In this document: positions 1 to 64,000 of the stretch, piece after piece
How positions within the stretch are numbered: the stretch's first letter is position 1
Layout: the number at the start of each line of letters is the position of its first letter
IMG/VR virus record: IMGVR_UViG_3300021438_000010
Location: 34,622 to 98,621 of that record
DNA: 64,000 nucleotides
Strand: one strand, 5' to 3'
From: a virus
Made by a program: the position numbers and the translations under genes
The notes under the pieces: generated by a model
Told to the model about the DNA's origin: nothing
Seen by the model: the letters and a program-made list of their open reading frames with translations, nothing else
Database searches by the model: none

Positions 1-633
1 ACACAGTTTACCATATGTCTTTTCTTCGCCAGTTGCCCAATCTAATCTGCGTCCAGTTTTCCAATCAATGACTTCAATAATGCCTTCATCAGTTTCTGTA
101 ACTAGATCTATAGTACCTTTGATAGCTAACTGACCCTTGATCTTTTGGCCATCTACTTCGTATTCATAAAAAGCCCAATCTTCATCTATGGGTATATCAA
201 AGTGAGGCTCTGCCGCGACTATTTTTCTCAACCTAGGATCAAACTGACCGTCATTGTATTTTAATGTATCCCATACTAATTTTAAGCATAGGTCTTTGTC
301 GCTCTTTGTAAAGTTATGCTTAGAACTATTTGTGTAAAAGTCAAAACTTCTAGATAAGAGTTTATCGACTAGTGTGCTAGTTAACAATTCATTTTTTTTG
401 ATTGATACTGTCTTTAAGGCATCGTCTTCTATACTTAACGTAGCTTTTCTTGAGTTATCTTGTTGATACTTCTTTAAATTGGCTAATACTTCCATAACTT
501 TGTGGACGATAGTGCCTAACTCTGCCTTTTTACCACTATCTGGTTGATGACCCAAAACATAAGTTATAAAGTACTGCATTTGGCAGTAGGCATAATTATT
601 ATAACTAGATGACCTTATGTATGTTACTAGCAT
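1..633 (-). CDS. PD-(D/E)XK exonuclease, RecB/Cas4-like (3' end outside window)
   Basis: The reading frame opens with ATG at 633 and runs off the left edge after about 211 codons. Recognisable parts are an N-terminal YCQMQYFITYVL segment, a helix with GTIVHKVMEVL (residues about 43-53), and near the visible end IKGTIDLV followed by EVIDWKTGRR. This is the D...(D/E)xK metal-binding core of RecB/Cas4-type nucleases, in which D binds metal and K completes the active site. Such phage enzymes process DNA ends in recombination-dependent replication. The ATG overlaps the stop of the upstream dNMP kinase by one base (TGATG), so the two are translationally coupled in the replication operon. The specific subfamily cannot be told without the missing C-terminus. 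Confidence 0.8.
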   Translation of the reverse strand, partial: MLVTYIRSSSYNNYAYCQMQYFITYVLGHQPDSGKKAELGTIVHKVMEVLANLKKYQQDNSRKATLSIEDDALKTVSIKKNELLTSTLVDKLLSRSFDFYTNSSKHNFTKSDKDLCLKLVWDTLKYNDGQFDPRLRKIVAAEPHFDIPIDEDWAFYEYEVDGQKIKGQLAIKGTIDLVTETDEGIIEVIDWKTGRRLDWATGEEKTYGKLC

Positions 634-1376
634 CAAATCCTCCAAAAAGTATTGTTTTTAAGTTCACCACATAAAGTTTCTAGTGTCATGTTATGATTAT
701 CAATGACCATATCAAAATTATGCCAATCAAACCTATCGCTATCTAGCGATGATTCAGACTCAGAATCACTGTTAAATACATTCCTTGTAAGTCTTATAAC
801 GATTCCACCATTGTCTTTTATAGATTTTACTTCATTTGGGAATCTTACATCTGGTATAATTGCCAGTTGTGAATCCTCACTTATTACCTTATTTATTGTA
901 GCATCTACCCATGCTGTTGACTTTATTTTTCTTATAATTTTTGTTCCAAAATGCTCCAAAAATTCTCTATGTGTCATATATCCCGATTTATTATTATCAT
1001 TATTTGGTACATCTTCCCACTTGATATTTGTAAGTTCATTCTTTTGGTCATCTGTACCATATACATTGGTGGGATCAAAGCCAAATAAATTTACGCACAT
1101 GTCTTTTAAGTAATCTGCGAAATGGTATACCTTGATATATGGCCATAATTCTCTTTGTGCATACTCAACAAATACATTGTCCTTTCTTGTAACATCAAAT
1201 ATGCCATACCCACTAGTTCCCGCTGAGTCTTTGGTTTGTATTCCAAGCTTACCGTCATCCTCAATGAAAAATTGTTCAATCATCATTTTGTTTTGTAAAA
1301 CATCGCCATTCATATAATTTGCGATTGTATTTTTACCAGATTGTTTTCTACCAGATATACCTATTATTTTAACCAT
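633..1376 (-). CDS. Deoxynucleoside monophosphate kinase
   Basis: 247 residues. The N-terminus MVKIIGISGRKQSGKNT holds a P-loop of the phage dNMP kinase type (G-R-K-Q-S-G-K-N-T). Later motifs are LKDMCVNLFGF, an FGT/IIRKI stretch, and IIPDVRFPNEV, which is the conserved PDVRFxNE segment of T4 gp1/T5-type kinases. The enzyme phosphorylates dNMPs to dNDPs for phage DNA synthesis. It lies between primase and nuclease genes, overlapping both, so it belongs to the same replication transcript. It works with the RNR, dUTPase and thymidylate synthase genes elsewhere in the window. Substrate range cannot be judged from sequence. Confidence 0.9.
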   Translation of the reverse strand: MVKIIGISGRKQSGKNTIANYMNGDVLQNKMMIEQFFIEDDGKLGIQTKDSAGTSGYGIFDVTRKDNVFVEYAQRELWPYIKVYHFADYLKDMCVNLFGFDPTNVYGTDDQKNELTNIKWEDVPNNDNNKSGYMTHREFLEHFGTKIIRKIKSTAWVDATINKVISEDSQLAIIPDVRFPNEVKSIKDNGGIVIRLTRNVFNSDSESESSLDSDRFDWHNFDMVIDNHNMTLETLCGELKNNTFWRI

Positions 1377-2403
1377 TAACTATTCCCCGGATTTGTGGTA
1401 TTACTATTTTGTTGATCTGCTCTACGCTCATTTCGCCAACATCCTTAGTTGGTATTCTTGGAAAAGAAAGCTTGTACATTCTACCTAGCTGTCTTTGCAG
1501 TTGAACCTTTGCTTCTCTTCCTGCTTGATCATTGTCCATCAGAACTACTATATGCGTGAGTGGCATTTTGTACAGTTTTGTTTCCTGCTCTTTGCTAAGA
1601 GTTCTTCCAAAAATACTCATACATTGAGTAATTCCAGCCTCATATAGCCTCCAAACATCGCCTTGCCCTTCAACTAAAACTAAGGATGAGGTTTTTTGAA
1701 CGCTACTTATAGCTCTGTGATAATTATAGAAAAAATATCTTTTATCAAAACCCTTGGGATCTAGTAGAAATTTAGGATGCTTATAATCTTTGATAGATCG
1801 TGCTATACATGCTATTATTTTTTCACCGGTATCATTATGAATTGGTATAATAGATCTATCATATAGTTTAGATGATTTGTTAGTACAGTCTCCCACCCCA
1901 AAATGCATTAATGTTTCTGGTTTAAATCCTCTAGAAATGAAATATTTTGACGGTAACTCTGAACATATTTCTTCTTTAATAGCTGGGTAATCTTGATCTA
2001 GAGTGATGCTAGAATTTATGGTATTAACAAGTTTAGAGAAATCATCTTCCTCAAACTTGGGTTTAGAAACTATTTTTGATTTGCTTTGTTTATTTATTCC
2101 TAGAAAGTTACAAGACCATTTTAAGGCTTCTGAAAAACCGGCATCAATTCCGCTATCCTTCGATATTGATCCTCTGATAACCCCAAAGATATCATTCCTA
2201 TATTGCTCTTGACAGTCTCTGGTCCAGCATTTCCAGATCCCTTTATCTTTTGAAAAGGAAAAAGCTCTTGGATTATCACTGCCATCATGTACCGGACAAT
2301 TACAGTATATATTATCTCCTAACACCTCGTATTTCATACCAAGGCTTGAAAATACTTCTTCTGCCCGATTATTTAGATCACTCTTGATCTTCTGCAAGTC
2401 CAT
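1369..2403 (-). CDS. DNA primase, DnaG-type with CHC2-like zinc finger and Toprim
   Basis: 344 residues. Residues about 30-70 carry a zinc-binding module (CNCPVH, then KCWTRDCQ), as in bacterial and phage primases. The Toprim domain follows, with LVLVEGQGDVWRLYEAG (the catalytic glutamate motif) and VVLMDNDQAGREA (the DxD motif). It makes RNA primers for lagging-strand synthesis. The gene overlaps the helicase upstream by 26 bp and the kinase downstream by 8 bp. It is shorter than cellular DnaG and lacks a recognisable helicase-binding C-domain, like many phage primases that work beside a separate DnaB-like helicase. Confidence 0.92.
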   Translation of the reverse strand: MDLQKIKSDLNNRAEEVFSSLGMKYEVLGDNIYCNCPVHDGSDNPRAFSFSKDKGIWKCWTRDCQEQYRNDIFGVIRGSISKDSGIDAGFSEALKWSCNFLGINKQSKSKIVSKPKFEEDDFSKLVNTINSSITLDQDYPAIKEEICSELPSKYFISRGFKPETLMHFGVGDCTNKSSKLYDRSIIPIHNDTGEKIIACIARSIKDYKHPKFLLDPKGFDKRYFFYNYHRAISSVQKTSSLVLVEGQGDVWRLYEAGITQCMSIFGRTLSKEQETKLYKMPLTHIVVLMDNDQAGREAKVQLQRQLGRMYKLSFPRIPTKDVGEMSVEQINKIVIPQIRGIVNG

Positions 2404-3844
2404 TTATTTTTAACTTATCTAATGTGTCTTGATTTACCATGCCAGTATCTCCTACTGGCTGGTTCTTAAATTCATTTCTAGTCTTGAGTTCTCTTAGTTT
2501 GGCGTGTGATCCTTGCATGACCATATTTATATAGTCACCATCATCTAATCCTCCACCATGTCTTGACACAATAGGAACTAGTTTTCTATTACCAGCATTT
2601 GGACCGTCTTCTGCTAATTCTTCTGGCGATTTAGCCTTGAAGATACTAAATGAAGTACACAGCCAAATTAGTCTATCTGAGCCGCTAACAGCGTCTGTGC
2701 TTTCTTTGGTTATGCCATCACGGTTAAGCTGAACGAATGAAAGGCATGGTATGTCAAGTTTAACGCAAAGATTATGAAGAGAAGTAATTTGAAAGCCAAG
2801 TGCTTGGTATTCTTGTATGTTATTGGTTATAGAACTAGAAGACATTAGCTTAAGATAATCATATATAATAAGACAGTTATTTGTTTTACCATTGTCATCC
2901 ATTCTAACGTCTTGCATTACCCATCGTCTAATTAAGTTAAGTATTTGTTCAAACGGCTTTCCTGCAACGCTAACGTAACTATACGGTATGGATTCAATCT
3001 TTTCAATAGCGTCTAATACCTTTTGTCGTTTTTCATCATCCTCTGTGAATCTTCCAGTAGCGATTTCATTAATTGGAACGCCACTGATATTCGCTAATAG
3101 CCTATTCAAATGATCTTCTTTGCTCATTTCGGTATCTAACATTAATACCGGAATTTCTTTAGAAGATACATTTAAAGCTACATTATCGGCAAATACGCTT
3201 TTGCCAACCTTTGGTCGTGCGGATATAAGATCAACGCATTTCCTTCTTAGTCCTCCACCAATGGCTTCGTCATACTTATTAAAGCCTGTTGGTATTCCTA
3301 TAATGTCACATTTGTTCTCTTCTAGGAATTCTAAATACTGTTTGGCATCCTTGCCAATCTTCTCTGGAAGATCGCCGCTATCGTCTTCTCGTAAAAAGTC
3401 TGTAACGGGATTTTCTAGAATTTGTATAATTTCATTTATAGACTCTGACCCAGTAACATCATCTATATCCTTGTGGATTTTTGCTGTAAGACCTTTTATC
3501 TTACGTGCAAATTCAAATTTCTTAATCTGTATTGCAAAGCTAAACACATTATCTTTGTTGATCGGGAAGTCCATTAAGGACTTTATGTATTTCAACTCTT
3601 GATCTGTATTTATGCTCTCAGAAAGACTCAACTGTTCTGATGCAGATAAAATAGATGGTATATCTACTTTCTGGTCATTCAATATAACCTTTTCAATACA
3701 CTTAAACAATACTTGATTGTTAAAGTGACCGAAGCTATCTTGATTAATGACATCAGATATAGATACATAGGCATCTATGCCGTGCTGCAAAAGCCCAGCT
3801 AAAACCGCTCTCTCTGATCCAATATCAGTTAATTTAGTTTCCAT
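2378..3844 (-). CDS. Replicative DNA helicase, DnaB-like
   Basis: I start it at the ATG giving METKLTDIGSERAV (3844), one base after the stop of the upstream zinc-finger gene and preceded by GGAAAG; a longer in-frame ATG exists at 3883. The N-domain has SERAVLAGLL, typical of DnaB. The linker is followed by IPTGFNKYDEAIGGGL and the Walker A segment SARPKVGKSVFADNVA. Later come LMLDTEMS (Walker B region) and SFVQLNRDG. It is the hexameric 5'-3' helicase that unwinds the fork and recruits the adjacent primase. Length (about 488 residues) is normal for the family. Confidence 0.92.
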   Translation of the reverse strand: METKLTDIGSERAVLAGLLQHGIDAYVSISDVINQDSFGHFNNQVLFKCIEKVILNDQKVDIPSILSASEQLSLSESINTDQELKYIKSLMDFPINKDNVFSFAIQIKKFEFARKIKGLTAKIHKDIDDVTGSESINEIIQILENPVTDFLREDDSGDLPEKIGKDAKQYLEFLEENKCDIIGIPTGFNKYDEAIGGGLRRKCVDLISARPKVGKSVFADNVALNVSSKEIPVLMLDTEMSKEDHLNRLLANISGVPINEIATGRFTEDDEKRQKVLDAIEKIESIPYSYVSVAGKPFEQILNLIRRWVMQDVRMDDNGKTNNCLIIYDYLKLMSSSSITNNIQEYQALGFQITSLHNLCVKLDIPCLSFVQLNRDGITKESTDAVSGSDRLIWLCTSFSIFKAKSPEELAEDGPNAGNRKLVPIVSRHGGGLDDGDYINMVMQGSHAKLRELKTRNEFKNQPVGDTGMVNQDTLDKLKINGLAEDQE

Positions 3845-3845
3845 A

Positions 3846-4265
3846 CTACTTTCCGGTGCATCGATTACAGCGATAATAATCACCGTGAACGAATCGTGCG
3901 TCTTCTTTAAATGTTTTACCGCAAACGTGACATTCTACCTCAACCTTTTTATGTGGCTGGCGACGGCGTGGAGTTTTTTCAAACTGAGGTGTTTCTACAT
4001 CTCTGAATTCGCCTGTATCCTTCCACTCATTCTTTCTGGCTCTCACGGGTTCTTTTCTCCTAGTATTAGAAGTACTGTCCTGCTTAAACATTGTAAAATC
4101 TTCATTCACACTTGCAGGCGGTGTGGAAGATTGTATCTTTTTTATGCTTTCCTTTTTTACTTCTTCTGGAACGTTTGACACCGTTGGGCTATCTCCAACT
4201 AGTGCCTTTAATAATGCTTGCTTTTGCTCATCGTTGAGCATGTTTATAAAATCGTTCATACTCAT
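3846..4265 (-). CDS. Small C-terminal zinc-ribbon protein, function unknown
   Basis: 139 residues. The N-terminus is helical (SMNDFINMLNDEQKQALL), the middle is Ser/Thr/Pro-rich and probably disordered with basic runs, and the C-terminus has two CxxC knuckles (CHVCGKTF, then YYRCNRC). The zinc knuckles and basic linker suggest nucleic-acid or protein binding at the fork, given its position directly upstream of the helicase gene. The start overlaps the upstream stop (ATGA). Confidence 0.75.
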   Translation of the reverse strand: MSMNDFINMLNDEQKQALLKALVGDSPTVSNVPEEVKKESIKKIQSSTPPASVNEDFTMFKQDSTSNTRRKEPVRARKNEWKDTGEFRDVETPQFEKTPRRRQPHKKVEVECHVCGKTFKEDARFVHGDYYRCNRCTGK

Positions 4266-4738
4266 GATCGTTTACCTTTCTCAAGTAATATATCAGCTTT
4301 TCTCTTTAGTTCAAACACTTTGCCGTCTAGTGATTGCAATCTAGCCTCTGCTACTTCTCTCATATTTTCTAGAGATGCGGCATACGAGTTACTGTTAGCA
4401 AGAATATGTTTTTTAGATTCATGTTTTGTATATTGCCCAAATTCATGTTGATTTTTTACTATCATTTTTTCCATCTGATCGTTGCACCAATTTAAAGCAA
4501 CCTTATTTTTATTTACTTCATCTTGAATATATGTGGCATATCCATAAAGTAAATATGCAGCATCAAACAATTCCTGCTGTGAAGTTTTTCTTAGTTGATC
4601 TAATGATAAATCAGCAACCATCAAATATTCTTCTCTAAAAGAAGAAAATTTAGTATTGCTACTGTTTATGTAATCATTTATTAGTGTTATATGTTCTGCT
4701 AACTTATCAGATGCCTTTGATTCTTTTTCTCCACTCAT
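4262..4738 (-). CDS. Helical protein of the replication cluster; weak UvsY-like candidate
   Basis: About 158 residues, almost entirely helical and charged, with no zinc or nucleotide motif. The ATG at 4738 gives MSGEKESKASDK; an upstream GTG at 4744 is possible. The central segment around LYGYATYIQDEVNKNKVA and the long C-terminal helix resemble, in size and pattern only, recombination mediators such as T4 UvsY. Position between the RecA-side genes and the helicase fits that idea, but sequence alone does not prove it. Confidence 0.7.
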   Translation of the reverse strand: MSGEKESKASDKLAEHITLINDYINSSNTKFSSFREEYLMVADLSLDQLRKTSQQELFDAAYLLYGYATYIQDEVNKNKVALNWCNDQMEKMIVKNQHEFGQYTKHESKKHILANSNSYAASLENMREVAEARLQSLDGKVFELKRKADILLEKGKRS

Positions 4739-5129
4739 CGTCACTTTCTGAATATTTTAGGGTTATTAGTTCAATTCCATTCAACTCGCACCAATTTATT
4801 TTATCATCGTCACGAACTTGACCTTTTATGAAGTCTGCTTTGCTCTTATGAAAGAATGGGTTGTATTCATAATGCTGTTCTCCGTGGACTTCAACTCCAA
4901 GTTTAATAGAAGGAATGTAAAAGTCAAGATACAGTACAGATTTTCTATGTAAGGCTGTGCTTCCCGGTAATTTTACTTCTTCTAATATTCTATAACTATT
5001 GTAGATTTCTTTTAGTAGGTTTCTAGCACGAATATGATATTTAGATCTCTTACGTTTATCATCATTAAAAACATCATACCCAGTTAGGTTCCATGTATAC
5101 TCTTTGCCATTTATTCCTTTTACTTTCAT
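4707..5129 (-). CDS. PD-(D/E)XK endonuclease, Vsr-like fold
   Basis: 140 residues from the ATG at 5129. The core reads SVLYLDFYIPSIKLGVEVHG followed by EQHYEYNPFF, then a helix with RDDDKINWCELNGIELITLKY. This is the strand-strand-helix-strand pattern of very-short-patch-repair, restriction and homing nucleases, with D in LDFY and E in VEVHGEQHY as likely metal ligands. It could be a Holliday-junction or repair nuclease, or a freestanding homing enzyme. The position just after recA in the same transcript favours a recombination or repair role, which is inference. Confidence 0.72.
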   Translation of the reverse strand: MKVKGINGKEYTWNLTGYDVFNDDKRKRSKYHIRARNLLKEIYNSYRILEEVKLPGSTALHRKSVLYLDFYIPSIKLGVEVHGEQHYEYNPFFHKSKADFIKGQVRDDDKINWCELNGIELITLKYSESDDEWRKRIKGI

Positions 5130-5131
5130 AA

Positions 5132-5893
5132 CTACCAATATAATACTAGATTATTATGTAATGTTTCTGGGGTTTCTTTAATAATATTAGAATTTTTTAT
5201 TATGTCTTGTATATCATGTGCATGATATGTCATTCTACTATCAGTAGAACTATTATTAAATGTTATATATCCATGCTTAGAATTTTGTAAAATATACATA
5301 TAATTATCTTGTACGTGTTTTGGTAGCTCAGAAAATGCGTAATTACTTATAACTAAATCATATTTATCATTGTCTTGAATAGGGTATGTTAGATGCTTGA
5401 TCTTTGTGCTTAATCCTATGCGTTCCAAGTAAAGTTTGGATAATCTGTTTACATCATATAAATCAACTAATGTATAGGATTTGATATTAAAAAATATATC
5501 TATTATTTTACATTGACCGCCATATCCACCACCTATTTCGCATATGTTATAATTACTTAGACTACCAAATAAATTACGTAAATCGCATAGTACTTTTATA
5601 TATCTAAGAGTCGATGGAGAAATATATCCAATGTGTTCATTTCTATAATCTTGTATATTTGATCCACCTAAGATATCATTTTCTTTGAACATTTCTATTT
5701 TAGACATTATCTCTCTATCTTTTTTTATTTCTTTAATATAAGACAGTCCTTGATTATAATCTAGATGTTCTAAGACAATATTATACGCCGGATTGGATTT
5801 AAATGTATGAAAATATTTGTCATCTGATACAGCTGATCTACATGCATCAATATATCCATGATACCACGAATCATTTATATTCCAAACATCCAT
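5132..5893 (-). CDS. SAM-dependent methyltransferase, sugar O-methyltransferase type
   Basis: 253 residues. The glycine-rich SAM-binding loop is ICEIGGGYGGQ, followed by SYTLVDLYDVNRLSKLYL (acidic residue at the end of strand 2) and DLVISNYAFSEL. This layout matches the putative sugar O-methyltransferases found in surface-glycan clusters. It is an odd neighbour for recA and may have been captured as a cargo gene. Together with the two glycosyltransferase-like genes and the FkbM gene it suggests modification of glycans on virion or host surface. Substrate is unknown. Confidence 0.75.
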   Translation of the reverse strand: MDVWNINDSWYHGYIDACRSAVSDDKYFHTFKSNPAYNIVLEHLDYNQGLSYIKEIKKDREIMSKIEMFKENDILGGSNIQDYRNEHIGYISPSTLRYIKVLCDLRNLFGSLSNYNICEIGGGYGGQCKIIDIFFNIKSYTLVDLYDVNRLSKLYLERIGLSTKIKHLTYPIQDNDKYDLVISNYAFSELPKHVQDNYMYILQNSKHGYITFNNSSTDSRMTYHAHDIQDIIKNSNIIKETPETLHNNLVLYW

Positions 5894-5894
5894 A

Positions 5895-7001
5895 TTAGTG
5901 TAATTCCTTTATCTTATCGTAAAGAAATGATGAGATTGCCGTATTACTATTCAAGAACTCAGCCACGTTATTTACTCCTTGAAACTTAAAAAATCTTTCT
6001 ATCTCATCTAGAGTTTTACCTATCTGATTTTCTTCTAATACTTTTGCAACTATTGGATTATTTGGTTCATCTACAGCACACTGTATAGTATACCAAGCTC
6101 CAGCCGCCTTTATAAGTCTGAACTCACAGGCAATTTGAATTATTTCCTGCACTTCATCAACTCCGACTCCGTACTTAATCCAACTTTCTGCTGTGCTATT
6201 TGGTCTACCGCCAGCTGTAGATGTTTTTATTACCCAGTTTGCTATTTGACCAACGTGAACACCTGTGTCTTTTGGCACTTGCCACTTTCCACGATGAGTA
6301 ATTACCATGTTTGTACCAGCTTGATATTGTAACATGTTTCCACAATCTGCCATCTTTTGCGGTGCATAAGGAGATCCGCCAGTATTAGCAATATTATGAG
6401 TAATGCAAATTAGTATGGTCTTATTCTTCATTAAAGTACCACTAATACGCTTGAAGAACATAGACAACAATCTAGGTAAAGCATTTCTTACACCAGTTCT
6501 GACTTCTCCCTCTAATTCACATGCTGGAACCATATTAGACAATGAGTCCGTAATGATAACACAGCCGGGATCATTGTTAATATAAAACTCAATAATATTT
6601 AGAAAATCTTCTGCCGATAGAACTCTTTCGTCAGTTGATTCTATAATGATAATATTGTCTGGCTCTAGACCCCTAATACCATCAAAATTTTGCTTAGATA
6701 GTCTACCTTCTGTATTAATGTAGATAATTCTTTTATTAAGTTTTTGACACTTGGCGGCAAAATGAAGGGCTGTTGTCGTTTTCCCGCTTTTTGGATCTCC
6801 TGTCATTACAACAACGGACCCTTCTCTGAGTCCACCACCCAAAGCGATATCCAATGCTGGTGATATACCGATGACGCTAAGATTATTTATGTTTTGAAGA
6901 ACTTCTGTTCCACTTCTAACAACATCTCCATATTTACTTACTATTGAATTGCTAACTGCATCCTCTGAAAACTTACCCGATGTCTTTTTAGTTTTGCTCA
7001 T
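5895..7001 (-). CDS. RecA-family recombinase
   Basis: 368 residues. Residues about 45-80 contain ISPALDIALGGGLREGS and the Walker A loop GDPKSGKTTTALHFAA. Next come IIYINTEGRLSKQNF, the Walker B region CVIITDSLSNMVP, and the loop-2 equivalent with THNIANTGGSPYAPQKM. It forms filaments on ssDNA for strand exchange and recombination-dependent replication. The next gene stops 1 bp after this gene's end, and the upstream gene overlaps its start by 4 bp. It is RecA/UvsX-like; I leave the symbol open because phage RecA and UvsX are not easily told apart here. Confidence 0.93.
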   Translation of the reverse strand: MSKTKKTSGKFSEDAVSNSIVSKYGDVVRSGTEVLQNINNLSVIGISPALDIALGGGLREGSVVVMTGDPKSGKTTTALHFAAKCQKLNKRIIYINTEGRLSKQNFDGIRGLEPDNIIIIESTDERVLSAEDFLNIIEFYINNDPGCVIITDSLSNMVPACELEGEVRTGVRNALPRLLSMFFKRISGTLMKNKTILICITHNIANTGGSPYAPQKMADCGNMLQYQAGTNMVITHRGKWQVPKDTGVHVGQIANWVIKTSTAGGRPNSTAESWIKYGVGVDEVQEIIQIACEFRLIKAAGAWYTIQCAVDEPNNPIVAKVLEENQIGKTLDEIERFFKFQGVNNVAEFLNSNTAISSFLYDKIKELH

Positions 7002-7513
7002 AAATTCCTCAATTTGTTCAACGTTGTCCTTTTTGTATTATAGCTACCAGAAGCTCTGGTTTCAAGTGTTGTATTTTCTTGTTTGACTTCAAAATTTACT
7101 TGAGGCTTATTTTTTTCTTCTTCAAGTTTTTTATGATACTTGGCTATAACTTTTTCGGCTTCTGGATTTATTTTGTATCCTCTTCCATTTTGAACTCCAA
7201 GTACAAGCAATTTATCGAAGTCTTTAGATTGTATAGCTTGCAATATAGCTTCTTCACTATATTTTTTCTTGAGTTGAACAGCAGCACCATGCTGCTTTTT
7301 CCATAGCCAATGCAAAGGATCTCCCTTAGTCCAGAATTTATATGCTGGTTTACCAAGATTCAACTTTTCTGATCTTCTTATAACTATATATTCAGCAACA
7401 TAAGATTCAAATGTACAATATTCACCGGTGTGAATGTGCTTGTATTTGTGAGTCTCTGACCATTGCTTTTGATAATCTTGATTAAAAAGCTCAGGTTTTT
7501 CTTTCTTCGTCAT
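6998..7513 (-). CDS. Unknown basic protein upstream of recA
   Basis: 171 residues, no recognised domain. It is rich in Lys, Tyr and Trp, with KFWTKGDPLHWLWKKQHG in the middle and a Lys/Glu-rich helix near residue 120, ending in a basic tail. It overlaps recA by 4 bp (ATGA) and the upstream gene by 23 bp, so it is expressed with the recombination genes. A DNA-binding role is possible but only inferred from charge and context. Confidence 0.7.
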   Translation of the reverse strand: MTKKEKPELFNQDYQKQWSETHKYKHIHTGEYCTFESYVAEYIVIRRSEKLNLGKPAYKFWTKGDPLHWLWKKQHGAAVQLKKKYSEEAILQAIQSKDFDKLLVLGVQNGRGYKINPEAEKVIAKYHKKLEEEKNKPQVNFEVKQENTTLETRASGSYNTKRTTLNKLRNL

Positions 7514-7925
7514 AATTATATATCAATGCTTCTTCAAAACAATTTTCAACTTTGTCTTCATCTTCAAGTTCTTGTATAAGTTCTGGAATTATCCAGATAG
7601 TTTTTCTAACTGTGTCTCCAACTAACTTCCCAATTGTAAAAGTTTGTCTAGTTGTCTTATCAAATGATCCTATTATAGATCTTGTTAGATATACACCGTG
7701 ACAATCTGACGTATCAATTTCTATTGAGTGAGATCTATATTGTAAGCCAATCTTTTTAACAGAAAGTTTTTTTTCTTTACAATACGATTTGAGATCTAAC
7801 CACTCTGAATAGTCTAATAAATATATTTCAACTCCATTTGACAGAATAGCTCTTATCCAAGTTTTATTCTTGTCGTTTCTATATTCTTCAAGCCAATCTT
7901 TGTATGATGTGATAAAATTTTTCAT
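7491..7925 (-). CDS. Unknown protein of replication cluster
   Basis: 144 residues from the ATG at 7925, chosen because it makes an ATGA overlap with the previous stop. It has alternating strands in the middle (WIRAILSNGVEIYLLDYSEW) and an acidic C-terminal helix (LIQELEDEDKVENCFEEAL). No known motif recognised. Confidence 0.68.
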   Translation of the reverse strand: MKNFITSYKDWLEEYRNDKNKTWIRAILSNGVEIYLLDYSEWLDLKSYCKEKKLSVKKIGLQYRSHSIEIDTSDCHGVYLTRSIIGSFDKTTRQTFTIGKLVGDTVRKTIWIIPELIQELEDEDKVENCFEEALIYNYDEERKT

Positions 7926-8209
7926 CGTATTTTGGTGATGCAATTAGATTTGGTATTATTGATTGGTCTACGATTACTGTCGATCATAGATGAGGCATTT
8001 TCTGTCATTATCGTTGCACCGCCCTGACGAACAAATTGCTGTTCAACTATTGTTTTTGGTGCTTCAATCTTATTTTTTTTGATATGTTTTTCTATTGCAC
8101 TTACAGCACGATCCAAATCTTTAGCGATTTGTTCTACCGTTTCACCTATTTTAAATTTTTCTTCTGTGTAAAAAGATTCTGCCTTTCCTAGCGGCCCAGT
8201 TTTAGCCAT
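7922..8209 (-). CDS. Small putative helix-turn-helix protein
   Basis: 95 residues. Residues about 20-45 (IGETVEQIAKDLDRAVSAIE) look like a short helix-turn-helix in which IAKDLDRA would be the first helix and turn. The rest is polar and probably flexible. A DNA-binding or regulatory role is a guess from this motif. It sits in the recA-proximal operon. Confidence 0.65.
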   Translation of the reverse strand: MAKTGPLGKAESFYTEEKFKIGETVEQIAKDLDRAVSAIEKHIKKNKIEAPKTIVEQQFVRQGGATIMTENASSMIDSNRRPINNTKSNCITKIR

Positions 8210-8549
8210 TTATAAAGCTCCTTTGCGATCTGGTCATATATAATGAGTTTTTAGTCTTTAAGTATGAGATATAATAATTGTATGTTTGTTGACTTACAGA
8301 TTTTAATTCTAATTTTAGATTAGATTCTCTATGACTATCAGCACCATACGGATCATAAGGTTGATTCTTATAAATTAAGATAAAATATTTAGTTTGATTT
8401 TGATTATTTCCAATGTCAACACTAATAGTTTTGGCAAAGACTAGTTCATTGTTTCCATCGGTTGGGCGACCAACTTTGTTAAACAAGATTTCTACATTTT
8501 GTTTCTTGTCAATATTTTCAATATTGTCTGATGAGCTAATAAACTTCAT
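8202..8549 (-). CDS. Unknown protein
   Basis: 115 residues. The C-terminal half reads as a helical segment (VSQQTYNYYISYLKTKNSLY), the N-terminal half as beta-rich. No family recognised. It overlaps both neighbours by a few bases and is co-transcribed with them. Confidence 0.65.
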   Translation of the reverse strand: MKFISSSDNIENIDKKQNVEILFNKVGRPTDGNNELVFAKTISVDIGNNQNQTKYFILIYKNQPYDPYGADSHRESNLKLELKSVSQQTYNYYISYLKTKNSLYMTRSQRSFING

Positions 8550-8896
8550 TTTTCACCTGTCATTATGTATTTACTTTTTTGAGCCTCTGTCATTTTACTT
8601 ATTTCTTTTTTGGATGCAGAGCCAAATGAAGAAAAATACGAAGCGTCCTCCGTACTTTTCTTCGATTTAGCTTCTATTTCAGACTTTTCGTAATGACCTT
8701 TTTTAGACCAATTACTATCCGCAAGACTTCCAATGGTCTTTGGTTCCTTCATAAATGAAGCTATCCCACCATATATTACCCTTCTGAGGCTATCTTTTCC
8801 ACAGCTTGGGCAAGTAACCAGTGCTTCGTCTTTTATAGACTGATAAACATCCTTCATTTCATGTGAACATTCATCACAAATATAGTCATATAACAT
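8546..8896 (-). CDS. FmdB-like zinc-ribbon protein
   Basis: 116 residues. The first 45 residues form a single zinc ribbon, CDECSHEM then VTCPSCGKDSLRRVIYGG, in the arrangement of FmdB-family regulatory proteins. The rest is Lys/Ser-rich and probably disordered. FmdB-like phage proteins are thought to bind nucleic acid or act in regulation; nothing here is more specific. Confidence 0.75.
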   Translation of the reverse strand: MLYDYICDECSHEMKDVYQSIKDEALVTCPSCGKDSLRRVIYGGIASFMKEPKTIGSLADSNWSKKGHYEKSEIEAKSKKSTEDASYFSSFGSASKKEISKMTEAQKSKYIMTGEK

Positions 8897-8903
8897 TTTT
8901 TCC

Positions 8904-9590
8904 TCAAGATTCTAGAGCGTGTAAGACCGCTCCTAATATTCCATTTCTTTGTATATCTTGATAACCTAGACTGCAAATACCAATACCATTGATATTACTT
9001 AATTTATCTATACATTCTAATAGCCCATTTCCGCGATATAAATCTGTTTGTTTTGTATCGCCATTTATCATGACTTTAGAATTTTCACCCATTCTTGTGA
9101 TAAACATTTTAATCTGTTCAAGGGTACAATTTTGTGCTTCATCTAAAATCATATAAGCATTATGAAATGTTGATCCTCTCATTGTTTCTAACGGCTCAAA
9201 TCTAATTCTTCTAGTATTATAATACAATCCAAACTTATCTCTACCTAGAAAATACTTAAGATTTTCTTCCATTGGCTGTAGATATGGTTTAATTTTTTCT
9301 CCCAGTTCTCCCGGTAACGAACCAATATCTTTACCAGTACAAACTAATGGTCTTGTTACTATAATAGATTCTATCTTATCCTTCATAAGATGTTCAGCAG
9401 CTATACCGGCAGCAATAAAAGATTTGCCAGTACCAGATGGTCCAGTGCAAAAGATAATATCATTTTCAACAATAGATAAGATATATTCTTTTTGATTGTC
9501 CGTTTTAGCTATTAAAACATTTTCTTTAGGAGTTTGCTTTTTATTTTTTTTATTATTCTTTCTCGGGTTGTTATTTGCCGCTGCTGCCAA
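8904..9590 (-). CDS. phoH: PhoH-like P-loop ATPase
   Basis: 228 residues. Walker A is FCTGPSGTGKSFIAAGIA; then VTRPLVCTGKDIGSLPGEL, the Walker B segment AYMILDEAQNCTLEQ, and VMINGDTKQTDL. This is the PhoH family, an SF1-helicase-like ATPase linked to RNA metabolism. Many phages carry it, and its role in infection is unsettled. Residues 1-25 are a low-complexity Asn/Lys/Ala stretch that overlaps the end of the dut gene. Confidence 0.93.
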   Translation of the reverse strand: MAAAANNNPRKNNKKNKKQTPKENVLIAKTDNQKEYILSIVENDIIFCTGPSGTGKSFIAAGIAAEHLMKDKIESIIVTRPLVCTGKDIGSLPGELGEKIKPYLQPMEENLKYFLGRDKFGLYYNTRRIRFEPLETMRGSTFHNAYMILDEAQNCTLEQIKMFITRMGENSKVMINGDTKQTDLYRGNGLLECIDKLSNINGIGICSLGYQDIQRNGILGAVLHALES

Positions 9591-9990
9591 AGCCGTTGTC
9601 TCCTCGTTGCGAGGAACCTAACGTTTCATGGACCTCCATACTTACGCGAGGAACCTCTTGGAATATAATCTGAGCGATTCTATCCCCGGTATTTATACCA
9701 ACAACCTCATCAGAGGTATTATATAAACATACCATTATTTCTCCTCTATATCCGCTATCCACTACTCCAGCCAAAACATCAATTCCCTGTTTAACTGATA
9801 AGCCCGATCTGGGCCAAATTAAACCGGCTAGATGGTCTGGCATTTGCAATGCTATCCCCGTTCTGACAGTCTTACGTTGTTTTGGTGGTATGACAGTATC
9901 AAGTATTGAATATAAATCAAATCCTGCGTCATTTTGATTAGCTTTGGTTGGAACTTTCGCTTTGCCATCAAGTAATTGTACAGAAATCAT
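9571..9990 (-). CDS. dut: dUTP diphosphatase
   Basis: 139 residues, normal for trimeric dUTPase. Conserved motifs in order: NDAGFDLYS (motif 1), WPRSGLSVKQGI (motif 2, substrate Ser/Arg), VVDSGYRGEIMVCLYN (motif 3, catalytic Asp in D-x-GYRG), GDRIAQIIF (motif 4), and the C-terminal flexible RGDNGFGSSG (motif 5). It hydrolyses dUTP to dUMP, which keeps uracil out of DNA and supplies ThyX. It is coupled to nrdB by an overlapping stop and start. Confidence 0.96.
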   Translation of the reverse strand: MISVQLLDGKAKVPTKANQNDAGFDLYSILDTVIPPKQRKTVRTGIALQMPDHLAGLIWPRSGLSVKQGIDVLAGVVDSGYRGEIMVCLYNTSDEVVGINTGDRIAQIIFQEVPRVSMEVHETLGSSQRGDNGFGSSGK

Positions 9991-11066
9991 AGATCAAATC
10001 CTCCTAGGTCAACATCCTCTAAATCATTTTTACTAGCACCAATTTTATACGAAGTAATTTCATGTTCTTGTGGTGCAACTTGTACTGATTCACTATTCAT
10101 CCAAGGGTCAGTCCATCCAGATATTGGATTTCTAGTACCTTTATCATATGGCAAACCTATGTTTTTTCTTCTAGTCATGCATAGCCAATCTATATACTCT
10201 GCCATGACTTTTTCATTTAGACCAATAATTGATCCATCTTTAAATAGATACTCTGACCATGCTTTTTCTTCATTCGCTGCTGATTCAAACATAGCAACTG
10301 CTTCTTCTTGGCACTCTTCTGCTATCTTTACGAAACCTTCTTCTGGAACGCTATGAAGAATTTTAATAATTTCTTGAGTATTATAAAGATGTAATGCTTC
10401 ATCGCGTTTGATGAGTTTGATAATATCCGCATTCCCAATCATTTTCTTATTTTCTGCAAATGCGAATGCACAAATAAATGATACATAAAATCGAACCGCC
10501 TCAAGGATGTTAACGCTAATGAGAGTTAGGTAAATCTGCTTTTTTATATCTTTGACTTTGCCGGAATGACCTATTTCTCGTAAAGCGTTATATTCTTTGA
10601 TTGCTACGTTAGCTCTTTTAAGAATTTCTTTGTCTGTTAAGCAGCTATCTAATATTTCGCTAGGATTATTATATACATTCTTAATAATATATGTATAGCT
10701 GTAACTATGAATTTGTTCGAAAAATTGCCAAACATTCATACACGCTTCTAATTCTGGATTAGAAACATATTCTGTGAGAGTTGGCACACCACGACAGATA
10801 ACACTATCCATCATGGTTTGATACTTAAGATTAGAAGTAAAGATAAAACGCTCATTCTCTGACATTATATCGTCATTCTTGAAATCGTTTCTATCTTTCT
10901 TCAATTCTATTTCTTCTGGCCTCCAGAAGAACTCAATCTGTTTCTTGTATAGATCAAAAAATACAGGATATTTAAACTTGTCATATCTCTGTAGAGAAAG
11001 ATCTTCGCCTAGAAAAAGCGGTTGAGCAAGATAATCAACGTTATGTTTATTTAGTATTGTTTTCAT
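9987..11066 (-). CDS. nrdB: Ribonucleotide reductase class I small subunit
   Basis: 359 residues from the ATG at 11066, which overlaps the nrdA stop (ATGA). Ferritin-like iron-binding elements are visible: FFWRPEEIEL, QFFEQIHSYSYTYI (ExxH), FAENKKM, and IKRDEALHL (ExxxH). The C-terminal DLEDVDLGGFDL tail resembles the acidic peptide that docks on NrdA. It generates and houses the radical for ribonucleotide reduction. The Tyr radical site is likely Tyr in QIHSYSYT but was not aligned. Confidence 0.95.
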   Translation of the reverse strand: MKTILNKHNVDYLAQPLFLGEDLSLQRYDKFKYPVFFDLYKKQIEFFWRPEEIELKKDRNDFKNDDIMSENERFIFTSNLKYQTMMDSVICRGVPTLTEYVSNPELEACMNVWQFFEQIHSYSYTYIIKNVYNNPSEILDSCLTDKEILKRANVAIKEYNALREIGHSGKVKDIKKQIYLTLISVNILEAVRFYVSFICAFAFAENKKMIGNADIIKLIKRDEALHLYNTQEIIKILHSVPEEGFVKIAEECQEEAVAMFESAANEEKAWSEYLFKDGSIIGLNEKVMAEYIDWLCMTRRKNIGLPYDKGTRNPISGWTDPWMNSESVQVAPQEHEITSYKIGASKNDLEDVDLGGFDL

Positions 11067-13291
11067 ATTGAGCAAGACCCCGATTCACATCCAGATGATT
11101 TTTCAGTATTTCCGTCACCATCCGGCGTGTTGCAATAGTAAAAGTTCTTTACACCATATTTATACCCCTGTATTTGATCTTTTATCAAAACGCTCAAGGG
11201 AATATTGCCGTCAGGGTAATGAGAATAATTATAATATAAATTAACACTTATGCTCATATCTACGAATTTCTGTAAAATAGCACAAATATTTAAAATAGCT
11301 TTATTATTTTCCATTTCCCACGCTAAAGTATAATAATTCTTACGAGAGGCATAATTAGGCACCAACTGCTTTAGAATGCCGTTTTTAGCCTTCTTGTAGG
11401 ACATTAGACTCCTAACGGGTTCAATGCCATTTGTGCTATTCTGGATGACGCTAGAGGACTCACAGGGCATTATGGCAGTTAGGGTAGAGTGTCTTAGTCC
11501 ATACTGCTTAATTCTGGAACGAAGACCTTCCCAATCCATAGTATACTCTGGCTTAACTAGTTCGTCAACTGTTTTTTTGTACCAATCAATAGGAAGCAAT
11601 CCGCGAGAATATTTAGTCTCATTAAATTTACTACATGGTCCCTTAAGTCTAGCAAGTTTGCAAGATTCATTAAGCAAATACCACTGAATCTTTTCCATAG
11701 TTTCATGGACTAATTTTAGTGCTTCTGGATCATCATACTTAAGCTTGTGCTTTGCCAAAAATGCTGCGAAGTTGGTTATTCCTACTCCTAAAGATCTACG
11801 ATTTTTAGTGAAATTCTCTCCAGCCTTAACTGGATAATCTTGATAATCAATTATTGATTCTAATGATCTTACTACAATTGAACATGCTTTTTCTATATCT
11901 TTTTCATTTTCTAATTCAAGTAAGTTTAGTGCTGAAAGAATACAAATACCGATTTCGCCCTCTTCGTCATCAATAGATGATATTGGAACTGTGGGGTGAA
12001 GAATTTCTTGGCACAAATTACTCATATAAACTGGAGCGTCCCATGACCCATGTTCATTGGCGTTATCAATATTCATTACATAGATGCGACCAGTTTCTAG
12101 TCTTTCTTTAGTAAAAATCTCAGCTAGCTTTCTAGCGTTAATTTTCTTCTTCATTTTTACATGGCGAGAGTTCTCATACTTCTCATATAGTTTTTTAAAG
12201 TCTTCATTGTTATTCATAGAACTATAAAGACCGCCAGTTTCATGTGGACTCATCAAAGTGATATCTTCATTCTTAATTAAGCGTTCATAGAAAAGCTTGT
12301 TGAACTGAACAGAGTAATCCAACTTCCTTACTCTATTATCGTCAGTTCCAGCGTTATTCTTGAGAGTCATTACATCTTCAATCTCATAATGCCAAAATGG
12401 AATATGAACAGTCGCAGAACCGCCGCGAATACCATTTTGGCTTGTGGCCTTGACTGTAGATTCAAATATCTTTAAGTATGGGATAAGACCGGTGTGAATA
12501 ACTTCTCCACCTCTTATACTTGAATTGATAGGTCTAATTCGCCCAATATTTAAACCAATGCCAGCCCTTCTTGCTGTATACTTTCCCACCGCGTGTACAC
12601 TTGAGAATATAGAACTTAAATCATCTTCAACGTCTACCAATACGCAACTAGCAAACTGCTTGATTTTAGTTCTCACGCCAGCCATGATTGGGGTTGGAAG
12701 ATTAATTTTAAATGTGGAGAAACATTCATATGCTTCTTCTACATCCTCTGCTGTCTCAAATAGAGACATAGCAATGCATACATAAGCAAACTGTGGTGTT
12801 TCATATATCTTACCAGTTGATCTATTTTTGATAAGATACTTATCTATCATTTGCTGTAACCCCGCATAGGTAAATAGATAATCTCTATCGTGGTCGATAA
12901 ACTTTTCTATCTTATTGATTTGATCTTCACTCCATTTGTGAAGTATAGCCTCATCATATACTCCAGCTTCTACATTGCTTTTTATATGAGATAAAAGACT
13001 TGGTGGAGAATCATACTTTTCCCATAAATCTTTCCTAAGAGACATATTCAGTAATCGTGATGCAACATACTGATAATTGGGTTTGCTTGGAGATGTTAGA
13101 TCATTGGCAGATTTGATTAAGATTTGATGGATTTCTTCTGTTGTTATTCCATCTTTTAAAGAGAGCTTGGCATTCATCTCTATGTCTGACCAAGAAACGT
13201 TAGCGATGTCTTTAATCGCCCATTCTACAACCTTATGAATTTTTTCAACTGTATAGACTTCGAAACTACCGTTCCTCTTCTGAACGCGCAT
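11063..13291 (-). CDS. nrdA: Ribonucleotide reductase class Ia large subunit
   Basis: 742 residues. An ATP-cone is at the N-terminus (MRVQKRNGSFEVYTVEKI). The catalytic barrel shows ASCVLVDVEDD (active-site Cys), GIGLNIGRIRP, NLCQEILHPT (radical Cys with N-x-C-x-E), and MPCESSSVIQNSTNGIEP. The tail is CESGSCSI, the redox pair that re-reduces the active site. It reduces NDPs to dNDPs. Length and motifs show no intein or intron, which are common in phage nrdA genes. Confidence 0.96.
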   Translation of the reverse strand: MRVQKRNGSFEVYTVEKIHKVVEWAIKDIANVSWSDIEMNAKLSLKDGITTEEIHQILIKSANDLTSPSKPNYQYVASRLLNMSLRKDLWEKYDSPPSLLSHIKSNVEAGVYDEAILHKWSEDQINKIEKFIDHDRDYLFTYAGLQQMIDKYLIKNRSTGKIYETPQFAYVCIAMSLFETAEDVEEAYECFSTFKINLPTPIMAGVRTKIKQFASCVLVDVEDDLSSIFSSVHAVGKYTARRAGIGLNIGRIRPINSSIRGGEVIHTGLIPYLKIFESTVKATSQNGIRGGSATVHIPFWHYEIEDVMTLKNNAGTDDNRVRKLDYSVQFNKLFYERLIKNEDITLMSPHETGGLYSSMNNNEDFKKLYEKYENSRHVKMKKKINARKLAEIFTKERLETGRIYVMNIDNANEHGSWDAPVYMSNLCQEILHPTVPISSIDDEEGEIGICILSALNLLELENEKDIEKACSIVVRSLESIIDYQDYPVKAGENFTKNRRSLGVGITNFAAFLAKHKLKYDDPEALKLVHETMEKIQWYLLNESCKLARLKGPCSKFNETKYSRGLLPIDWYKKTVDELVKPEYTMDWEGLRSRIKQYGLRHSTLTAIMPCESSSVIQNSTNGIEPVRSLMSYKKAKNGILKQLVPNYASRKNYYTLAWEMENNKAILNICAILQKFVDMSISVNLYYNYSHYPDGNIPLSVLIKDQIQGYKYGVKNFYYCNTPDGDGNTEKSSGCESGSCSI

Positions 13292-13317
13292 AATTCCCTC
13301 TTTCTTTTAATCAACTA

Positions 13318-13956
13318 TCAATATTCGTTAAAAAGTTTTCTGAACAATCTTTCAAGTATAAACTTTAATATAACGGGCAATACAACATAGATTAGCAAGA
13401 ATGTTAGTACAACAGATCCATACATTACTTCTGGATCTTGTTTTACATTAGACATTACAAAATCTTTGCAGTCTCTTTTTAATTGCCTCTTGCTATATGA
13501 GTCGCACTCCGCAAAGTTTGTTCCACCTTGGCTAGCTATTGTAGCCCATTCGTTGCCATACTGCAAACATTTTTTGGCTAAAAAGTTTCTCTCTTCATCT
13601 TGATATTCAGCATCAATTTGAGCCTCTATGTCGCTAGTGTCGAAAGAGCTACCAAATAAAGCTTCTGAGTTTTCATCATACGAAAACTTTATATCTGGTA
13701 GATACTTTAGCTTTAGTGTACCACCCTCTTTGCCTAAAGTCAAGCCTTGAACATAGGCACTTAGTTTTATGATTTTTTTCCAAGTTACTTTTGGAAGAGA
13801 CTCTGTAAAAGATAATATGATATTTTCAGAGGTATCTTTGATTATCTTTATATCTAATGGCTGTGGAAAACTTATATTTAGATTTTTAATGTCATAGCCA
13901 TTTTTTGAAAATATAAAGTCAACAATTTGTTTGATTTGCGAAATTGGTATTGCCAT
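13318..13956 (-). CDS. C-terminally membrane-anchored protein of unknown function
   Basis: 212 residues. The body is soluble and mixed alpha/beta, and residues about 182-205 form one strong transmembrane helix (VVLTFLLIYVVLPVILKFIL) followed by a short basic tail. It begins a block of four membrane-associated genes. Possible roles are lysis, superinfection exclusion or virion assembly; none is demonstrated by sequence. Confidence 0.68.
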   Translation of the reverse strand: MAIPISQIKQIVDFIFSKNGYDIKNLNISFPQPLDIKIIKDTSENIILSFTESLPKVTWKKIIKLSAYVQGLTLGKEGGTLKLKYLPDIKFSYDENSEALFGSSFDTSDIEAQIDAEYQDEERNFLAKKCLQYGNEWATIASQGGTNFAECDSYSKRQLKRDCKDFVMSNVKQDPEVMYGSVVLTFLLIYVVLPVILKFILERLFRKLFNEY

Positions 13957-13957
13957 A

Positions 13958-14422
13958 TTAATTCTTCTGTATTAGTGACCAAGCCAAACCCATAAACCTA
14001 TCTGATAACTTGTTTTTTTCTTCATCTGATAATTTGTGATTATCATCGCCAGTGACCCCAGTGATAAGACCCAATACGCCATCATCAAACGATTCGTACT
14101 TGTCTTTTATAGAGCCTTGGAAAAAATCGGTTGCCGCTAAAACCAAGAGATCATTTAATTGTTGCAAATCAGTATCATACTTTTTAATACGATTGGCAAA
14201 TTCTTGACTATAAATAGCAACTTTAGCCCTATCAGTTGGATCAGTGATCAATGATGATACTGGCTTGACTAGTTCAACTATTTCATCACTTGGTTTGTCA
14301 ATATTTAGAATAGCAACTTCTGGTTTTGGTGATATTGGAATTACACTTAATATTGGTTGATATAAAGCTATTCCTATCAAAACAAGTGCTAATAAATTTC
14401 TGACCTTAAGAAACTTTTCCAT
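13958..14422 (-). CDS. N-terminally membrane-anchored protein of unknown function
   Basis: 154 residues from the ATG at 14422, preceded by GAGGA. A transmembrane or uncleaved signal segment spans residues about 6-24 (VRNLLALVLIGIALYQPIL), leaving a soluble helical domain outside. It partners in position with the neighbouring membrane genes. A long in-frame extension to 14434 is possible but has no ribosome site. Confidence 0.65.
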   Translation of the reverse strand: MEKFLKVRNLLALVLIGIALYQPILSVIPISPKPEVAILNIDKPSDEIVELVKPVSSLITDPTDRAKVAIYSQEFANRIKKYDTDLQQLNDLLVLAATDFFQGSIKDKYESFDDGVLGLITGVTGDDNHKLSDEEKNKLSDRFMGLAWSLIQKN

Positions 14423-14681
14423 CGTTGTCCTCAATTACTTTGTTTAATAGTGGAAATACTTCGTCTAATTTCTCAGACGCTACTGTTAAATGGTATTCAT
14501 CGCATTTGTTTTTTAGCTGATACCATAAACTAACTATTTCCAAGAATCCCTCTTCTTTATTTTCTAAAATTTTGGCATTAGACTTAGCAAATAGTCTAGA
14601 CACCCAGTATGGAATATCTACAAAATTAGTTGCTAATATAAGCAGAGCAATTACAATTAACCAAACATTCCACGATTCCAT
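14406..14681 (-). CDS. Small membrane protein
   Basis: 91 residues. One transmembrane helix at residues about 4-22 (WNVWLIVIALLILATNFV), then a helical, charged cytoplasmic or periplasmic tail. The size and topology would fit a spanin- or holin-accessory protein, but the match is only topological. Confidence 0.62.
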   Translation of the reverse strand: MESWNVWLIVIALLILATNFVDIPYWVSRLFAKSNAKILENKEEGFLEIVSLWYQLKNKCDEYHLTVASEKLDEVFPLLNKVIEDNDGKVS

Positions 14682-14685
14682 CTTA

Positions 14686-15018
14686 TTACCTCTTTAAATT
14701 AGTGGTCTTTGCATGAAATGGGCATACTGTTTTATGACCATCTCCTTGAACAATTATTCCTGTACCTTTGCAAACGCATTTTGCGGGATCTGGATCAGTA
14801 TCCACAACTGGCTGTGGTTTTGGATCTACTTTGAAAACCTCTTTCTCTGCGTTGTCAAAAGCTGTCTTACACTTTTCTTGCCACTCCGTTACGTAAGAAG
14901 AGTACATATTTGTTATATCTTCTGGATTAACAGAAAACATATTATTTGAGCATCCAGCAAAAATAACTAGAAATAAAATTAATAATATTTTTGTTTTCAT
15001 AACTAACACTTTATTCAT
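14686..15018 (-). CDS. Lipoprotein with CxC...CP zinc-like motif
   Basis: 110 residues if the TAATG-coupled start at 15018 is used; a second ATG at 15000 gives a cleaner signal peptide. Hydrophobic residues lead to a lipobox, VIFAGC, so the mature protein would begin with a lipidated Cys. The C-terminal part has CVCKGTGIIVQGDG and VCPFH, a DnaJ-like CxGTG zinc motif. A phage lipoprotein may serve as outer spanin or in superinfection exclusion; both are inference. Confidence 0.7.
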   Translation of the reverse strand: MNKVLVMKTKILLILFLVIFAGCSNNMFSVNPEDITNMYSSYVTEWQEKCKTAFDNAEKEVFKVDPKPQPVVDTDPDPAKCVCKGTGIIVQGDGHKTVCPFHAKTTNLKR

Positions 15019-15328
15019 TAGATTGTAAAATTGTTACACTACCATCTTCATTTAAATTATATGAACCAATTAGTTTATTGATTTCTACAATGTCTTCTGG
15101 ACTTATTGAATTAATAAATTGACCAAGAGAATAATAAAATTCAAACACTTTTTTCGCATCTGTTCCTAATTGTTCTGATATTTTTGTCGCATTTACGCCA
15201 TTAGGATTATTCCAAATATTTTGTATTCCATTTCTATAAACAGTTGTTATATGCTCAAAAGTCTGAGATGTTGTTTTTTTGAGAACTCTTGTTACTAATT
15301 CTGGCATATTATTGTATGTAATACTCAT
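15011..15328 (-). CDS. Unknown small helical protein
   Basis: 105 residues from the ATG at 15328, chosen because GGAGA lies 7 bases upstream. It is predominantly helical (VFEFYYSLGQFINSISPEDI) and has no recognised family. It lies between the tailspike gene and the lipoprotein gene. Confidence 0.65.
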   Translation of the reverse strand: MSITYNNMPELVTRVLKKTTSQTFEHITTVYRNGIQNIWNNPNGVNATKISEQLGTDAKKVFEFYYSLGQFINSISPEDIVEINKLIGSYNLNEDGSVTILQSNE

Positions 15329-15349
15329 ATATATATTCTCCAATTTGTC

Positions 15350-16648
15350 TTAGGGTCCATACTCACTAAACAATCCACCAACTTGATTTAAACCTGTTCC
15401 ACTCCACCCTTGATTTTCTTCAAATCCATTGCCTAGAGTAAGGGTATAATAATTGTATATAGTTATTGGTGTACCTTGTCTAATGTTATTAAGGTGTACC
15501 TCATTTGGGTATGGTTCTATCATATAGATTTCATTTTGCCCAGTAACGTGCCAACCGTCAATAGAAAATAATCCCGCATCAAAGCTACCAAACCATTGCA
15601 TAGGAAGATTAGTTATACGTCCATATATATTTTTTAAAAAAATATGATCTATTTTAGGATTTATCCCATTTCCATTTAGACCCCTTTTATTAGCATAACC
15701 TATTACTCTTATACCGTTTGTTGAATTTAGATAACAACCATCAACGGTGACGTTGTAAATATCTCCACCCATACCTGTCCATCTAGGGTCAATTAAATTA
15801 CCTAATCCAACTCCTATCCCAAGATCCATGTTTTCATCAGTATTAAAAGCTATAGAATCATCATCACCATTAATACATGAATAGTTTTTAATTAACATAT
15901 TTTTGATGGTTCCATATAAATGAATGCCATCTTTGTTAGTTCCATATACTAAATTTTCATCTCCATCATCCCAAATTGACTGTAAATTTTCTATTACAGT
16001 ATTTTCTAATTCCATAAGAGCTAAAGAATAAGTTTTTGAATTTTTGATAATGACATCTCGCATTATAAAATTTTTACCCCAACCAATCCAAAATCCTAAA
16101 TTCCAAATACGACCATTATTTATGGTAGTGCTACTACCATTATATGGATTAGGTTGATTTAACTCCCATTTTGATTGATGTGCCGCATTGCAGTTCCAAG
16201 TCCCGCCAATTATTGAAATATTATCATGACTTGGTTCTGTTGGCAATACATATCCAGTTGTTAATAAATGCCAATTTGAACCCCCAGTTTGAAAAACTCC
16301 AGCACCAGAAAGACATCTTATTGTAGTGTTTCTCCATACTCTTAATGTTGATACCCTAGCTACACCGTCTATAATTACTTCAAGGGGCTTTCCATCTTGA
16401 GCTAAATCAAGTATAGCTTGCAGGGCGGCAGTATCATCTGTACCACCTCCAGTATTTATATTACTATTTAATGCACACCCATGCTTAGAAGCATAAATAA
16501 CACGGGATGATTGGGGCAAACCATTTTTTATATTCTCAAAAGTTATTTTTTTAGTAACAGGTGGACTTGAATTGTCTACTGTAACTAATAAATCATCATT
16601 TGTTATAGATGTTGCTGATGGTAGTTCTGTTATTTTTATATTAGCCAT
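15350..16648 (-). CDS. Tailspike/tail fibre with right-handed beta-helix
   Basis: 432 residues. The N-terminal 45 residues (ANIKITELPSATSITNDDLL) match the short attachment modules found on many tail fibres. After about residue 65 comes a pectate-lyase-like beta-helix entry, GTDDTAALQAILDLAQ, followed by repeating Asn/Gly-rich turns (SLALMELENTVIENLQSIWD, IDHIFLKNIYGRIT). Such proteins bind and often cleave host polysaccharide. Catalytic residues could not be placed. It is the clearest virion component in the window. Confidence 0.82.
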   Translation of the reverse strand: MANIKITELPSATSITNDDLLVTVDNSSPPVTKKITFENIKNGLPQSSRVIYASKHGCALNSNINTGGGTDDTAALQAILDLAQDGKPLEVIIDGVARVSTLRVWRNTTIRCLSGAGVFQTGGSNWHLLTTGYVLPTEPSHDNISIIGGTWNCNAAHQSKWELNQPNPYNGSSTTINNGRIWNLGFWIGWGKNFIMRDVIIKNSKTYSLALMELENTVIENLQSIWDDGDENLVYGTNKDGIHLYGTIKNMLIKNYSCINGDDDSIAFNTDENMDLGIGVGLGNLIDPRWTGMGGDIYNVTVDGCYLNSTNGIRVIGYANKRGLNGNGINPKIDHIFLKNIYGRITNLPMQWFGSFDAGLFSIDGWHVTGQNEIYMIEPYPNEVHLNNIRQGTPITIYNYYTLTLGNGFEENQGWSGTGLNQVGGLFSEYGP

Positions 16649-16656
16649 GTTAATTT

Positions 16657-16902
16657 TTAGTTATTTGGATGACCACTACCAGTAAAGAAGTAAGCCACAT
16701 CATCAAACCTATTCTTTAGTCTAGTTTCATTAGCAGTATATGAGTAAGACTTTTCGTATTCAAAAGGGCTTACAAGAGCTTGATAATTTCCACTGCCACT
16801 GATTGGCACTCCAAAAAAACAATATACAACGGCTGAACCGTTCTGAATAGTTTCTCTACCAGATACTACGTTGGTAATAACGTCTGTTGTTGTTATGGCC
16901 AT
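16657..16902 (-). CDS. Unknown small protein next to tailspike
   Basis: 81 residues, beta-rich, with Ser/Gly/Tyr content typical of fibre-associated or virion surface proteins (SGSGNYQALVSPFEYEKSY). No family recognised. The position between tailspike and peptidase suggests a structural role. Confidence 0.62.
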   Translation of the reverse strand: MAITTTDVITNVVSGRETIQNGSAVVYCFFGVPISGSGNYQALVSPFEYEKSYSYTANETRLKNRFDDVAYFFTGSGHPNN

Positions 16903-16914
16903 TTTAACCCCTTA

Positions 16915-17832
16915 TTAAAATATGTCTTTTAAGGTCCAAGCTACTTTTCTTGGAGGAAAACCGTTTACATCACTATATACCCAAGAGCCATTTTGTGCAA
17001 GCATTTCTGCCGCATCTCTTTCTCTAATCCAGAAACTGCCATCGGGTTGATCTAAACGTTTTTCACCATTGTTCCAAACTCCCCAAGAGTTTTGGACTAA
17101 GAATAGTGTTTCATCATATATTTCATGGGTATCATCCATCGCTATCCAAGCCATAGCGTGGCCCCACGAACCAGATCGTGCTGCTATTCCATACTTATCT
17201 CTTCTAGAACTAAATCCAGAATTACTGCATACGCTAATGGAATAACCATTAAATAGTGCATCACGCGCTTGATCTATAGTATTGATCAAACTTATGGTTT
17301 TGACTTGATTTTTCTGAGCATACTTAATTAGTTCCTCTGGAACCCCAGAGCGTCCCCATTTACCACCAATTGCACTATATTCTGAAAGATCATATTCACC
17401 ATACTTCTTACGAAGTAGAATTCCACCCGTTTCATGAACGAATCGTGCAGCACCAGCACAAGTCATACCTTCGCCACCGTGTCCGCGTGAGCCATAGATG
17501 CCTTCCGTGGCACCACGGGCTACGAATTCTTCTCGTTCGCCATTTATAATCTCACAGCTACGTGTAATATCTACGCTATTTCGCGTAGCATGTGACACAC
17601 AGTCACCTTGAACCTGCCTTTCTGACGGTCCAAATGCTGGGTCAAACTTTAATAAGGATTTAAATGGAAGTGCTAATTTTCCTTTACCGCTTCCAGAAAG
17701 ATCATGTGCTGCCACACCGAATAGTGGATGTGGCAGTTCTCCTAAGAGTTTATCTAACTCTTTTGGATCACAGTATGATCCTACAAAGCCTTCTTTATAG
17801 GCTTTTAATAAATCTTTAGGTGTTTTAAACAT
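16915..17832 (-). CDS. Papain-like (C1-type) cysteine peptidase
   Basis: 305 residues. The catalytic Cys lies in VQGDCVSHATRNSVDI, the His in GSWGHAMAWIAMDD, and the Asn in LVQNSWGVWN, in the order expected for papain-fold peptidases. No signal peptide is visible. Phages use such enzymes in tails or for host entry or exit. Here it is grouped with fibre and membrane genes, so a virion-borne or lysis-related role is likely but not shown. Confidence 0.85.
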   Translation of the reverse strand: MFKTPKDLLKAYKEGFVGSYCDPKELDKLLGELPHPLFGVAAHDLSGSGKGKLALPFKSLLKFDPAFGPSERQVQGDCVSHATRNSVDITRSCEIINGEREEFVARGATEGIYGSRGHGGEGMTCAGAARFVHETGGILLRKKYGEYDLSEYSAIGGKWGRSGVPEELIKYAQKNQVKTISLINTIDQARDALFNGYSISVCSNSGFSSRRDKYGIAARSGSWGHAMAWIAMDDTHEIYDETLFLVQNSWGVWNNGEKRLDQPDGSFWIRERDAAEMLAQNGSWVYSDVNGFPPRKVAWTLKDIF

Positions 17833-17837
17833 TGTAA

Positions 17838-18062
17838 TTACTTTGTTGTGTTATCTTTAGCCCATTTAACAACAGTATTAATAACGACCACGGTAACTGG
17901 AACAACTAATGCTGTCATGCTGCCAAGGTCTAATTTTGTTAGATTTTCACCAACATATGTTAATAAGGCTGCTAAACCAACTAAAGCTGCATTCTTGCCA
18001 ACTGCAATTAAATCAGTTGTATTTAATGAAAATGCACCAGAACCACATTTGACTTCTGACAT
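17838..18062 (-). CDS. Holin-like small membrane protein
   Basis: 74 residues with two hydrophobic helices (AALVGLAALLTYVGENL and SMTALVVPVTVVVINTVV) separated by a short charged turn, and a charged C-terminus. This is the size and hairpin topology of class II holins. It lies between a peptidase and the PAS protein. Holin assignment rests on topology alone. Confidence 0.62.
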   Translation of the reverse strand: MSEVKCGSGAFSLNTTDLIAVGKNAALVGLAALLTYVGENLTKLDLGSMTALVVPVTVVVINTVVKWAKDNTTK

Positions 18063-18063
18063 T

Positions 18064-18657
18064 TTATGTCTCCTTGAGTTGAGAAATGCTTACTAAAAAT
18101 CCTCCATGCTCTTTATCGCTTATCCTATACGGAAATCCCATCATCTTGACTATCTTATCATCTACTGTTTTTACTATTTTGACTAGCTTTCTATTCATTT
18201 TTAAGCAAGATTTCAATTCATCAAAAAGATCTTCTCTATCTTCTTCTTTTATATAATTTAACCAATCATATCCTTCTACGCTGTTAACAACATCTTGTGT
18301 TAATTCATAAAAGTTATTATTTGTCCAAGTTAGTCTACCGTGATCGTCTGTTTCAAATAAAGCCACATCATTATAATGTAAGGCAGCTTTCGTTCGTTGT
18401 TCTATTACCTTTTGTCTTTTTTCCATTCTATTAATGGTAGATCTTAAGTCTACAATAGCGTCTTTTAAGCTATTTCCACCATTAGTTGTGAGTTCTTTTT
18501 TGATTGTTTCTAATGATTTACCAAGTTCTTCTTGTCCTTTTACGAAGTTTAATGTAGGTTTAATTGCTTTGACCCACATTATGCTAAAAAATGTTCCTAA
18601 ACCACCAACAATACTAAAAATAAAGGTGATATGTTCTGGATTTTTTATATCTAGCAT
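18064..18657 (-). CDS. Membrane-anchored coiled-coil protein with PAS-like domain
   Basis: 197 residues. A transmembrane helix lies at about 9-28 (HITFIFSIVGGLGTFFSIMW), then a coiled coil (LETIKKEL...TINRMEKRQKVIEQR), then a PAS-like domain from about residue 95: ALFETDDHGRLTWTNNNFYE, then WLNYIKEEDREDLFDELKSC. The ETDDxGRLTWxNxxF pattern is typical of PAS folds in sensor proteins. No kinase or cyclase output domain follows. It could sense a ligand or redox state at the membrane or compete with host sensors; function is unknown. Confidence 0.72.
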   Translation of the reverse strand: MLDIKNPEHITFIFSIVGGLGTFFSIMWVKAIKPTLNFVKGQEELGKSLETIKKELTTNGGNSLKDAIVDLRSTINRMEKRQKVIEQRTKAALHYNDVALFETDDHGRLTWTNNNFYELTQDVVNSVEGYDWLNYIKEEDREDLFDELKSCLKMNRKLVKIVKTVDDKIVKMMGFPYRISDKEHGGFLVSISQLKET

Positions 18658-18671
18658 ATGTGCCTCCGTAG

Positions 18672-18719
18672 AAAAAAGAAGGATAAAGTGCCTTAAGATT
18701 TCTCAAAAGGCACTTATCC
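18672..18719 (-). terminator. Strong Rho-independent terminator after the virion-like gene
   Basis: On the minus strand, GGATAAGTGCCTT pairs with AAGGCACTTTATCC around an 11-base loop, followed by TTCTTTTTT. It lies 11 bp after the stop of the 18731-19345 gene and would insulate that gene from the downstream PAS operon. Confidence 0.88.
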
Positions 18720-18730
18720 AAAATAACGAC

Positions 18731-19345
18731 TTATTCGTTACTATCTTTAGCCTTGTAGGCAACATTACGTGTTGGTAAGTAAGCTCCAAACATGTAAGTA
18801 AGTTCGCCGGGAACTGTTCTACTTAAAGTTGCAGCGTCATCAACTGCTGGATAATTACCGCTTGTTGATTGATAAGTAACTGCTGTGCCAGCACCAGTGC
18901 CTCTAGTTAAGCCTGGGAAAACACCACTAGATGGAGTTGCAAGTAGATTAAACTTGGTTGTTGCATATGAACCAACCTGAGTTGTCTTTAGATTCTTGTT
19001 GACAACATATTCTGTTGCACCGCCGGGGATTAATAGTGCAGTACTTGCTGAACCATTGATGTTAGTAGCATTGTCGCCAGCATTTCTTAATAAGAAATCT
19101 GTGCCGGGGGCTGGTGTATAGGCAAAAGTACCAGCACTTTTTACCTTTGTAACACCGTGAGGGTCGGTATAATCAAGTGGAGCAGACGGTGTATCTTGTA
19201 CAACGGCTGTGCCATATGATTTTACCAATGCTAAATTTGTTCTAATTGATAGATCAGTTAAATTTTCTGATACTGCACCGGCTTGGATGACAACGCCGCC
19301 GTCATTGTTGTACACATTTGCAGAAACTACTTTTTGGGATGCCAT
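18731..19345 (-). CDS. Probable virion structural or decoration protein
   Basis: 204 residues, rich in Ala, Thr, Ser, Gly and Val and poor in charged residues, with repeated beta-type segments (VVIQAGAVSENLTDLSIRTN, ATKFNLLATPSSG). It has an excellent ribosome site (AAAAGGAG), its own upstream GTGTATATAA motif and a strong terminator, all signs of a highly expressed late gene. The composition fits a head fibre or decoration protein; no specific family was recognised. Confidence 0.7.
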   Translation of the reverse strand: MASQKVVSANVYNNDGGVVIQAGAVSENLTDLSIRTNLALVKSYGTAVVQDTPSAPLDYTDPHGVTKVKSAGTFAYTPAPGTDFLLRNAGDNATNINGSASTALLIPGGATEYVVNKNLKTTQVGSYATTKFNLLATPSSGVFPGLTRGTGAGTAVTYQSTSGNYPAVDDAATLSRTVPGELTYMFGAYLPTRNVAYKAKDSNE

Positions 19346-19413
19346 AATATTCTCCTTTTAAATTAAAATTTGCAAAATAATATGTCCGCATCCTTTAAAG
19401 TCCAGTTCCTAAA

Positions 19414-19425
19414 ATTATATACACA
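19414..19425 (-). promoter_or_regulatory. Candidate late-type promoter motif TGTGTATATAAT
   Basis: TGTGTATATAAT on the minus strand, about 70 bp before the virion-like gene's ATG and with no TTGACA box. The same core, GTGTATA(T)AA, precedes several HNH genes and the + strand virion-like gene. It could be read by the phage sigma factor encoded next door. Confidence 0.5.
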
Positions 19426-19426
19426 T

Positions 19427-19900
19427 TTAGCAGAATTTGTCCTTTATGTTATTAGCTAATTTATGTATTTTACGCCTGACGCTTTCTCTATTTTTACCAT
19501 GTTTTTCAGATATTTCTGATATAGTCATATTACTAATTCTGTCCTCAATCAATTTTTTGTCTTCTTCGTTTTTAAACTCATCCATCAAATCTATCATCAA
19601 AAAATGATCTCTATCTGATGCAATATTACTATGTAATTTTCCTCCAAATTTATTTTTTTGATCAAACTTAATTTCTTTCATGCATTCAATAAAAACACCT
19701 TTATATAAATACGTTGTAAACTTTGCACCCTTTGTTTCATCGTAGTTTACAAAAGTTTTCCACAGTGCATTCATCTGACAAGTCCTAATTGAATCTGAAT
19801 CTAATTGATTTCTAAATCGTCTAGAAGCCTTATTCATTATTTTTAATATATTGTCATCTTTCAATGCGTTTTCAATCTTTACGTTAATACAATCATTCAT
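19427..19900 (-). CDS. Sigma70-family RNA polymerase sigma factor, phage type
   Basis: 157 residues from the ATG at 19900. Region 2 is visible as SDSIRTCQMNALWKTFVNYD followed by ETKGAKFTTYLYKGVFIECM, the classic F-D-x-x-x-G-x-x-F-x-T-Y helix. Region 4 near the C-terminus is NMTISEISEKHGKNRESVRR, a helix-turn-helix of the ISE(I/L)AexxGxSxexVR type. It lacks regions 1 and 3. It probably redirects host polymerase to phage middle or late promoters. It overlaps the upstream gene by 8 bp. Confidence 0.85.
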   Translation of the reverse strand: MNDCINVKIENALKDDNILKIMNKASRRFRNQLDSDSIRTCQMNALWKTFVNYDETKGAKFTTYLYKGVFIECMKEIKFDQKNKFGGKLHSNIASDRDHFLMIDLMDEFKNEEDKKLIEDRISNMTISEISEKHGKNRESVRRKIHKLANNIKDKFC

Positions 19901-20351
19901 TTTCAAATTCTCCTTTTATTAATTTTTGCTCAATATCAAATCTAACATCTTGAAAATCAAACATTTCACCTATTCCAACAAAAAATCTATATCTGCTAAA
20001 TATTTTTAAAATCTCAACGCCGGGAGTTTTATTTAATTTTTCTTTTATTTTTGGTGTTATGTCAAAATTTGTGTGTCCTATCCAACAGTCAAAATTAGAT
20101 AACATTGAAACATCTTCTATTATTTGAGGCGTAAGTGGCATCATTTGGCTTATAGCCATCGATGGCATGTTTTTTTTGATTGGCTCTTCATATGAGTCAT
20201 CGTCATCTTCTTCTTCTTCACCATCTATAGCATCTTCTAGGTTTTGTGCCAACATATTTTGAATTATATTTTGCAATATGGGACAAGACAATTGTTTTTC
20301 AATATAATCTTCATATTTTTGCCACCCAATCTTTTTTTCAAACTTTGCCAT
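19893..20351 (-). CDS. Unknown protein with acidic middle
   Basis: 152 residues, with a run of Glu/Asp at about residues 38-54 (DAIDGEEEEDDDDSYEEP) separating two folded parts. The C-terminal half (DITPKIKEKLNKTPGVEILK) looks alpha/beta. It is directly upstream of and overlapping the sigma factor gene, so it may act with it, for example as an anti-sigma or co-activator. This is inferred only from position. Confidence 0.65.
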   Translation of the reverse strand: MAKFEKKIGWQKYEDYIEKQLSCPILQNIIQNMLAQNLEDAIDGEEEEDDDDSYEEPIKKNMPSMAISQMMPLTPQIIEDVSMLSNFDCWIGHTNFDITPKIKEKLNKTPGVEILKIFSRYRFFVGIGEMFDFQDVRFDIEQKLIKGEFENE

Positions 20352-20365
20352 ATTTATCTCCTATG

Positions 20366-20734
20366 TTAGCGTAAAACGTCGGATGGTTTTATACATGGTT
20401 CCCCATCTTTAAGAGCTTTAGATGATCTGAACTTATTCTTTTGTCCGATATGAGTAATTATTTTAATTAAATATTCTTCTTGACCATCTGCTATCATGCC
20501 ATCTTTTACTATTCCCATAGTTTCAATAAATGATCCCTCTTCTGATAAAACATCTAATATATTACATAAGGCATCTATACATTTGTCGTTGTATTCTTCT
20601 ATTTCAACGTCTACTATAGGGGTTTTTGCTCCTTCGATCATACAGTAACTAAGCTTTACTATAGTTTTATTAGATTGACTTTGCTGCTGTTCATAAGTTT
20701 CATCTGAGTTTTTTTTAAAAAAATTAAATAACAT
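20366..20734 (-). CDS. Unknown protein
   Basis: 122 residues from the ATG at 20734. An alpha/beta protein with no recognised motif (CIDALCNILDVLSEEGSF in the middle). It overlaps the glycosyltransferase gene by 11 bp. Confidence 0.65.
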   Translation of the reverse strand: MLFNFFKKNSDETYEQQQSQSNKTIVKLSYCMIEGAKTPIVDVEIEEYNDKCIDALCNILDVLSEEGSFIETMGIVKDGMIADGQEEYLIKIITHIGQKNKFRSSKALKDGEPCIKPSDVLR

Positions 20735-21791
20735 CAATTATTTTCCTTCCGGTATTTGACCAGCTAAATTGTTTGGCTGTTTTTACTCCTTCATCATTTT
20801 CATTTAACTTTTTGTTCATATTAAGATAATGTATATGCCTCATATGTCTGATGGCGTGTCCAATAGCATTATCATCTAATCTAGCCCAATTTCCTTGACC
20901 ATGAAACCATTTACCATCATATGCTGTTTCAGTGTCTTTGATTGGTATTAGCAATGAATTATTAGAATTACAAAACTCGGTGTGGGCAGAATAATCGGTT
21001 GCAATGACTTGCTTTCCGCAAGACATCATTTCTAATAGTTCTAAGTTCCATCCTTCTGCTCTTGCTGGAAATATGCCACAATGCATTTGTCGCATAATAT
21101 TATACACTTCCTGTTGAGTGCTTTGTCTTGGAATTATATGTATTTTAGATCCTAGCTTTGAATTTTTATATAAATTTATCCATTCTCTTTGTTCTTCTTC
21201 TGTGCAAAATGGGTTTTCGCACATCATAAAAAGTTCAACATTATCATCTTCATTGAACGCTGAGTTAAAGATATCAATTAATTTATCGTGGCCTTTGCGT
21301 ATTTCCCATTTACCGCAGTTAAAAAATCTAGTTGGGGTGTCAACTGGCATCTCGCAGGGTTGGAATATAGATGAATCAACTCCAAGTGGTATCACTTTTA
21401 CTTTGCTGCTAGATATTTTAATATTATTAAGAATTACTTTTTTAGCCCAGTTAGAACAAACAAAAATAATATCCAGAGATTGCAGCTGATGTTTTTCTAT
21501 ATCACTAAATTTATCTAATTCAAATATTGGAAATCCAATCCTTTTTCCTCTACCGGCAAATTGAGCCATATCATGTTGATGCCATATTTTTATACATGGA
21601 GCATTTGAATCAAAAAAGTGTGCATTTTGTATGCATTTTGATATTATATCTATATCTTCTTGGTTTGTAACCTGTGGATGACCAATCATAAATAAAGACA
21701 CATCATTATCTTTACTGAGGGTCTTAACTATGTTCAATCCTGTTATTCCATATCCCAACTGGTTTATGGGGCATGTTATATTAATGTTCAT
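20724..21791 (-). CDS. Glycosyltransferase, GT4-type (GT-B fold)
   Basis: 355 residues. The C-terminal half carries the family signature PARAEGWNLELLEMMSCGKQ followed by VIATDYSAHTEF, the E-x7-E nucleotide-sugar-binding motif of GT4 enzymes; FNCGKWEIRKGHDKLIDIF is the usual start of the second Rossmann domain. It transfers a sugar from an activated donor. In phages such enzymes modify DNA bases, virion proteins or host glycans; no hypermodified-base pathway is obvious here. Confidence 0.88.
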   Translation of the reverse strand: MNINITCPINQLGYGITGLNIVKTLSKDNDVSLFMIGHPQVTNQEDIDIISKCIQNAHFFDSNAPCIKIWHQHDMAQFAGRGKRIGFPIFELDKFSDIEKHQLQSLDIIFVCSNWAKKVILNNIKISSSKVKVIPLGVDSSIFQPCEMPVDTPTRFFNCGKWEIRKGHDKLIDIFNSAFNEDDNVELFMMCENPFCTEEEQREWINLYKNSKLGSKIHIIPRQSTQQEVYNIMRQMHCGIFPARAEGWNLELLEMMSCGKQVIATDYSAHTEFCNSNNSLLIPIKDTETAYDGKWFHGQGNWARLDDNAIGHAIRHMRHIHYLNMNKKLNENDEGVKTAKQFSWSNTGRKIIDVI

Positions 21792-22348
21792 GTATTATAT
21801 CCTATATTGTTATATTTAAAAAAGAACCATCTTTTTAGTTTCTTAACATCTGCTTCTTTGTTAATTTCGTCAAGATAATTTAATATTTCACTCAAAGAAT
21901 TAAATATATGTTCGTGGGGTAACATAAAAAATAACCAATTTGGTGCATTCTTTTTCCCTTGTTCGCACCATACTAAAACAGGCTTTTTTTGCCTGTTGGC
22001 TGTTACTATTTCTTCGTATGTTCCACATGCGTGAATATCTAGATCAATATATGCAATTATAAAATCTGATACATCTACGCATCTTAAGTCTGCACTTCTT
22101 ATAATACCAAATTTATCTTTGATTTTGTCATATTGTTCAGTTTCTTTATAATAATCTATCCAGTGTCTTGTTTCTTCATCTTCTATTACGCCGTTTATTG
22201 GTTTACGACACGGATCAATAACAACAATTCCCATTTTTTGTAATATTCCAGTAATTCTTTGTCTCCAACCAATACCGCCATCTGGAACTCTATCCATAGC
22301 ACCAACCAAATAAGTTCTCATCCCAATAAGATTATTTATTGAATCCAT
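21788..22348 (-). CDS. Nucleoside 2-deoxyribosyltransferase-like protein
   Basis: 186 residues. The N-terminus RTYLVGAMDRVPDGGIGWR and the later DLRCVDVSDFIIAYIDLDIHACGTYEEI match the nucleoside 2-deoxyribosyltransferase-like fold, where the G-T-x-x-E glutamate is the usual nucleophile. These proteins bind or remodel nucleosides. The C-terminal extension is basic. It overlaps a deaminase-like gene, so both may act on nucleotide pools. Confidence 0.72.
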   Translation of the reverse strand: MDSINNLIGMRTYLVGAMDRVPDGGIGWRQRITGILQKMGIVVIDPCRKPINGVIEDEETRHWIDYYKETEQYDKIKDKFGIIRSADLRCVDVSDFIIAYIDLDIHACGTYEEIVTANRQKKPVLVWCEQGKKNAPNWLFFMLPHEHIFNSLSEILNYLDEINKEADVKKLKRWFFFKYNNIGYNT

Positions 22349-22739
22349 TATCTATACTCCACCAAACTTTGTGTATTCCAAGAGATTGTATTATTCTGTC
22401 GCATCGTTCACACGGTTGACTGCACCTTAGTTCTCCTCTTTTATTTAGTCTTATTATAACCATTTTTAAACTGCCATCTATATAATGTTTGCCCCATAAT
22501 CTTGATATCAAGTCTGTCTCAGCATGAAAATATGGATATTCTAAATCAGTATTAAAACGTTTTGCAAGCATTAATGCCTGAGTATGTGTTTTCTCTGGAT
22601 TGTTTTGACCTATGGCAAGAAGCTTATTTTTTTTATATCCAAATGCAAAATGAAAAAATTTGTTTTTAGTATTTCGTTCTTCTTTTGCTCTAGGAAGTAA
22701 ACTCATCGCTATGTCTAGAGATTGATCTAATATGTTCAT
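22332..22739 (-). CDS. Cytidine/deoxycytidylate deaminase-fold protein
   Basis: 135 residues. The zinc ligands are present: HAETDLI (H-A-E, catalytic Glu) and QPCERCDRII (P-C-x-x-C). The layout HAE then PCxxC about 40 residues later is the CDA superfamily pattern. It is distinct from the dCMP deaminase at 24403-24840. The substrate could be a nucleotide, nucleoside or RNA base; not determined. Confidence 0.78.
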   Translation of the reverse strand: MNILDQSLDIAMSLLPRAKEERNTKNKFFHFAFGYKKNKLLAIGQNNPEKTHTQALMLAKRFNTDLEYPYFHAETDLISRLWGKHYIDGSLKMVIIRLNKRGELRCSQPCERCDRIIQSLGIHKVWWSIDNGFNK

Positions 22740-23188
22740 GTAAAATCTATAGTATTAATAGTGACTAGTTTAATAAAATCTTGAATACTTGTTACATTGT
22801 GCCTATCAAAAACATGCTTTGTTTGATTTTTGGCTTCTGTCTTTTTATATCCAAGTGCTATAAGCGAATTTATACAATCATTATAAAGTTGCTCATCACG
22901 TTTAGGGGGAGAAGGTGGCAAAGTAGTTGTGGTTGTACTTGTAGTTGCTTCTACCTCTACAATAACTGGCTTAGTTTTCTTTTGTGGTTTTTTATTTTGA
23001 GTTATAGCTTTTGATCTTATTGGTTTTGGCTTTTCGATATATTTGTAATCTTCTATGTATCCAATTACAAATTTGTCACAATCGAAAGTTTGGCAATCTA
23101 AATAAGCTTTATATGAATAAATGATAACAGCGATTATAAAAATAAAGGCAAAGATGTTACCAATCATTGGATCTGGTTGTGGATTCAT
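22736..23188 (-). CDS. Membrane-anchored protein with RuvA domain III/UBA-like tail
   Basis: 150 residues. One transmembrane helix lies at about 10-28 (IFAFIFIIAVIIYSYKAY), then a Lys/Pro/Thr-rich linker with a poly-Thr run, then a small three-helix domain beginning LYNDCINSLIALGYKKTEAK. The (A/S)LxxLGYkxxEA pattern resembles RuvA domain III and UBA-like modules. It carries no other RuvA part. Confidence 0.65.
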   Translation of the reverse strand: MNPQPDPMIGNIFAFIFIIAVIIYSYKAYLDCQTFDCDKFVIGYIEDYKYIEKPKPIRSKAITQNKKPQKKTKPVIVEVEATTSTTTTTLPPSPPKRDEQLYNDCINSLIALGYKKTEAKNQTKHVFDRHNVTSIQDFIKLVTINTIDFT

Positions 23189-23206
23189 AGCATTTCTCCT
23201 AGCCCG

Positions 23207-23234
23207 ATTATACCTTAACCATCGTCATAGTCAA
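23207..23234 (-). promoter_or_regulatory. Sigma70-type promoter
   Basis: TTGACT, 16-bp spacer ATGACGATGGTTAAGG, TATAAT on the minus strand. It lies just downstream of the SSB terminator and 19 bp before the ATG of the 22736-23188 gene, starting a new transcript. The spacer shows the CGAT seen in other promoters here. Confidence 0.85.
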
Positions 23235-23243
23235 GAGGAGAAT

Positions 23244-23281
23244 TTAAAAAAAATGGCCCGAAGCACAAGGCAACGGGCCAT
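23244..23281 (-). terminator. Rho-independent terminator after ssb
   Basis: Minus-strand stem ATGGCCCG with CGGGCCAT around a short loop, followed by eight T residues. It sits 26 bp after the ssb stop and is followed at once by the promoter of the next gene. Confidence 0.93.
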
Positions 23282-23306
23282 TTACTAGACAGATTGACTA
23301 TCCAAT

Positions 23307-23639
23307 TCACTCTTTAGAATCTTGCCCTACAATTCCAGACGGGCCTAAAGAAATTTCATCTGCCATTACGCATATAGAATTCTTTTGATTCCCATCCTTA
23401 TCTTGATAATCATCAATTTTTAACTTTCCTTGAACGCCAACCAATCTGCCCTTTTTTAAGTGATCCTTTAATGCTTCAGCCATCTTTCCAAAGCAAAGGA
23501 TATTTAAAAATAGAGTATCTTCATTACGACGATCATTAACTGCCATACGGAACTTTGCCATAGCAGTACCCTTTTGAGTAGTACTTAGTTCTGCATCTTT
23601 TGTTAATCGTCCACAACCAAGCCACGTATTAATATTCAT
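23307..23639 (-). CDS. ssb: Single-stranded DNA-binding protein
   Basis: 110 residues, OB-fold SSB type. It begins MNINTWLGCGRLTKDAEL and has KFRMAVNDRRN, FLNILCFGKMAEALKDHLKK and GRLVGVQGKLKIDDYQDKDG in the order of bacterial SSB. It lacks the usual acidic C-terminal tip but ends SKE. It protects ssDNA at the fork. GGAGGT is the ribosome site. The gene ends its transcript with a strong terminator. Confidence 0.93.
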   Translation of the reverse strand: MNINTWLGCGRLTKDAELSTTQKGTAMAKFRMAVNDRRNEDTLFLNILCFGKMAEALKDHLKKGRLVGVQGKLKIDDYQDKDGNQKNSICVMADEISLGPSGIVGQDSKE

Positions 23640-23643
23640 GCTA

Positions 23644-23961
23644 TCATACCTCCAGTGCTGAACGGATTCTTCCTCTTACTACCTGTGTATTGCCACGGTT
23701 ATATGTGCCTAGGGTGGCACTATATACATTTCTAGCAATTGATCGTGGAATACCTAAAAGCCTAGCAGCAAATTCTGTATCTTCACGATTATTATTAAAA
23801 AAACCAAATCCAGACTTATGAGCAAGTGCTGTAATTGGATTCAAGGTAAAACCTTTGTAATAGCCACTCTGAATTGTGGCAGTTACACGGTTCTTATTAA
23901 TATCCCAGTGATATGCATCAGCTAGGTTGGATAGTCTATTAAAAAGTTCACTATAATTCAT
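23644..23961 (-). CDS. Unknown conserved-looking small protein
   Basis: 105 residues from the ATG at 23961, which follows GAAGGAG; a longer upstream frame lacks a ribosome site. It has repeated aromatic/Gly patterns (IQSGYYKGFTLNPITALAHK, KSGFGFFNNNRED) and an Arg-rich C-terminus. It lies 4 bp before ssb. No family recognised. Confidence 0.7.
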   Translation of the reverse strand: MNYSELFNRLSNLADAYHWDINKNRVTATIQSGYYKGFTLNPITALAHKSGFGFFNNNREDTEFAARLLGIPRSIARNVYSATLGTYNRGNTQVVRGRIRSALEV

Positions 23962-23962
23962 A

Positions 23963-24142
23963 TCAATCTCCTTCTTCGTTACTACTTGATTCTTCGAAAA
24001 CTTGAATATCTTTAACACCACTTTGCACATAAGCTTTTAACTGCTCAATTTCTTTTTGAATTAATGCTTGTTGTTTTGTTAACTCTTCAATCCTTTGAGC
24101 AACATTTTGCAAATGTGCTTTTGCCATATCAATAACTGTCAT
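23963..24142 (-). CDS. Small coiled-coil protein
   Basis: 59 residues in one continuous heptad-like helix (VAQRIEELTKQQALIQKEIE), ending in an acidic Ser/Glu tail. GGAG lies 8 bases before the ATG, and the stop is 2 bases before the next ATG. Probably an oligomerising accessory protein of the ssb unit; function unknown. Confidence 0.72.
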   Translation of the reverse strand: MTVIDMAKAHLQNVAQRIEELTKQQALIQKEIEQLKAYVQSGVKDIQVFEESSSNEEGD

Positions 24143-24196
24143 ATTTTTCTCCTTTTTTGTTTACCTTGTTATACTCTGTTGTAACATTAAAAACAC

Positions 24197-24406
24197 TTAT
24201 GGTTTTTGTTCGTATGTCATATAATCTAATACTTGAGTATGGGTCCATCCCAATTGATAGTTGTCATCAGTAGCAATTCTAGCAATATCAATATATTCCA
24301 TTTCTAATCTAACTATTAATTCTGCTAAAAATTCAAGCTTATTTGAATAAACGCATTCTTCTATTAAGTCTAGGGTTTCTTTTACCGTTCTCTTATTTTT
24401 ACTCAT
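24197..24406 (-). CDS. Unknown helical protein
   Basis: 69 residues, all helical (VKETLDLIEECVYSNKLEFL), overlapping the dCMP deaminase stop by ATGA. No motif recognised. Confidence 0.65.
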   Translation of the reverse strand: MSKNKRTVKETLDLIEECVYSNKLEFLAELIVRLEMEYIDIARIATDDNYQLGWTHTQVLDYMTYEQKP

Positions 24407-24840
24407 TTGGGATAATACTCTATTAATTCTGTTTTTGCTTGCTCAAAAAGCCAACGAGATAATATAAAATTTTTTTCCCACCTATCTATTGAATTTTTGT
24501 ATGATACCACTCTAGTAATTCCAGATTGTATTATCATACTAGCACATCTTGGGCATGGGATAAAAGGGTAAGTATATAAAGTACAACCTATAAGAGATTT
24601 GTTTGCAAATAATATAGCATTCATTTCTCCATGTACTATAATATTATACTTAGTTTCTCTATTATTTAGCATCTCTGTACAATCATGAATATTTTTTGGA
24701 AACCCATTGTAACCAACGGATATTATCCTATTATCACGATCTGTTATTACGGCACCAACTTTAGTAGATGGATCTTTAGACCAGCTAGAAATGAATTCCG
24801 CCAAGTCAAGAAATCTATAATCCCATTTTAGCAAATTCAT
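24403..24840 (-). CDS. dCMP deaminase
   Basis: 145 residues. Conserved segments are WSKDPSTKVGAVITD, VGYNGFPKNIHDC, the catalytic VHGEMNAILFA (H-G-E in place of HAE) and FIPCPRCASMIIQSGI (PCxxC zinc ligands). The enzyme makes dUMP from dCMP and so feeds ThyX. It works with dut and thyX in dTMP supply. Confidence 0.93.
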   Translation of the reverse strand: MNLLKWDYRFLDLAEFISSWSKDPSTKVGAVITDRDNRIISVGYNGFPKNIHDCTEMLNNRETKYNIIVHGEMNAILFANKSLIGCTLYTYPFIPCPRCASMIIQSGITRVVSYKNSIDRWEKNFILSRWLFEQAKTELIEYYPK

Positions 24841-24843
24841 AAA

Positions 24844-25413
24844 TTAATAATTAGATTTTAATTGAAAGACATAATCTTCGCCAATTGGCTGTACTTGTGG
24901 ATTCCATACATTTTCTATAAGTTCATAATTGTTATCGTTCATCCATTCTATGATTTCATCAAAATGTGGATTTTTGTATTCAACCCCAAAGCTATACATT
25001 TCTACAGAGATTTGTTTTGGTCTACTTATAAGATTTTTAATAATATCAAATTCGCTTCCCTCTGTATCTAATAGTAAAACATCTATATCTCCATTATCAA
25101 TTTCCTTGATAGACTTCATATTTATAGATGCTTTTCTCAACTCAGATTCTGCTTCTGGCTGAATTCCTTTTTGTGGGGATGCAATTCCTTCTAAGAATGA
25201 AGATGGTCCAGCTAAAAAAAGATTGCATATTTTATTTTCTGATCCAACAGCATAATTAAATAATTTAAAATTAGGAAAATAAGACAGGCTAGATTTCAAT
25301 TCCTCAAAACATATTGGATTAGGTTCAAATAAATAGCATTCAATATCTGTATTAACAAATTGCTTTGTTCTACAGTGATATAAATGACCAACGCCTATTT
25401 CAAATATTTTCAT
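24844..25413 (-). CDS. FkbM-like methyltransferase
   Basis: 189 residues. It begins MKIFEIGVGHLYHC; the acidic SAM-ribose residue lies in CYLFEPNPICFEEL, and the FkbM signature segment is DVLLLDTEGSEFDIIKNL. This family methylates hydroxyls on sugars, lipids or small molecules. It is one of several glycan-type modification genes in the window. Confidence 0.83.
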   Translation of the reverse strand: MKIFEIGVGHLYHCRTKQFVNTDIECYLFEPNPICFEELKSSLSYFPNFKLFNYAVGSENKICNLFLAGPSSFLEGIASPQKGIQPEAESELRKASINMKSIKEIDNGDIDVLLLDTEGSEFDIIKNLISRPKQISVEMYSFGVEYKNPHFDEIIEWMNDNNYELIENVWNPQVQPIGEDYVFQLKSNY

Positions 25414-25422
25414 TTTATTCCT

Positions 25423-26466
25423 CTATGTAGTTTTATCAAAATGAACTCTGTTTACTCTAATGAATTCTGCACACTTTGGCAAATCTTTTAAACTATCAGA
25501 ACCGACATAAGCACACGCACTCCTTATACCACCTAGTATATCATCAACAATATTTAATACATTACCTTTATAGTCAACTATTTTAATACGACCTTCACTA
25601 GCCCTGTAGTTTTTGACTCCACCATATTTTTCTTGTGCTGCATGAGAACTCATTCCGTAGAACGTCAGAACTCGTTTGTCTCCAATGTAAGACCATTCAC
25701 CATCGCACTGTTCTGATCCAGCTATCATTCCTCCAAGCATAACAAAATCTGCACCGGCAGCAAATGCCTTGACAACATCTGCTGGCGTTCTACATCCACC
25801 ATCAGCACAAATCAATCCTAGATGTTTGTTTTTAGCTTTTAGTCCATGAGCGGCATGAGAACATTCGTCAATCGCAGATAACTGTGGATATCCTATGCCA
25901 GTTTTTAATCTAGTTGTACATGCTGACCCCGGCCCAATACCAACCTTAACGATATCTACTCCACCGTGCAAAATCAACTCATGCACCATTTCTGGAGTAC
26001 ATACATTTCCAGCCATTATGATAGGTCTTGTGCCAAACTTATTTCTTATTTTAGCACAATGCTCTACAAATTGATCTGTATACCCATTGGCAACATCAAT
26101 ACATATGTTGGGTATGTCTTCTATCCTGTCAACTATTTTTCTTAGTTTATCAATCTCATGATCACTAATTCCCATACTATACCAAAATGTATTTAGGTTT
26201 TGAATATTTTCAACATAATCTTCTACTTCGTAGTGCTTGTGTAGGCATGTGATACAATTTCTCTCTGATAAAGATTCCGCCATCTTAAATGTGCCGGTAG
26301 TATCCATATTTGCTGCCATTATAGGAACTCCACTCCACTCCATTGAAGAGTGAAAGAATTTAAATGTTCTATTGACATCAACCAAGGACCGTGAAGCGGC
26401 TCGGGATCGCTGTGGAACGAGTAAGACATCATCAAAATCCAGTTTTTCATCGCTACGAATATTCAT
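25423..26466 (-). CDS. guaC: GMP reductase
   Basis: I start it at the ATG (26466) giving MNIRSDEKLDFDDVLLVPQR; upstream in-frame codons run through a terminator. 347 residues, the same length as E. coli GuaC. The active-site Cys is in GIGPGSACTTRLKTGIGYPQ. LGLICADGGCRTPADVVKAF, FVMLGGMIAG, LTFYGMSSHAAQEKYGG and DILGGIRSACAYVG all follow GuaC rather than IMP dehydrogenase, and there is no CBS insertion. It converts GMP to IMP with NADPH, shifting purines from G towards A, which would suit an AT-rich phage genome. Confidence 0.92.
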   Translation of the reverse strand: MNIRSDEKLDFDDVLLVPQRSRAASRSLVDVNRTFKFFHSSMEWSGVPIMAANMDTTGTFKMAESLSERNCITCLHKHYEVEDYVENIQNLNTFWYSMGISDHEIDKLRKIVDRIEDIPNICIDVANGYTDQFVEHCAKIRNKFGTRPIIMAGNVCTPEMVHELILHGGVDIVKVGIGPGSACTTRLKTGIGYPQLSAIDECSHAAHGLKAKNKHLGLICADGGCRTPADVVKAFAAGADFVMLGGMIAGSEQCDGEWSYIGDKRVLTFYGMSSHAAQEKYGGVKNYRASEGRIKIVDYKGNVLNIVDDILGGIRSACAYVGSDSLKDLPKCAEFIRVNRVHFDKTT

Positions 26467-26490
26467 TTTTGCCCCTATTTTATTTATACA

Positions 26491-26525
26491 TAAAAACAAA
26501 CCGGAAGGGAATTGCTTCCCCTCCG
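26491..26525 (-). terminator. Rho-independent terminator after rIIB
   Basis: Minus-strand hairpin CCGGAGGGGAAG paired with a CCCTTCCGG arm, followed by TTTGTTTTTA. It lies 17 bp after the rIIB stop and separates the rII unit from guaC. Confidence 0.9.
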
Positions 26526-26542
26526 GTCTGCCCACAACACAC

Positions 26543-27409
26543 TCAAACACTAACTGTTTGGAGTCTCTTTGAAAGAACCTTATTAAGTCTTTCCATTTTT
26601 GCTGTAACTTCAACAACCCACTCGCGGTTACGCTTCTTACGATTGAAGTGATTAACATCGTCACTGGTGAGATGAACGACCTTATCAAAAATTGTATTAA
26701 ATTCAGATACAACTTCATATCGACAAGTGCGAAGCTTTTGAAACTTATGATCAGATGGAACGCTAACAACATCGCGTGGATTAACCTTGCAAATCATTAG
26801 ACGGTTTCCACCATCATTGTCGCTATCAAAATCAATTCCACCATAACTCTTAGCATAGTCAATAGCACCAACATGTAGACCCTTGCCGCAACCATTATCA
26901 CGATTATTATCTACTGTATTGCGAGGAACTTGGCAAATAGAACCAACCTTGTTGTCAAAATTACCAGAGTAAATATCCTTATAATCTTCACGAACAGCCT
27001 TGTATGCCAAGAAACATCCATCACCAGTAATTGGCATATTCTTGTTTTCCATAAAATCAAACAGTTCAATTACTGCATGGTCGGATGGATTTTGACTAAG
27101 ATTATCAAGGAAGTTAAGCATAGGCTCAAAGGGAAATCCCTGCTTAATCATATCAAGGATAGTACCAGTAAACATATCTGGCATCTTAATCCCATCCCAT
27201 GTGAGCGATCCATCATTACAGTTAACATATCCTTCACAGAATGCGTTAACATGAGAAATGATATCGTAACATGCTTCAAAATACTCGACGTTATTATTCT
27301 TAAGGTGAGTAATAAGCTTATCATAATTTGGATGTGACTTATTAAATGTATAAGTCTGCTCACCCACAATCGCCGTTACTCCACCATCATTAGCAATAAT
27401 GTACTTCAT
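26543..27409 (-). CDS. rIIB: rIIB-like protein
   Basis: 288 residues. It matches the T4 rIIB layout: an N-terminal small domain, then PMLNFLDNLSQNPSDHAVIE followed by LFDFMENKNMPITGDGCFLA, then YKAVREDYKDIYSG, a diagnostic FLAYKxVREDY segment, and GKGLHVGAIDYAKSYGG. rIIB acts with rIIA at the membrane, and in T4 protects against exclusion systems. It lies directly behind rIIA and uses C-ending codons more than most of the window. Confidence 0.88.
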   Translation of the reverse strand: MKYIIANDGGVTAIVGEQTYTFNKSHPNYDKLITHLKNNNVEYFEACYDIISHVNAFCEGYVNCNDGSLTWDGIKMPDMFTGTILDMIKQGFPFEPMLNFLDNLSQNPSDHAVIELFDFMENKNMPITGDGCFLAYKAVREDYKDIYSGNFDNKVGSICQVPRNTVDNNRDNGCGKGLHVGAIDYAKSYGGIDFDSDNDGGNRLMICKVNPRDVVSVPSDHKFQKLRTCRYEVVSEFNTIFDKVVHLTSDDVNHFNRKKRNREWVVEVTAKMERLNKVLSKRLQTVSV

Positions 27410-27436
27410 TGTTATCTCCTTTATCTTATTATATCT

Positions 27437-29554
27437 TTACATGAGGTTAAGAACATTCTGAGCGTGGAGTCCACGTTCAACAGAATCAATATAATCTGCA
27501 ACAACTTTCCTATCAGTCTCGCTCCAAACGTGACCAAGAAGCCTGAGAACAGGATACTTGTTCATTTCAGAATCAAACTGCTTGCTGAAACGATGGTCAG
27601 GCTTGTTTTCGCTAAGATCAACACTATCAACTCCGGGGAAAATCTTAGAGAATTCATGAATGATTCTCATATCATTAGACATAGCTTCAATCTTGGATGA
27701 ATATTCCTTATGTTCAAAGTAAACCTTCTTAGCAAGATTATCAGTCTGAGTCATCTTGAGGGTATCAATCCACTTAATGTTATGAAGAGATAGTGGGACA
27801 GATCGGAAAACATCTTTGATATTATCCTTGTTAGCTTCCACCGCAGTGTTAAATACTTTGGTAAGAATAGTCTCTCCACCGAACCAGTTATCACGCTCAT
27901 CAAGCTTCCTATTCTTAATGACAGAAGGCTTAACAAGATAAAAGGTAGCATCACCAATCATTTCTGGATACTTCTCATATGCAAAGGCGATAGCATTAGA
28001 AAGATAACTTTCATCAACAGACCTATATCCGATGCTAACGTCACCCTTTGATTCTGAGAAATAGTGTGCATTTTCGTATTTGACACTCATGTTGCAAATT
28101 TCAAACTTACCAGTTTCCACATTGAATACCTTGGCTTGAATAGCAGGACCACCACCAACGCCACTAGAGGTACGATTATACTCAACTTTATCAAGCATAG
28201 AAGTTGGGATAATGTCACTGACTGTGGCATCACCCATTATACTGAGCAAACGGCAGTTGTCAAGAGTCTCACCATCGCGGAGCTTATAGATGTAATGAAC
28301 TTGATGACCACTCTGATCTTTCATATACTGACGAATACGACTAATGCCACCACGCGGAAGATTATCTACAAAGAATTTGGTATTCTCTTGAAAAACCATA
28401 CGCTCTACGCTCTGCTTAACGTCAACCTTTGAACGGTAGGCAGACTTTTCGGCAGAGTTGATTTCGATCAAATTCTTGACATTGATATATTCGCCAGCAA
28501 CGCTATCAAAGATCTTGTGATCATTCCAAGAGATAGACTTCTGGAGCGATTCAACTGCGGATCGAATAGACGAACACTGATTGCTAATCTGCACATACTT
28601 CATACGAGCCTTGAACAGCGACGGTTGATTAGCGATCTGCTCTTCAATCTTAGCGGCAATATCATCAGCGATTTGATTAACAATGCCAATGATGTTCTTG
28701 CGAGTATCCTTGCTATAAGAAAGAGATTCTCGACTAGGAGTAACATCAACATCGCCAATATTGACGAAAATACGCAGACCGCTGGAGTATTCAATAAACT
28801 TATGCTCCTTGTCAACATACTGACACAACTGATTTGCAGTCAGAGGATATGCAATCTGACCCATAACGATCAAATTCTCATCAGCATCAGCATCATAATA
28901 CCAGTTATCTCCAGCAAGAACTTTATTAACCTTCTTAAAAGAAATAGATTGACCGATAAAGTTAGGCTTCGTATTAAAAAATTCGTAGACCTTAACCGCT
29001 TCGTGATAGAAACGATGAATATCATACTCGTTAACGTTAATAGAAACCTTAATACCATTAGCTTCGTTGGTATCAAAAGTATCCATCAAGGAGAAAACAG
29101 GACTGCCATTCTCATCTTTGAAAGCATTATAAACACGACGCTTGCCATCAAGAAATGCTTCAACAGTAAAACTATCCGCATAAGCAAACGGGGCTTTGCT
29201 ACCGAGGCCAAGACAACCAACAGCATCATTGCTATTGTTTCGGGTACTACGAAAATACGTAGTATAAAGCTGCATACAATCTTCGTGATTCATACTAGTG
29301 CCATAATCACGAATAAAAAAGGTAGGCTCAAGCCGAGTAGGAATATGTACATCAAATGGTACATTCTTTTTGCCAGCCTCTACGTGGGAATCGTAAGCAT
29401 TAGTAGAAAGCTCACGAACAACTGCAAGAATCTTATTGGAATAAAGACCGTCAGAAAGAATAAAGAAAGCCTTGGAAGAAGCCTCAATGCTAAACTTGGA
29501 CTCTTCAAATTGACCAGACTTCTCAATAGTGTGCGTACCGGCGTGAAGTTTCAT
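27437..29554 (-). CDS. rIIA: rIIA-like GHKL ATPase
   Basis: 705 residues from the ATG at 29554 (MKLHAGTHTIEKSGQF) preceded by AGGAG; the longer in-frame extension runs through the promoter. The GHKL ATPase site is visible: VVRELSTNAYDSHVEAGK (N-box), FIRDYGTSMN (G1 box), and VGCLGLGSKAPFAYAD (G2 box). This is rIIA of T4-like phages. Codon use is GC-rich at third positions, in contrast to neighbouring operons, suggesting strong expression. A long antisense frame opposite this gene results from that bias. Confidence 0.9.
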   Translation of the reverse strand: MKLHAGTHTIEKSGQFEESKFSIEASSKAFFILSDGLYSNKILAVVRELSTNAYDSHVEAGKKNVPFDVHIPTRLEPTFFIRDYGTSMNHEDCMQLYTTYFRSTRNNSNDAVGCLGLGSKAPFAYADSFTVEAFLDGKRRVYNAFKDENGSPVFSLMDTFDTNEANGIKVSINVNEYDIHRFYHEAVKVYEFFNTKPNFIGQSISFKKVNKVLAGDNWYYDADADENLIVMGQIAYPLTANQLCQYVDKEHKFIEYSSGLRIFVNIGDVDVTPSRESLSYSKDTRKNIIGIVNQIADDIAAKIEEQIANQPSLFKARMKYVQISNQCSSIRSAVESLQKSISWNDHKIFDSVAGEYINVKNLIEINSAEKSAYRSKVDVKQSVERMVFQENTKFFVDNLPRGGISRIRQYMKDQSGHQVHYIYKLRDGETLDNCRLLSIMGDATVSDIIPTSMLDKVEYNRTSSGVGGGPAIQAKVFNVETGKFEICNMSVKYENAHYFSESKGDVSIGYRSVDESYLSNAIAFAYEKYPEMIGDATFYLVKPSVIKNRKLDERDNWFGGETILTKVFNTAVEANKDNIKDVFRSVPLSLHNIKWIDTLKMTQTDNLAKKVYFEHKEYSSKIEAMSNDMRIIHEFSKIFPGVDSVDLSENKPDHRFSKQFDSEMNKYPVLRLLGHVWSETDRKVVADYIDSVERGLHAQNVLNLM

Positions 29555-29600
29555 AATTGCTAATCTCCTAAAAAAGTGCTTAAGTGCTGTGTGTGCTTTG

Positions 29601-29628
29601 AGTATACCAGAGTTATCGGCACTGTCAA
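29601..29628 (-). promoter_or_regulatory. Strong sigma70-type promoter of rII operon
   Basis: TTGACA, 16-bp spacer GTGCCGATAACTCTGG, TATACT on the minus strand. The -10 lies 46 bp before the rIIA ATG. It contains the CCGATAA spacer word shared with other promoters in the window. Confidence 0.9.
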
Positions 29629-29648
29629 GCGTCGGTCTTAATTTTTTT

Positions 29649-29951
29649 TTAACGGTTGTGTTCAACGCAGAAAGATATTGGTTCTAATGCAAAGTCAACT
29701 AAATAACCATCGGTATATTCTGCCCATTCATCAATAAAGGATACAATCGTATCTATATCCTCAGTGCAATATCTATAGCAATCATAATCATTTATAGAAT
29801 CATTCCACAATATAATAGAGTCATTCGTGACTTCTATGTTTTTGATATCTTCATTGAAGTGATGTGCGGCTAATAATTGTAGTGGTGAGTATTTAGTGTT
29901 TTTCATCGCACGTACAATATCACTCTCTTTCATTACTAATTGAATTTTCAT
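29649..29951 (-). CDS. Unknown acidic small protein
   Basis: 100 residues, rich in Asp, Ile and Tyr ([20 protein letters not shown]). Its ATG overlaps the TGA stop of the thyX 3' remnant (ATGA), so it was originally coupled to thyX. No family recognised. Confidence 0.68.
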
Positions 29952-30043
29952 TTCCAGCCTAAAGCCTCACTAATTGTAGGAAACTGTTCTGTAAAAATTT
30001 GTTTACATTCATTCGCTATGTCCATATGTTCTTTTTGGGTTCC
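29948..30043 (-). pseudogene. Orphan duplicate of the thyX 3' end
   Basis: 32 codons reading [20 protein letters not shown] and so on to ALGWK-stop, closely matching the C-terminus of the intact ThyX ([20 protein letters not shown], then SEALGG). There is no start or upstream thyX sequence. It ends with an ATGA overlap to the next gene, as an intact gene would. The HNH gene between the two copies marks it as the displaced original 3' end of thyX. Confidence 0.85.
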
Positions 30044-30620
30044 AATGTTTATCAAAAATTTTTTTAACTAAGTTTAGAAAATCTGTATGAGATAAAGTTC
30101 TTTTAGCATTGTTACAATCAAAACAACAAGGAACAACATTATCATTTAAATAACCCTTAGAGTTATCTATTCTATCTATGCCTGTAAACACATAATCTCC
30201 ACTAGTTTTCCCTTGCCCTTTAATAATTTTATGCGGTTCTCTATCACAATAATAACATTTTGATTTTGTTAAATCTCTAAACTGTTTTTTTGTTAAGTTG
30301 AATTTCAACTTTCTTCTTTTTGCCGATATTTTGTATTGTATTAATAGATTATTAAATGCTGCTTCCCCTTCTTTTAATTGCCAAGGTATATTTTTTGGGC
30401 CTCGTTGCTGCCATAGTTCTGGTTTTTCTTTAAGACATCCACAACTTTTTGTTCGATCTCTTTTTATTATATTATTTCTCATCCATTTTATATTATCACA
30501 TAAATTGCAATGAACTTTAGACCAACCCCTTTTTGTTCCATTTTCATTCTCTGTTTTAGAATCTAGTATCTGTAGATTGTTTATAGTTTCTCCAATTTGT
30601 AATGATTTTTGTCTACCCAT
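30009..30620 (-). CDS. HNH homing endonuclease inserted after thyX
   Basis: 203 residues. The N-terminus ([20 protein letters not shown]) is a DNA-binding region seen in phage HNH enzymes; zinc-like Cys pairs occur at CNLCDN and SCGC. The nuclease core is KCYYCDREP, then [20 protein letters not shown] and [14 protein letters not shown]. Its last codons run out of frame into the thyX remnant. A GTGTATATAAC motif 41-51 bp upstream overlaps the intact thyX stop and could drive it. Freestanding homing endonucleases move into conserved genes of related phages, which fits the flanking thyX duplication. Confidence 0.88.
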
Positions 30621-30660
30621 AATAGTGTCTCCTAGTATATATTACTGATTTCTATACATA

Positions 30661-30671
30661 GTTATATACAC
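30661..30671 (-). promoter_or_regulatory. Candidate late-type promoter motif before HNH gene
   Basis: GTGTATATAAC on the minus strand, spanning the last codons and stop of thyX. It matches the motif before the virion-like gene at 19345. No -35 box is seen. Confidence 0.5.
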
Positions 30672-31318
30672 CATTCTTTATCTAAACCTCCTAATGCTTC
30701 AGAAATATATGGAAATTGGTCATTAAAGATTTGTTTACACTCTTTGGCTATATCCATATGCTCCTTCTGAGTACCGCTTTTTTCTCTTAGTGCTATATAC
30801 GTAATCCATGATCTAACACTTCCAGAAACATAAAGTCTAGTAGGGGTTGCTAGTGGTAATATAAACCTAGCACATTCTTTAGCTACACCATCTTTAATCA
30901 TACCATCATATATTGACTTTGCTTTAGCAAAATGTTCGCGGATTTTTGTGTTCCACTTAACTATTATTTCATGATCTATATCGTCAATACTATTTTGTCT
31001 ATTTTTAGTATCTTGTCGCCTTAATTCAAATGTGGGTATATCTTCTGTCAATAAAGTTGTGTCAGCGTAACGTTGACTAAACTCTTGAAATGTAAAACTT
31101 CTATGACGCAGGATTTGAGCGGCAAGACCTCTGGTGGTATTAATCTCTACGGTCATAAAACCATGCTCAAATATACTCCAATGTTGATGATCTATACAAT
31201 ATTTCAGTAATTTAGCGTAGTTTTCGTTATTTTGGTTGTTAGGGTTGCTGACTCTAGCACAATAAGCCATTAATTTTTCTGCATCTGGAGTGGTGCTAAC
31301 TAGTTTAACTTGACGCAT
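30662..31318 (-). CDS. thyX: Flavin-dependent thymidylate synthase
   Basis: 218 residues. The ThyX signature RHRxxSxxxxSxRY appears as LRHRSFTFQEFSQRYAD (with F for the first S). Other conserved parts are MAYCARVSNP-like text at the start, HWSIFEHGFMTVEI, and RFILPLATPTRLYVSGSVRS near the C-terminus. It makes dTMP from dUMP using methylenetetrahydrofolate and FAD. Its C-terminal 35 codons appear to be a replacement copy, since a second, older copy lies beyond the HNH gene. Confidence 0.95.
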   Translation of the reverse strand: MRQVKLVSTTPDAEKLMAYCARVSNPNNQNNENYAKLLKYCIDHQHWSIFEHGFMTVEINTTRGLAAQILRHRSFTFQEFSQRYADTTLLTEDIPTFELRRQDTKNRQNSIDDIDHEIIVKWNTKIREHFAKAKSIYDGMIKDGVAKECARFILPLATPTRLYVSGSVRSWITYIALREKSGTQKEHMDIAKECKQIFNDQFPYISEALGGLDKEWCI

Positions 31319-31535
31319 TTAGTCTTTCCTTATATTGTTCTTGATGTTCTAGCCACCGATCATTCGTATGATGGTTAAATATCGCTCTAGCCAATTTGCT
31401 AACGCTTGGAGCAACGCCGCTACCGCCAATAGTACTATCACTAGATTTTGCCCAATAATACTGATTATCAGTCTTATCTTTGATAGTTTCATAACCAAGA
31501 TTTTTAGCCCAAGATCTTATTTCTGTCCAAGTCAT
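31305..31535 (-). CDS. Unknown small protein
   Basis: 76 residues beginning MTWTEIRSWAKNLGYETIKD. The opening resembles the MTW(G/R)EL openings of two small genes at 50.5-50.9 kb, although the rest differs. It overlaps thyX by 14 bp and the upstream gene by ATGA. Confidence 0.66.
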   Translation of the reverse strand: MTWTEIRSWAKNLGYETIKDKTDNQYYWAKSSDSTIGGSGVAPSVSKLARAIFNHHTNDRWLEHQEQYKERLNASS

Positions 31536-31885
31536 TTTTGTAGTTGGTCCTCAGACCTTGATCTTTGTTTATGTGAGTATCCATAAGAAAAACCTGCCAT
31601 AAATGCAGATTTCAGAATTGGTATATCATCTGAATTTATTTGATTGTTGTCATACCATTCTATGAACATCTTATCTTCATCACAAAGCTCTGGGCCACAC
31701 AGTTCATTATATCTATAATCTTTTACATTGAACATACTGTCAACGCAACTAAAATATAAATCGTCTTTTACACAAGGATTTTCAAAACTATGACGCCAAC
31801 CGTTTATAACAAGTGGTTCGCCAGTATGAGTATATACAATACTTCCAATATTATATATTAATCTTGAGGCTTCTTTAAAAGTCAT
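31532..31885 (-). CDS. Unknown small protein
   Basis: 117 residues, acidic, with several Cys and aromatic residues (YTHTGEPLVINGWRHSFENP) and an aromatic/basic C-terminus. No family recognised. Coupled to both neighbours by short overlaps. Confidence 0.66.
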   Translation of the reverse strand: MTFKEASRLIYNIGSIVYTHTGEPLVINGWRHSFENPCVKDDLYFSCVDSMFNVKDYRYNELCGPELCDEDKMFIEWYDNNQINSDDIPILKSAFMAGFSYGYSHKQRSRSEDQLQK

Positions 31886-32517
31886 AAATTTTCCTGTTTT
31901 ATGATGCTATAATATTCTGGAGTAAAAGATCCCTTCCTCATAGCTTCATTATACCAAGCAGGATTCTGTTTGTCAAACAAAATATTATGCGGCCTAACAT
32001 TTAGCCTTTCAGTTCCATTTAATTCAAATTCCCAAGGATTTTCTGACCCATCTTCTATAAGACATGATTTAAAAAAATCTACATTCCATATAGAAGCCTG
32101 CATAGATATGGTATACAAGCTATTTTGATGTAATCTGTATATATTATTAATGATATGCGATTTACTGTAAAATTCGCTGTCTTCATGTATTCCAAATCTG
32201 TCAACTCCAGTATTCATAAGTGACATGTAAAAGTCAAACTGAGACTTATCAATGGTTTTTCTTAGAAAATAATCATCTTGCATCCACAATACATATTTAG
32301 TATCGACTCTATCAAGAGCATACTTTAAACAATCCGAATATGAAATTTTGCCCGGTAATATAGATTTAAATCCATAATCATTAAATTCTTCTGTTTCTGA
32401 CAAGAAATATCGCGGTATATTTATAGTATTATCCCAATATTTATCAAATAATATACTAAATGTGTTCCATAAATGAGAATATTTGTCGCAAGTGCCAACT
32501 AGTAATGTGATATTCAT
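31882..32517 (-). CDS. GT-A-like glycosyltransferase
   Basis: 211 residues. It begins MNITLLVGTCDKYSHLW, a typical first strand of GT-A enzymes, and has KYVLWMQDDYFLRKTI, where QDD would be the metal and nucleotide-sugar DxD-type motif. The C-terminal part (NPWEFELNGTERL) resembles acceptor-side sequences. Assignment rests on fold-level pattern; the sugar and acceptor are unknown. Confidence 0.68.
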   Translation of the reverse strand: MNITLLVGTCDKYSHLWNTFSILFDKYWDNTINIPRYFLSETEEFNDYGFKSILPGKISYSDCLKYALDRVDTKYVLWMQDDYFLRKTIDKSQFDFYMSLMNTGVDRFGIHEDSEFYSKSHIINNIYRLHQNSLYTISMQASIWNVDFFKSCLIEDGSENPWEFELNGTERLNVRPHNILFDKQNPAWYNEAMRKGSFTPEYYSIIKQENL

Positions 32518-32528
32518 GATAATTTTTT

Positions 32529-32537
32529 GTGTATAAT
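32529..32537 (+). promoter_or_regulatory. Candidate late-type promoter motif for the + strand gene
   Basis: GTGTATAAT on the plus strand, 41 bp before the ATG of 32579-32947, with a T-run upstream and no TTGACA. It matches the GTGTATA(T)AA family. Confidence 0.55.
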
Positions 32538-32578
32538 GTATTGAGTACTCAACCTCAGAATCTTATAAGGAGAAATTT

Positions 32579-32947
32579 ATGGCTTGGTCACCAACACAAT
32601 CTGGTAATATGTTCCCCGGTAGAAGTGTATTTTTCCCCGGTATTGTAGCCGGTTCTTCTACTGTAACTGGAACGAGCGGCGTATTCATTCCATTCGCTGC
32701 CTTAGAAAGTTATAACATAGGTAATAGCGGTGAAATTGGCGAATTAGTATATTCAATAGTAGATAAGTTTACCACAGGGTTAAATAATTTATCTGGTGTT
32801 GCTACTGCTACAGATGATTTGCCAACTAAATTTTCTGCCACTAGACAAACATCTTTAACTTCGGATTCAACTGCAACAAAAACTTTCAACCTTACTTTCG
32901 GTTTGAATGTTTCAAGTGCTAAGTACGATCTACAAAGCGAACCATGA
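32579..32947 (+). CDS. Lone plus-strand virion-like protein
   Basis: 122 residues, nearly free of Lys/Arg in its first half and rich in Ser, Thr, Gly and Val (SVFFPGIVAGSSTVTGTSGV), as in phage structural or decoration proteins. AAGGAG precedes the ATG. It has its own upstream GTGTATAAT motif and a strong terminator, so it is an isolated, probably highly expressed cistron running against the surrounding genes. Confidence 0.75.
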   Translation: MAWSPTQSGNMFPGRSVFFPGIVAGSSTVTGTSGVFIPFAALESYNIGNSGEIGELVYSIVDKFTTGLNNLSGVATATDDLPTKFSATRQTSLTSDSTATKTFNLTFGLNVSSAKYDLQSEP

Positions 32948-32988
32948 TGGACAGAGTTTGATAGAAAAATATACGTATGTTTGGTGAA

Positions 32989-33022
32989 GAGGGCAGGCTT
33001 TTTAGTCTGCTCTCTTTTTTTT
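32989..33022 (+). terminator. Rho-independent terminator of the + strand gene
   Basis: Plus-strand GAGGGCAG pairs with CTGCTCTC, followed by eight T residues. It overlaps the last codons of the convergent protease gene; the Lys-Lys-Lys-Arg end of that protein is the antisense of the T-run. It acts in one direction only. Confidence 0.9.
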
Positions 33023-33769
33023 CATATTTTCTCTTATCCATTCTACAAACTTGCTTACTCTAGTATGACCGCCATCATCATTATACGTTGAATTTGGCTT
33101 CTTGTCAATTGCGGTTACGCAAGAATTTATGCCAGCCAATCTGCTATCAATAAACAAACCCCCACCGCTATCGCCACTTCCAATTAAAAACTCTAATTCT
33201 GTCTTATCGGAAACTGATGGTGTGCATATCAACAAGTCATTTTCTATCCTATCTATTCTATTTAATCCAGCCCTTCGTTTTCCATCGCCACCTTTTATTC
33301 CACTTATAAATGTTCCTGTTTGACCATATCCAGAAATAGAGCATATTTTATTCAATTCTTGATTTTCGTTATATAATTCTGGATATTTTTCAAGCCCTAT
33401 GTCAGATTTTATGTAGCATAATGCTATATCTGAGAATCCAAAACGTTTTTCTTCAAAATCTTCATGACGAATTATTTCTTCAATTAATATAGCTTTTTTC
33501 TTTTTTTCGTCATATAAAAATGCAAATCTTGCACCGTCAACGACATGTGCAGCAGTTAATGCCCAATGTGGGTCTATAGCTACCGCAGAAGCTGAAAATG
33601 TTTGTTTTGTTTTTTCGTATGATCCCATTATTTCTAAGACACAATCAAATTTCTTACCATATTCAACATATTTTTCGTCTGGAGTGTTGGGGTCTATTGT
33701 TCCAGATATTACATTATTCCCCAAAAATAAAAGAAAAGAAAGAAACAGGTTTTTGAGTAAAGTTTTCAT
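33002..33769 (-). CDS. Exported trypsin-like (S1) serine protease
   Basis: 255 residues from the ATG at 33769, which opens a signal peptide (KNLFLSFLLFLGNNVISG); a longer frame to 33829 would bury it. The catalytic triad is present: ALTAAHVVDGARF (His), FGFSDIALCYIKSD (Asp), and LIGSGDSGGGLF (Ser). It ends in a basic stretch. An exported serine protease is unusual for a phage. It may act in the periplasm during lysis or assembly, or alter host surface proteins. Confidence 0.87.
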   Translation of the reverse strand: MKTLLKNLFLSFLLFLGNNVISGTIDPNTPDEKYVEYGKKFDCVLEIMGSYEKTKQTFSASAVAIDPHWALTAAHVVDGARFAFLYDEKKKKAILIEEIIRHEDFEEKRFGFSDIALCYIKSDIGLEKYPELYNENQELNKICSISGYGQTGTFISGIKGGDGKRRAGLNRIDRIENDLLICTPSVSDKTELEFLIGSGDSGGGLFIDSRLAGINSCVTAIDKKPNSTYNDDGGHTRVSKFVEWIRENMKKKRAD

Positions 33770-34079
33770 TGTATGGCCTATTTTTGATTTTGGATGAAAG
33801 GAATTTAGAATCTTCCACAACGTTTTCATTCCAGCTTTTATAGTCCATCAAATGACCAATTAATAAATGACAGTTCTTAGAGCATAAAGTAATTAAATTA
33901 TTTGGATCAAGTTCTTTTTCTGGTTCTTTGTGATAAGGTATTATATGATGAACTTCCAAATCGTCTTTTCTACCACAAGCTTGACAAACTGGCTGATATT
34001 TTAAATGTTCTTTTCTTACAGTAGGCCACCGTGGTGATCTAGAGTAGTCAGTTATTTTTCTTTTTAGCCAGTTTAACAT
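33714..34079 (-). CDS. HNH endonuclease
   Basis: 121 residues from the ATG at 34079, six bases after AGGAG. The HNH core is VCQACGRKDDLEVHHIIPYH, then LDPNNLITLCSKNCHLLIGH. A basic N-terminus and WxxxR segments precede it, as in terminase-associated and freestanding HNH enzymes. It lies between two probable virion or secreted genes, with no terminase nearby, so a homing enzyme is the better reading. The end overlaps the protease start by 56 bp. Confidence 0.85.
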   Translation of the reverse strand: MLNWLKRKITDYSRSPRWPTVRKEHLKYQPVCQACGRKDDLEVHHIIPYHKEPEKELDPNNLITLCSKNCHLLIGHLMDYKSWNENVVEDSKFLSSKIKNRPYNENFTQKPVSFFSFIFGE

Positions 34080-34103
34080 AATCATCTCCTAAAAGCCCGA
34101 TAT

Positions 34104-34113
34104 AGTATACACT
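34104..34113 (-). promoter_or_regulatory. Candidate late-type promoter motif before HNH gene
   Basis: AGTGTATACT on the minus strand, 25 bp before the HNH ATG and just after the terminator of the upstream gene. It belongs to the GTGTATA motif set. Confidence 0.45.
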
Positions 34114-34115
34114 AA

Positions 34116-34145
34116 ATAAAAAAGGGGCAGCTTTCGCCACCCCTT
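34116..34145 (-). terminator. Rho-independent terminator
   Basis: Minus-strand AGGGGTGG pairs with CTGCCCCT around GCGAAAG, followed by TTTTTTATT. It ends the transcript of the 34174-34467 gene. Confidence 0.92.
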
Positions 34146-34173
34146 AATCTTGATCAATTTAGTTAACTATTGT

Positions 34174-34467
34174 TCACTCTTCACGAACAAAGGCTACACC
34201 AAATTCCCCCGGCTGTGCTGGAGGAACACTGTCAACCGCAGTAAACTCGACTGTGGCTGGAGAACTTACATTGCCAGCATCATCAACGTCTACTAGGGTT
34301 AGAACAACCTTATCATTATCTGAGAACGATAGTTCACCAAAACTTGTGGTATTTGCTGGATATGGTGATGTTGAACGAACTTCACCATTAACAGTAACTG
34401 AAAGTCTACGCTCTGCAACGTCACTATCAACAACTGGACCAGCGGTTACATTATAAACTAGTGCCAT
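34174..34467 (-). CDS. Small Ig/fibronectin-like beta-sandwich protein, probable virion surface
   Basis: 97 residues from the ATG at 34467 (MALVYNVTAGPVVDSD) after AGAGGAA; the frame extends further upstream without a ribosome site. Strand-rich with VLTLVDVDDAGNVSSPATVE, the D-x-D-A-G-N-x-S turn common in Ig-like and fibronectin-like phage domains. It has its own terminator. The 122-bp gap upstream holds no gene. Confidence 0.72.
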   Translation of the reverse strand: MALVYNVTAGPVVDSDVAERRLSVTVNGEVRSTSPYPANTTSFGELSFSDNDKVVLTLVDVDDAGNVSSPATVEFTAVDSVPPAQPGEFGVAFVREE

Positions 34468-34589
34468 AAAAAATTCCTCTCTGTATAAAAAATCACACTT
34501 AAATGCTGTAGGATAGATACTACGCATATCTATCTTTCGCAAAACTTTTAAATATCTATTAAATAGTCTATCATTTAGCCATAAAAACA

Positions 34590-34760
34590 TTATTCTACTA
34601 TATCCCTTATTTCTAAAATCTCTTTATGTATTATACCAATTTTTTTATCTTTTATACTGTCAATTTCATTAATTTTATTTAGCATATCAATATATAGTAT
34701 ATTTACCGATAAAGACGAAACTAGTAGAGAAAATAAAAGGGCTACTATAGAATATTTCAT
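34590..34760 (-). CDS. Small membrane or signal-anchored protein
   Basis: 56 residues from the ATG at 34760 after AAGGAG. The first 24 residues are a strong hydrophobic signal anchor (YSIVALLFSLLVSSLSVNIL), followed by a charged helix. The size would suit an inner-membrane spanin subunit or similar; no conserved motif supports this. Confidence 0.65.
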   Translation of the reverse strand: MKYSIVALLFSLLVSSLSVNILYIDMLNKINEIDSIKDKKIGIIHKEILEIRDIVE

Positions 34761-34795
34761 ATTAAAACTCCTTAAGGTGGGATTTAGTTGGTAGG

Positions 34796-34984
34796 CTACC
34801 AATCTATACACACACCGGGAGGTTTATCGTTATCCAAAATAGCCCTTCTTTCTTCTCTTAATCCAGCTATTTCTTTACGTTGAGTTTTGATTTCTTGTTT
34901 TAATGACTCTATTGTGATTTTTAAAGATTCTATTTCTTTGTGAAGACTGTTTATATAGTCATCTATATCTGTAGAAATTTTCAT
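34796..34984 (-). CDS. Small coiled-coil protein
   Basis: 62 residues, one long coiled coil (YINSLHKEIESLKITIESLK) ending in Gly-Val-Cys-Ile-Asp-Trp. It lies just downstream of tRNA-Ser. The end contains GTGTATAGA, a further weak copy of the late-type motif ahead of the next gene. Confidence 0.68.
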   Translation of the reverse strand: MKISTDIDDYINSLHKEIESLKITIESLKQEIKTQRKEIAGLREERRAILDNDKPPGVCIDW

Positions 34985-34993
34985 ATTTAATTA

Positions 34994-35080
34994 CGGAGCA
35001 AATAGGATTCGAACCTATGGACCAAATTAATGATCGTCGGTTTAGTAAACCGGTGCATTAGACCGCTCTGCCATTGCTCC
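34994..35080 (-). tRNA. tRNA-Ser with anticodon ACU
   Basis: 87 nt. Acceptor GGAGCAA pairs with TTGCTCC, discriminator G73 as in serine tRNAs. The T arm is ATAGG-TTCGAAT-CCTAT. A long variable arm (GATC with GGTC) marks a class II tRNA. The anticodon arm is CCGGT-TTACTAA-ACCGA, with C-A at the top pair, so the anticodon is ACU for AGU codons. A34 in place of the usual G (GCU) is unusual. No CCA is encoded. Its first base overlaps the stop codon of the HNH gene upstream. Confidence 0.88.
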
Positions 35081-35457
35081 TATACATTATCAAAATTTAT
35101 TAATTGAGTTTCAAGTTCTTCTATTGAAATTTTATTTTGTAAGTTTTCAGATGTTCTACTATTAGAAGAGTGGGTATGTTCCATATGACAATTAGAACAC
35201 ATTACTCTGCATTTTTTAATTTCATCTATCAATTCTTGTGGGCTATGCCTTTTAGAATATAACCTATACATTCCACCAGCACAGGTTCTTTTTGAACATC
35301 CATTCTTAGTAATTTCTGATTTTTCGTATTCCGGTAAATGATCAAAACATAGTGCTGATGGGTGCTTGTTATATCCACAAATACAACACCCAACCGATAC
35401 TTTATAGGCATCGACTAATTCGTGTCTTCTTTTTATTGTATCACTACTAGTTGCCAT
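35080..35457 (-). CDS. HNH-family endonuclease next to tRNA-Ser
   Basis: 125 residues from the ATG at 35457, near the upstream stop. The zinc/HNH core is GCCICGYNKHPSALCFDHLP, then KKCRVMCSNCHMEHTH: CxxCG, then FDH in place of the HH of classic HNH, then CxNCH. This sub-family is common as freestanding phage homing enzymes. Its stop codon shares one base with the tRNA 5' end. Confidence 0.8.
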   Translation of the reverse strand: MATSSDTIKRRHELVDAYKVSVGCCICGYNKHPSALCFDHLPEYEKSEITKNGCSKRTCAGGMYRLYSKRHSPQELIDEIKKCRVMCSNCHMEHTHSSNSRTSENLQNKISIEELETQLINFDNV

Positions 35458-35998
35458 TGTCAAGTCTGTCGCATACATTCTTACAAAAATTTATTACATC
35501 ATCGTCAGAAAATGTATTCTTAGCATAGTTGTATATTAAAGCAACAAATCTTACATTACTTTCAATATATCCTATAGAGCTATCTATTCTATCTAATGAT
35601 GCTTGATATGGATATTTTTTGATATCATTGTTTGAATGAGTTCTTAAAGTCAATTTTTGGTTTGTAAATGGACATATTCCATTTTGTTCATTCCAGAGTC
35701 TTTTTAAGTATTCACAATCAACATTATATTCATGATTTCTTTTTTTTGAATTCCTAATTACAACTTTCATATACCATCGAAAATTTGAGTATTCATCTGG
35801 CTGTCTGGTATATTTAGCTAGTTTAAAATTATTATGAAATTGGGATACACGTTGTATATTATCTTTATTTTTGCCAGCACATTTTAGATCGCAATAAAAT
35901 TTGTTTTTTCCTTTTTTCGTTTGTCTTTTGATTTCTGATGCTAATTTTGATACTTCTTTGCCGCATGAAGCACAAGTTATTGTAATTGTAGTTTTCAT
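35447..35998 (-). CDS. HNH-type endonuclease between tRNA-Ser and tmRNA
   Basis: 183 residues from the ATG at 35998 after AAGGAG. The N-terminus has a Cys pair (TCASCGKEV) and YCDLKCAGK, a zinc ribbon. The nuclease region has NGICPFTNQKL, then ASLDRIDSSIGYIESNVRFV and YNYAKNTFSD, in the arrangement of plant/phage DRIDs-type HNH enzymes. It is preceded by GTGTATAAC 19-27 bp upstream. Confidence 0.82.
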   Translation of the reverse strand: MKTTITITCASCGKEVSKLASEIKRQTKKGKNKFYCDLKCAGKNKDNIQRVSQFHNNFKLAKYTRQPDEYSNFRWYMKVVIRNSKKRNHEYNVDCEYLKRLWNEQNGICPFTNQKLTLRTHSNNDIKKYPYQASLDRIDSSIGYIESNVRFVALIYNYAKNTFSDDDVINFCKNVCDRLDNGN

Positions 35999-36016
35999 AT
36001 ATTTCTCCTTCAATGT

Positions 36017-36025
36017 GTTATACAC
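36017..36025 (-). promoter_or_regulatory. Candidate late-type promoter motif between tmRNA and HNH genes
   Basis: GTGTATAAC preceded by a T-run on the minus strand, 19 bp before the HNH ATG and 26 bp after the tmRNA 3' end. No TTGACA is seen. Confidence 0.5.
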
Positions 36026-36050
36026 AAAAATGGAGACGGGTTGTTTTTAG

Positions 36051-36402
36051 TGGAGGCGGGCAGAGTCGAACTGCCGTCCAGAATAATTTCAATATAAACC
36101 TCTACATCCTTAGTTAATTGTTATCGCACAACTAACAAAACTAACAGAGTTATCTGTGTCAGATTGAGTACAATCATCATTCCTATTTATGTTTGGTAGG
36201 ACTACCATATCCGATTATCGGAGTCAGCATGATTGGGCAATACGGTTCATGCTACCGCACTCTTACCTAACTAGGTCAGGCAGCGAGAGCGAGAGTCGAA
36301 ACTTCGCCAATTAACATTTCAATCGACTTTTATACTGGCCGGTCGATTAACCAGTGGATGCCATCTATATCTACGTTTACCTGTCGAAACCTTTACGCCC
36401 CC
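36051..36402 (-). ncRNA. ssrA: Transfer-messenger RNA (tmRNA)
   Basis: 352 nt. The 5' end GGGGGCGTAAAGGTTTCGAC and the 3' end GGCAGTTCGACTCTGCC then CGCCTCCA are hallmarks of tmRNA. The acceptor stem (GGGGGCG with CGCCTCC) has G3-U70, the alanine identity pair. The tag frame reads GGC GAA GTT TCG ACT CTC GCT CTC GCT GCC TGA, giving GEVSTLALAA, which ends in the LALAA degradation signal. CCA is not encoded. The 5' end abuts the stop codon of the thioredoxin gene, so both are co-transcribed. It would rescue stalled ribosomes and tag their products. Confidence 0.95.
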
Positions 36403-36744
36403 TTATTTTAGGAAGTTTGTTAAATCATTCGGTCCTTGATAACCAATCTTTCTTCGTAACTCTTTTCCGCCCTCGTAAATCACAAAAGCGGGGATCGTCT
36501 TTATATTGTACCCCTCAACGATGTCTTTGTCAACATCAAAATCTACATCTACGATGGTATAATTTTTTACAATCTCTGATAATTGTGGATCATTTTGTAT
36601 ATTGTTTTTAGCTATTTGACAGTATTTACACCAATCGGCTGAAAATATGATTAGTACTTTTTCGTTAGTATTGTCAAAAGCAAAAACTGACGCGATAGAT
36701 ATCAAACACGAAATCAAAAGGACAGAAACTAGTGTATTTCTCAT
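36403..36744 (-). CDS. Exported thioredoxin-like protein
   Basis: 113 residues from the ATG at 36744 after GGAGG. A signal peptide (LVSVLLISCLISIASVFAF) is followed by a thioredoxin fold: VLIIFSADWCKYCQIAK (active-site CKYC), then DFDVDKDIVEGYNIKTIPAF with the cis-Pro motif TIPA. It would reduce or exchange disulfides in the periplasm. Its stop codon is the triplet directly before tmRNA. Confidence 0.9.
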   Translation of the reverse strand: MRNTLVSVLLISCLISIASVFAFDNTNEKVLIIFSADWCKYCQIAKNNIQNDPQLSEIVKNYTIVDVDFDVDKDIVEGYNIKTIPAFVIYEGGKELRRKIGYQGPNDLTNFLK

Positions 36745-36786
36745 GCTAAAACCCTCCAAATGGCTAATAATATATTCTACCTTGAA

Positions 36787-36798
36787 TATATATACACT
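36787..36798 (-). promoter_or_regulatory. Candidate late-type promoter motif of thioredoxin-tmRNA unit
   Basis: AGTGTATATATA on the minus strand, 43 bp before the thioredoxin ATG. It belongs to the GTGTATA motif set and lies after the stop of the 36808-36984 gene. Confidence 0.45.
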
Positions 36799-36807
36799 TT
36801 TATTATA

Positions 36808-36984
36808 TTACATATCTTTCTCAATAAGTTGTTTATTCTGTAAATTGAATAGTTTAGCCATCAAATAGAATCGTTCATCATCTAAGATGTTGATTTCTTG
36901 ATTTATTGATTCAATTCTACCTTTTATAGCATCTAAATCATTGTCATTTAGATAATCTATGAGTTGACTTTCTCTTTTAGTCAT
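36808..36984 (-). CDS. Small coiled-coil protein
   Basis: 58 residues, helical and charged (IKGRIESINQEINILDDERF). Its ATG overlaps the TGA of the upstream micro-protein gene (ATGA). Function unknown. Confidence 0.68.
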   Translation of the reverse strand: MTKRESQLIDYLNDNDLDAIKGRIESINQEINILDDERFYLMAKLFNLQNKQLIEKDM

Positions 36985-37073
36985 TTGTTTTCTCTAATAC
37001 ATATTAAAACAGTACATATACCGCAAAAAGTGTAAACTAATCCTAGTATTACCCAAGCGTAAAATTCATTCAT
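36981..37073 (-). CDS. 30-residue membrane micro-protein
   Basis: Reads MNEFYAWVILGLVYTFCGIC and continues hydrophobic to a basic end, a single transmembrane helix. AGGAAA precedes the ATG, and the stop overlaps the next start. It is short enough to be missed by most gene callers; the coupling supports it. Confidence 0.6.
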   Translation of the reverse strand: MNEFYAWVILGLVYTFCGICTVLICIRENK

Positions 37074-37156
37074 ACTAAATTTCCTATTATATGTGAATGT
37101 TGATCTTTTTCAAAAGATATATTACTGTTCGTGCCAGCATAATACCAAAACTAACC

Positions 37157-37315
37157 TCAAGTATTTTGGAAAGACTTAGGTATAACATTGTATTTCACTT
37201 CCTGTTGACGGTGCCTTGGCCTTTTGTAGCCCATAAATACTTGGCTAGTAAGAACCCCCATACCAGTTATGAGGGTTACTACTATGCCTACGATAAATAT
37301 GGTAAAGTTACTCAT
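37157..37315 (-). CDS. Small membrane protein
   Basis: 52 residues from the ATG at 37315 (ATGA overlap with the previous gene). One transmembrane helix (FTIFIVGIVVTLITGMGVL) and a basic tail. Unknown function. Confidence 0.62.
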   Translation of the reverse strand: MSNFTIFIVGIVVTLITGMGVLTSQVFMGYKRPRHRQQEVKYNVIPKSFQNT

Positions 37316-37470
37316 TTGAATAAATTCCCTAGAGAGAGTATACTTGGAACCCACAATCCTACGAATAGTGCCTGCTGTCTATTAAGGTCACTATCTCCTG
37401 CAAACCATAGCGTAACACTAAAAACAAAACTAGCAAATGCGGCTACAATAAAATAATTTCGACTGTTCAT
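37312..37470 (-). CDS. Small two-helix membrane protein
   Basis: 52 residues: a hydrophobic helix (YFIVAAFASFVFSVTLWF), a polar turn, and a second hydrophobic segment (ALFVGLWVPSILSL). It overlaps the next gene's ATG. The hairpin topology is holin-like, but size and context alone do not settle it. Confidence 0.6.
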   Translation of the reverse strand: MNSRNYFIVAAFASFVFSVTLWFAGDSDLNRQQALFVGLWVPSILSLGNLFK

Positions 37471-37485
37471 AATACTTTCCTTTTA

Positions 37486-37668
37486 TTAAATTTGAAACTC
37501 TTTTAGTATTTCTAATATTCGTCGGACTAACGCAGCACCGCCTACAATTCTTCCATCAGTATAATCTTCGCCATAACCAGCATTGCATTCATGCTGTTTC
37601 TGACTTTCTATTTTTTCATTACATAACTTGATAACTTCAAGTATTCTATCTTTTTGTTTTTGATTCAT
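37486..37668 (-). CDS. Unknown helical small protein
   Basis: 60 residues from the ATG at 37668. Helix (DRILEVIKLCNEKIESQKQH), a Gly/Asp turn (GYGEDYTDGRIVGG), helix (ALVRRILEILKEF). No family recognised. It overlaps the upstream small gene by 23 bp. Confidence 0.62.
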   Translation of the reverse strand: MNQKQKDRILEVIKLCNEKIESQKQHECNAGYGEDYTDGRIVGGAALVRRILEILKEFQI

Positions 37669-37825
37669 TGTCTTCAAAGCCTTGATTGTATGCTGCTTCT
37701 AGCCAGCTTTTTATTTGCAACCAATTATCTATAGGATCTTTGGGGCGTTTTACAAGATCGTCGTATATTCTCTCCATTCGTAAAGAGAATCCCTCAGATT
37801 CGTTGAGCCATTCATTAAAAGTCAT
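37646..37825 (-). CDS. Unknown small protein
   Basis: 59 residues, beginning MTFNEWLNESEGFSLRMERI; helical with several Trp. A clear sigma70-type promoter lies 29-56 bp upstream, so it starts a small operon of tiny genes. Confidence 0.65.
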   Translation of the reverse strand: MTFNEWLNESEGFSLRMERIYDDLVKRPKDPIDNWLQIKSWLEAAYNQGFEDNESKTKR

Positions 37826-37853
37826 AAATCTACCTTTTCAATCTGTACAAACT

Positions 37854-37881
37854 ATTATACCGCAATTGAGTCTTTTGTCAA
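37854..37881 (-). promoter_or_regulatory. Sigma70-type promoter inside phosphoesterase 3' end
   Basis: TTGACA, 16-bp spacer AAAGACTCAATTGCGG, TATAAT on the minus strand, overlapping the last codons of the phosphoesterase gene. It drives the cluster of small genes 37825 down to about 36808. Confidence 0.85.
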
Positions 37882-38472
37882 CTGGTAAGTTTCCAATTCA
37901 TCTAAACATCTAAATTTAGTATTACCGTATTGTATATTTTTAGATCTATGCCAGTGACCAAAAAACCAAAATTTTGGTTGATGAATATTAAGTAACTCTT
38001 GCAAAGCCCAAGTAGTATTGTTCTCAATTATTCTTTGATCCATATGCAACATTTGAGTAGCAATATCAAATGGACAATCATGAGAGATTACTACATCCGG
38101 CTTTACTGAACGATATAGTTCTCTGGCTTTCATAAATTGATCAATTGTTACTTGCTCATCTTGCCACCAATCTATTCCTATAGTTCTATGCTGTATATCA
38201 ATACTATAAGCTCCACGGTAATAGAAAAAATCTATTCCATTTAACCTTGTATAGCCATAATCTCCCAAAAAGTGAGGATAATTATAGCAGATATCATAGT
38301 TATCATGATTACCACCTAAAATAAGATGTCTCGTTGAATCAACATTCGACAAAGTATCATATTTAAAACCGAAATCACCAATTTGGATCGTATACGGGTG
38401 ACGTTTAGTTTGTCGTATAATTTCATGGTAATGTTTGTATTTACCGTGAACATCACCGATTAGAGTTATCAT
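37855..38472 (-). CDS. Calcineurin-like metallophosphoesterase
   Basis: 205 residues. All five metal motifs are visible: GDVHGKY (D-x-H), IQIGDFGF (GD), LGGNHDNYD (GNHD), ISHDCPFD (H) and FGHWHRS (GHxH). The family hydrolyses phosphomonoesters or phosphodiesters of proteins, nucleotides or nucleic acids. Comparable phage enzymes include the lambda phosphatase. The substrate is unknown here. Confidence 0.9.
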   Translation of the reverse strand: MITLIGDVHGKYKHYHEIIRQTKRHPYTIQIGDFGFKYDTLSNVDSTRHLILGGNHDNYDICYNYPHFLGDYGYTRLNGIDFFYYRGAYSIDIQHRTIGIDWWQDEQVTIDQFMKARELYRSVKPDVVISHDCPFDIATQMLHMDQRIIENNTTWALQELLNIHQPKFWFFGHWHRSKNIQYGNTKFRCLDELETYQLTKDSIAV

Positions 38473-38674
38473 TTAAATCCACCGTTATTTCTGCTCCATC
38501 AAATATCCAGCGATCCATATTATCTCTTGTATTAAGGCCAATAGGTTTGTTTACAACCTTAAATTTTACATCAAAAATACCACTAAGTCCTTGGTTATGA
38601 TAAAGGTACTTTATGATAGCATCCTTAACATCTTCATCGCTCATACTAATATGAGTCTTATTATTAATTTTCAT
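38453..38674 (-). CDS. Unknown small protein, paralogue of 42547-42750
   Basis: 73 residues. It begins MKINNKTHISMSDEDVKDAI and has FKVVNKPIGLNTRDNMDRWI; the gene at 42547-42750 has the same plan (MKIQNKTEIDLSEDDVRNIL, FRVVNKPIRSGMYDSMDNHV). The shared V-V-N-K-P-I and M-D motifs point to gene duplication. Function unknown. Confidence 0.68.
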   Translation of the reverse strand: MKINNKTHISMSDEDVKDAIIKYLYHNQGLSGIFDVKFKVVNKPIGLNTRDNMDRWIFDGAEITVDLNDNSNR

Positions 38675-38810
38675 TTACGAAATCCTTTAGTTTTTTAATA
38701 GCACTGTCGATTGTTTTAACAACAGCCCCACTTAATGCGTAGTCTTTTTTATAAGAGGCTAGTGCATCTAGTATTTTCCACGCTTCATTTTTGTTAATAT
38801 CAATAGGCAT
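38664..38810 (-). CDS. Unknown small helical protein
   Basis: 48 residues from the ATG at 38810 (MPIDINKNEAWKILDALASY). It overlaps both neighbours by about 11 bp. No motif recognised. Confidence 0.6.
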   Translation of the reverse strand: MPIDINKNEAWKILDALASYKKDYALSGAVVKTIDSAIKKLKDFVNEN

Positions 38811-39141
38811 CTGGATTCTCCAAGTATCCTTTCGTTTGAGGTTCACCGTATTCATCATAGGATGCTGCCATTTCGTTTCTGTGCCACTTTTTTACTTCTG
38901 CTAGTGCTTCCGTAAGACTATCAAAATAGTGGCCTCTGGATGGCCCTAGAACGTAGGAGTATATTTCAACTCCGGTAATTTTACATTCGCAATCTTTGTC
39001 ACTCCAGTAGTCTCCAAAACTTAAACTAATATGTCCTTCACTCATTTTACAGTGTCCGTCGCTGAACTCAAAATAATGGTCATATGATTCTTTAAGGAGT
39101 TTACGAATAGTAATTAGTTTTTCAAAGTCTTTTGCGTTCAT
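38800..39141 (-). CDS. Unknown protein
   Basis: 113 residues, strand-rich centre (CKMSEGHISLSFGDYWSDKD) and a helical segment near residue 85 (FDSLTEALAEVKKW). Coupled to the next zinc-ribbon gene by ATGA. No family recognised. Confidence 0.66.
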   Translation of the reverse strand: MNAKDFEKLITIRKLLKESYDHYFEFSDGHCKMSEGHISLSFGDYWSDKDCECKITGVEIYSYVLGPSRGHYFDSLTEALAEVKKWHRNEMAASYDEYGEPQTKGYLENPDAY

Positions 39142-39338
39142 ATTATTTCTTTCCTTTCAAAACTCCAATAACAATATTCTTCTTCTCCATCCCATTCCTC
39201 ATCATAGTTTAATCTTAGTGGAATTTTACAATGTGGACAATATAACTGTTTTGAACTATTATATTGGCCTGTAAGATTTTCCCAACTAACTAGATCATCT
39301 ATTGGTTCTTCGCAATTTGGACAAGGATAGTAACTCAT
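39138..39338 (-). CDS. Small zinc-ribbon protein
   Basis: 66 residues with two CxxC knuckles (YPCPNCEEP and YCPHCKIPL) about 30 residues apart, a rubredoxin-like zinc ribbon. Acidic C-terminus. A nucleic-acid or protein adaptor is possible. Confidence 0.7.
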   Translation of the reverse strand: MSYYPCPNCEEPIDDLVSWENLTGQYNSSKQLYCPHCKIPLRLNYDEEWDGEEEYCYWSFERKEII

Positions 39339-39499
39339 ACAAACAATCTGTCTTTTATTAAATCTGCAATAGTTTTATTAATATTGATTCCGTTTACAAC
39401 TATCTCCTTGTCAGAATCATATTCATCAATTTCCATATATTTCATGGCATTATTGAAACACCAAAAGATAGCAAATTTTTGTTCAGTTGTTAAGTTCAT
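39335..39499 (-). CDS. Unknown 54-residue protein
   Basis: Begins MNLTTEQKFAIFWCFNNAMK; helical start, then an acidic turn and a short strand-helix. It fills a gap between annotated-size genes. The start lies within the 3' end of the 39483-39833 gene, and its stop overlaps the next ATG. Confidence 0.6.
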   Translation of the reverse strand: MNLTTEQKFAIFWCFNNAMKYMEIDEYDSDKEIVVNGININKTIADLIKDRLFV

Positions 39500-39833
39500 C
39501 ACTTAAACCCTTTTCTTTCATCATATCACTTACGAAAGATATTAGATTGAATAAGTCCACTGTTTTGACTTTTTCTCCATCAGATACTTGAAAGAAACTT
39601 CTACCATCAGCATTAACACCAAGAGATATATTGTGTGCTTTTGGGTTTTTACTATTATGTCGTATGCCAATAGCAGCATAGTCTGATGATGGACTAATTT
39701 CTAGTCCGATAGTATATTTATCTGTTTTTAGCCAAACACATTTCTTATTTTCTCCTTTTGTCCAGGTTTGAAATATATTTCCAAAATTTGTATGAAAGTT
39801 ATGATCATCGCTATTAAAAGTTTTTGTTGTCAT
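39483..39833 (-). CDS. Unknown protein
   Basis: 116 residues, beta-rich (YTIGLEISPSSDYAAIGIRH, ISLGVNADGRSFFQVSDGE) with a helical C-terminus. No family recognised. ATGA-coupled to the upstream membrane protein gene. Confidence 0.65.
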   Translation of the reverse strand: MTTKTFNSDDHNFHTNFGNIFQTWTKGENKKCVWLKTDKYTIGLEISPSSDYAAIGIRHNSKNPKAHNISLGVNADGRSFFQVSDGEKVKTVDLFNLISFVSDMMKEKGLSDELNN

Positions 39834-40765
39834 TTTTGTTCTCCTTGTTTTTTGCTTTCTTCATATTCTTCCTGTGTAATATATCTTTGTTTTTTAGTAT
39901 CAAACGATGAAAATTGACCCATTCCCATACATTCGCTACAACTTGTTTTCTCTATTTTTGGACCCAATTTTTCGTATTCCTTAGAATAAATCTCGTATTG
40001 TTTATTTACTTCATCACAATATTTATACTTATTATCATCTGATTTAATACAATTTGTACACTTATCACTCATTAAATGTTTATTTAACCATAGTGCCATT
40101 TTAGCGTCACGCCAAATTAGGTTAGTATCTTCTTTTCTTTCTCCAGTACCTCTACAAAATGAACAAACTATTAATGGAGCATTATTTTTTTGCACATTTT
40201 TTGGGACAGGAGCGGGAACATCTGGATTAACTATTGCTTTCCATGACGCTATAATATTCCAAGTATGATCTGATAATAATCTATAATGGGTATAATGAAT
40301 ATCAATAATTTTTCCTTCTTTTACTCTAATATATGCTACTCTAAAATCCTCAAAAGTTTCTGGGTTTTCTATTGGGCCATTTTCATATTTCTCATGTGCA
40401 ACCCATGTTTGGATAAGGTCTTTAACATTAAGATTAAGATTACCCCTCATTACCGGCATGAAATAACCTTTGCGACCAACTGGTTGAACAACATCTCCAT
40501 ACATAACCCATTCTTCGCAATATTCAAAATATTCTAACTCTATGCTTTTCATGGGAACAACTTCTGTGCGTCCCCAAGGATGAATACTTTCCGCAGTCCC
40601 AGTAATTTCTGTTGATGTTATTGTTTGTCTATCAACTGGTTTGGGTTTGATAAATTTTTTTGTATTTTGTAAATTTTTTTGATGAATAGGATCCAAAACA
40701 AACCAACACAATATAGAAGCAAGAGATGCAACTATTGCTGTCCAATAATATAGTTTATCATTCAT
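39830..40765 (-). CDS. Membrane-anchored protein with DnaJ-like zinc motifs
   Basis: 311 residues from the ATG at 40765. An N-terminal transmembrane helix (YYWTAIVASLASILCWFVL) is followed by a beta-rich domain, then CSFCRGTGERK, KCTNCIK and SCSECMGMGQF, three CxxC(xGxG) repeats of DnaJ zinc-finger type. The remainder is helical. No J-domain is visible. A chaperone-adaptor or redox role at the membrane is possible. Confidence 0.65.
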   Translation of the reverse strand: MNDKLYYWTAIVASLASILCWFVLDPIHQKNLQNTKKFIKPKPVDRQTITSTEITGTAESIHPWGRTEVVPMKSIELEYFEYCEEWVMYGDVVQPVGRKGYFMPVMRGNLNLNVKDLIQTWVAHEKYENGPIENPETFEDFRVAYIRVKEGKIIDIHYTHYRLLSDHTWNIIASWKAIVNPDVPAPVPKNVQKNNAPLIVCSFCRGTGERKEDTNLIWRDAKMALWLNKHLMSDKCTNCIKSDDNKYKYCDEVNKQYEIYSKEYEKLGPKIEKTSCSECMGMGQFSSFDTKKQRYITQEEYEESKKQGEQK

Positions 40766-40865
40766 AATCATCATTACCAGCCTTTTTTATTAAAATAAGG
40801 TTTCCAATAGCAGCATCTAGATAATCCTGCCAAGAATCTCCTTGTTTAAGTGTAAAATATCCCAT
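40758..40865 (-). CDS. 35-residue unknown peptide
   Basis: Reads MGYFTLKQGDSWQDYLDAAI and ends acidic. Its stop lies 8 bp inside the next gene. Supported by position between two tightly spaced genes, not by homology. Confidence 0.5.
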   Translation of the reverse strand: MGYFTLKQGDSWQDYLDAAIGNLILIKKAGNDDYE

Positions 40866-40866
40866 A

Positions 40867-41133
40867 TTATTGTAAACCCTTTTCAATAGCATCCCACTGA
40901 CGAGTATCATTATCATTCCACATTATATCTTTGTATTTAAATGGTGGCTCAGTGTTAGGCCAGTATTTCTTTGGATCTATTTCAACATCCTTAAAACGAG
41001 ACTGACTGTATTTTAATTGTTCAATTTGAGCAACTAATTCTTTGACTACTCTTTCAAGATTAAGTAATGAATCTAATACAACATCAATCTTTTGCTGTCG
41101 TTTAGGCTTAGTTGTTTTCTTTTTCTTCTTCAT
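40867..41133 (-). CDS. Unknown Lys-rich coiled-coil protein
   Basis: 88 residues. A strongly basic N-terminus (KKKKKTTKPKRQQK), then a coiled coil (LLNLERVVKELVAQIEQL), then a Pro/Trp-rich tail. Possible nucleic-acid-binding role from charge only. It overlaps the upstream gene by 26 bp. Confidence 0.64.
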   Translation of the reverse strand: MKKKKKTTKPKRQQKIDVVLDSLLNLERVVKELVAQIEQLKYSQSRFKDVEIDPKKYWPNTEPPFKYKDIMWNDNDTRQWDAIEKGLQ

Positions 41134-41416
41134 TTTTTAAGAATCCTTCGTTTATTTTAACTCTTATACCATCAGTATGAAATATGCTAAAGTCGCTTTG
41201 GTATAAAGGAAGATGAACTCCAATAACCTTATTGCTTTTGTGACATCTTAGTAAACTAATATCAGCCCCTTCTCCCGATATCCACTCATTATAAGTGGCA
41301 GCAGCACTATCTAACAATAACTCTATTCTTTCATTTTCTTTATCTATCCATATACTAGCACATGCTTTATATTTTTTGCTTTCTTCTACGAAAGCGTCCC
41401 AATCAAAATTATCCAT
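41108..41416 (-). CDS. Unknown protein
   Basis: 102 residues, mixed alpha/beta (RIELLLDSAAATYNEWISGE), with an acidic/basic C-terminus. It starts right after a 113-bp gap that has inverted repeats but no gene. No family recognised. Confidence 0.63.
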   Translation of the reverse strand: MDNFDWDAFVEESKKYKACASIWIDKENERIELLLDSAAATYNEWISGEGADISLLRCHKSNKVIGVHLPLYQSDFSIFHTDGIRVKINEGFLKNEEEKENN

Positions 41417-41529
41417 AGTGTTTGCCTTTTTTGTATTGAAAACATCCCAATTATCTGACGTTGAATCTCTAAATACGAGAAACAGAGGTCAAGGATGTTA
41501 CCTAACGGAGATCAACCCGTTGGTGACTG
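41417..41529 (-). other. Gene-free gap with hairpins
   Basis: No reading frame of note. AACGG pairs with CCGTT around GTTGATCT, and CTCTGTTTCTCGTATTTAGAG forms a second small hairpin. No convincing terminator T-run or promoter. It may be a leader of the 41108-41416 gene. Confidence 0.4.
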
Positions 41530-41766
41530 TTAATTCAGTTCTTCTCCAGTATTATAGTCAAGTACAGGCTTTTTACAAGCCTCCAACATTCTCTCAAGAT
41601 TCCATTGTAGTCCCTCAACAGTATCAGATAGTGGGAGAGATATTCTGCCTATGCTTGGATCTTCCAAGTTTTTATCATAGTATACATCATGAATTTCATA
41701 AGTAATATCCGTTTCCCCAAGAGGAATCTTGGTTACTTTTTTAACGACGCGATAATTCCAAGCCAT
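41530..41766 (-). CDS. Unknown protein
   Basis: 78 residues beginning MAWNYRVVKKVTKIPLGETD; beta-strand rich with an acidic helix. The start overlaps the stop of the upstream gene. This opening is seen in several small phage proteins, without known function. Confidence 0.66.
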   Translation of the reverse strand: MAWNYRVVKKVTKIPLGETDITYEIHDVYYDKNLEDPSIGRISLPLSDTVEGLQWNLERMLEACKKPVLDYNTGEELN

Positions 41767-41978
41767 TATTCTATCTCCGTAATACTTAAATATAATTCGG
41801 TTGTAAGAATCTCAATAGACAATACTTCTTCTATAGAAAAGTCATCTTTTAGATATTGTGAAAACTCTGTAATATCTCCAACATGAGTTGGTGAACCTAT
41901 ATCGTTAGTATTTTTCCAGAACTTTAGTTGTTGTTCAAGAAATTCTATAACTTTAATTTGCTTAGGTGAGGGTTTCAT
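41766..41978 (-). CDS. Unknown helical protein
   Basis: 70 residues, helical (SPKQIKVIEFLEQQLKFWKN). No motif. Overlaps both neighbours. Confidence 0.62.
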   Translation of the reverse strand: MKPSPKQIKVIEFLEQQLKFWKNTNDIGSPTHVGDITEFSQYLKDDFSIEEVLSIEILTTELYLSITEIE

Positions 41979-42207
41979 TTTTAGAATCCTTGGATTGTTG
42001 AGAAAAAAAGACTATATAAAGATTTGCGAGATCATCAAGAGAATAATTCTTATTATGTGGTATTCCCGAATTTCTCTTATCTATCATGGTTTTGTGCATA
42101 AGTAATATGGAGTCAAGAATCATTTCATAAAAATATTTCTTCAAATTTTCTTGATCTACATCAATCGCTTTGAGTGCTGACTGAATTTTATCGTGGTTTA
42201 TAGTCAT
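41962..42207 (-). CDS. Unknown helical protein
   Basis: 81 residues, all helical (SALKAIDVDQENLKKYFYEM). A ribosome site AAAAAGGAAA precedes the ATG. No family recognised. Confidence 0.63.
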   Translation of the reverse strand: MTINHDKIQSALKAIDVDQENLKKYFYEMILDSILLMHKTMIDKRNSGIPHNKNYSLDDLANLYIVFFSQQSKDSKNETLT

Positions 42208-42220
42208 TTATTTTTCCTTT

Positions 42221-42286
42221 TTAAATTTTTAGATACCATCTATCCAACAATAAGACAATAATAATAAATATAATAATATATATCAT
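42221..42286 (-). CDS. Possible 21-residue hydrophobic micro-peptide
   Basis: Reads MIYIIIFIIIVLLLDRWYLK, almost pure Ile/Leu, a single membrane span. There is only a weak purine ribosome site. It fills an 80-bp gap; chance in AT-rich DNA is a real alternative. Confidence 0.3.
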   Translation of the reverse strand: MIYIIIFIIIVLLLDRWYLKI

Positions 42287-42287
42287 A

Positions 42288-42554
42288 TTATCTTTCTTTT
42301 TTCTTAATTGAACTATTATGCAGATTCACCACATATTCCGCTGTCTCTTTATCTATACTACCATCTGGAATAATATACTCAAACTCATCCACTCTTTCAG
42401 TTTCGCCCACCTTATTTTTATAGAGTATTTTTTCAGTTGGAAGAATAATTCTACACCAACAACTTTCGCCAGTATTACAGAGTTCTATTTTCCAAGGAAT
42501 AGTTAAACTATACCTATGGGCTTCTTCATAACTATTGAATATATTTTCAGACAT
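42288..42554 (-). CDS. Unknown protein
   Basis: 88 residues, beta-rich centre (WKIELCNTGESCWCRIILPT) and a helical, basic end. No family recognised; overlaps the upstream paralogue gene by 8 bp. Confidence 0.62.
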   Translation of the reverse strand: MSENIFNSYEEAHRYSLTIPWKIELCNTGESCWCRIILPTEKILYKNKVGETERVDEFEYIIPDGSIDKETAEYVVNLHNSSIKKKER

Positions 42555-42750
42555 TGGTAATTGTTATTTGTATGCTATCAAACACATGATTATCCATACT
42601 ATCATACATACCGCTTCGTATAGGTTTATTTACTACTCTAAATTTAAAGTAGTATTCTCCATCGCCATATTCTTTACAAAGATATTGGTATAAAATATTT
42701 CTAACATCATCTTCTGATAGATCAATCTCTGTTTTATTTTGTATTTTCAT
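42547..42750 (-). CDS. Unknown small protein, paralogue of 38453-38674
   Basis: 67 residues with the same plan as 38453-38674: an acidic N-terminal helix (IDLSEDDVRNILYQYL), then FKFRVVNKPI and SMDNHVFDSIQITIT. The two copies sit in separate small-gene runs about 4 kb apart. Confidence 0.67.
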   Translation of the reverse strand: MKIQNKTEIDLSEDDVRNILYQYLCKEYGDGEYYFKFRVVNKPIRSGMYDSMDNHVFDSIQITITNV

Positions 42751-42932
42751 ATCATTCTTTCTACCTTTCCAGTAGGCCCATTAATGATTTCCAATATTGC
42801 TCTCATGCTCATATCAATATGATAGCATAACTCAGCAAATTCACTATTGTGATAATCTGCCTTGGAAGCAATTTCTTGTACATCTATAACGATAGTTTTA
42901 ATATTGTTTATATCTTGTTGTGTCAAATTCAT
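42747..42932 (-). CDS. Unknown helical protein
   Basis: 61 residues from the ATG at 42932, which makes an ATGA overlap. Helical (NNIKTIVIDVQEIASKADYH). No motif recognised. Confidence 0.62.
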   Translation of the reverse strand: MNLTQQDINNIKTIVIDVQEIASKADYHNSEFAELCYHIDMSMRAILEIINGPTGKVERMI

Positions 42933-43291
42933 TTCCACTCATTCCTATAGATACCGGGATTTAATCTTGGTTCATAAGGTTTAACAATCCATCCCATCAT
43001 CATTAAATCTAATTTAATCTCGTCTGTAACAATTCCCTCGTTTCCAGAGCAATACCAATCCATGTAGTTGCCACTTTTTATTATATCAGCAACTATACCG
43101 CCAGCCATTCTCCAAGAACAAGTCCACTCTTTATCTCCATAAAAGAATCTGTTATTGCATAATGCCCCGTATAAATCTTTACAATATACTGGACTGTTAA
43201 CACATTTAGCCACCATACGTTCATTGTTAAAAAGATCGTATTCTAAATCTGGTTTGTCAAAAGTTTCTTTTATTACATCCTCTAGGACCAT
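42929..43291 (-). CDS. Unknown Trp/Cys-rich protein
   Basis: 120 residues from the ATG at 43291. It has RFFYGDKEWTCSWRMAGGIV and GNYMDWYCSGNEGIVTDEI. The Arg-Met-Ala-Gly-Gly segment and conserved aromatic residues suggest a folded enzyme-like domain, but no family was recognised. Confidence 0.66.
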   Translation of the reverse strand: MVLEDVIKETFDKPDLEYDLFNNERMVAKCVNSPVYCKDLYGALCNNRFFYGDKEWTCSWRMAGGIVADIIKSGNYMDWYCSGNEGIVTDEIKLDLMMMGWIVKPYEPRLNPGIYRNEWK

Positions 43292-44013
43292 AAACAATCT
43301 CTTATTTTAATTAGTTCAATGAGTTTTTCTGTGTCTTCTTTATCGTACTTGTCTTCCATCTCGGCAATCTTTCGATAATAATACTTACCATCTTTTTCTT
43401 TAGTAAATAGATTGTAAGGATTTTGCCTGTAACTTCTATCTAGCCACCAATTATAAAGTTCTAGAATTTTCTGAGAGGATATAGCATGAGGCATCGGTTT
43501 GCCGTAATCTTCATCATCTGGATTAAATCCGCAGTTCTCGTCTAATTTCAATTGAACCGCCCAGTTTAGGTAATCCAACCCAGCCTGCTTGCATCTTCCT
43601 TTAACAAACTTATAGTTTCTATCTTCATAACACTTATTTAGGTGTGCTAATTCTTTTTCAACATAAAGAACAAGTTCATTAAAAATTCCATGAAGAATTC
43701 TATAATCAAGATCGTAATATTTTCCCGGTTTCAGTCCAGTTTGAAGATAATGAAGTTTGTCAACAAATCTATTTCGAATATAAATCTTAATTGTATACCA
43801 AATGTCAAATGGTAAATTAACAATATCTTGCAATCTGTCTAACAATTCTTCTGCAATCCAGTATCGAAACTTATTACTATTCTTTGTTGTTTGATTCCAC
43901 TCTTCCCACTCATCCAGAGCTAATACATATGGTTTATCAACTCCTCTGAGCCAATTAGCAAAAGACGAACAACTCCAGCGATTGAATCGGGTCTGTTTCA
44001 TGATTTTAAACAT
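43282..44013 (-). CDS. Unknown phage protein
   Basis: 243 residues from the ATG at 44013 after AAGGAA. It opens RFNRWSCSSFANWLRGVDKP and is helical and Trp-rich throughout (LPFDIWYTIKIYIRNRFVDK). The opening pattern is one I associate with uncharacterised proteins of large phages; no function can be given. Confidence 0.68.
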   Translation of the reverse strand: MFKIMKQTRFNRWSCSSFANWLRGVDKPYVLALDEWEEWNQTTKNSNKFRYWIAEELLDRLQDIVNLPFDIWYTIKIYIRNRFVDKLHYLQTGLKPGKYYDLDYRILHGIFNELVLYVEKELAHLNKCYEDRNYKFVKGRCKQAGLDYLNWAVQLKLDENCGFNPDDEDYGKPMPHAISSQKILELYNWWLDRSYRQNPYNLFTKEKDGKYYYRKIAEMEDKYDKEDTEKLIELIKIRDCLWS

Positions 44014-44015
44014 TG

Positions 44016-44264
44016 TTATTCCTTAAACTTAACCATAAGATATGTTCCGGTAAATGCTCCAGACGCTAGTGGGATCAAATAGTAGATGTTCTTACTGTAT
44101 GATACCACACCAAAGGCTAGCAGACTGTAAATTATAGCAGTCAGAACTGCTGCTGTAAAGGCCCGCTTTTTGTTTACGCTCATAATATACCAAGCATATA
44201 ACATATCTATAATAACGTAAGTAGCAAAGATTGTTGCCGCTGTTATGTATGAAAATTCATCCAT
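44016..44264 (-). CDS. Small polytopic membrane protein
   Basis: 82 residues with three hydrophobic segments (ITAATIFATYVIIDMLYAWY, TAAVLTAIIYSLLAFGVVSY, LIPLASGAFTGTYLMV). Small integral membrane protein; function unknown. One-base overlap with the upstream stop. Confidence 0.66.
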   Translation of the reverse strand: MDEFSYITAATIFATYVIIDMLYAWYIMSVNKKRAFTAAVLTAIIYSLLAFGVVSYSKNIYYLIPLASGAFTGTYLMVKFKE

Positions 44265-44563
44265 TATAAATACTCCGTTCCATTAAGAGGGTCATGGTCA
44301 TAGGGGTAATTAAATGGCCCCAAAACTTTTCGTCGCTTCTCTTTGAGAAAAGTTAATACTTCACTGAAACAATTTTCACAAAGTTCAATACTATATTTAG
44401 TTCCATCTTGCTCAGAAAAATATCCCCATGTCGCTTCAATTGTAGCATATTCATGATCGAATGATGGTTCAATAGTAGGAACTTCTTTGGTGCATGATTG
44501 TCCACAACAATCGCATAAAACTTGGTCAACAACTTTAATTGTTTTCTTCTTGAAGGTTCTCAT
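44264..44563 (-). CDS. Zinc-binding protein of unknown function
   Basis: 99 residues. Two Cys pairs (VLCDCCGQSCTK and LCENCFSE) flank a beta-rich section (ATIEATWGYFSEQDGTKYSI), a layout seen in small phage and bacterial zinc proteins. No specific role can be assigned. Confidence 0.67.
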   Translation of the reverse strand: MRTFKKKTIKVVDQVLCDCCGQSCTKEVPTIEPSFDHEYATIEATWGYFSEQDGTKYSIELCENCFSEVLTFLKEKRRKVLGPFNYPYDHDPLNGTEYL

Positions 44564-44738
44564 TATAATTTAGTATATTGTATAAGTCTTTGAATTCAAC
44601 TTCATCAAGCCTTAGTTCGCGGGGATAATGATTATTGTAACTAAATACTCTAATCAAATAAGGTTTCTTTTTAAGATGGGGGTTGTGATGAATGTCAATA
44701 ACTTGATGCTCAAACATTATTGTTTGTAGTTTGGTCAT
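44535..44738 (-). CDS. Unknown small protein
   Basis: 67 residues (QVIDIHHNPHLKKKPYLIRV). No motif. Overlaps both neighbours by 29 bp. Confidence 0.6.
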   Translation of the reverse strand: MTKLQTIMFEHQVIDIHHNPHLKKKPYLIRVFSYNNHYPRELRLDEVEFKDLYNILNYNENLQEENN

Positions 44739-45177
44739 AGGTTTTATTTCTGCACTTATCGCACAGCGTAACTATCCAACCTTTATCGTTAGCTTTTCCT
44801 CGTTCTCCGCAAGCCTCGCAAATCTTATAACTCATGGCATTAGCCATACCAACCAAACCACTAATGTAACTATCTCCACCAGAATAGTAAACCCTAAGTC
44901 CACCAAACTTTTCTTTAACTTGGTCAAATTTGAAAGGAACATAGTTGCTCTTGTATTCTGGATCACTTTTCTGTTTGTATTCTGTATTCCAAACTATATT
45001 TTCCTCATGCTGACTAATCATCCAACAAAGAGAGGATAAAATATCATACCAACCAAGACTGCACTCGCACCCCCAACTCATGCACGATTCCATTGGGGAT
45101 TTGTGTCGATTACTAAACATATATGGATACTGCTCATAAAGAGTATCCCAAGACTTTACTTCTTCTTTGTCGCTCAT
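44710..45177 (-). CDS. Unknown protein with C-terminal zinc ribbon
   Basis: 155 residues. An aromatic N-terminal half (CSLGWYDILSSLCWMISQHE), then KEKFGGLRVYYSGG, then a zinc ribbon CEACGERG and TLCDKCRNK. The KFGGLR(V/F)Y segment recurs in uncharacterised phage and bacterial proteins. Function unknown. Confidence 0.67.
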   Translation of the reverse strand: MSDKEEVKSWDTLYEQYPYMFSNRHKSPMESCMSWGCECSLGWYDILSSLCWMISQHEENIVWNTEYKQKSDPEYKSNYVPFKFDQVKEKFGGLRVYYSGGDSYISGLVGMANAMSYKICEACGERGKANDKGWIVTLCDKCRNKTYDQTTNNNV

Positions 45178-45575
45178 TATAGATTCTCTATGTTCTTTTC
45201 AATAGTATTTGAAATAGTCTTAAATGTTTTACCAAAATCATTCATATCAGCAAGAGAGTTATAAAACAAATGATTATCAAGTTTTCCATCCTTACTTTTC
45301 ATGCCTGCCCATTTTCTCACAGATATTGGAAGAAAATCTTCTTTTCCACCAAATTTCACACATCCATTACTAAACAAACCATCATCAAAAGTTTTAGTTG
45401 TTATAGTTTTCTTGTGATTCTTCTTCATTGAATCATTGTACAATTCACAAAGAACACCCAAGCAACAATGTCTTGGCTGATTTTTGGTATCATATTGTTT
45501 TAGGAAATTCTGGCCTTGTTTATATTTTCCACTTCTAAGAGCGTTAATCCATTTTTTAGCAATTTCTTTTTTCAC
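45177..45575 (-). CDS. Unknown protein widespread in phages
   Basis: 132 residues. KKWINALRSGKYKQGQNFL and HCCLGVLCELY are recurring features of an uncharacterised phage/bacterial family (W-x-x-A-L-R-S-G-x-Y-x-Q-G). The second half has RKWAGMKSKDG. Function unknown. Confidence 0.72.
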   Translation of the reverse strand: MKKEIAKKWINALRSGKYKQGQNFLKQYDTKNQPRHCCLGVLCELYNDSMKKNHKKTITTKTFDDGLFSNGCVKFGGKEDFLPISVRKWAGMKSKDGKLDNHLFYNSLADMNDFGKTFKTISNTIEKNIENL

Positions 45576-45577
45576 GT

Positions 45578-45871
45578 TCAGACCTTTACCTTATAATACT
45601 TTTCACAACGCTGAATAAATCGTGGCAGCATCTTACGAAGATGGTGCGGAATACCCTTAAGACAATGAAAAGTCTCAGTATATGCACGACCAATAGCGAT
45701 CTTCAATCCAAGCTTCTTATTAAACCTGTCGCCCTTGCGACACTGAGCATATCCAATATTAAACTCACCATTGTCGCCCGTCTTAATAGCAACTAGAACT
45801 CCACGGGGAGTATTATCCTTATCACGACTATAAGTAATCAACGTATACTGCGGAACATCAACTTCGTTCAT
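45578..45871 (-). CDS. Unknown, well-expressed early-type protein
   Basis: 97 residues, beta-rich N-half (YTLITYSRDKDNTPRGVLVA), then GYAQCRKGDRFNKKLGLKIA and a basic helix. It uses C-ending codons more than its neighbours. A strong promoter lies 38-66 bp upstream. It begins an operon extending towards 43 kb. Confidence 0.72.
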   Translation of the reverse strand: MNEVDVPQYTLITYSRDKDNTPRGVLVAIKTGDNGEFNIGYAQCRKGDRFNKKLGLKIAIGRAYTETFHCLKGIPHHLRKMLPRFIQRCEKYYKVKV

Positions 45872-45908
45872 TTATAGTTCTCCTTGTTTAGTTATGACTC
45901 ACAACATT

Positions 45909-45937
45909 GTTATACAACTGTCATCGGCACTTGTCAA
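45909..45937 (-). promoter_or_regulatory. Sigma70-type promoter with CGAT spacer
   Basis: TTGACA, 17-bp spacer AGTGCCGATGACAGTTG, TATAAC on the minus strand. It overlaps the stop of the upstream broken gene. Confidence 0.9.
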
Positions 45938-46122
45938 GAGCAACCTTTAGAAATTTCATCTTCATCCAGAATTCCCTCAATAATATCTAATACTCTTTCA
46001 ATCTGATCTACCGAAAAAGGAAATCCATAATAGTTTGTTTTGTCATCCTAAACTTCAAATTGATAAACAACTAATGCTTCACTAATAAGAAGCAAATCAT
46101 TTCGTTCAATATCAAGTTTCAT
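45934..46122 (-). pseudogene. Small gene interrupted by an in-frame amber codon
   Basis: The frame from the ATG at 46122 reads MKLDIERNDLLLISEALVVY, QFEV, then TAG (46048-46050, codon 25), then continues as DDKTNYYGFPFSVDQIERVL to a TGA. The whole 62-codon frame resembles the intact gene at 61893-62060 (MKCNLDKEDIVLILHALDSY, then FTMKEVAKLTKRLEKIL). TAG is used as a normal stop elsewhere and no CUA tRNA is present, so this is probably a broken copy, a shortened 24-residue product, or a sequencing error. Confidence 0.65.
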
Positions 46123-46123
46123 T

Positions 46124-46468
46124 TTATCCATATTTCTTTTTTAATCTTTCGTACTCTTTAAGTTCTCTGTCTTTTGCCGAGTTTTTTAATTGTTCCTTAA
46201 CAATTTTTTCTTTTTGTATTTTTTTGATTCTCTTATCATATTCTTTATCATTTTCGTATCTTTTAAGAATAACATCCAAACTGCCTTCATCGTAACAAGA
46301 ATGATAATCTACATAAATTTCTTCATTTTCTCGCAAAGGATACTTGGAATGATAAAAATCTTTACACGCCTTTAGGCTTTTTATAACTTCATCAAAAGAT
46401 CCAGATAGATCAGACCAAAAATCAAGTTCACCAATTTTTTCTGTAATCATCAATTTTTTAGGTTTCAT
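46124..46468 (-). CDS. Unknown Lys/Glu-rich protein
   Basis: 114 residues from the ATG at 46468 after GGGAG. A folded N-half (IGELDFWSDLSGSFDEVIKS, IYVDYHSCYDEGSLDVILKR) and a long charged C-terminal helix. No family recognised. Confidence 0.66.
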   Translation of the reverse strand: MKPKKLMITEKIGELDFWSDLSGSFDEVIKSLKACKDFYHSKYPLRENEEIYVDYHSCYDEGSLDVILKRYENDKEYDKRIKKIQKEKIVKEQLKNSAKDRELKEYERLKKKYG

Positions 46469-46698
46469 CGTTTTTCTCCCCAACTATTTACCCACCTTGT
46501 TCCATCAAAATACTTGGCGTGTTTCCAACTCTCGCCCTCATTAGGGTCAAATCCTGTTAGTTGATAATAAAACTTAAACAATCGTTCAATACTCTCACCA
46601 ATTTTATGCCACAATTCACTATCAATATTTAGAGTATCTCTATAATCTTGCATACAAGAAATAGCGATCATAATATCTTCAGCAAGAGTTGGTTTCAT
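46465..46698 (-). CDS. Unknown small protein
   Basis: 77 residues, helical with Trp-rich C-terminus (KHAKYFDGTRWVNSWGEKR). ATGA overlap with the upstream gene. No family recognised. Confidence 0.63.
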   Translation of the reverse strand: MKPTLAEDIMIAISCMQDYRDTLNIDSELWHKIGESIERLFKFYYQLTGFDPNEGESWKHAKYFDGTRWVNSWGEKR

Positions 46699-46844
46699 TT
46701 CTTTTCCCCAATAGTTTCCTCTAATAGACTAATGGCCGTTTCCAAAAACAAATCATAATCGGCCATTGTCATAAACTCATCATCAACTGTATTATCCCAA
46801 CTAACAATAAAGTTTCGGATTCTGTCCTTGAGTTCGTTAGTCAT
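46695..46844 (-). CDS. Unknown small protein, paralogue of 59964-60110
   Basis: 49 residues: MTNELKDRIRNFIVSWDNTV and DDEFMTMADYDLFLETAISL. The gene at 59964-60110 reads MTDELKNRIRDFIISWDNTI and DDEFIGLADYDLFLETAISL, so they are close paralogues 13 kb apart, alike in DNA too. Function unknown. Confidence 0.72.
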   Translation of the reverse strand: MTNELKDRIRNFIVSWDNTVDDEFMTMADYDLFLETAISLLEETIGEKK

Positions 46845-47077
46845 TAGTTATTCTCCAATTTTTTAAGACATTCACTATCCTCAATCATTACTAATTTTGC
46901 AATATCTAGTTGGTGATATTTATTCAAAACCCAATTAGCACCAGCAATAAAAGAAGCAAAATTATCTCCTGCTTCATTAGTATTATTTGAAAATTTATGT
47001 CCGTTTTCTTCAAACACATATTCTGTTGCCGCATTAACTAATTCAGATTTAAATATATTAGTGAGTTCGTTAGTCAT
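46844..47077 (-). CDS. Unknown small protein
   Basis: 77 residues beginning MTNELTNIFKSELVNAATEY. Its first five codons and the upstream CTATTGGGGAAAAGAAATGA block recur at 46697-46715, so the ribosome-binding region was duplicated. Middle has FASFIAGANWVLNKYHQ. Function unknown. Confidence 0.66.
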   Translation of the reverse strand: MTNELTNIFKSELVNAATEYVFEENGHKFSNNTNEAGDNFASFIAGANWVLNKYHQLDIAKLVMIEDSECLKKLENN

Positions 47078-47108
47078 TTCTTTTCCCCAATAGTCTTATA
47101 GGAAATCC

Positions 47109-47130
47109 GGCCAACCAGTAATGATTGGCC
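47109..47130 (-). terminator. Weak hairpin, possible terminator
   Basis: Minus-strand GGCCAA pairs with TTGGCC around a 10-base loop, followed only by GGATTTCC. It follows the stop of the 47147-47341 gene by 16 bp. The T-run is poor. Confidence 0.45.
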
Positions 47131-47146
47131 AGACTCCTAAAAGTTA

Positions 47147-47341
47147 TCAACGACACTTACGGTTACTGCGAACAGTCTTTACCGCACGGGCCGGTGCGGT
47201 CACAATACGCTTGGTTACGCTTACGACTGCTGCTCCAGCCTTCCTAACTGGACCAACGCTACATGAGCCGCCAACGCAATCAGCACTGGCTAGTGTAGCA
47301 GAAAAAACCGCGATTGCAACTGCACAAATTACATTCTTCAT
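47147..47341 (-). CDS. Exported cationic Cys-containing small protein
   Basis: 64 residues. A signal peptide (NVICAVAIAVFSATLASA, likely cleaved after ASA) leaves a mature peptide with CVGGSCSVGP and a Lys/Arg/Val-rich tail ending NRKCR. Its codons are clearly richer in G and C than the genes around it. It could be a secreted effector, lysis-related peptide or a recently gained host-derived gene; not determined. Confidence 0.66.
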   Translation of the reverse strand: MKNVICAVAIAVFSATLASADCVGGSCSVGPVRKAGAAVVSVTKRIVTAPARAVKTVRSNRKCR

Positions 47342-47373
47342 AAATTCTCCTTAATTATAGAAATTAAAATCAA

Positions 47374-47613
47374 TCATAACTTAACGAAAAGATCACCTTT
47401 GGGTTTGATCCAAGGGCTAATTTTCGACAACTTTACCATTTTATTGATTCGCCCTCTATGATCTTTGTGGCGACCAATGATATGGATTTCTCCCTCAATA
47501 TCCTTTTGAGTCCAATTATAGTTATTGATGATGCTTTCTGGATCTACATGATCATCACCATAGATTTCACCTTGAACATGAAACTTTAACACTTTGTCAA
47601 ATATCTTAGCCAT
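47374..47613 (-). CDS. Unknown protein
   Basis: 79 residues, beta-rich and basic at the end (EIHIIGRHKDHRGRINKMVK). Good AGAGAGG ribosome site. No family recognised. Confidence 0.65.
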   Translation of the reverse strand: MAKIFDKVLKFHVQGEIYGDDHVDPESIINNYNWTQKDIEGEIHIIGRHKDHRGRINKMVKLSKISPWIKPKGDLFVKL

Positions 47614-47636
47614 GATACACCTCTCTTTGTGAATAA

Positions 47637-47900
47637 TTAAACAACTGATTTAGCTTTGCGGGAAAATTCTGCTCCTTTTCCCACTACAGATTCTACAATA
47701 TGATCTTCTAAAACTTCTGGACAGTATTTATTGATTTCTGCTTGTAGAGTATCAATTGGATAATTGATTTTCTCCTTAAAGAAGTAATCTTTAAATTCTT
47801 CCAAAACTTCTAGAGTATCCATTCTGCTGGTAATATAATCTGTATACCTTCTAACTACATAAGCCTTATTATCTTCGGTAATTGTCATTATCCGTTTCAT
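47637..47900 (-). CDS. Unknown helical protein, tandem paralogue of 47903-48148
   Basis: 87 residues. The shared plan with the next gene is a helix NKAYVVRRYTDYI, then a DxxEV/I-x-xxFKDYF helix and TLQAEINKYCPEVL(E/V)D. The two genes are adjacent and arose by tandem duplication. Function unknown. Confidence 0.67.
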   Translation of the reverse strand: MKRIMTITEDNKAYVVRRYTDYITSRMDTLEVLEEFKDYFFKEKINYPIDTLQAEINKYCPEVLEDHIVESVVGKGAEFSRKAKSVV

Positions 47901-47902
47901 AA

Positions 47903-48148
47903 TTAGTGCCTCCCCTTAGTTAGAGTTGCTGGACTTTTCATGTCCTCCCAATTATCCACAAGTACATCCGGTGCTTCGTGTTTGATTTCTGCTTCTAATG
48001 CTGCATCTGATTCTTTATCTTTCTCAGTCTCTAGATAGTCTCTAAGCCTATCTTTAATCTCCATGAAATCCAAAGAACCTAAGATATGGTCGATATACTT
48101 ACGTTGTATTTCGACTCTGTTCTTCTCTGTTAAAACACGATTTCTCAT
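47903..48148 (-). CDS. Unknown helical protein, tandem paralogue of 47637-47900
   Basis: 81 residues: NRVEIQRKYIDHILGSLDFM, then DRLRDYLETEKDKE and ALEAEIKHEAPDVLVDNW, parallel to the neighbouring gene. It has GAGGTGA before the ATG and a long structured leader upstream. Confidence 0.67.
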   Translation of the reverse strand: MRNRVLTEKNRVEIQRKYIDHILGSLDFMEIKDRLRDYLETEKDKESDAALEAEIKHEAPDVLVDNWEDMKSPATLTKGRH

Positions 48149-48273
48149 AAATCACCTCATAGAAAAAGTTATTGAACATCTTTCTATGATTCCTTTGTTC
48201 TCCGTAGTTCCACCACGGCTAACTCTGGCTTCGTAGCAGATCAGCAGTTTCCTGCCGCATCTAAACTATTATA
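48149..48273 (-). promoter_or_regulatory. Structured 5' leader with TATAAT box
   Basis: TATAAT lies at 48268-48273 with a poor -35. The following leader of about 110 nt contains a GCAG-GAAA-CTGC GNRA hairpin, a CCGT-ACGG stem, a GAACA-TGTTC stem, and CATAGAAA paired with TTTCTATG directly before the ribosome site. No known riboswitch is recognised; it could control translation of the 47903-48148 gene. Confidence 0.5.
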
Positions 48274-48306
48274 GCCCATTGTCCTAACAGCACACACTGA
48301 TTTTTT

Positions 48307-48486
48307 CTATTCTAGTTGACCCTTATATTCTAATTTAGGGATCATATAGTCATCATCTTGTGTTATTTTTACAATCTCAATTTTCATTATGCAATCTGTA
48401 ATATCGCCATATTTTGACAGCATATTTTGTATACTGTTTAACAATTTATTAGGATCAATATTTTTATTTAGTCTAACGTAAATCAT
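48307..48486 (-). CDS. Unknown small protein behind tRNA-Arg
   Basis: 59 residues: MIYVRLNKNIDPNKLLNSIQ and so on, then MKIEIVKITQDDDYMIPKLE, an alpha/beta pattern. Its ATG lies 2 bp after the tRNA-Arg 3' end, so it is read from the same promoter. Unknown function. Confidence 0.64.
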   Translation of the reverse strand: MIYVRLNKNIDPNKLLNSIQNMLSKYGDITDCIMKIEIVKITQDDDYMIPKLEYKGQLE

Positions 48487-48488
48487 AG

Positions 48489-48560
48489 TAGCCCCAAGAG
48501 GAATCGAACCTCTAACTAGACTTTAGAAGAGTCCTGTTATCTCCATTTAACTATGGGGCC
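48489..48560 (-). tRNA. tRNA-Arg (UCU)
   Basis: 72 nt. Acceptor GGCCCCA with TGGGGCT, discriminator A; T arm AGAGG-TTCGATT-CCTCT; anticodon arm GGACT-CTTCTAA-AGTCT, anticodon UCU reading AGA, a codon common in this AT-rich genome. No CCA encoded. A clear promoter lies 33-61 bp upstream. Confidence 0.92.
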
Positions 48561-48592
48561 AAATTAAAACTTAAAACGTTTTGGTGTATTGT

Positions 48593-48621
48593 ATTATAGC
48601 GTCTACCTTATGGAATGTCAA
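48593..48621 (-). promoter_or_regulatory. Sigma70-type promoter of tRNA-Arg
   Basis: TTGACA, 17-bp spacer TTCCATAAGGTAGACGC, TATAAT on the minus strand. It overlaps the ribosome-binding region of the divergently oriented HNH gene, so the two face apart from the same stretch. Confidence 0.88.
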
Positions 48622-48631
48622 GGAGTTAATC

Positions 48632-49090
48632 GTGAATCTCAAACATCATTATACAAAAGAAGTATTATCAAAAATTTGTGCGGAATCTTATAGTTATAGA
48701 CAATGTTTAGAAAAAATGAATATAGTCCCAGCAGGGGGTAACTATGCTTGTCTTAAAAAACATATTGAATTGCATAATATTGACATCTCTCATTTTACAT
48801 TACAAGGATGGAATAAAGGAAAAAAATTTGGTCCAAAACGCCCAATAAAAGATTATCTTTCTAATAAAGCTGGAATACAGAGTTGGAAACTGAAACGTAG
48901 GCTCATAAAAGAAAATATTCTTGAACATAAATGCAATAATTGTAAACAAAAAACTTGGTTTAATCAACTTATTCCAATTGAATTACATCATAAAGATGGT
49001 AATCATTTGAATAATGAACTGTCAAATTTAGAGTTATTGTGTCCTAATTGTCATGCTTTAACTGATAACTATCGTGCTAAAAATAAATAG
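48632..49090 (+). CDS. HNH endonuclease on the plus strand between two tRNAs
   Basis: 152 residues starting at GTG (48632), chosen because AAGGAG lies 6 bases upstream; an earlier ATG at 48581 has no ribosome site and overlaps the tRNA promoter. The N-half is a basic DNA-binding region (YSYRQCLEKMNIVPAGGNYA, then GWNKGKKFGPKRPIKDYL). The nuclease is HKCNNCKQKTW, IELHHKDGNHLNNELSNLEL and CPNCHALTDNY. Its stop shares 3 bp with the 3' end of the intron-bearing tRNA. Confidence 0.86.
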   Translation: MNLKHHYTKEVLSKICAESYSYRQCLEKMNIVPAGGNYACLKKHIELHNIDISHFTLQGWNKGKKFGPKRPIKDYLSNKAGIQSWKLKRRLIKENILEHKCNNCKQKTWFNQLIPIELHHKDGNHLNNELSNLELLCPNCHALTDNYRAKNK

Positions 49091-49356
49091 GAGTAGTCGG
49101 ATTCGAACCGACACTTTAAGGATTTTCTTACTACTATAGTTTTCACTACCATTTCTGTTTGTAGTCTGGACTTTATCTTAACCATAACTTTCGTTTTAGG
49201 TTCCTGCCATCAAGTCTCTACACCTTCCTATTTCTAGGCTTGGCTCGGTATTAGCAGTTAAGCCTTCACCGAATTTGACAGGTTCTACATTAAAAGTTTC
49301 CTTTTATGCACTCAAATTGTATAAGTCCTTTGCCTCTGCCGTTGGGCTATACTCCC
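49088..49356 (-). tRNA. tRNA with anticodon UAA, interrupted by a group I intron
   Basis: Exon 1 is 49323-49356 (34 nt), exon 2 is 49088-49126 (39 nt). Spliced, it folds as a cloverleaf: acceptor GGGAGTA with TACTCCT, short D arm (GCC with GGC), anticodon arm AAGGA-CTTAAAA-TCCTT, variable loop of only 5 nt (AAAGT), T arm GTCGG-TTCGAAT-CCGAC. The anticodon UAA would read UUA (Leu), but bacterial leucine tRNAs have a long variable arm, which is absent here. No CCA is encoded. Confidence 0.85.
49127..49322 (-). other. 196-nt group I intron in the tRNA anticodon loop
   Basis: It splits the loop after CTT, the position used in tRNA-Leu(UAA) introns. P1 pairs exon ACTT with intron GAGT, giving the U-G pair at the 5' splice site; the intron ends in G at 49127. 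AAGATAAAGTCCA matches the classic group I AAGATATAGTCC core element. No open reading frame lies inside it. It is near the lower end of group I intron sizes. Confidence 0.85.
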
Positions 49357-49370
49357 GTGTTCACTTCTTC

Positions 49371-49399
49371 ATCATACCACTATCATCGTCCTCTGTCAA
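49371..49399 (-). promoter_or_regulatory. Sigma70-type promoter of intron-bearing tRNA
   Basis: TTGACA, 17-bp spacer GAGGACGATGATAGTGG, TATGAT on the minus strand, 15 bp before the tRNA 5' end. It overlaps the stop of the 49383-49685 gene. Confidence 0.88.
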
Positions 49400-49685
49400 G
49401 CAACTTCTTTAGCTCTTCTTTATTTGTGTAAAGTGGTACGGATTGTGTCTCAAAGGGATTAAAATGAAGAGTCATGTTATAATAATCACCTCTACTATTA
49501 ACTTTAACCCATCCCATAGATTGGTATTGAGATAATTTATTTTCAAGGTCTTCGATCTTCTTATGCAAAGAGCGAAGTTCATGTCTTGCATTATTTAATA
49601 CAGTTGGATTATGTTGAACGAAGTATTCATCTCCGTCAATGTGTTCCAAAATATATTCTATGGGATGTGAAAAAGCTTTACTCAT
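49383..49685 (-). CDS. Unknown protein
   Basis: 100 residues from the ATG at 49685, adjoining the upstream stop. Helix/coil N-half (VLNNARHELRSLHKKIEDLE) and a beta C-half (GWVKVNSRGDYYNMTLHFNP). No family recognised. Confidence 0.66.
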   Translation of the reverse strand: MSKAFSHPIEYILEHIDGDEYFVQHNPTVLNNARHELRSLHKKIEDLENKLSQYQSMGWVKVNSRGDYYNMTLHFNPFETQSVPLYTNKEELKKLLDRGR

Positions 49686-50011
49686 TACTGGCAATTCCTC
49701 TTGCAGCAAGATTTAATTCCATTGAAATCCAAGTCAATAGATGGATTGGTATCCTCAGAGTGTGAATACTTAGCCCATGTATTATTAAACTCTTCCTTAT
49801 CAATATCAGCATACTGATCAAGCTTAAATACTTGAATAAATGTATCAAACAATTCTGCAATTCTTCCTTCGTGCAATGTTCTAATACCAAAAAGGGTACT
49901 AGCAATATCATCACGATCCAAACCATTAAGCACCATAGTTGACAGAGTGTTTATTTCTTCAACAGTTGACTGTAGTGCGGTAATCTTATCCTCAAGGTCA
50001 AAACGGTCCAT
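49685..50011 (-). CDS. Unknown protein
   Basis: 108 residues, helical N-half (LEDKITALQSTVEEINTLST), then an acidic segment and a Cys-containing end (KSCCKRNC). No family recognised. Confidence 0.65.
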   Translation of the reverse strand: MDRFDLEDKITALQSTVEEINTLSTMVLNGLDRDDIASTLFGIRTLHEGRIAELFDTFIQVFKLDQYADIDKEEFNNTWAKYSHSEDTNPSIDLDFNGIKSCCKRNCQ

Positions 50012-50207
50012 TATGATATCCTCTTTCTATTTCTTGTATTAAAGTCTCATAAAGTAAATCTGTCAAATCGTCTTTTTTTATTAACTGCGGGTAATGCATT
50101 CTAATAGTCTCAGAATAATCATTGTCAAGCACATATTTAGTTGGTGGACTGTAATCAACAGTCGGTATTGTGGAACTAATGATTATTAGTGAGCCTAGTT
50201 TGATCAT
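49998..50207 (-). CDS. Unknown small protein
   Basis: 69 residues, hydrophobic start (LGSLIIISSTIPTVDYSPPT) and helical end. ATGA overlap with the upstream gene. No motif. Confidence 0.6.
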   Translation of the reverse strand: MIKLGSLIIISSTIPTVDYSPPTKYVLDNDYSETIRMHYPQLIKKDDLTDLLYETLIQEIERGYHNGPF

Positions 50208-50536
50208 GTATAACGCCTAGAATACTCGCCCTGTATGTCGCTAATAAAGTCAGGATTGTCAGTAGCATCTGGCCCAAGAATATATTCACTTGGAACATGC
50301 TTATAAACTCCCTTTTGCTTTGCTTCCTCCCAATCAAGGCAACCATATCTACTCCAATAGAGATACTTGAAACCCTCATAACTCTTAGTTTCCATAAGCA
50401 TCTTCTCTACAAGTATGCAAAGCTTTTGCTTTGTTGACTGAGGAATTCTTGTAGAAAGCATATCATTAACAGTGTTCTTAATATGCTCAAGAAACTCTAC
50501 AGATACTTGCTTCCTTTTCTTGTTTGCAATTTTCAT
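50204..50536 (-). CDS. Unknown protein
   Basis: 110 residues after GGAGGAATAAA. Basic helical N-half (VSVEFLEHIKNTVNDMLSTR), then YWSRYGCLDWEEAKQKGVYK. No family recognised. Confidence 0.66.
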   Translation of the reverse strand: MKIANKKRKQVSVEFLEHIKNTVNDMLSTRIPQSTKQKLCILVEKMLMETKSYEGFKYLYWSRYGCLDWEEAKQKGVYKHVPSEYILGPDATDNPDFISDIQGEYSRRYT

Positions 50537-50537
50537 T

Positions 50538-50717
50538 TTATTCCTCCAAATGAGATGAATTAATCGTTATACTGGGAAACCATTCGCCTTCATTGACCTT
50601 AAATTCATCAATATCCGCCTCGTATTCTGTTCCATCTACGAAATCGTAAACATAAGCAACATCCCCATGAATGTTAGGGTGCTTATCAATATATTCTTTC
50701 AATTCGCCCCAAGTCAT
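50538..50717 (-). CDS. Unknown acidic small protein, tandem paralogue of 50722-50892
   Basis: 59 residues: MTWGELKEYIDKHPNIHGDV, then YVYDFVDGTEYEADIDEFKV. The next gene upstream reads MTWRELMKFIADQDTETLDE, then IYDYEDGKEHEAEITELLQD, the same order of elements. A tandem duplication; function unknown. Confidence 0.72.
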   Translation of the reverse strand: MTWGELKEYIDKHPNIHGDVAYVYDFVDGTEYEADIDEFKVNEGEWFPSITINSSHLEE

Positions 50718-50721
50718 GATA

Positions 50722-50892
50722 TTATTCCTCTGTGTTGTTGATTGCTAAATACGGAATCCAACCATCTTGCAGTAATTCTGTTATTTCTGCTTCGTGTTCT
50801 TTTCCATCTTCGTAATCATATATTTTAACTTCTTCGTCTAACGTTTCGGTATCTTGATCTGCTATAAACTTCATTAGTTCTCGCCAAGTCAT
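50722..50892 (-). CDS. Unknown acidic small protein, tandem paralogue of 50538-50717
   Basis: 56 residues of the MTW-x-EL family, ending GWIPYLAINNTEE. First gene behind a clear promoter; AGGAGTTACG is its ribosome region. Strongly acidic and small, a composition seen in some phage inhibitors and DNA mimics, but no evidence for such a role beyond charge. Confidence 0.72.
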   Translation of the reverse strand: MTWRELMKFIADQDTETLDEEVKIYDYEDGKEHEAEITELLQDGWIPYLAINNTEE

Positions 50893-50916
50893 CGTAACTC
50901 CTTTGCGATTGAACGT

Positions 50917-50945
50917 ATTGTACAGTATCGTCTTATCCTTGTCAA
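50917..50945 (-). promoter_or_regulatory. Sigma70-type promoter
   Basis: TTGACA, 17-bp spacer AGGATAAGACGATACTG, TACAAT on the minus strand, 25 bp before the 50722-50892 ATG. The spacer carries CGAT. Confidence 0.87.
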
Positions 50946-51211
50946 GAACTTGAACTTTCTAATTCTTCAAGCTCAACCCTAGATTTAATACTATTATGCC
51001 TATTAGGATCGGCTAGTCCACTGTTAATACGGTTCTGCTTTGTGATATAAAATCCACGATCATCCTTGCAAACTACTTCGTCTGCACCTACTGAAATAGG
51101 TTTATATTTTGACATGTCAACGATCATACTAGAATCGCTGCCATATGGTGTTTTGGTTGTAACGATAGTGCCAGATTCGTGCTGGCGTGGTTTAAATAAT
51201 TTTCTTGCCAT
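50942..51211 (-). CDS. Unknown protein
   Basis: 89 residues from the ATG at 51211 (ARKLFKPRQHESGTIVTTKT). Basic start and acidic Ser-rich end (VELEELESSSS). Its last bases are the -35 of the downstream promoter. No family recognised. Confidence 0.64.
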   Translation of the reverse strand: MARKLFKPRQHESGTIVTTKTPYGSDSSMIVDMSKYKPISVGADEVVCKDDRGFYITKQNRINSGLADPNRHNSIKSRVELEELESSSS

Positions 51212-51545
51212 GTTCTTGGTCATCCTTTTTTGAAAATGTCATACAATTTAATTCACTATCCCAATATGTATCAATTATGTCATTAGATGCCATTTTTGAC
51301 AAACTAACGCCCAATACCCAATCATGAACTTCAGTAAATATTCTTTGAAGTAGTTTTGTATTTATTAGGTATCTTTCTTCTTTTTCAATAGCAAATTGTT
51401 TAATAATAGAGACTATCTCTTTTGGTTTTATATAATTACTCAAGTCCTCAATTGGAATGCCTCTGTTTTTAGCAACATCTTTGCCTATATACTTTGCTGT
51501 TCTTTTTAAATTCTTAATAGCAACTAATGGATCTTTTTTCATCAT
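51192..51545 (-). CDS. Unknown protein coupled to uvdE
   Basis: 117 residues, helical and basic (NLKRTAKYIGKDVAKNRGIP), then HDWVLGVSLSKMASNDIIDT. ATGA overlap with the UV endonuclease stop suggests a related or at least co-expressed product. Confidence 0.65.
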   Translation of the reverse strand: MMKKDPLVAIKNLKRTAKYIGKDVAKNRGIPIEDLSNYIKPKEIVSIIKQFAIEKEERYLINTKLLQRIFTEVHDWVLGVSLSKMASNDIIDTYWDSELNCMTFSKKDDQEHGKKII

Positions 51546-52456
51546 ACACCTATTAAGTTGTTAGAGTAGCGGGATATAGCGTGATCTTTCATCTTAAGCT
51601 CAAAGTCAAGGTCAAAATCTAGACCGTAAGTATTAAATGTATTATTTGCATAGTCAGAATGCGCCCTAGGATTGTTGCCGGGGCGACTCTCACTGTAGTG
51701 GAAGAGTGGTCTATAACCTCCCCACGTTGCATGGCAAGCCCGTATAGCCTCTTCCTCAGTCAGACCGTCTGGATGACAGGCATGGTGCAAATAGTCGAAA
51801 GTGATTGGTATATTGGTGGCTGGATGGAATATCTCAGTAAGCTCTTTGACACTCCAACAATTTACTTTATCGTCGTTTTCGATAACCAATCTGCTACGAC
51901 AATTGGGATCAAGAAGATTGAAACTGTTAACAAATCTAGCAATAATAGATTCATGATTACCATCTTTATTATGTATGTGTAAATTCATTGGAGATCGGTA
52001 GTCGGCTGGACAACCAATACGGTCCATGAATGAAGAGTAGAAATTAAGTTCTGTGATTGTCTTTTCGACTGCTTTAGTATTGGTTGAAGCGAGGACATTA
52101 AACTCGCTAGGATGACAAGAAATACGAACATTTGTAGAGGCAATAGTTTCCTCTAGAATATCAAAACTGTCTTCAATGTCATCATAATTAGGCAAATCTT
52201 CTAACTCAATGTTAGCTTCATCATATGTTATAAGAGGAAAAAGATCACTACTAATACGGTAAGTAAAGTCATGTCTATGGCAATGCTTAATAATCTCATT
52301 GGTCGCCCACATATTATTAAGTATACGTTCGCCCAGTATTGACAGTGCTTCGTCCCTAGGCAGGCTAGAGAATCGCTTAAACGTCATGGTTTGGAACTTA
52401 ACTGGTTCGTCAAGTTCTTGTAATTGTAGTGATATACAGCAAAGGCCAAACTTCAT
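51542..52456 (-). CDS. UV-damage endonuclease, UvdE/UvsE family
   Basis: 304 residues, TIM-barrel UVDE. Recognisable segments: MKFGLCCISL at the start, YRISSDLFPLITYDEA, RISCHPSEFNVLAS, MNLHIHNKDGNHESIIARF, LVIENDDKVNCWSVKEL, FDYLHHACHPDGLTEEEA and FHYSESRPGNNPRAHSDYA. These hold the metal-binding Glu, His and Asp residues of the family. It nicks 5' to UV photoproducts and starts repair. It has its own promoter and only short native-looking neighbours. Confidence 0.92.
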   Translation of the reverse strand: MKFGLCCISLQLQELDEPVKFQTMTFKRFSSLPRDEALSILGERILNNMWATNEIIKHCHRHDFTYRISSDLFPLITYDEANIELEDLPNYDDIEDSFDILEETIASTNVRISCHPSEFNVLASTNTKAVEKTITELNFYSSFMDRIGCPADYRSPMNLHIHNKDGNHESIIARFVNSFNLLDPNCRSRLVIENDDKVNCWSVKELTEIFHPATNIPITFDYLHHACHPDGLTEEEAIRACHATWGGYRPLFHYSESRPGNNPRAHSDYANNTFNTYGLDFDLDFELKMKDHAISRYSNNLIGV

Positions 52457-52489
52457 ATTATATACTCATAGGGTGTGATGTGTCTACCC

Positions 52490-52517
52490 TATTATACTTC
52501 GACCAGAGGCATTGTCA
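52490..52517 (-). promoter_or_regulatory. Sigma70-type promoter of uvdE
   Basis: TTGACA, 16-bp spacer ATGCCTCTGGTCGAAG, TATAAT on the minus strand, 34 bp before the ATG. Its -35 overlaps the stop of the HNH gene upstream. Confidence 0.88.
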
Positions 52518-53165
52518 ACCTTGAGTTTTTCCTTTTGATAAATTGTCAAAAGACCATAATGGTTGTAAATTAGTATAATGCCAAGCTATTTTTAGCTCTG
52601 TTTCAATATCGGCATCATTGAAATTAAAACTACATAACGGTTTTATATGATCTATATGCCATTGTCCATAATTTTCAAATGACATACCTTCTTGAAATTT
52701 AGATTGTAAATGTTCTTTAAATTTTTCTATTGAACAACCAATATACTCAATGGATGATGATTTTTTTTGTTTTCCTTTTAAGCATCCCCATATCCCTCTT
52801 CTTATATTAGATATTATTTTGTGTTTATTTCTATATTCTTTTTTATATTTATTATACCAATCCTTATGTGATTTTCTATAACTTGATGTTCTTATTAAGA
52901 TATTTTCTTTATTTTTGATATAATATTCTTGTGTTTTTAATTTTATGATATTTTTGTTTTTTTGGGAATAATTTTTGTGGTATTCTTGTATGGAGTTTTT
53001 ATTTTTTTCTCTGTATGATTTTTGTTGTTCTTTATATTTTCCTGTATATTTTTTAGATTTTTGTCTGCAACAATTCTTGCAATTGGATCTAGTGTATTTA
53101 CCATTTTTATTGAACATAGAAATATCTAATTCATAATTACAACATTTACATATTTTAGTTTGCAT
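52515..53165 (-). CDS. HNH homing endonuclease with zinc ribbon
   Basis: 216 residues. The N-terminus has a zinc ribbon (CKCCNYELDISMFNKNGKYT and CKNCC), followed by a long Lys/Tyr/Asn-rich helical linker, and the HNH core WHIDHIKPLCSFNFNDADIE, then HYTNLQPLWSFDNLSKGKT, a very common phage homing type. It is extremely AT-rich, unlike uvdE beside it. A GTGTATAAA motif lies upstream. Confidence 0.88.
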   Translation of the reverse strand: MQTKICKCCNYELDISMFNKNGKYTRSNCKNCCRQKSKKYTGKYKEQQKSYREKNKNSIQEYHKNYSQKNKNIIKLKTQEYYIKNKENILIRTSSYRKSHKDWYNKYKKEYRNKHKIISNIRRGIWGCLKGKQKKSSSIEYIGCSIEKFKEHLQSKFQEGMSFENYGQWHIDHIKPLCSFNFNDADIETELKIAWHYTNLQPLWSFDNLSKGKTQG

Positions 53166-53190
53166 GATTCCTCCTTATAGTATATATACT

Positions 53191-53200
53191 TTTATACACT
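53191..53200 (-). promoter_or_regulatory. Candidate late-type promoter motif before HNH gene
   Basis: AGTGTATAAA on the minus strand, 26 bp before the HNH ATG, followed by TATATATAC. Another member of the GTGTATA set. Confidence 0.5.
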
Positions 53201-53230
53201 TTTTAGGAACTCAAATACATTAAACCAAAA

Positions 53231-53479
53231 CTATGATTTGTTGTTATTTTTGTGCCAACTGAATAGACTATTTAACCAAGCTTTCCTTTTGCTACAATTG
53301 CATTCTTGTAAATTGAAAAATTCCTTAAATCGCTCTTCAGTAATTCCTACTGATTTTAATGCCCCTTCAACAACATCGCCCAAACCTACTACATCATTAT
53401 TTACGTGGCTATTAGGATTGACTCCTTGGCTTTCTAATTGTTGTATTACTTGATCCATTTCTTGTTTGATGTCGCTCAT
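53231..53479 (-). CDS. Small phage protein with CNCSKRKxWLN C-terminus
   Basis: 82 residues from the ATG at 53479 after GGGAGAAA. A coiled N-terminus (SDIKQEMDQVIQQLESQG), then DVVGLGDVVEGALKSVGITE and CNCSKRKAWLNSLFSWH. The GLGD(V)V-x-K/G and C-x-C-x-KRKxxLN pattern occurs in uncharacterised phage proteins. The longer in-frame extension lacks a ribosome site. Confidence 0.68.
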   Translation of the reverse strand: MSDIKQEMDQVIQQLESQGVNPNSHVNNDVVGLGDVVEGALKSVGITEERFKEFFNLQECNCSKRKAWLNSLFSWHKNNNKS

Positions 53480-53813
53480 TTTTTTCTCCCAATTGTGGGT
53501 TTTAATCCCTTTTAGTATTTTTTTCGATGGTTTTCTGTGGGACGTTTTCCATCTTCTATTAGGTTTATACACCCAAAAATAGAGAGAATTAGGGATGTTG
53601 GAGCATATACCTAGAGATGCATTTAATACCATAAAAACATATATATAATATACATACTACAACCCATATACATAAGAGTAATAATAGACTACATACTCCT
53701 ACCCATATTTTTGATTTGAACGTGGATAATTCACATAAATAATAAATTTTCATATATGCCTATTTTTCTAGAGTCTATGGGTACTAGGGTAGAGTATGAG
53801 TAGTGTAGTAGGT
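53480..53813. other. Gene-free AT-rich stretch with imperfect inverted repeats
   Basis: No supported gene. It is rich in TATA-like words (CATATATATAATATACATAC). GGGTAGGAGTATGTAG (minus strand near 53690) is an imperfect match to GGGTAGAGTATGAGTAG on the plus strand near 53790, giving an inverted repeat about 100 bp apart. No sigma70-type promoter stands out. It may hold regulatory sites of the 53231-53479 gene. Confidence 0.4.
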
Positions 53814-53851
53814 AAATAAGAAGACCCGTTAGAGGGTTAGTCCAACGGGCC
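53814..53851 (-). terminator. Rho-independent terminator
   Basis: Minus-strand CCCGTTGGA pairs with TCTAACGGG around a short loop, followed by TCTTCTTATTT. It lies about 40 bp after the 53890-54159 stop. Confidence 0.87.
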
Positions 53852-53889
53852 TTGGGATATATATAGTATGTATATGTATATAGTATATA

Positions 53890-54159
53890 CTACTCTGCTC
53901 TACTGTCTAGAGCATACTCTATGACTGATAAGTATTGATCTAGTTGCCTAGGTGTTAATTCCTTGCCATTAGCAGCAAGGGCGTGCCTATATGCTAGTCT
54001 ATGTTTCTTATCCATCTCTGTGAGTTCTCTCATTTCCCTTAATTGGGTCTTATTTCTTAAAGCTAGTATTTCTTTGAATGTTCTATATCCTTCAGAGTCT
54101 TGGTACTCTTCTTCATATAGTTCACTCATGTGTGTAAAGAATTCTTTCTTAGTGATCAT
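53890..54159 (-). CDS. Unknown helical protein
   Basis: 89 residues, all helical and highly charged (RNKTQLREMRELTEMDKKHR), with ELTPRQLDQYLSVIEYAL at the end. No family recognised. Ends its own transcript with a good terminator. Confidence 0.66.
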   Translation of the reverse strand: MITKKEFFTHMSELYEEEYQDSEGYRTFKEILALRNKTQLREMRELTEMDKKHRLAYRHALAANGKELTPRQLDQYLSVIEYALDSRAE

Positions 54160-54247
54160 GGGATTTTCTCCATATTAAATTTGGGGCGATTTGCCCCATA
54201 TATCTATAAATAAGTGCGTATATAGGTAAATATTAGAAGAATTTGAT

Positions 54248-54685
54248 CTATTTTGACCTAACGGGTATATTGGCCTTTACTATCTTATGTGGACTGCGAT
54301 ACATATTAGGAATGGTTTCAGACTTTGTTTCTGGTCCCATATATATATACCCAAAGCCGCCATCATTAGCGTGTACGATCAAACCATTAGCGTCGTGATT
54401 CTTAACAGTATATATACCAGCATCAGTCATATACTGCTTATCACCACTTTCTCCTACATAATAATTACCAGATCGTCCAATGACCTTAATGCGATCACCA
54501 TTAGTTAAAGACTTCCAATCTTCAATCTCTTCAAACTTCTTTAGTTTCTTAATCTTTGGGGGCTTCTTACTTTTAGAGTTAGCCCCAATATTAAATTCAG
54601 TGTTACAATGCTTACAGGTATGTGACCTAGCACCATTAATACCATTACAGTTCTTACAAAGTTTTTGTCCACGCTTAACTTTCAT
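54248..54685 (-). CDS. Zinc-ribbon protein with SH3-like domain
   Basis: 145 residues from the ATG at 54685. The N-terminal zinc ribbon is KLCKNCNGINGARSHTCKHC, then a Lys-rich linker and a beta-barrel-like region (GDRIKVIGRSGNYYVGESGD, YTVKNHDANGLIVHANDGGF). A strong promoter lies 63-91 bp upstream. Probably an adaptor or regulator; unknown. Confidence 0.68.
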   Translation of the reverse strand: MKVKRGQKLCKNCNGINGARSHTCKHCNTEFNIGANSKSKKPPKIKKLKKFEEIEDWKSLTNGDRIKVIGRSGNYYVGESGDKQYMTDAGIYTVKNHDANGLIVHANDGGFGYIYMGPETKSETIPNMYRSPHKIVKANIPVRSK

Positions 54686-54698
54686 TTTTGTCTCCTTC

Positions 54699-54745
54699 AC
54701 TGACTATAGCTACTTTGGCGATCTTAAAGAATTGAGTGATACACG
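54699..54745. repeat. Intergenic repeat copy 1
   Basis: CACTGACTATAGCTACTTTG and GCGATCTTAAAGAATTGAGT recur with few changes at 54838-54883 (CACTGACTATGGCTACTCTG and so on). Both copies lie in 5' leader regions. It is likely a duplicated leader or operator. Confidence 0.75.
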
Positions 54746-54747
54746 CT

Positions 54748-54776
54748 AGTATACATCGTCTGTCAGCGGTTGTCAA
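54748..54776 (-). promoter_or_regulatory. Sigma70-type promoter
   Basis: TTGACA, 17-bp spacer ACCGCTGACAGACGATG, TATACT on the minus strand. It sits between the two copies of the duplicated leader repeat. Confidence 0.86.
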
Positions 54777-54837
54777 CTTTAAAAATGTTTCTAGGAATAT
54801 ACTCATGGTATATTTATAAGCATCAAAGTAAAGTCTC

Positions 54838-54883
54838 ACTGACTATGGCTACTCTGGCGATCTTATTAATTAAGGTGATACAA
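54838..54883. repeat. Intergenic repeat copy 2
   Basis: Near-copy of 54699-54745, including CACTGACTATGGCTACTCTG and GGTGATACA. It overlaps the 3' end of the 54870-55136 gene, so part of the repeat is now coding. Confidence 0.75.
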
Positions 54884-55136
54884 TGGTCAGGTTGCCGGTG
54901 TCGCCATTAAAGTGTGTGAAATAACTCTGGCTAATATACTTACCTTCAATACCATCTACCATTCGCTTGCTATATACATTGACACGCCAGCGATTATCGT
55001 ATACATTCATACTCTTACAGAAGATATAGTCTGAGGGCTTCTCTACATGATTAAAAATAACATCGCAAGGCGTAATGCCATAATGATCAACCTTCTTCAC
55101 TGGAACATCATCAATCATCTTATTAACCTTTGCCAT
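54870..55136 (-). CDS. Unknown protein
   Basis: 88 residues, beta-rich (KSMNVYDNRWRVNVYSKRMV) with basic patches. Preceded by AGGAGGCA. Its stop lies inside a duplicated repeat. No family recognised. Confidence 0.66.
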   Translation of the reverse strand: MAKVNKMIDDVPVKKVDHYGITPCDVIFNHVEKPSDYIFCKSMNVYDNRWRVNVYSKRMVDGIEGKYISQSYFTHFNGDTGNLTIVSP

Positions 55137-55279
55137 AAATGCCTCCTAAAAGTAAATGTCGCTGACTGTATTGCAATATGTTGAACCGTTTATATGGGGA
55201 AGTACAACCCCATTTGTGCAACTTATATAAACGCTATATATTATTCATTTTGTGCATCTTACCAAAGACACACTACCCC

Positions 55280-55308
55280 ATTGTACCATATCGACACACT
55301 CGACGCAA
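55280..55308 (-). promoter_or_regulatory. Sigma70-like promoter, weak -35
   Basis: TTGCGT, 17-bp spacer CGAGTGTGTCGATATGG, TACAAT on the minus strand. The leader to the ATG at 55136 is about 140 nt, unusually long. The spacer again contains CGAT. Confidence 0.7.
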
Positions 55309-55354
55309 GTACTTGAGGAATAAGGACTTACGTTCACTCACCATTAGACTTGAC

Positions 55355-55443
55355 GTAAGTACTTGAAAATAAAAGACTTATAGATTGCGGCCCCGGCCCC
55401 GCCCATCGTAAACCCTTGCTGCTAAAGGACTTACGACGAGTCA
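55355..55443. repeat. Palindromic GC-rich intergenic repeat, copy E1
   Basis: Two hairpin arms of the TAARYCCTT-loop-AAGGRYTTA type (here diverged on the left, AAACCCTTGCTGCTAAAGG on the right) flank GCGGCCCCGGCCCCG. It begins 8 bp past the stop of the 55451-55711 gene and lies before the next promoter. A further half-copy (ACGCAAGTACTTGAGGAATA) lies at 55303-55333. Confidence 0.82.
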
Positions 55444-55450
55444 GGAATTT

Positions 55451-55711
55451 TTAGAGAGAATCGAAATAGGCTTTCGCCTTCTTCATCTCACCTTGAATAC
55501 CTTGGTGAACAGGCGTATCTCTATTTACCTTTTCATATTCTTCAATGATAGGTGGCTCGTAGTCGCACGTTCTAAATCCTGCATTTTCTTCTAGGTAGTC
55601 CATATCGACTTCACCCAAAAGTTCGTGGAGTTCGTCAGGGTCTTTTGCCTCAACTACAAAAGAGGCTTTCTTTGCCTCGACATAGTTCATCGTTACTTTA
55701 TACTTTGGCAT
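55451..55711 (-). CDS. Unknown acidic protein
   Basis: 86 residues (KVTMNYVEAKKASFVVEAKD, PDELHELLGEVDMDYLEENA). A strand-helix pattern and net negative charge. Immediately followed by a palindromic repeat. Unknown function. Confidence 0.68.
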   Translation of the reverse strand: MPKYKVTMNYVEAKKASFVVEAKDPDELHELLGEVDMDYLEENAGFRTCDYEPPIIEEYEKVNRDTPVHQGIQGEMKKAKAYFDSL

Positions 55712-55778
55712 AATATTACCTTTCTATTTAGCGAGAGCGGGGAAGGGGGTTTCCCCCCAACCCCAACCCTCCCACTAA

Positions 55779-56978
55779 CTAAGCGGTCAGAGCGAAAACC
55801 TTTTCGTAATCCTTATCTGTAAAGGTATCAGCACGACGCAGGATCGTAGCCCAGCGGTCTGCGGAAGTGTTCAGCAGACTGCCAGCGATCTCGTCAAACT
55901 TCACCCAAGTCTTATTATCAAACACCTGTCCCGCACGGGTCAGACCGTTGATAATACCGAACAGGTTACGCTCACCAGATTCCAAAGTAACATATTGATC
56001 AAGAAACTCGCTAGCCTCACGCTTGGTCAGTTTATAATCCGACGATACCGCAGCCACGATACCCTTGATGCTAGCCTTGCCAGTATCCATCGCACGGGTA
56101 GCGAGGAAAGTCTTGATACCGGGAGCAAGCAAAGGAATCTGATGCTGGATATTCTTGGCGATTTCCAGTTTCAGAACGTCAAGGTCGATATTGCCACGGT
56201 GAACGCGACGAATCTTCTCACCAGCAGTCTGACCCCAGATGCACCCGTTCATGCAGATGGCACGAAACAGGCTAGGAGTCTGGCTAATCCGGCGAGTACC
56301 AATCTCGCAGTTACCAACGCTAATCATTCCACCGTAGTCGCTATCATCAGCACCGTAGTCCATGATAGTATCGGGGATAAGGATATTACCATAGATAGTA
56401 TCCTCATCGCCACGCCAGTGACTGAAACGACCACCGGGAACAAACTCCGCGAGGGTTTCCAGATACCAACGATTATCAACAGGAGCATACTTGTCGGTCA
56501 CGAACGCACGGCAAGTACCATCAGTGTAGGTACGAAGTCGGAACGTCTTATCACCGTCGATTCGACGCAGAGCATTGTTACCAACGATAGCCATAGTGTT
56601 AGCATCGTGAGTATCAAAGCCTTCAATATTACGCATCTCACGCAGGAACGACGAGGAAGTAACTTCCGTTCGCACACTGAACTGCTCAATAGCATGATCG
56701 GTAGGACGAAACTTGCGACCGTCGCCCAACTTGATAAAGAAATCGTTGTCCTCGCTCACGCAAGAAATGTTCTTAGCCTCAACGAGAATATCCTCACGAT
56801 TCTGAACAGCGATCTGAGCATCTTCCATGACCTGTTCGTAGGTCTTGGTCTTAGCCCACCAATCCTTATGAACGTGCGTACCCTTCTCAAAACCAGTGCC
56901 AGTAGCACCCTCAAGGGTGCGAACAAAGTCACCTTCGCTCTTGTTACTCTTGATCGTCAACTTGTTATAGTCAGTCAT
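55779..56978 (-). CDS. DUF932 family protein (phage/plasmid-like)
   Basis: 399 residues from the ATG at 56978 after AGGAGA. Recognisable DUF932 parts are FRPTDHAIEQFSVRTEV, FRLRTYTDGTCRAFVTDKYA, GGMISVGNCEIGTRRISQTP and LFRAICMNGCIWG. The family is common on phages and plasmids, with unknown biochemical role. Strongly C-ending codons and a top-quality promoter suggest high early expression. A 333-codon plus-strand frame opposite it is only an effect of codon bias. Confidence 0.85.
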   Translation of the reverse strand: MTDYNKLTIKSNKSEGDFVRTLEGATGTGFEKGTHVHKDWWAKTKTYEQVMEDAQIAVQNREDILVEAKNISCVSEDNDFFIKLGDGRKFRPTDHAIEQFSVRTEVTSSSFLREMRNIEGFDTHDANTMAIVGNNALRRIDGDKTFRLRTYTDGTCRAFVTDKYAPVDNRWYLETLAEFVPGGRFSHWRGDEDTIYGNILIPDTIMDYGADDSDYGGMISVGNCEIGTRRISQTPSLFRAICMNGCIWGQTAGEKIRRVHRGNIDLDVLKLEIAKNIQHQIPLLAPGIKTFLATRAMDTGKASIKGIVAAVSSDYKLTKREASEFLDQYVTLESGERNLFGIINGLTRAGQVFDNKTWVKFDEIAGSLLNTSADRWATILRRADTFTDKDYEKVFALTA

Positions 56979-57015
56979 TATCATTCTCCTAAGTAGTGGG
57001 TTATCAACTCTTCGT

Positions 57016-57043
57016 ATTATACAGGATCACTCGTCGTTGTCAA
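57016..57043 (-). promoter_or_regulatory. Sigma70-type promoter of DUF932 gene
   Basis: TTGACA, 16-bp spacer ACGACGAGTGATCCTG, TATAAT on the minus strand, 38 bp before the ATG. The -35 overlaps the 3' end of the upstream zinc-protein gene. Confidence 0.9.
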
Positions 57044-57257
57044 GGTCTGGCGGAAACATTTCATCGAAACATTCCCCACAAGTGCCTGACAATAGAAGTT
57101 CACGTTCGTTTGCGGAAAGGTAGGGCAATGCGCTCTGAATAGGGAGCGAACCACTCAACCAATCGTACATATCACTCTTATTGAGCGTCAAAACAAACTG
57201 ACGCCCACAGTGCTTGCAGAAAGCATCGCACAAAGTATCGTAAACCGCAGCAACCAT
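57027..57257 (-). CDS. Small zinc-finger protein
   Basis: 76 residues from the ATG at 57257 after AAAGGAGA. CDAFCKHCGRQFVLTL at the start and GTCGECFDEMFPPDL near the end form two Cys pairs. Acidic C-terminus. Short, probably monomeric zinc protein with unknown partner. Confidence 0.72.
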   Translation of the reverse strand: MVAAVYDTLCDAFCKHCGRQFVLTLNKSDMYDWLSGSLPIQSALPYLSANERELLLSGTCGECFDEMFPPDLDNDE

Positions 57258-57276
57258 AACTGTCTCCTTTTCAACC

Positions 57277-57304
57277 ATCATACCCTATATATCGGGCATG
57301 TCAA
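57277..57304 (-). promoter_or_regulatory. Sigma70-type promoter
   Basis: TTGACA, 16-bp spacer TGCCCGATATATAGGG, TATGAT on the minus strand, 20 bp before the ATG at 57257. Confidence 0.88.
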
Positions 57305-57332
57305 GGGGTCAGCATTAGTTTTTTCTTTTTGT

Positions 57333-57417
57333 TCTAAATCCTTGTGGCGTAAGGACTTATGGCAAGCGGCCCCGGCCCCGTTCGTCCTAAACCCTTATGG
57401 GGCAAGGACTTGCGGCT
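57333..57417. repeat. Palindromic GC-rich intergenic repeat, copy E2
   Basis: Left arm CTAAATCCTTGTGGCG then TAAGGACTTATGG, centre GCGGCCCCGGCCCCG, right arm CTAAACCCTTATGGGG then CAAGGACTTGCGG. Each arm folds as a hairpin. It begins at the stop of the 57395-57577 gene (its right arm is partly coding) and ends 29 bp before the next promoter. Confidence 0.88.
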
Positions 57418-57577
57418 TGGCCTCTCTTACCTCTACAATCTCCCACGATTCCATATGCTCAGTATTTTCATCTGGGTAGTATGGCAAATATGGTAAGAGT
57501 CTAGCACATTTTGCTTCAGCGTCTTTTTTATCTTTACAGTTACGCATAACAATATGTACTGTAATATAGTGATACAT
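57395..57577 (-). CDS. Unknown small protein
   Basis: 60 residues from the ATG at 57577 after GAGGG (MYHYITVHIVMRNCKDKKDA). Strand-helix-strand pattern. The end reads into the palindromic repeat (REAKPQVLAP). Function unknown. Confidence 0.66.
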   Translation of the reverse strand: MYHYITVHIVMRNCKDKKDAEAKCARLLPYLPYYPDENTEHMESWEIVEVREAKPQVLAP

Positions 57578-57578
57578 A

Positions 57579-57788
57579 TTATGCCCTCTGGTAGTAGTTA
57601 TCGAACACTTCTTGCCACGTTGGAAAATCGTAGTGAGCATCGCCTTCGTTTACACACTCTCCCGTGAGATTATTGTAAACATCATAGAAAGCAACATTCC
57701 TAGTATCCATGTCACGCACAGAATCATAACACGCATACACATCATACTGTACATCGTCCATAACATAGGTGGCTACTCTTTCGTTCAT
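57579..57788 (-). CDS. Unknown acidic small protein
   Basis: 69 residues from the ATG at 57788 after AAGGAG (NERVATYVMDDVQYDVYACY). Beta-rich with several Asp and Tyr. The 177-bp stretch before it, up to tRNA-Ile, holds no other gene. Confidence 0.66.
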   Translation of the reverse strand: MNERVATYVMDDVQYDVYACYDSVRDMDTRNVAFYDVYNNLTGECVNEGDAHYDFPTWQEVFDNYYQRA

Positions 57789-57965
57789 ATCATTTCTCCT
57801 TATAAGTTGTATACTTTGCCTCTGAAATGTCGGGGGAATATTCATTACGACATAACGTCTAGAATGATTCCTGTTTACTGATCTTGACTAAGCATACTCC
57901 AAACAAATATTAGTATCATGATTTCTATCAAGCGATCTCCCTATAGTGATGAAACAATATCACAG

Positions 57966-58041
57966 TAGGGCGTGTAGGAGTCGAACCTACCTATGAATAC
58001 CTTATAAGAGTATCGGATGCTACCGGCTTACCTTACGCCCC
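57966..58041 (-). tRNA. tRNA-Ile (UAU)
   Basis: 76 nt. Acceptor GGGGCGT with ACGCCCT, discriminator A; T arm GTAGG-TTCGACT-CCTAC; anticodon arm ATACT-CTTATAA-GGTAT, anticodon UAU reading AUA. This codon is abundant in AT-rich genes and rare in many hosts. UAU in place of lysidine-modified CAU is uncommon in bacteria. Own promoter 22-50 bp upstream. No CCA encoded. Confidence 0.93.
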
Positions 58042-58062
58042 ATGAAGCGAGTGATGCACAGC

Positions 58063-58091
58063 ATTGTACCATGCACCACTCGCATCGTCAA
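58063..58091 (-). promoter_or_regulatory. Sigma70-type promoter of tRNA-Ile
   Basis: TTGACG, 17-bp spacer ATGCGAGTGGTGCATGG, TACAAT on the minus strand. Confidence 0.85.
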
Positions 58092-58098
58092 GGGAGAA

Positions 58099-58308
58099 TC
58101 ACCGATAGCACTTCGTTTCCAACATCTTATCGCAGAGCAGCGTTCGCACAGTGTTATCCATAGCACGAACAACGGCGTACTTGCCATTCGGACCAGTACC
58201 AACACGCTCAATACGTCCAGTGTGGAACTTCAGCACGTTCTTAGTACCGTGCAGAGGATACTTACACTTGATATGACGATCCTTACGAAGACTAGCAAAG
58301 TTATTCAT
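58099..58308 (-). CDS. Unknown basic protein
   Basis: 69 residues from the ATG at 58308 after AGGGAG. Basic, beta-rich (VLKFHTGRIERVGTGPNGKY, ARVVRAMDNTVRTL-like pattern). An SH3- or OB-like barrel is possible; unknown function. Confidence 0.67.
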   Translation of the reverse strand: MNNFASLRKDRHIKCKYPLHGTKNVLKFHTGRIERVGTGPNGKYAVVRAMDNTVRTLLCDKMLETKCYR

Positions 58309-58319
58309 TATCATCTCCC

Positions 58320-58460
58320 TTAGTTAGAAAAAACCATCGACTCAACATCAGCGAGGGTCAACACAACCTTCGCACCATTCTTTTCAAACGTCACACCATC
58401 ACGACTAATACGCACAACCTTGCCCGCATCAGTCTCATCGCCCAATCCAAGAATCTTCAT
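58320..58460 (-). CDS. 46-residue unknown protein
   Basis: Reads MKILGLGDETDAGKVVRISR, then FEKNGAKVVLTLADVESMVF. A small beta-barrel-like pattern. A promoter lies 34-62 bp upstream, and its stop is next to the ribosome site of the next gene. Too short for many gene callers but well supported. Confidence 0.7.
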   Translation of the reverse strand: MKILGLGDETDAGKVVRISRDGVTFEKNGAKVVLTLADVESMVFSN

Positions 58461-58481
58461 TGTTACCTCGTTGTTAGAACA

Positions 58482-58841
58482 TCACCACCAACTATCATAC
58501 ACCACGGTCAGACCACTGTCAAGTGCCTCTCGGGCTTTTTGGATAAACTCCAAATCTTGCCGACCATATTCAATATCGCTGTTACTACCAAAAAAGAATC
58601 CAACCGTATCTGGCAACGTACCATTAGTAACAGCCGCTTCCAGATTGTTCAGATCCTCATGGGTAAGTTCCACCGGAATACAGTTGAACTCATGCGGATG
58701 ATCTTCGTGAGCATCGGGCCTTCCCTTACTAACCCACAAATCTTCCATCCAACCTTGAAGATTAGGATGCTTACGCCAGTAGGCAAGTTCTTCCTTCTCT
58801 CCATTGTTGTCGATAGCAAATGCGAACTGATCCAAACCCAT
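58482..58841 (-). CDS. Unknown phage protein of MGLDQ family
   Basis: 119 residues. The opening MGLDQFAFAIDNNGEKEELA, then YWRKHPNLQGWMEDLW and CIPVELTHEDLNNLEAAV are features of an uncharacterised family seen in many phages. The end (GLTVVYDSWW) is aromatic. Function unknown. Confidence 0.75.
   Translation of the reverse strand: MGLDQFAFAIDNNGEKEELAYWRKHPNLQGWMEDLWVSKGRPDAHEDHPHEFNCIPVELTHEDLNNLEAAVTNGTLPDTVGFFFGSNSDIEYGRQDLEFIQKAREALDSGLTVVYDSWW
58494..58522 (-). promoter_or_regulatory. Sigma70-type promoter inside the 58482-58841 gene
   Basis: TTGACA, 17-bp spacer GTGGTCTGACCGTGGTG, TATGAT on the minus strand, 34 bp before the ATG at 58460 and within the last codons of the upstream gene. 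Confidence 0.86.
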
Positions 58842-58958
58842 TGTAATCTCCTAGTTAGTGGAAAATGATATACCTATACTGGTCTAACGTCCAGTTGCGT
58901 TTTTGACTTCCACCGCCTATAAGGTATATCGGTATTCTACACGACGTTCTTTAGAAAA
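58842..58958 (-). other. Leader with hairpins
   Basis: No gene. Contains ACTGG-CCAGT around TCTAACGT and an inverted pair GATATACC/GGTATATC about 55 bp apart, all in the transcript leader of the 58482-58841 gene. Possible regulatory structure. Confidence 0.4.
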
Positions 58959-58962
58959 TCAA
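58934..58962 (-). promoter_or_regulatory. Sigma70-like promoter
   Basis: TTGATT, 17-bp spacer TTCTAAAGAACGTCGTG, TAGAAT on the minus strand. The -35 overlaps the stop of the upstream gene. Leader to the 58841 ATG is about 85 nt. Confidence 0.7.
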
Positions 58963-59228
58963 GCCGTCGCCGTTGCGACTTCGGCCTCGACCTTCTTGGC
59001 CTTGGGAGGCTTGGGAGCCTTCACTTTGGCCGGTTCCTTGATACCAGCAACCCTAGCCCGCCAGACCTTGAAACCCTGCTCCTTGAGCGTTTCGCTCTTG
59101 ACAGGATGAACAGCGGCGATATTGCCGATGCCATCAACAGACGCGAGGAGCGTATCACGAACAGCCTGCGGCTCAATACCAACCGGCGAATCCGTCACAA
59201 TATCAACAACAAACGTAAACTTCTGCAT
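58959..59228 (-). CDS. Unknown protein with Lys/Ala/Pro-rich tail
   Basis: 89 residues from the ATG at 59228 (QKFTFVVDIVTDSPVGIEPQ). A small alpha/beta part, then a tail (EPAKVKAPKPPKAKKVEAEV) like histone-H1-type or linker sequences that bind nucleic acid. GC-rich codons. Promoter 48-75 bp upstream. Confidence 0.68.
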   Translation of the reverse strand: MQKFTFVVDIVTDSPVGIEPQAVRDTLLASVDGIGNIAAVHPVKSETLKEQGFKVWRARVAGIKEPAKVKAPKPPKAKKVEAEVATATA

Positions 59229-59275
59229 AATAATCTCCATTTTCAAGTTAGTGTTATCAACCCGTTACTCTAATC

Positions 59276-59303
59276 ATTATACATGTATTATCGGCCCTGT
59301 CAA
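59276..59303 (-). promoter_or_regulatory. Sigma70-type promoter
   Basis: TTGACA, 16-bp spacer GGGCCGATAATACATG, TATAAT on the minus strand, a near-perfect consensus with CCGATAA in the spacer. Confidence 0.92.
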
Positions 59304-59330
59304 GCGGATTCTTGAAAAAAATTTTTATTG

Positions 59331-59412
59331 GTCATAAGTCGTTGTGGGGTAAGGACTTACGACGAGCGGGGCCAGCCCCGTTGGTCCTAAATCCTTGTGG
59401 GATAAGGACTTA
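59331..59412. repeat. Palindromic GC-rich intergenic repeat, copy E3
   Basis: Left arm ATAAGTCGTTGTGGGG then TAAGGACTTACGACG, centre GCGGGGCCAGCCCCG (itself a palindrome), right arm CTAAATCCTTGTGGGA then TAAGGACTTAG. It lies 3 bp after the 59416-59787 stop and 27 bp before the next promoter. Confidence 0.9.
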
Positions 59413-59415
59413 GAT

Positions 59416-59787
59416 TCAACAGAGATATCCTTCACACCCCAGTTCAGTAAGATCATGGAGAAGCCTTTTGGCAGACTCGTTGTCTCCCATCTTGAGAGTG
59501 TTCTTACAACCACCCTTGAGCCAACGTCCAGAATCGTCGTATTGACCAACGAGAACGTCAGTCCAATTCTTCGCATCCCTCAAATCCATACCAGTAGCCG
59601 CACGTATGACCTTAATACATTTAATACGATTATTCGTGTCCATACCATGAGTAATGGTAACAGAACAACGATTGTCCACACCAAGAGCCTTCTCAAAGGC
59701 AACAGCGATCTTCTCATACATATTAAGATCACAACCATTGCTCACCAGATTGAGAGCCTCGCGGACAGTGAAATCAACCTTAATCAT
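59416..59787 (-). CDS. Protein with ribosomal L7/L12 C-terminal-like domain
   Basis: 123 residues from the ATG at 59787 after AAGGAAA. Residues about 53-75 read RIKCIKVIRAATGMDLRDAK, close to the IKVIKxVRxxTGLGLKEAK signature of the bL12 C-terminal domain, followed later by SAKRLLHDLTELGCEGYL, matching the terminal helix-strand EEAxxIKKxLEEAGAxV. The bL12 domain contacts translation factors. A phage protein of this shape might act on translation factors or bind partners in another way. Confidence 0.65.
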   Translation of the reverse strand: MIKVDFTVREALNLVSNGCDLNMYEKIAVAFEKALGVDNRCSVTITHGMDTNNRIKCIKVIRAATGMDLRDAKNWTDVLVGQYDDSGRWLKGGCKNTLKMGDNESAKRLLHDLTELGCEGYLC

Positions 59788-59797
59788 TTTATTTCCT

Positions 59798-59971
59798 TTA
59801 AGAGTTTTTGTAGACCAGTTCAACGTATTTATTAATCAGTTCACTTACTGATATTTCATGCAATCCAATCAACTCTTTAGCCTTATCTACGTTATGCTTA
59901 TTTACAGCGGCCATTCTATTCTTGAAAAAACTAAGAAGATAAATTATAGCCTTTTCACGTTCTTCAGTCAT
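59798..59971 (-). CDS. Unknown small helical protein
   Basis: 57 residues (EREKAIIYLLSFFKNRMAAV, then VDKAKELIGLHEISVSELIN). Coupled to the next gene upstream. Function unknown. Confidence 0.66.
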   Translation of the reverse strand: MTEEREKAIIYLLSFFKNRMAAVNKHNVDKAKELIGLHEISVSELINKYVELVYKNS

Positions 59972-60110
59972 CCCTAATACTTTCTTCTAAAAGAGAAATA
60001 GCCGTTTCTAAAAACAAATCATAATCGGCCAAGCCAATAAACTCATCATCAATAGTATTGTCCCAACTAATAATAAAGTCACGGATTCTATTTTTTAGTT
60101 CGTCAGTCAT
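59964..60110 (-). CDS. Unknown small protein, paralogue of 46695-46844
   Basis: 48 residues from the ATG at 60110, overlapping the upstream stop. MTDELKNRIRDFIISWDNTI and DDEFIGLADYDLFLETAISL are nearly identical to the gene at 46695-46844. The longer in-frame extension to 60191 lies over another gene and is unlikely to be used. Confidence 0.72.
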   Translation of the reverse strand: MTDELKNRIRDFIISWDNTIDDEFIGLADYDLFLETAISLLEESIRDD

Positions 60111-60363
60111 ACTTAGGATAATCCTTTGGGTAATCACTTTCTGGTCGTTGCGGTTTAGGTTGTCCCTCATATGGCATCCACCACGGGGCATCCATACGAT
60201 CTACTATACCGGGACTTTCTTCACAAATCAAGATATGTTCGCTCACCGGATCATCACGATGAATCTCATACCGCCCTTGCCACACGCCAATGTATTCGCC
60301 AAAGTAATAAACCTTTTGACCATTGATAGGGCGACGAGGACCGAAGAAACTAATCCATTCCAT
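60103..60363 (-). CDS. Unknown protein with possible leaderless mRNA
   Basis: 86 residues (EWISFFGPRRPINGQKVYYF, GEYIGVWQGRYEI). Pro/Trp-rich C-terminus. The -10 box of its promoter ends only about 6 bp before the ATG, so the message from that promoter would have almost no leader. A weak GAGA lies before the ATG. Function unknown. Confidence 0.7.
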   Translation of the reverse strand: MEWISFFGPRRPINGQKVYYFGEYIGVWQGRYEIHRDDPVSEHILICEESPGIVDRMDAPWWMPYEGQPKPQRPESDYPKDYPKYD

Positions 60364-60369
60364 GTTCTC

Positions 60370-60397
60370 ATTATACCTTATAATATTATCAAGTCAA
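60370..60397 (-). promoter_or_regulatory. Sigma70-type promoter directly before an ATG
   Basis: TTGACT, 16-bp spacer TGATAATATTATAAGG, TATAAT on the minus strand; the expected start is at or within 2 bp of the ATG at 60363. Confidence 0.85.
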
Positions 60398-60402
60398 GTA
60401 TT

Positions 60403-60594
60403 AAAAACCAGCGGAATCTTTTACGCCCCGATTCCTATAACCCATACGATTGTCCCTTGTCAGGATCGGATGGAAACCGCCCACGGAAACCTCCCTAGAA
60501 TCGGCATTGCTAGCACATAGACCGATTCATCTGGCTCTTAGTGACGGTTACTGGTTGTATGGCTCATGGTGAGGATGCAATCCCCCATAGATTG
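60403..60594 (-). ncRNA. Candidate structured non-coding RNA of about 190 nt
   Basis: A gene-free stretch with its own sigma70-type promoter and a terminator-like end (GGAATC paired with GATTCC, then five T's after a short gap). Internal pairings include GAATCGG with CCGATTC, CCATAC with GTATGG, and ACCA/AATC near the 5' end with GATT/TGGT near the 3' end, so a long closed structure is possible. It matches no RNA family I know. A long regulated leader of the next gene is the alternative. Confidence 0.5.
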
Positions 60595-60599
60595 GTATC

Positions 60600-60627
60600 A
60601 CTATACAGCATATAACCTTGCTGTCAA
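60600..60627 (-). promoter_or_regulatory. Sigma70-type promoter of the candidate ncRNA
   Basis: TTGACA, 16-bp spacer GCAAGGTTATATGCTG, TATAGT on the minus strand, with no gene for over 200 bp downstream. Confidence 0.85.
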
Positions 60628-60735
60628 CCCCGGCGATGATGTACGTCTTCGCTGAACGGGAGGTTTATCGTGATAGGTTATCCAATCTAGTCCCTCTGCA
60701 TGGACCCACGGATGTTTGTTTTGTATTACTCCCTT
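60628..60735 (-). ncRNA. Possible short RNA or leader between two promoters
   Basis: About 100 nt downstream of a near-consensus promoter and upstream of the next one. Only a 4-codon frame lies here. Hairpins include GTCC-GGAC, GATA-TATC and GCGA-TCGC. No terminator is evident, so it may be read into the next unit. Confidence 0.35.
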
Positions 60736-60763
60736 ATTGTACACTCTATTATCGTCCTGTCAA
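60736..60763 (-). promoter_or_regulatory. Sigma70-type promoter
   Basis: TTGACA, 16-bp spacer GGACGATAATAGAGTG, TACAAT on the minus strand. It follows a palindromic repeat and has CGATAA in the spacer, but no gene starts behind it. Confidence 0.88.
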
Positions 60764-60777
60764 CCCCTAATCCTTAA

Positions 60778-60840
60778 AAAATATTTTTCTTCGTAAGTTG
60801 TTTGGTGGTAAGGGTTTAGAGCTAGCGGGGCGGGGGATAT
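60778..60840. repeat. Palindromic GC-rich intergenic repeat, copy E4 (half)
   Basis: CGTAAGTTGTTTGGTGG then TAAGGGTTTAGAG, followed by GCGGGGCGGGGG. One hairpin arm and a degenerate GC centre are kept; the other arm is missing. It lies 6 bp after the stop of 60846-61256. Confidence 0.75.
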
Positions 60841-60845
60841 CCTCC

Positions 60846-61256
60846 CTAAGTTGTTATTTTCAAAGGATTTAGGATACCTTGCCTACATTCATCATAGAAT
60901 ACCCCCTTGGGAGTAAGGTATAGAGTATCAAATGCAAAACCGTCTATATTTCTTCCTGTATTAGTATGCCAGTAAGGGAGTTTCCTAGGGTCATATATTA
61001 GGTGGGTACACCAAGAGGGAATCTCTCCCTTGAAGTTATGAATCACACCCTTGCACTTTACCCACGAACAAACATCCTTATTAGCTCCCATATAAATCTT
61101 GTCTGCCACATTACGGTTATTGTGGAGAACACAGTTGTGGAGACTAAAAATACCCTCACTAGGATGAACGTACCACACTTCCTTGGTTTTAGTATCTTTG
61201 AACTGCCAGTGTTTGTAGTGCTTACCTTCTTGAAGATGATAGCGTACCTTGATCAT
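60846..61256 (-). CDS. Unknown protein
   Basis: 136 residues. Several Trp/Tyr/His-rich motifs (HYKHWQFKDTKTKEVWYVHP) and VCSWVKCKGVIHNFKGEIPS. ATGA overlap with the gene upstream. No family recognised. Confidence 0.68.
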   Translation of the reverse strand: MIKVRYHLQEGKHYKHWQFKDTKTKEVWYVHPSEGIFSLHNCVLHNNRNVADKIYMGANKDVCSWVKCKGVIHNFKGEIPSWCTHLIYDPRKLPYWHTNTGRNIDGFAFDTLYLTPKGVFYDECRQGILNPLKITT

Positions 61257-61744
61257 GCTTCTTCCTCCATCATCTCAAAGAACTCGTCCATACCATACTC
61301 ATTCCACAATGCTACAGGAATGATATCACGCTTATCGTCAATACTACCATATTCAATATAGTTGTCAATACCATTATCCCAAATACCACAATAGGCCATT
61401 CCCGGCTCAAAGTATGTAGCACGTACATTATAATCCAACTCTACCAGTTTTTCGTATAACTGAATAGGAGGCGACCATGCGGTATTGAATGATACCACAA
61501 CCTTACCATCTTCAATCTTAGCAGGATCGCAGTATTCGTCCCTGCCAAAGTCCCACTTGGTTCCCCAGTTATTGCAACACCAGTTATACCAACGCGGATT
61601 TGGTCCATCGTCTTCATAATATCCTTCTGGAACTGGCAAGTAATGCTCACACGTATTACCTGAGTTATATGCGTCAACAAACTCTTGCAACTTAGCAGGA
61701 TCGCTATGGGAAATATACAGATTATTCATGCACCAGTTAGGCAT
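61253..61744 (-). CDS. DUF1281/Api92-like protein
   Basis: 163 residues. The opening MPNWCMNNLYISHSDPAKL and the later YNWCCNNWGTKWDFGRDEYC match the Api92-like (DUF1281) family, which has a ferredoxin-like fold and is found on phages and plasmids. NTAWSPPIQLYEKLVELDYN is another shared segment. Role unknown. Confidence 0.8.
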   Translation of the reverse strand: MPNWCMNNLYISHSDPAKLQEFVDAYNSGNTCEHYLPVPEGYYEDDGPNPRWYNWCCNNWGTKWDFGRDEYCDPAKIEDGKVVVSFNTAWSPPIQLYEKLVELDYNVRATYFEPGMAYCGIWDNGIDNYIEYGSIDDKRDIIPVALWNEYGMDEFFEMMEEEA

Positions 61745-61893
61745 TAGATGTCTCTTTCTTCAACGATGTTAGAGGAACCACAGTCCATACATTGACAGTT
61801 ATCATATGGGCCACCAATGATGTTACCATCTTGATCTACCCATGCGTCGTAACCTATACGATTACTCTCGCACTGTTCACATATCATACTCAT
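61744..61893 (-). CDS. Small zinc-ribbon protein
   Basis: 49 residues: MSMICEQCESNRIGYDAWVD, then CQCMDCGSSNIVEERD. Two CxxC knuckles form a zinc ribbon. Its stop and the next ATG overlap (TAATG). Too short for many gene callers. Confidence 0.7.
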   Translation of the reverse strand: MSMICEQCESNRIGYDAWVDQDGNIIGGPYDNCQCMDCGSSNIVEERDI

Positions 61894-62060
61894 TAGTCAA
61901 CCTCCAAAATCTTTTCTAGTCGTTTGGTCAACTTTGCAACTTCTTTCATAGTAAACGGATATTTATGTCCATTATTCTTACCATGCTCAATATCTAGTTC
62001 ATAACTATCTAACGCATGTAGAATAAGAACTATATCCTCTTTATCAAGATTACATTTCAT
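61893..62060 (-). CDS. Unknown helical protein, intact relative of the 45934-46122 pseudogene
   Basis: 55 residues: MKCNLDKEDIVLILHALDSY, then YPFTMKEVAKLTKRLEKILE. It shares the plan of the amber-interrupted frame at 46 kb. Coupled by TAATG. Function unknown. Confidence 0.68.
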   Translation of the reverse strand: MKCNLDKEDIVLILHALDSYELDIEHGKNNGHKYPFTMKEVAKLTKRLEKILEVD

Positions 62061-62245
62061 ACATCGTACTCCTTACGCCAGTTACGTTCATTGGCTTTAC
62101 GGGTACGGAGTCGTTTGGGACGATTATCGAACACCGTATCCCGATGCTCTTGGTGTCCCTGCCGTATTTCCCACGGCATAACTTTCTTGACCTTGACCAC
62201 GTTGCGGCGTGGACGCATATCTTCGTTGTTGTGGAGCGTAATCAT
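62057..62245 (-). CDS. Unknown basic protein
   Basis: 62 residues, very basic (RPRRNVVKVKKVMPWEIRQG, NRPKRLRTRKANERNWRKEY). It overlaps the end of the 62124-62450 gene in another frame by 122 bp. A promoter at 62312 lies about 67 bp upstream. Nucleic-acid binding is likely from charge. Confidence 0.6.
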   Translation of the reverse strand: MITLHNNEDMRPRRNVVKVKKVMPWEIRQGHQEHRDTVFDNRPKRLRTRKANERNWRKEYDV

Positions 62246-62450
62246 ACCATATTCCGTTTTCGTGTTGATAGTAAACTTTGTCAGTATTAGGGTCGTAAGC
62301 CATCAGACAGTATTGTATAGGATAGTTCGTTTTTGTCAAGACCTCGTTTTTAGTTATTTGAGGGATTTTGATATTTCCATTCTGAATGTCCTTGAGTCCT
62401 GTATACACCAATCCACAAATCGTGATAATCACGCCAATCCACTGAATCAT
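62124..62450 (-). CDS. Small membrane-anchored protein
   Basis: 108 residues from the ATG at 62450 after AAGGAG. One transmembrane helix (WIGVIITICGLVYTGL), a Tyr-rich middle (YYQHENGIWYDYAPQQRR) and a low-complexity Gly/Ser/Arg end that overlaps the next gene in another frame. The last 40 residues may be fortuitous. Confidence 0.58.
   Translation of the reverse strand: MIQWIGVIITICGLVYTGLKDIQNGNIKIPQITKNEVLTKTNYPIQYCLMAYDPNTDKVYYQHENGIWYDYAPQQRRYASTPQRGQGQESYAVGNTAGTPRASGYGVR
62312..62339 (-). promoter_or_regulatory. Sigma70-type promoter inside the membrane-protein gene
   Basis: TTGACA, 16-bp spacer AAAACGAACTATCCTA, TACAAT on the minus strand. It is intragenic and would drive the basic protein at 62057-62245. 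Confidence 0.8.
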
Positions 62451-62543
62451 GATGCCTGTCTCCTTTTTCATATAAGGATTATCGGCATACGGCTCAGAAA
62501 ACTTTAGGTTGGCTGACTACCCCTGCGAAAATGATCGGGCTTG

Positions 62544-62693
62544 TTAGGCAAAGACAACCTTATATTCCGCAGTCTTTTCAACCCATACATTTTGCCCATA
62601 TTCTTCACGGGCCTTACAGTACGCTTCAAACTGGCTAGGGGATGTCACATATCCCGCAAACCGATTATTCTTCCAAACTCTCCAAATATACAT
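62544..62693 (-). CDS. Unknown small aromatic protein
   Basis: 49 residues from the ATG at 62693 after AGGAGA (MYIWRVWKNNRFAGYVTSPS). Aromatic and basic. A promoter ends 21 bp upstream, so this is a single-gene unit. Function unknown. Confidence 0.68.
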   Translation of the reverse strand: MYIWRVWKNNRFAGYVTSPSQFEAYCKAREEYGQNVWVEKTAEYKVVFA

Positions 62694-62713
62694 GTTCTCT
62701 CTCCTATATACGT

Positions 62714-62741
62714 ACTCTACCATAACTATCGGCTCTGTCAA
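62714..62741 (-). promoter_or_regulatory. Sigma70-type promoter with CGAT spacer
   Basis: TTGACA, 16-bp spacer GAGCCGATAGTTATGG, TAGAGT on the minus strand. Confidence 0.83.
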
Positions 62742-62756
62742 TACCTTTTCTTTAGT

Positions 62757-62847
62757 GGTTCTAAGTCTATATTTGATAAGGGTTTAGGTCAAATCTCCCC
62801 GGCCCCGCTCACCATAAGTCCTTTGGTGGCAAGGGTTTGCGTCACAT
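62757..62847. repeat. Palindromic GC-rich intergenic repeat, copy E5
   Basis: Left arm CTAAGTCTATATTTGA then TAAGGGTTTAGG, centre CTCCCCGGCCCCGCTC, right arm ATAAGTCCTTTGGTGG then CAAGGGTTTGCG. It lies across the stop of 62842-63069 and ends 16 bp before the next promoter. Confidence 0.87.
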
Positions 62848-63069
62848 TGTCCAACCGGCTTCTGCGGCGACTAGTTTAGTGGGGATTACAATAGTATCTG
62901 GCAAGGCTGTAGAGTAATCTTTCATACCACGTTCGTCAATATAAAAATGTTCATCTAATACGTCAAACTTATTAGTTTCCCCTAGTGCTACAACAGCGGC
63001 CTCTAGTGGACTTTTATCAGTAGAGTAGATTAGTTCTAGTGTGTTAGACTTGATATAAAACTTACTCAT
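62842..63069 (-). CDS. Unknown protein
   Basis: 75 residues from the ATG at 63069 (SKFYIKSNTLELIYSTDKSP, EAAVVALGETNKFDVLDEHF). The plan strand-turn-strand-helix is common in tiny phage proteins. It overlaps the kinase-like gene by 8 bp. Confidence 0.67.
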   Translation of the reverse strand: MSKFYIKSNTLELIYSTDKSPLEAAVVALGETNKFDVLDEHFYIDERGMKDYSTALPDTIVIPTKLVAAEAGWTM

Positions 63070-63553
63070 GGCAGCAACCACCCTTTCTACAAGTGATGCA
63101 ATAACACCGGTCTTCGTTTACAATGCTTTCATCGCCCGTGTCGATTACAACCATCGTTCTATATCCATTTCGCACAACGTATCCAACATTACCAAGATGG
63201 CAGTCTCCAAAAGAATATCCAATACGATTACATTCCTCTACAAGACATTCAATCTCATCCTCGTACATATCCTCTTGATCGTAATAATCAAACTCATAGT
63301 CACGCTTAATAGTCTCGGCCATTTCAGTCATGAATCCCCACTTACTAAGTTTACCATCAGCATGACGAACACGGCATACATCACTGTATACATATGGGGC
63401 AAGATTATACTCAGCCAGTTCACTCTGATTCAAGTGTGCAATCTTTGCATCCTCTTTACTATTAAAAGTTTTGAAGCCTCTATCCATACGCCTAATCTTA
63501 TAAAAGGTAGACGCACATCCTGCACCATGCTTTTTCTTATTAAGAACGTACAT
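63062..63553 (-). CDS. Minimal protein-kinase-like fold
   Basis: 163 residues. GAGCASTFYKIRRMD resembles a glycine-rich loop, LAEYNLAPYVYSDVCRV a hinge-type segment, SFGDCHLGNVGYVV a D-x-H-x-x-N catalytic loop, and TMVVIDTGDES a DFG-like metal site, in the order of kinases and aminoglycoside-phosphotransferase relatives. At 163 residues it is smaller than most active kinases, and a usual VAIK lysine is not obvious. The C-terminus is a Cys-rich cluster (CYCITCRKGGCCHE). Confidence 0.6.
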   Translation of the reverse strand: MYVLNKKKHGAGCASTFYKIRRMDRGFKTFNSKEDAKIAHLNQSELAEYNLAPYVYSDVCRVRHADGKLSKWGFMTEMAETIKRDYEFDYYDQEDMYEDEIECLVEECNRIGYSFGDCHLGNVGYVVRNGYRTMVVIDTGDESIVNEDRCYCITCRKGGCCHE

Positions 63554-63554
63554 A

Positions 63555-63788
63555 TCAACCCCCTAGACTAATAACTACGGTATTATCGTACTCGCCAAAA
63601 TCTAAATCAGCATTAAAATCATTATCGTCAAGAATAGATTGTAGTGTTTCTTGGCTAATCAGAGTATCAGTATTAGTACCAAAACTAACATCGCTATTAC
63701 AAATAGCATCCATTACATCGCTATAGTTCAAATCATTATGTTCGCAGACTTCTCGTAGGTCGAGATATTCCCAAGTATAACTTTTCAT
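63555..63788 (-). CDS. Unknown acidic protein
   Basis: 77 residues, strongly acidic (LQSILDDNDFNADLDFGEYD). An N-terminal helical part with repeated Asp/Asn. Acidic early phage proteins sometimes mimic DNA, but no evidence beyond charge exists here. Confidence 0.67.
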   Translation of the reverse strand: MKSYTWEYLDLREVCEHNDLNYSDVMDAICNSDVSFGTNTDTLISQETLQSILDDNDFNADLDFGEYDNTVVISLGG

Positions 63789-63796
63789 ATTTATCC

Positions 63797-64000
63797 TTAG
63801 TGTGATGGAAACAATACGTTAGCCAAACCCTTGACGCACAAGTTACAGTCTACACTACCCTTAGTCTGAGTGCAAGTGACAACGCCACGACCACGCCTAA
63901 TCTCAGGGCAAACAACATACTTGGTATCGTCAATGATAACCAGTTTAGGCAGACTCTTACGCCAAGCATCGGCCAGATTCTTACGCTTGGGGCGTTTCTT
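63797..64000 (-). CDS. Basic Cys-containing protein (5' end outside window)
   Basis: 67 codons visible, running in from the right edge: KKRPKRKNLADAWRKSLPKL, VIIDDTKYVVCPEIRRGRGV, then TCTQTKGSVDCNLCVKGL. Cys pairs suggest a zinc site. Basic and possibly nucleic-acid-binding. Function unknown. Confidence 0.65.
   Translation of the reverse strand, partial: KKRPKRKNLADAWRKSLPKLVIIDDTKYVVCPEIRRGRGVVTCTQTKGSVDCNLCVKGLANVLFPSH

What the first reader, a model, noticed from the sequence alone, without database searches (positions are those of the whole stretch)
36051..36402. Phage-encoded tmRNA with tag GEVSTLALAA
The window carries a complete one-piece tmRNA with G3-U70 and a tag ending in LALAA. 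tmRNA genes are rare in phages. Because host tmRNA rescues stalled ribosomes, a phage copy may sustain translation late in infection, alter the tag to steer products to other proteases, or replace a degraded host pool. It is co-transcribed with an exported thioredoxin and lies in a tRNA/HNH island, so it may be mobile.
Basis: partly seen in the sequence, partly recalled or inferred. Interest (0 to 1): 0.75.

Follow-up and report, generated by a model that had tools for sequence, protein, structure and literature searches.

The report
Phage-lineage tmRNA with HNH insertion
This uncultured phage carries a complete ribosome-rescue RNA (tmRNA) that belongs to a phage-only family seen in about a hundred viral contigs, and in several of these phages a mobile nuclease gene has inserted exactly at the end of the tmRNA gene and swapped part of it.

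Summary
A one-piece tmRNA lies at 36402..36048 (-): Rfam RF00023, 109.6 bits, G3-U70, tag GEVSTLALAA*. ARAGORN misses it. It is not an isolated host capture. A 19-mer from its pseudoknot region hits 97 IMG/VR stretches; these give 101 full tmRNAs (66 distinct). All 66 have an open tag in the same frame, and 64 end in AA. In about 85,000 prokaryote genomes a looser form of that motif marks only two tmRNAs, both probably phage contigs in MAG bins. The carriers are large uncultured phages that share a divergent PolIII-alpha-like polymerase. None found so far encodes SmpB. Pairing is supported by strong covariation. Most likely the RNA does ordinary trans-translation with host SmpB, keeping ribosomes cycling during infection; its tag looks like a ClpXP-type degron. 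Redirection to other proteases is not supported. 'Mobile' is half right: the HNH genes are the inserts. In three filled/empty comparisons HNH cassettes sit exactly at the tmRNA 3' end, and HNH+ alleles carry a replaced but still paired T-arm (66% of differences in the last 45 nt versus 11% in controls). Phage tmRNAs are known; the phage-only clade and the HNH docking appear new. No expression or host evidence exists.

The parts
36048..36402 (-). one-piece tmRNA gene (nt 1 at 36402; discriminator A at 36051; genomic CTA instead of CCA)
   Evidence: Rfam RF00023 109.6 bits; covariation
36276..36308 (-). tag reading frame GEVSTLALAA + TGA, resume codon GGC
   Evidence: translation and alignment of 66 relatives, all open in this frame
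36321..36355 (-). pseudoknot 1 upstream of the tag (ACTGG/CCAGT and AATCGAC/GTCGATT)
   Evidence: 100% and 94% of cells paired, 3 of 5 and 7 of 7 pairs with two-sided changes
36226..36257 (-). pseudoknot 2 (CGGT/ACCG and AGCATGA/TCATGCT)
   Evidence: 95.5% and 86% of cells paired with two-sided changes
36209..36227 (-). signature TGACTCCGATAATCGGATA, used to find the phage tmRNA family
   Evidence: 97 viral stretches; only 2 tmRNAs in genome contigs with a looser form
36059..36075 (-). T-arm (GGCAG/CTGCC)
   Evidence: 100% paired in relatives, all five pairs with two-sided changes; replaced in HNH+ relatives
36403..36759 (-). thioredoxin with N-terminal hydrophobic segment, stop codon adjacent to tmRNA nt 1
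   Evidence: Pfam PF00085 5.7e-13; same linkage in relatives
35447..35998 (-). HNH endonuclease ORF (ATG start, 183 aa), part of the insert at the tmRNA 3' end
   Evidence: PHROG 3322 endonuclease 5e-18; filled/empty comparison
36004..36036 (-). hairpin pairing the HNH ribosome-binding site (GGAGA) with TCTCC, with TGTGTATAA in the loop
   Evidence: similar design in 5 HNH leaders
35080..35478 (-). second HNH ORF in the same insert
   Evidence: PHROG 2255 HNH endonuclease 2.5e-15
35081..36045 (-). inserted HNH segment; the HNH-less relative L003 has about 14 nt here
   Evidence: blastn filled/empty
34994..35080 (-). tRNA-Ser, anticodon ACT, directly after tmRNA in most HNH-less close relatives
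   Evidence: ARAGORN and Rfam

Best explanation
It is a functional phage tmRNA. The Trx-tmRNA transcript is cut at the tmRNA 5' end (presumably by RNase P), host enzymes trim it and add CCA, host AlaRS charges it through G3-U70, and host SmpB and EF-Tu deliver it to ribosomes stalled on broken or truncated messages. The ribosome resumes on the phage tag and terminates at its stop; the product ends in ...LALAA, a C-terminus that host ClpXP-type proteases would be expected to degrade. The benefit is sustained ribosome recycling during phage production. The tmRNA is an established gene of a large phage lineage, exchanged among its members, and its 3' end is a docking site for HNH cassettes that bring a recoded T-arm. 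Shown: sequence, structure, covariation, tag frame, family, insertion sites. Inferred: expression, charging, tagging, benefit, and HNH cleavage.
For: Covariance model match. Covariation over 39 distinct relatives and G-U in 38 of 38. 66 of 66 distinct tags open in one frame, 8-10 aa, 64 ending in AA, despite an in-frame 3-nt length change. 97 viral stretches; 26 of 34 sampled records share the polymerase at 43-89% identity. No SmpB in the 40 records searched, so host SmpB is needed. The 66 form one clade apart from 43 bacterial tmRNAs, while Cellulophaga phage Calle_1 tmRNA groups with Bacteroidota.
Against: No expression, charging or tagging data, and no cultured member. Clade support is only 0.74, and bacterial sampling lacked cyanobacteria, alphaproteobacteria, actinobacteria and planctomycetes. 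Records are fragments, so SmpB absence is not proven. A few relatives have weak T-arms or T-loops (L173, L205), so some copies may be decaying.
Confidence: 0.7

Rival explanations
1. The phage tmRNA mainly serves to tag and destroy proteins (host or aborted) to recycle amino acids or remodel the cell early, as proposed for methylophage Melnitz, rather than to keep ribosomes cycling.
For: Tags keep a degradable ..AA end in 64 of 66; the idea is published as a hypothesis (PMC9004378).
Against: tmRNA acts only on stalled ribosomes, so selective host targeting has no obvious basis; rescue and tagging are coupled and cannot be separated by sequence.
Confidence: 0.12
2. It is a decoy that titrates SmpB or blocks host trans-translation, as suggested for the TLD-only tmRNA of mycobacteriophage DS6A.
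For: No phage SmpB found, so it competes for host SmpB; DS6A precedent (PMC4131195).
Against: Full-length RNA with conserved tag frame, pseudoknots and G3-U70; a decoy would not need them.
Confidence: 0.06
3. It persists mainly because linked HNH homing endonucleases drive it through phage populations, with little benefit to the phage (compare SegB and the T4 tRNA region).
For: HNH cassettes exactly at the 3' end with T-arm replacement; tmRNA and polymerase identities poorly correlated.
Against: HNH of this family lies beside only a minority of the tmRNAs, while covariation and tag constraint are strong everywhere.
Confidence: 0.1
4. Recent capture of a host ssrA, or a decaying relic.
For: Such capture is seen elsewhere: Cellulophaga phage Calle_1 tmRNA groups with Bacteroidota.
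Against: No bacterial donor found; signature restricted to viral contigs plus two MAG contigs that probably are viral; no broken tags.
Confidence: 0.02

Closest known systems
Bacterial one-piece tmRNA (ssrA, Rfam RF00023)
   Same: Acceptor with G3-U70, T-arm, long helix, pseudoknots flanking a tag that ends in ALAA; full-length model match.
   Different: Lower score than most bacterial tmRNAs searched here (109.6 against about 105-208 bits); own tree clade; CCA not encoded; no SmpB gene found in the same records.
Other phage tmRNAs (Mycobacterium Bxz1 group, Bacillus phage G, Streptomyces Daubenski, Cellulophaga Calle_1, methylophage Melnitz)
   Same: tmRNA gene in a phage genome (PMC4131195, PMC9004378).
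   Different: Melnitz is two-piece and alphaproteobacterium-like; Calle_1 groups with Bacteroidota and Daubenski falls among bacteria. blastn finds no phage record with similarity beyond the conserved 3' end.
T4-type free-standing homing endonucleases (SegB; mobE of phage Aeh1)
   Same: Small nuclease gene next to a tRNA/RNA gene or between genes, ribosome-binding-site hairpin with a promoter-like loop, co-conversion of flanks (PMC2988022).
   Different: HNH of the endonuclease VII type, docked at the exact 3' end of tmRNA with T-arm replacement; cleavage not shown.
Group I introns (some with LAGLIDADG nucleases) and genomic islands in tmRNA genes
   Same: The tmRNA T-loop or 3' end is the target (PMC11915505).
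   Different: Here no intron and no integrase; a free-standing HNH cassette in a phage tmRNA.

Membership tests
tmRNA (RF00023, one-piece) | Full-length covariance model match | tested here: met
   109.6 bits, model 1-374
tmRNA (RF00023, one-piece) | G3-U70 alanine identity pair | tested here: met
   38 of 38 aligned genes with letters there, window included
tmRNA (RF00023, one-piece) | Tag frame after pseudoknot 1, ending in a stop, Ala-Ala end | tested here: met
   66 of 66 open, 64 end AA
tmRNA (RF00023, one-piece) | Paired acceptor, T-arm and pseudoknots | tested here: met
   82 pairs, 91.7% canonical cells, covariation above all shuffles and slides
tmRNA (RF00023, one-piece) | SmpB partner | tested here: inconclusive
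   none in 40 phage records, fragments; host SmpB assumed
tmRNA (RF00023, one-piece) | Charging, ribosome rescue, tagging | not testable with these tools
   needs experiment
Free-standing homing endonuclease | HNH/endonuclease VII-type nuclease, no intron | tested here: met
   PHROG 3322, 3118, 1035
Free-standing homing endonuclease | Filled and empty alleles at one site | tested here: met
   three filled/empty comparisons
Free-standing homing endonuclease | Co-conversion of flanking sequence | tested here: met
   66% against 11% of differences in the last 45 nt; carried by two main events, L189 and L009; not seen for window against L002
Free-standing homing endonuclease | Cleaves the empty allele | not testable with these tools
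   needs experiment

The most novel reading that the evidence does not exclude
Phages possess their own long-lived tmRNA lineage, and its 3' end is the homing site of an HNH endonuclease that protects its cassette by carrying a recoded but still base-paired T-arm, so that a homing nuclease both parasitises and spreads a ribosome-rescue RNA.
Probability: 0.4. Interest if true: 0.7.

Novelty: new variant of a known kind. Interest (0 to 1): 0.55.

Why it matters
It turns one odd phage tmRNA into a family with about a hundred members, showing that a phage lineage has kept and shaped its own ribosome-rescue RNA while leaving SmpB to the host. That makes the open question of why phages carry tmRNA testable with defined alleles. 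The HNH cassettes add a natural experiment: T-arms swapped while pairing is kept. It also shows that ARAGORN-based surveys undercount phage tmRNAs: ARAGORN reported 42 of the 66 distinct genes, and 7 of those with a wrong tag.

Tried and rejected
Placing the phage among T4-likes: NrdA and RIIA suggested it, but the polymerase is PolIII-alpha-like with at most about 33% identity to phage records, and the gp23 search had no positive control. Host from tag: rejected, because tags vary within the lineage. Host from genome scans: first pattern gave nothing; the second gave only two tmRNAs, in a SAR202 MAG and a Flavobacteriales MAG, each with its own ordinary tmRNA and with the phage polymerase on another contig, so the host stays unknown. 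The CCTCCAC copy upstream of HNH looked like a displaced tmRNA end, but it pairs with the HNH ribosome-binding site in the leaders, so I read it as anti-SD; only L201 has a convincing displaced end (CCTCCACT after the HNH stop).

Full report
CHECK. Rfam finds a complete tmRNA at 36402..36048 on the minus strand, 109.6 bits. The gene has GGGGGCG/CGCCTCC with G3-U70, and the tag GGC GAA GTT TCG ACT CTC GCT CTC GCT GCC TGA = GEVSTLALAA*. ARAGORN does not report it. The window is bases 34622-98621 of a 98,621-base IMG/VR record.

CLOSE RELATIVES. The thioredoxin upstream brought in nine close viral contigs (37-167 kb); all nine carry the tmRNA close downstream. Two have the same tag, GEVSTLALAA; the others read GETRFALAA (and L009 by sequence), a change that includes a 3-nt length difference in frame.

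FAMILY. A 19-mer from the pseudoknot region hits 97 viral stretches. A profile search recovers 101 full genes, 66 distinct (a few of the 101 are the same contig fetched twice). All 66 tags are open in the same frame with 8-10 residues; 64 end in AA. On 39 distinct aligned genes, 82 named pairs including three pseudoknots are 91.7% canonical, covariation score 0.491 against 0.186 +/- 0.006 in shuffles and at most 0.093 when slid; the third acceptor pair is G-U in 38 of 38.

PHAGE RESTRICTION. A looser motif hits 18 stretches in 84,980 prokaryote genomes; only two are tmRNAs. Both MAGs have an ordinary tmRNA on another contig and also contain the phage polymerase. The SAR202 contig encodes an RIIA-like protein. 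In a tree with 43 bacterial tmRNAs the 66 viral ones form one group (support 0.74), whereas Cellulophaga phage Calle_1 groups with Bacteroidota. The motif was chosen from the phage, so divergent bacterial relatives could be missed, and several phyla were not sampled.

THE PHAGES. 26 of 34 sampled records encode the same polymerase at 43-89% identity to the window record's (the window record itself counted); no phage record in the collection comes close. SmpB was not found in any of the 40 records searched. tmRNA and polymerase identity to the window are only weakly related (rho 0.35, p 0.09), which suggests exchange of tmRNA or polymerase among these phages.

NEIGHBOURS. The thioredoxin stop codon touches tmRNA nucleotide 1. 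The linkage recurs with Trx of 36-62% identity, but L004 has some 690 nt between them. In most HNH-less close relatives tRNA-Ser(ACT) follows tmRNA after 15-35 nt.

HNH DOCKING. HNH ORFs of one family start about 50-75 nt after the tmRNA in five distinct loci (window, L009/L076, L189, L201/L204, L218). Filled/empty alignments place the insert at the tmRNA 3' end in L076 against L034, window against L003, and L201 against L145. In L201 the octamer CCTCCACT, matching the tmRNA end, follows the HNH stop codon. In pairs with at most 25 differences, HNH+/HNH- pairs have 88 of 134 differences in the last 45 nt, HNH-/HNH- pairs 126 of 1103. L189 and L151 are identical except for 10 changes, all in that stretch. 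The pairs are not independent and reflect mainly two events; the window itself shows no T-arm change against L002, so in the window the insertion is shown but the replacement is not. T-stem pairing is intact in all aligned genes with letters there. The HNH leaders fold into hairpins that cover the ribosome-binding site with TGTATAA-like loops (z -1.4 to -6.1), the design known from T4-type homing endonucleases (PMC2988022).

MECHANISM. The conserved parts are those of a working alanyl-tmRNA, so I read it as ordinary trans-translation with host SmpB. Benefit during infection is inferred. In T4 infection host SsrA remains stable while tRNAs are degraded (PMC9697503), which fits a need for rescue but not necessarily for replacement.

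PRIOR ART. Phage tmRNAs are known (PMC4131195; PMC9004378; PMC7162821). I found no report of a phage-only clade or of HNH docking at tmRNA in the open-access library searched; subscription papers are not covered.

Noticed in passing
49356-49088 (-): tRNA-Leu(UAA) split by a 196-nt group I intron (49322-49127) after anticodon position 34, the site I recall from cyanobacterial and plastid tRNA-Leu; the tRNA has a short variable loop. An ORF with an HNH-like motif lies beside it at 48581-49090 (+).
   Followed up: partly
34994-35080 (-): tRNA-Ser with the unusual anticodon ACT, kept in relatives.
   Followed up: no
L143 9900-11531 and 6817-8385 (record bases about 26.8-31.5 kb): PolIII-alpha-like DNA polymerase split into two ORFs about 1.5 kb apart.
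   Followed up: partly
25423-26772 (-): IMP dehydrogenase-like protein, 1.3e-65 to PF00478, a possible auxiliary metabolic gene.
   Followed up: no
L001, L152, L171 and others: ARAGORN reports only 42 of 66 distinct family tmRNAs, 7 of them with a wrong tag, so ARAGORN-based phage surveys undercount.
   Followed up: yes
L002 against L003: Nearly identical tmRNAs without HNH that differ by a fully compensated T-stem swap, GGCAG/CTGCC against CGAG/CTCG-type pairing.
   Followed up: partly
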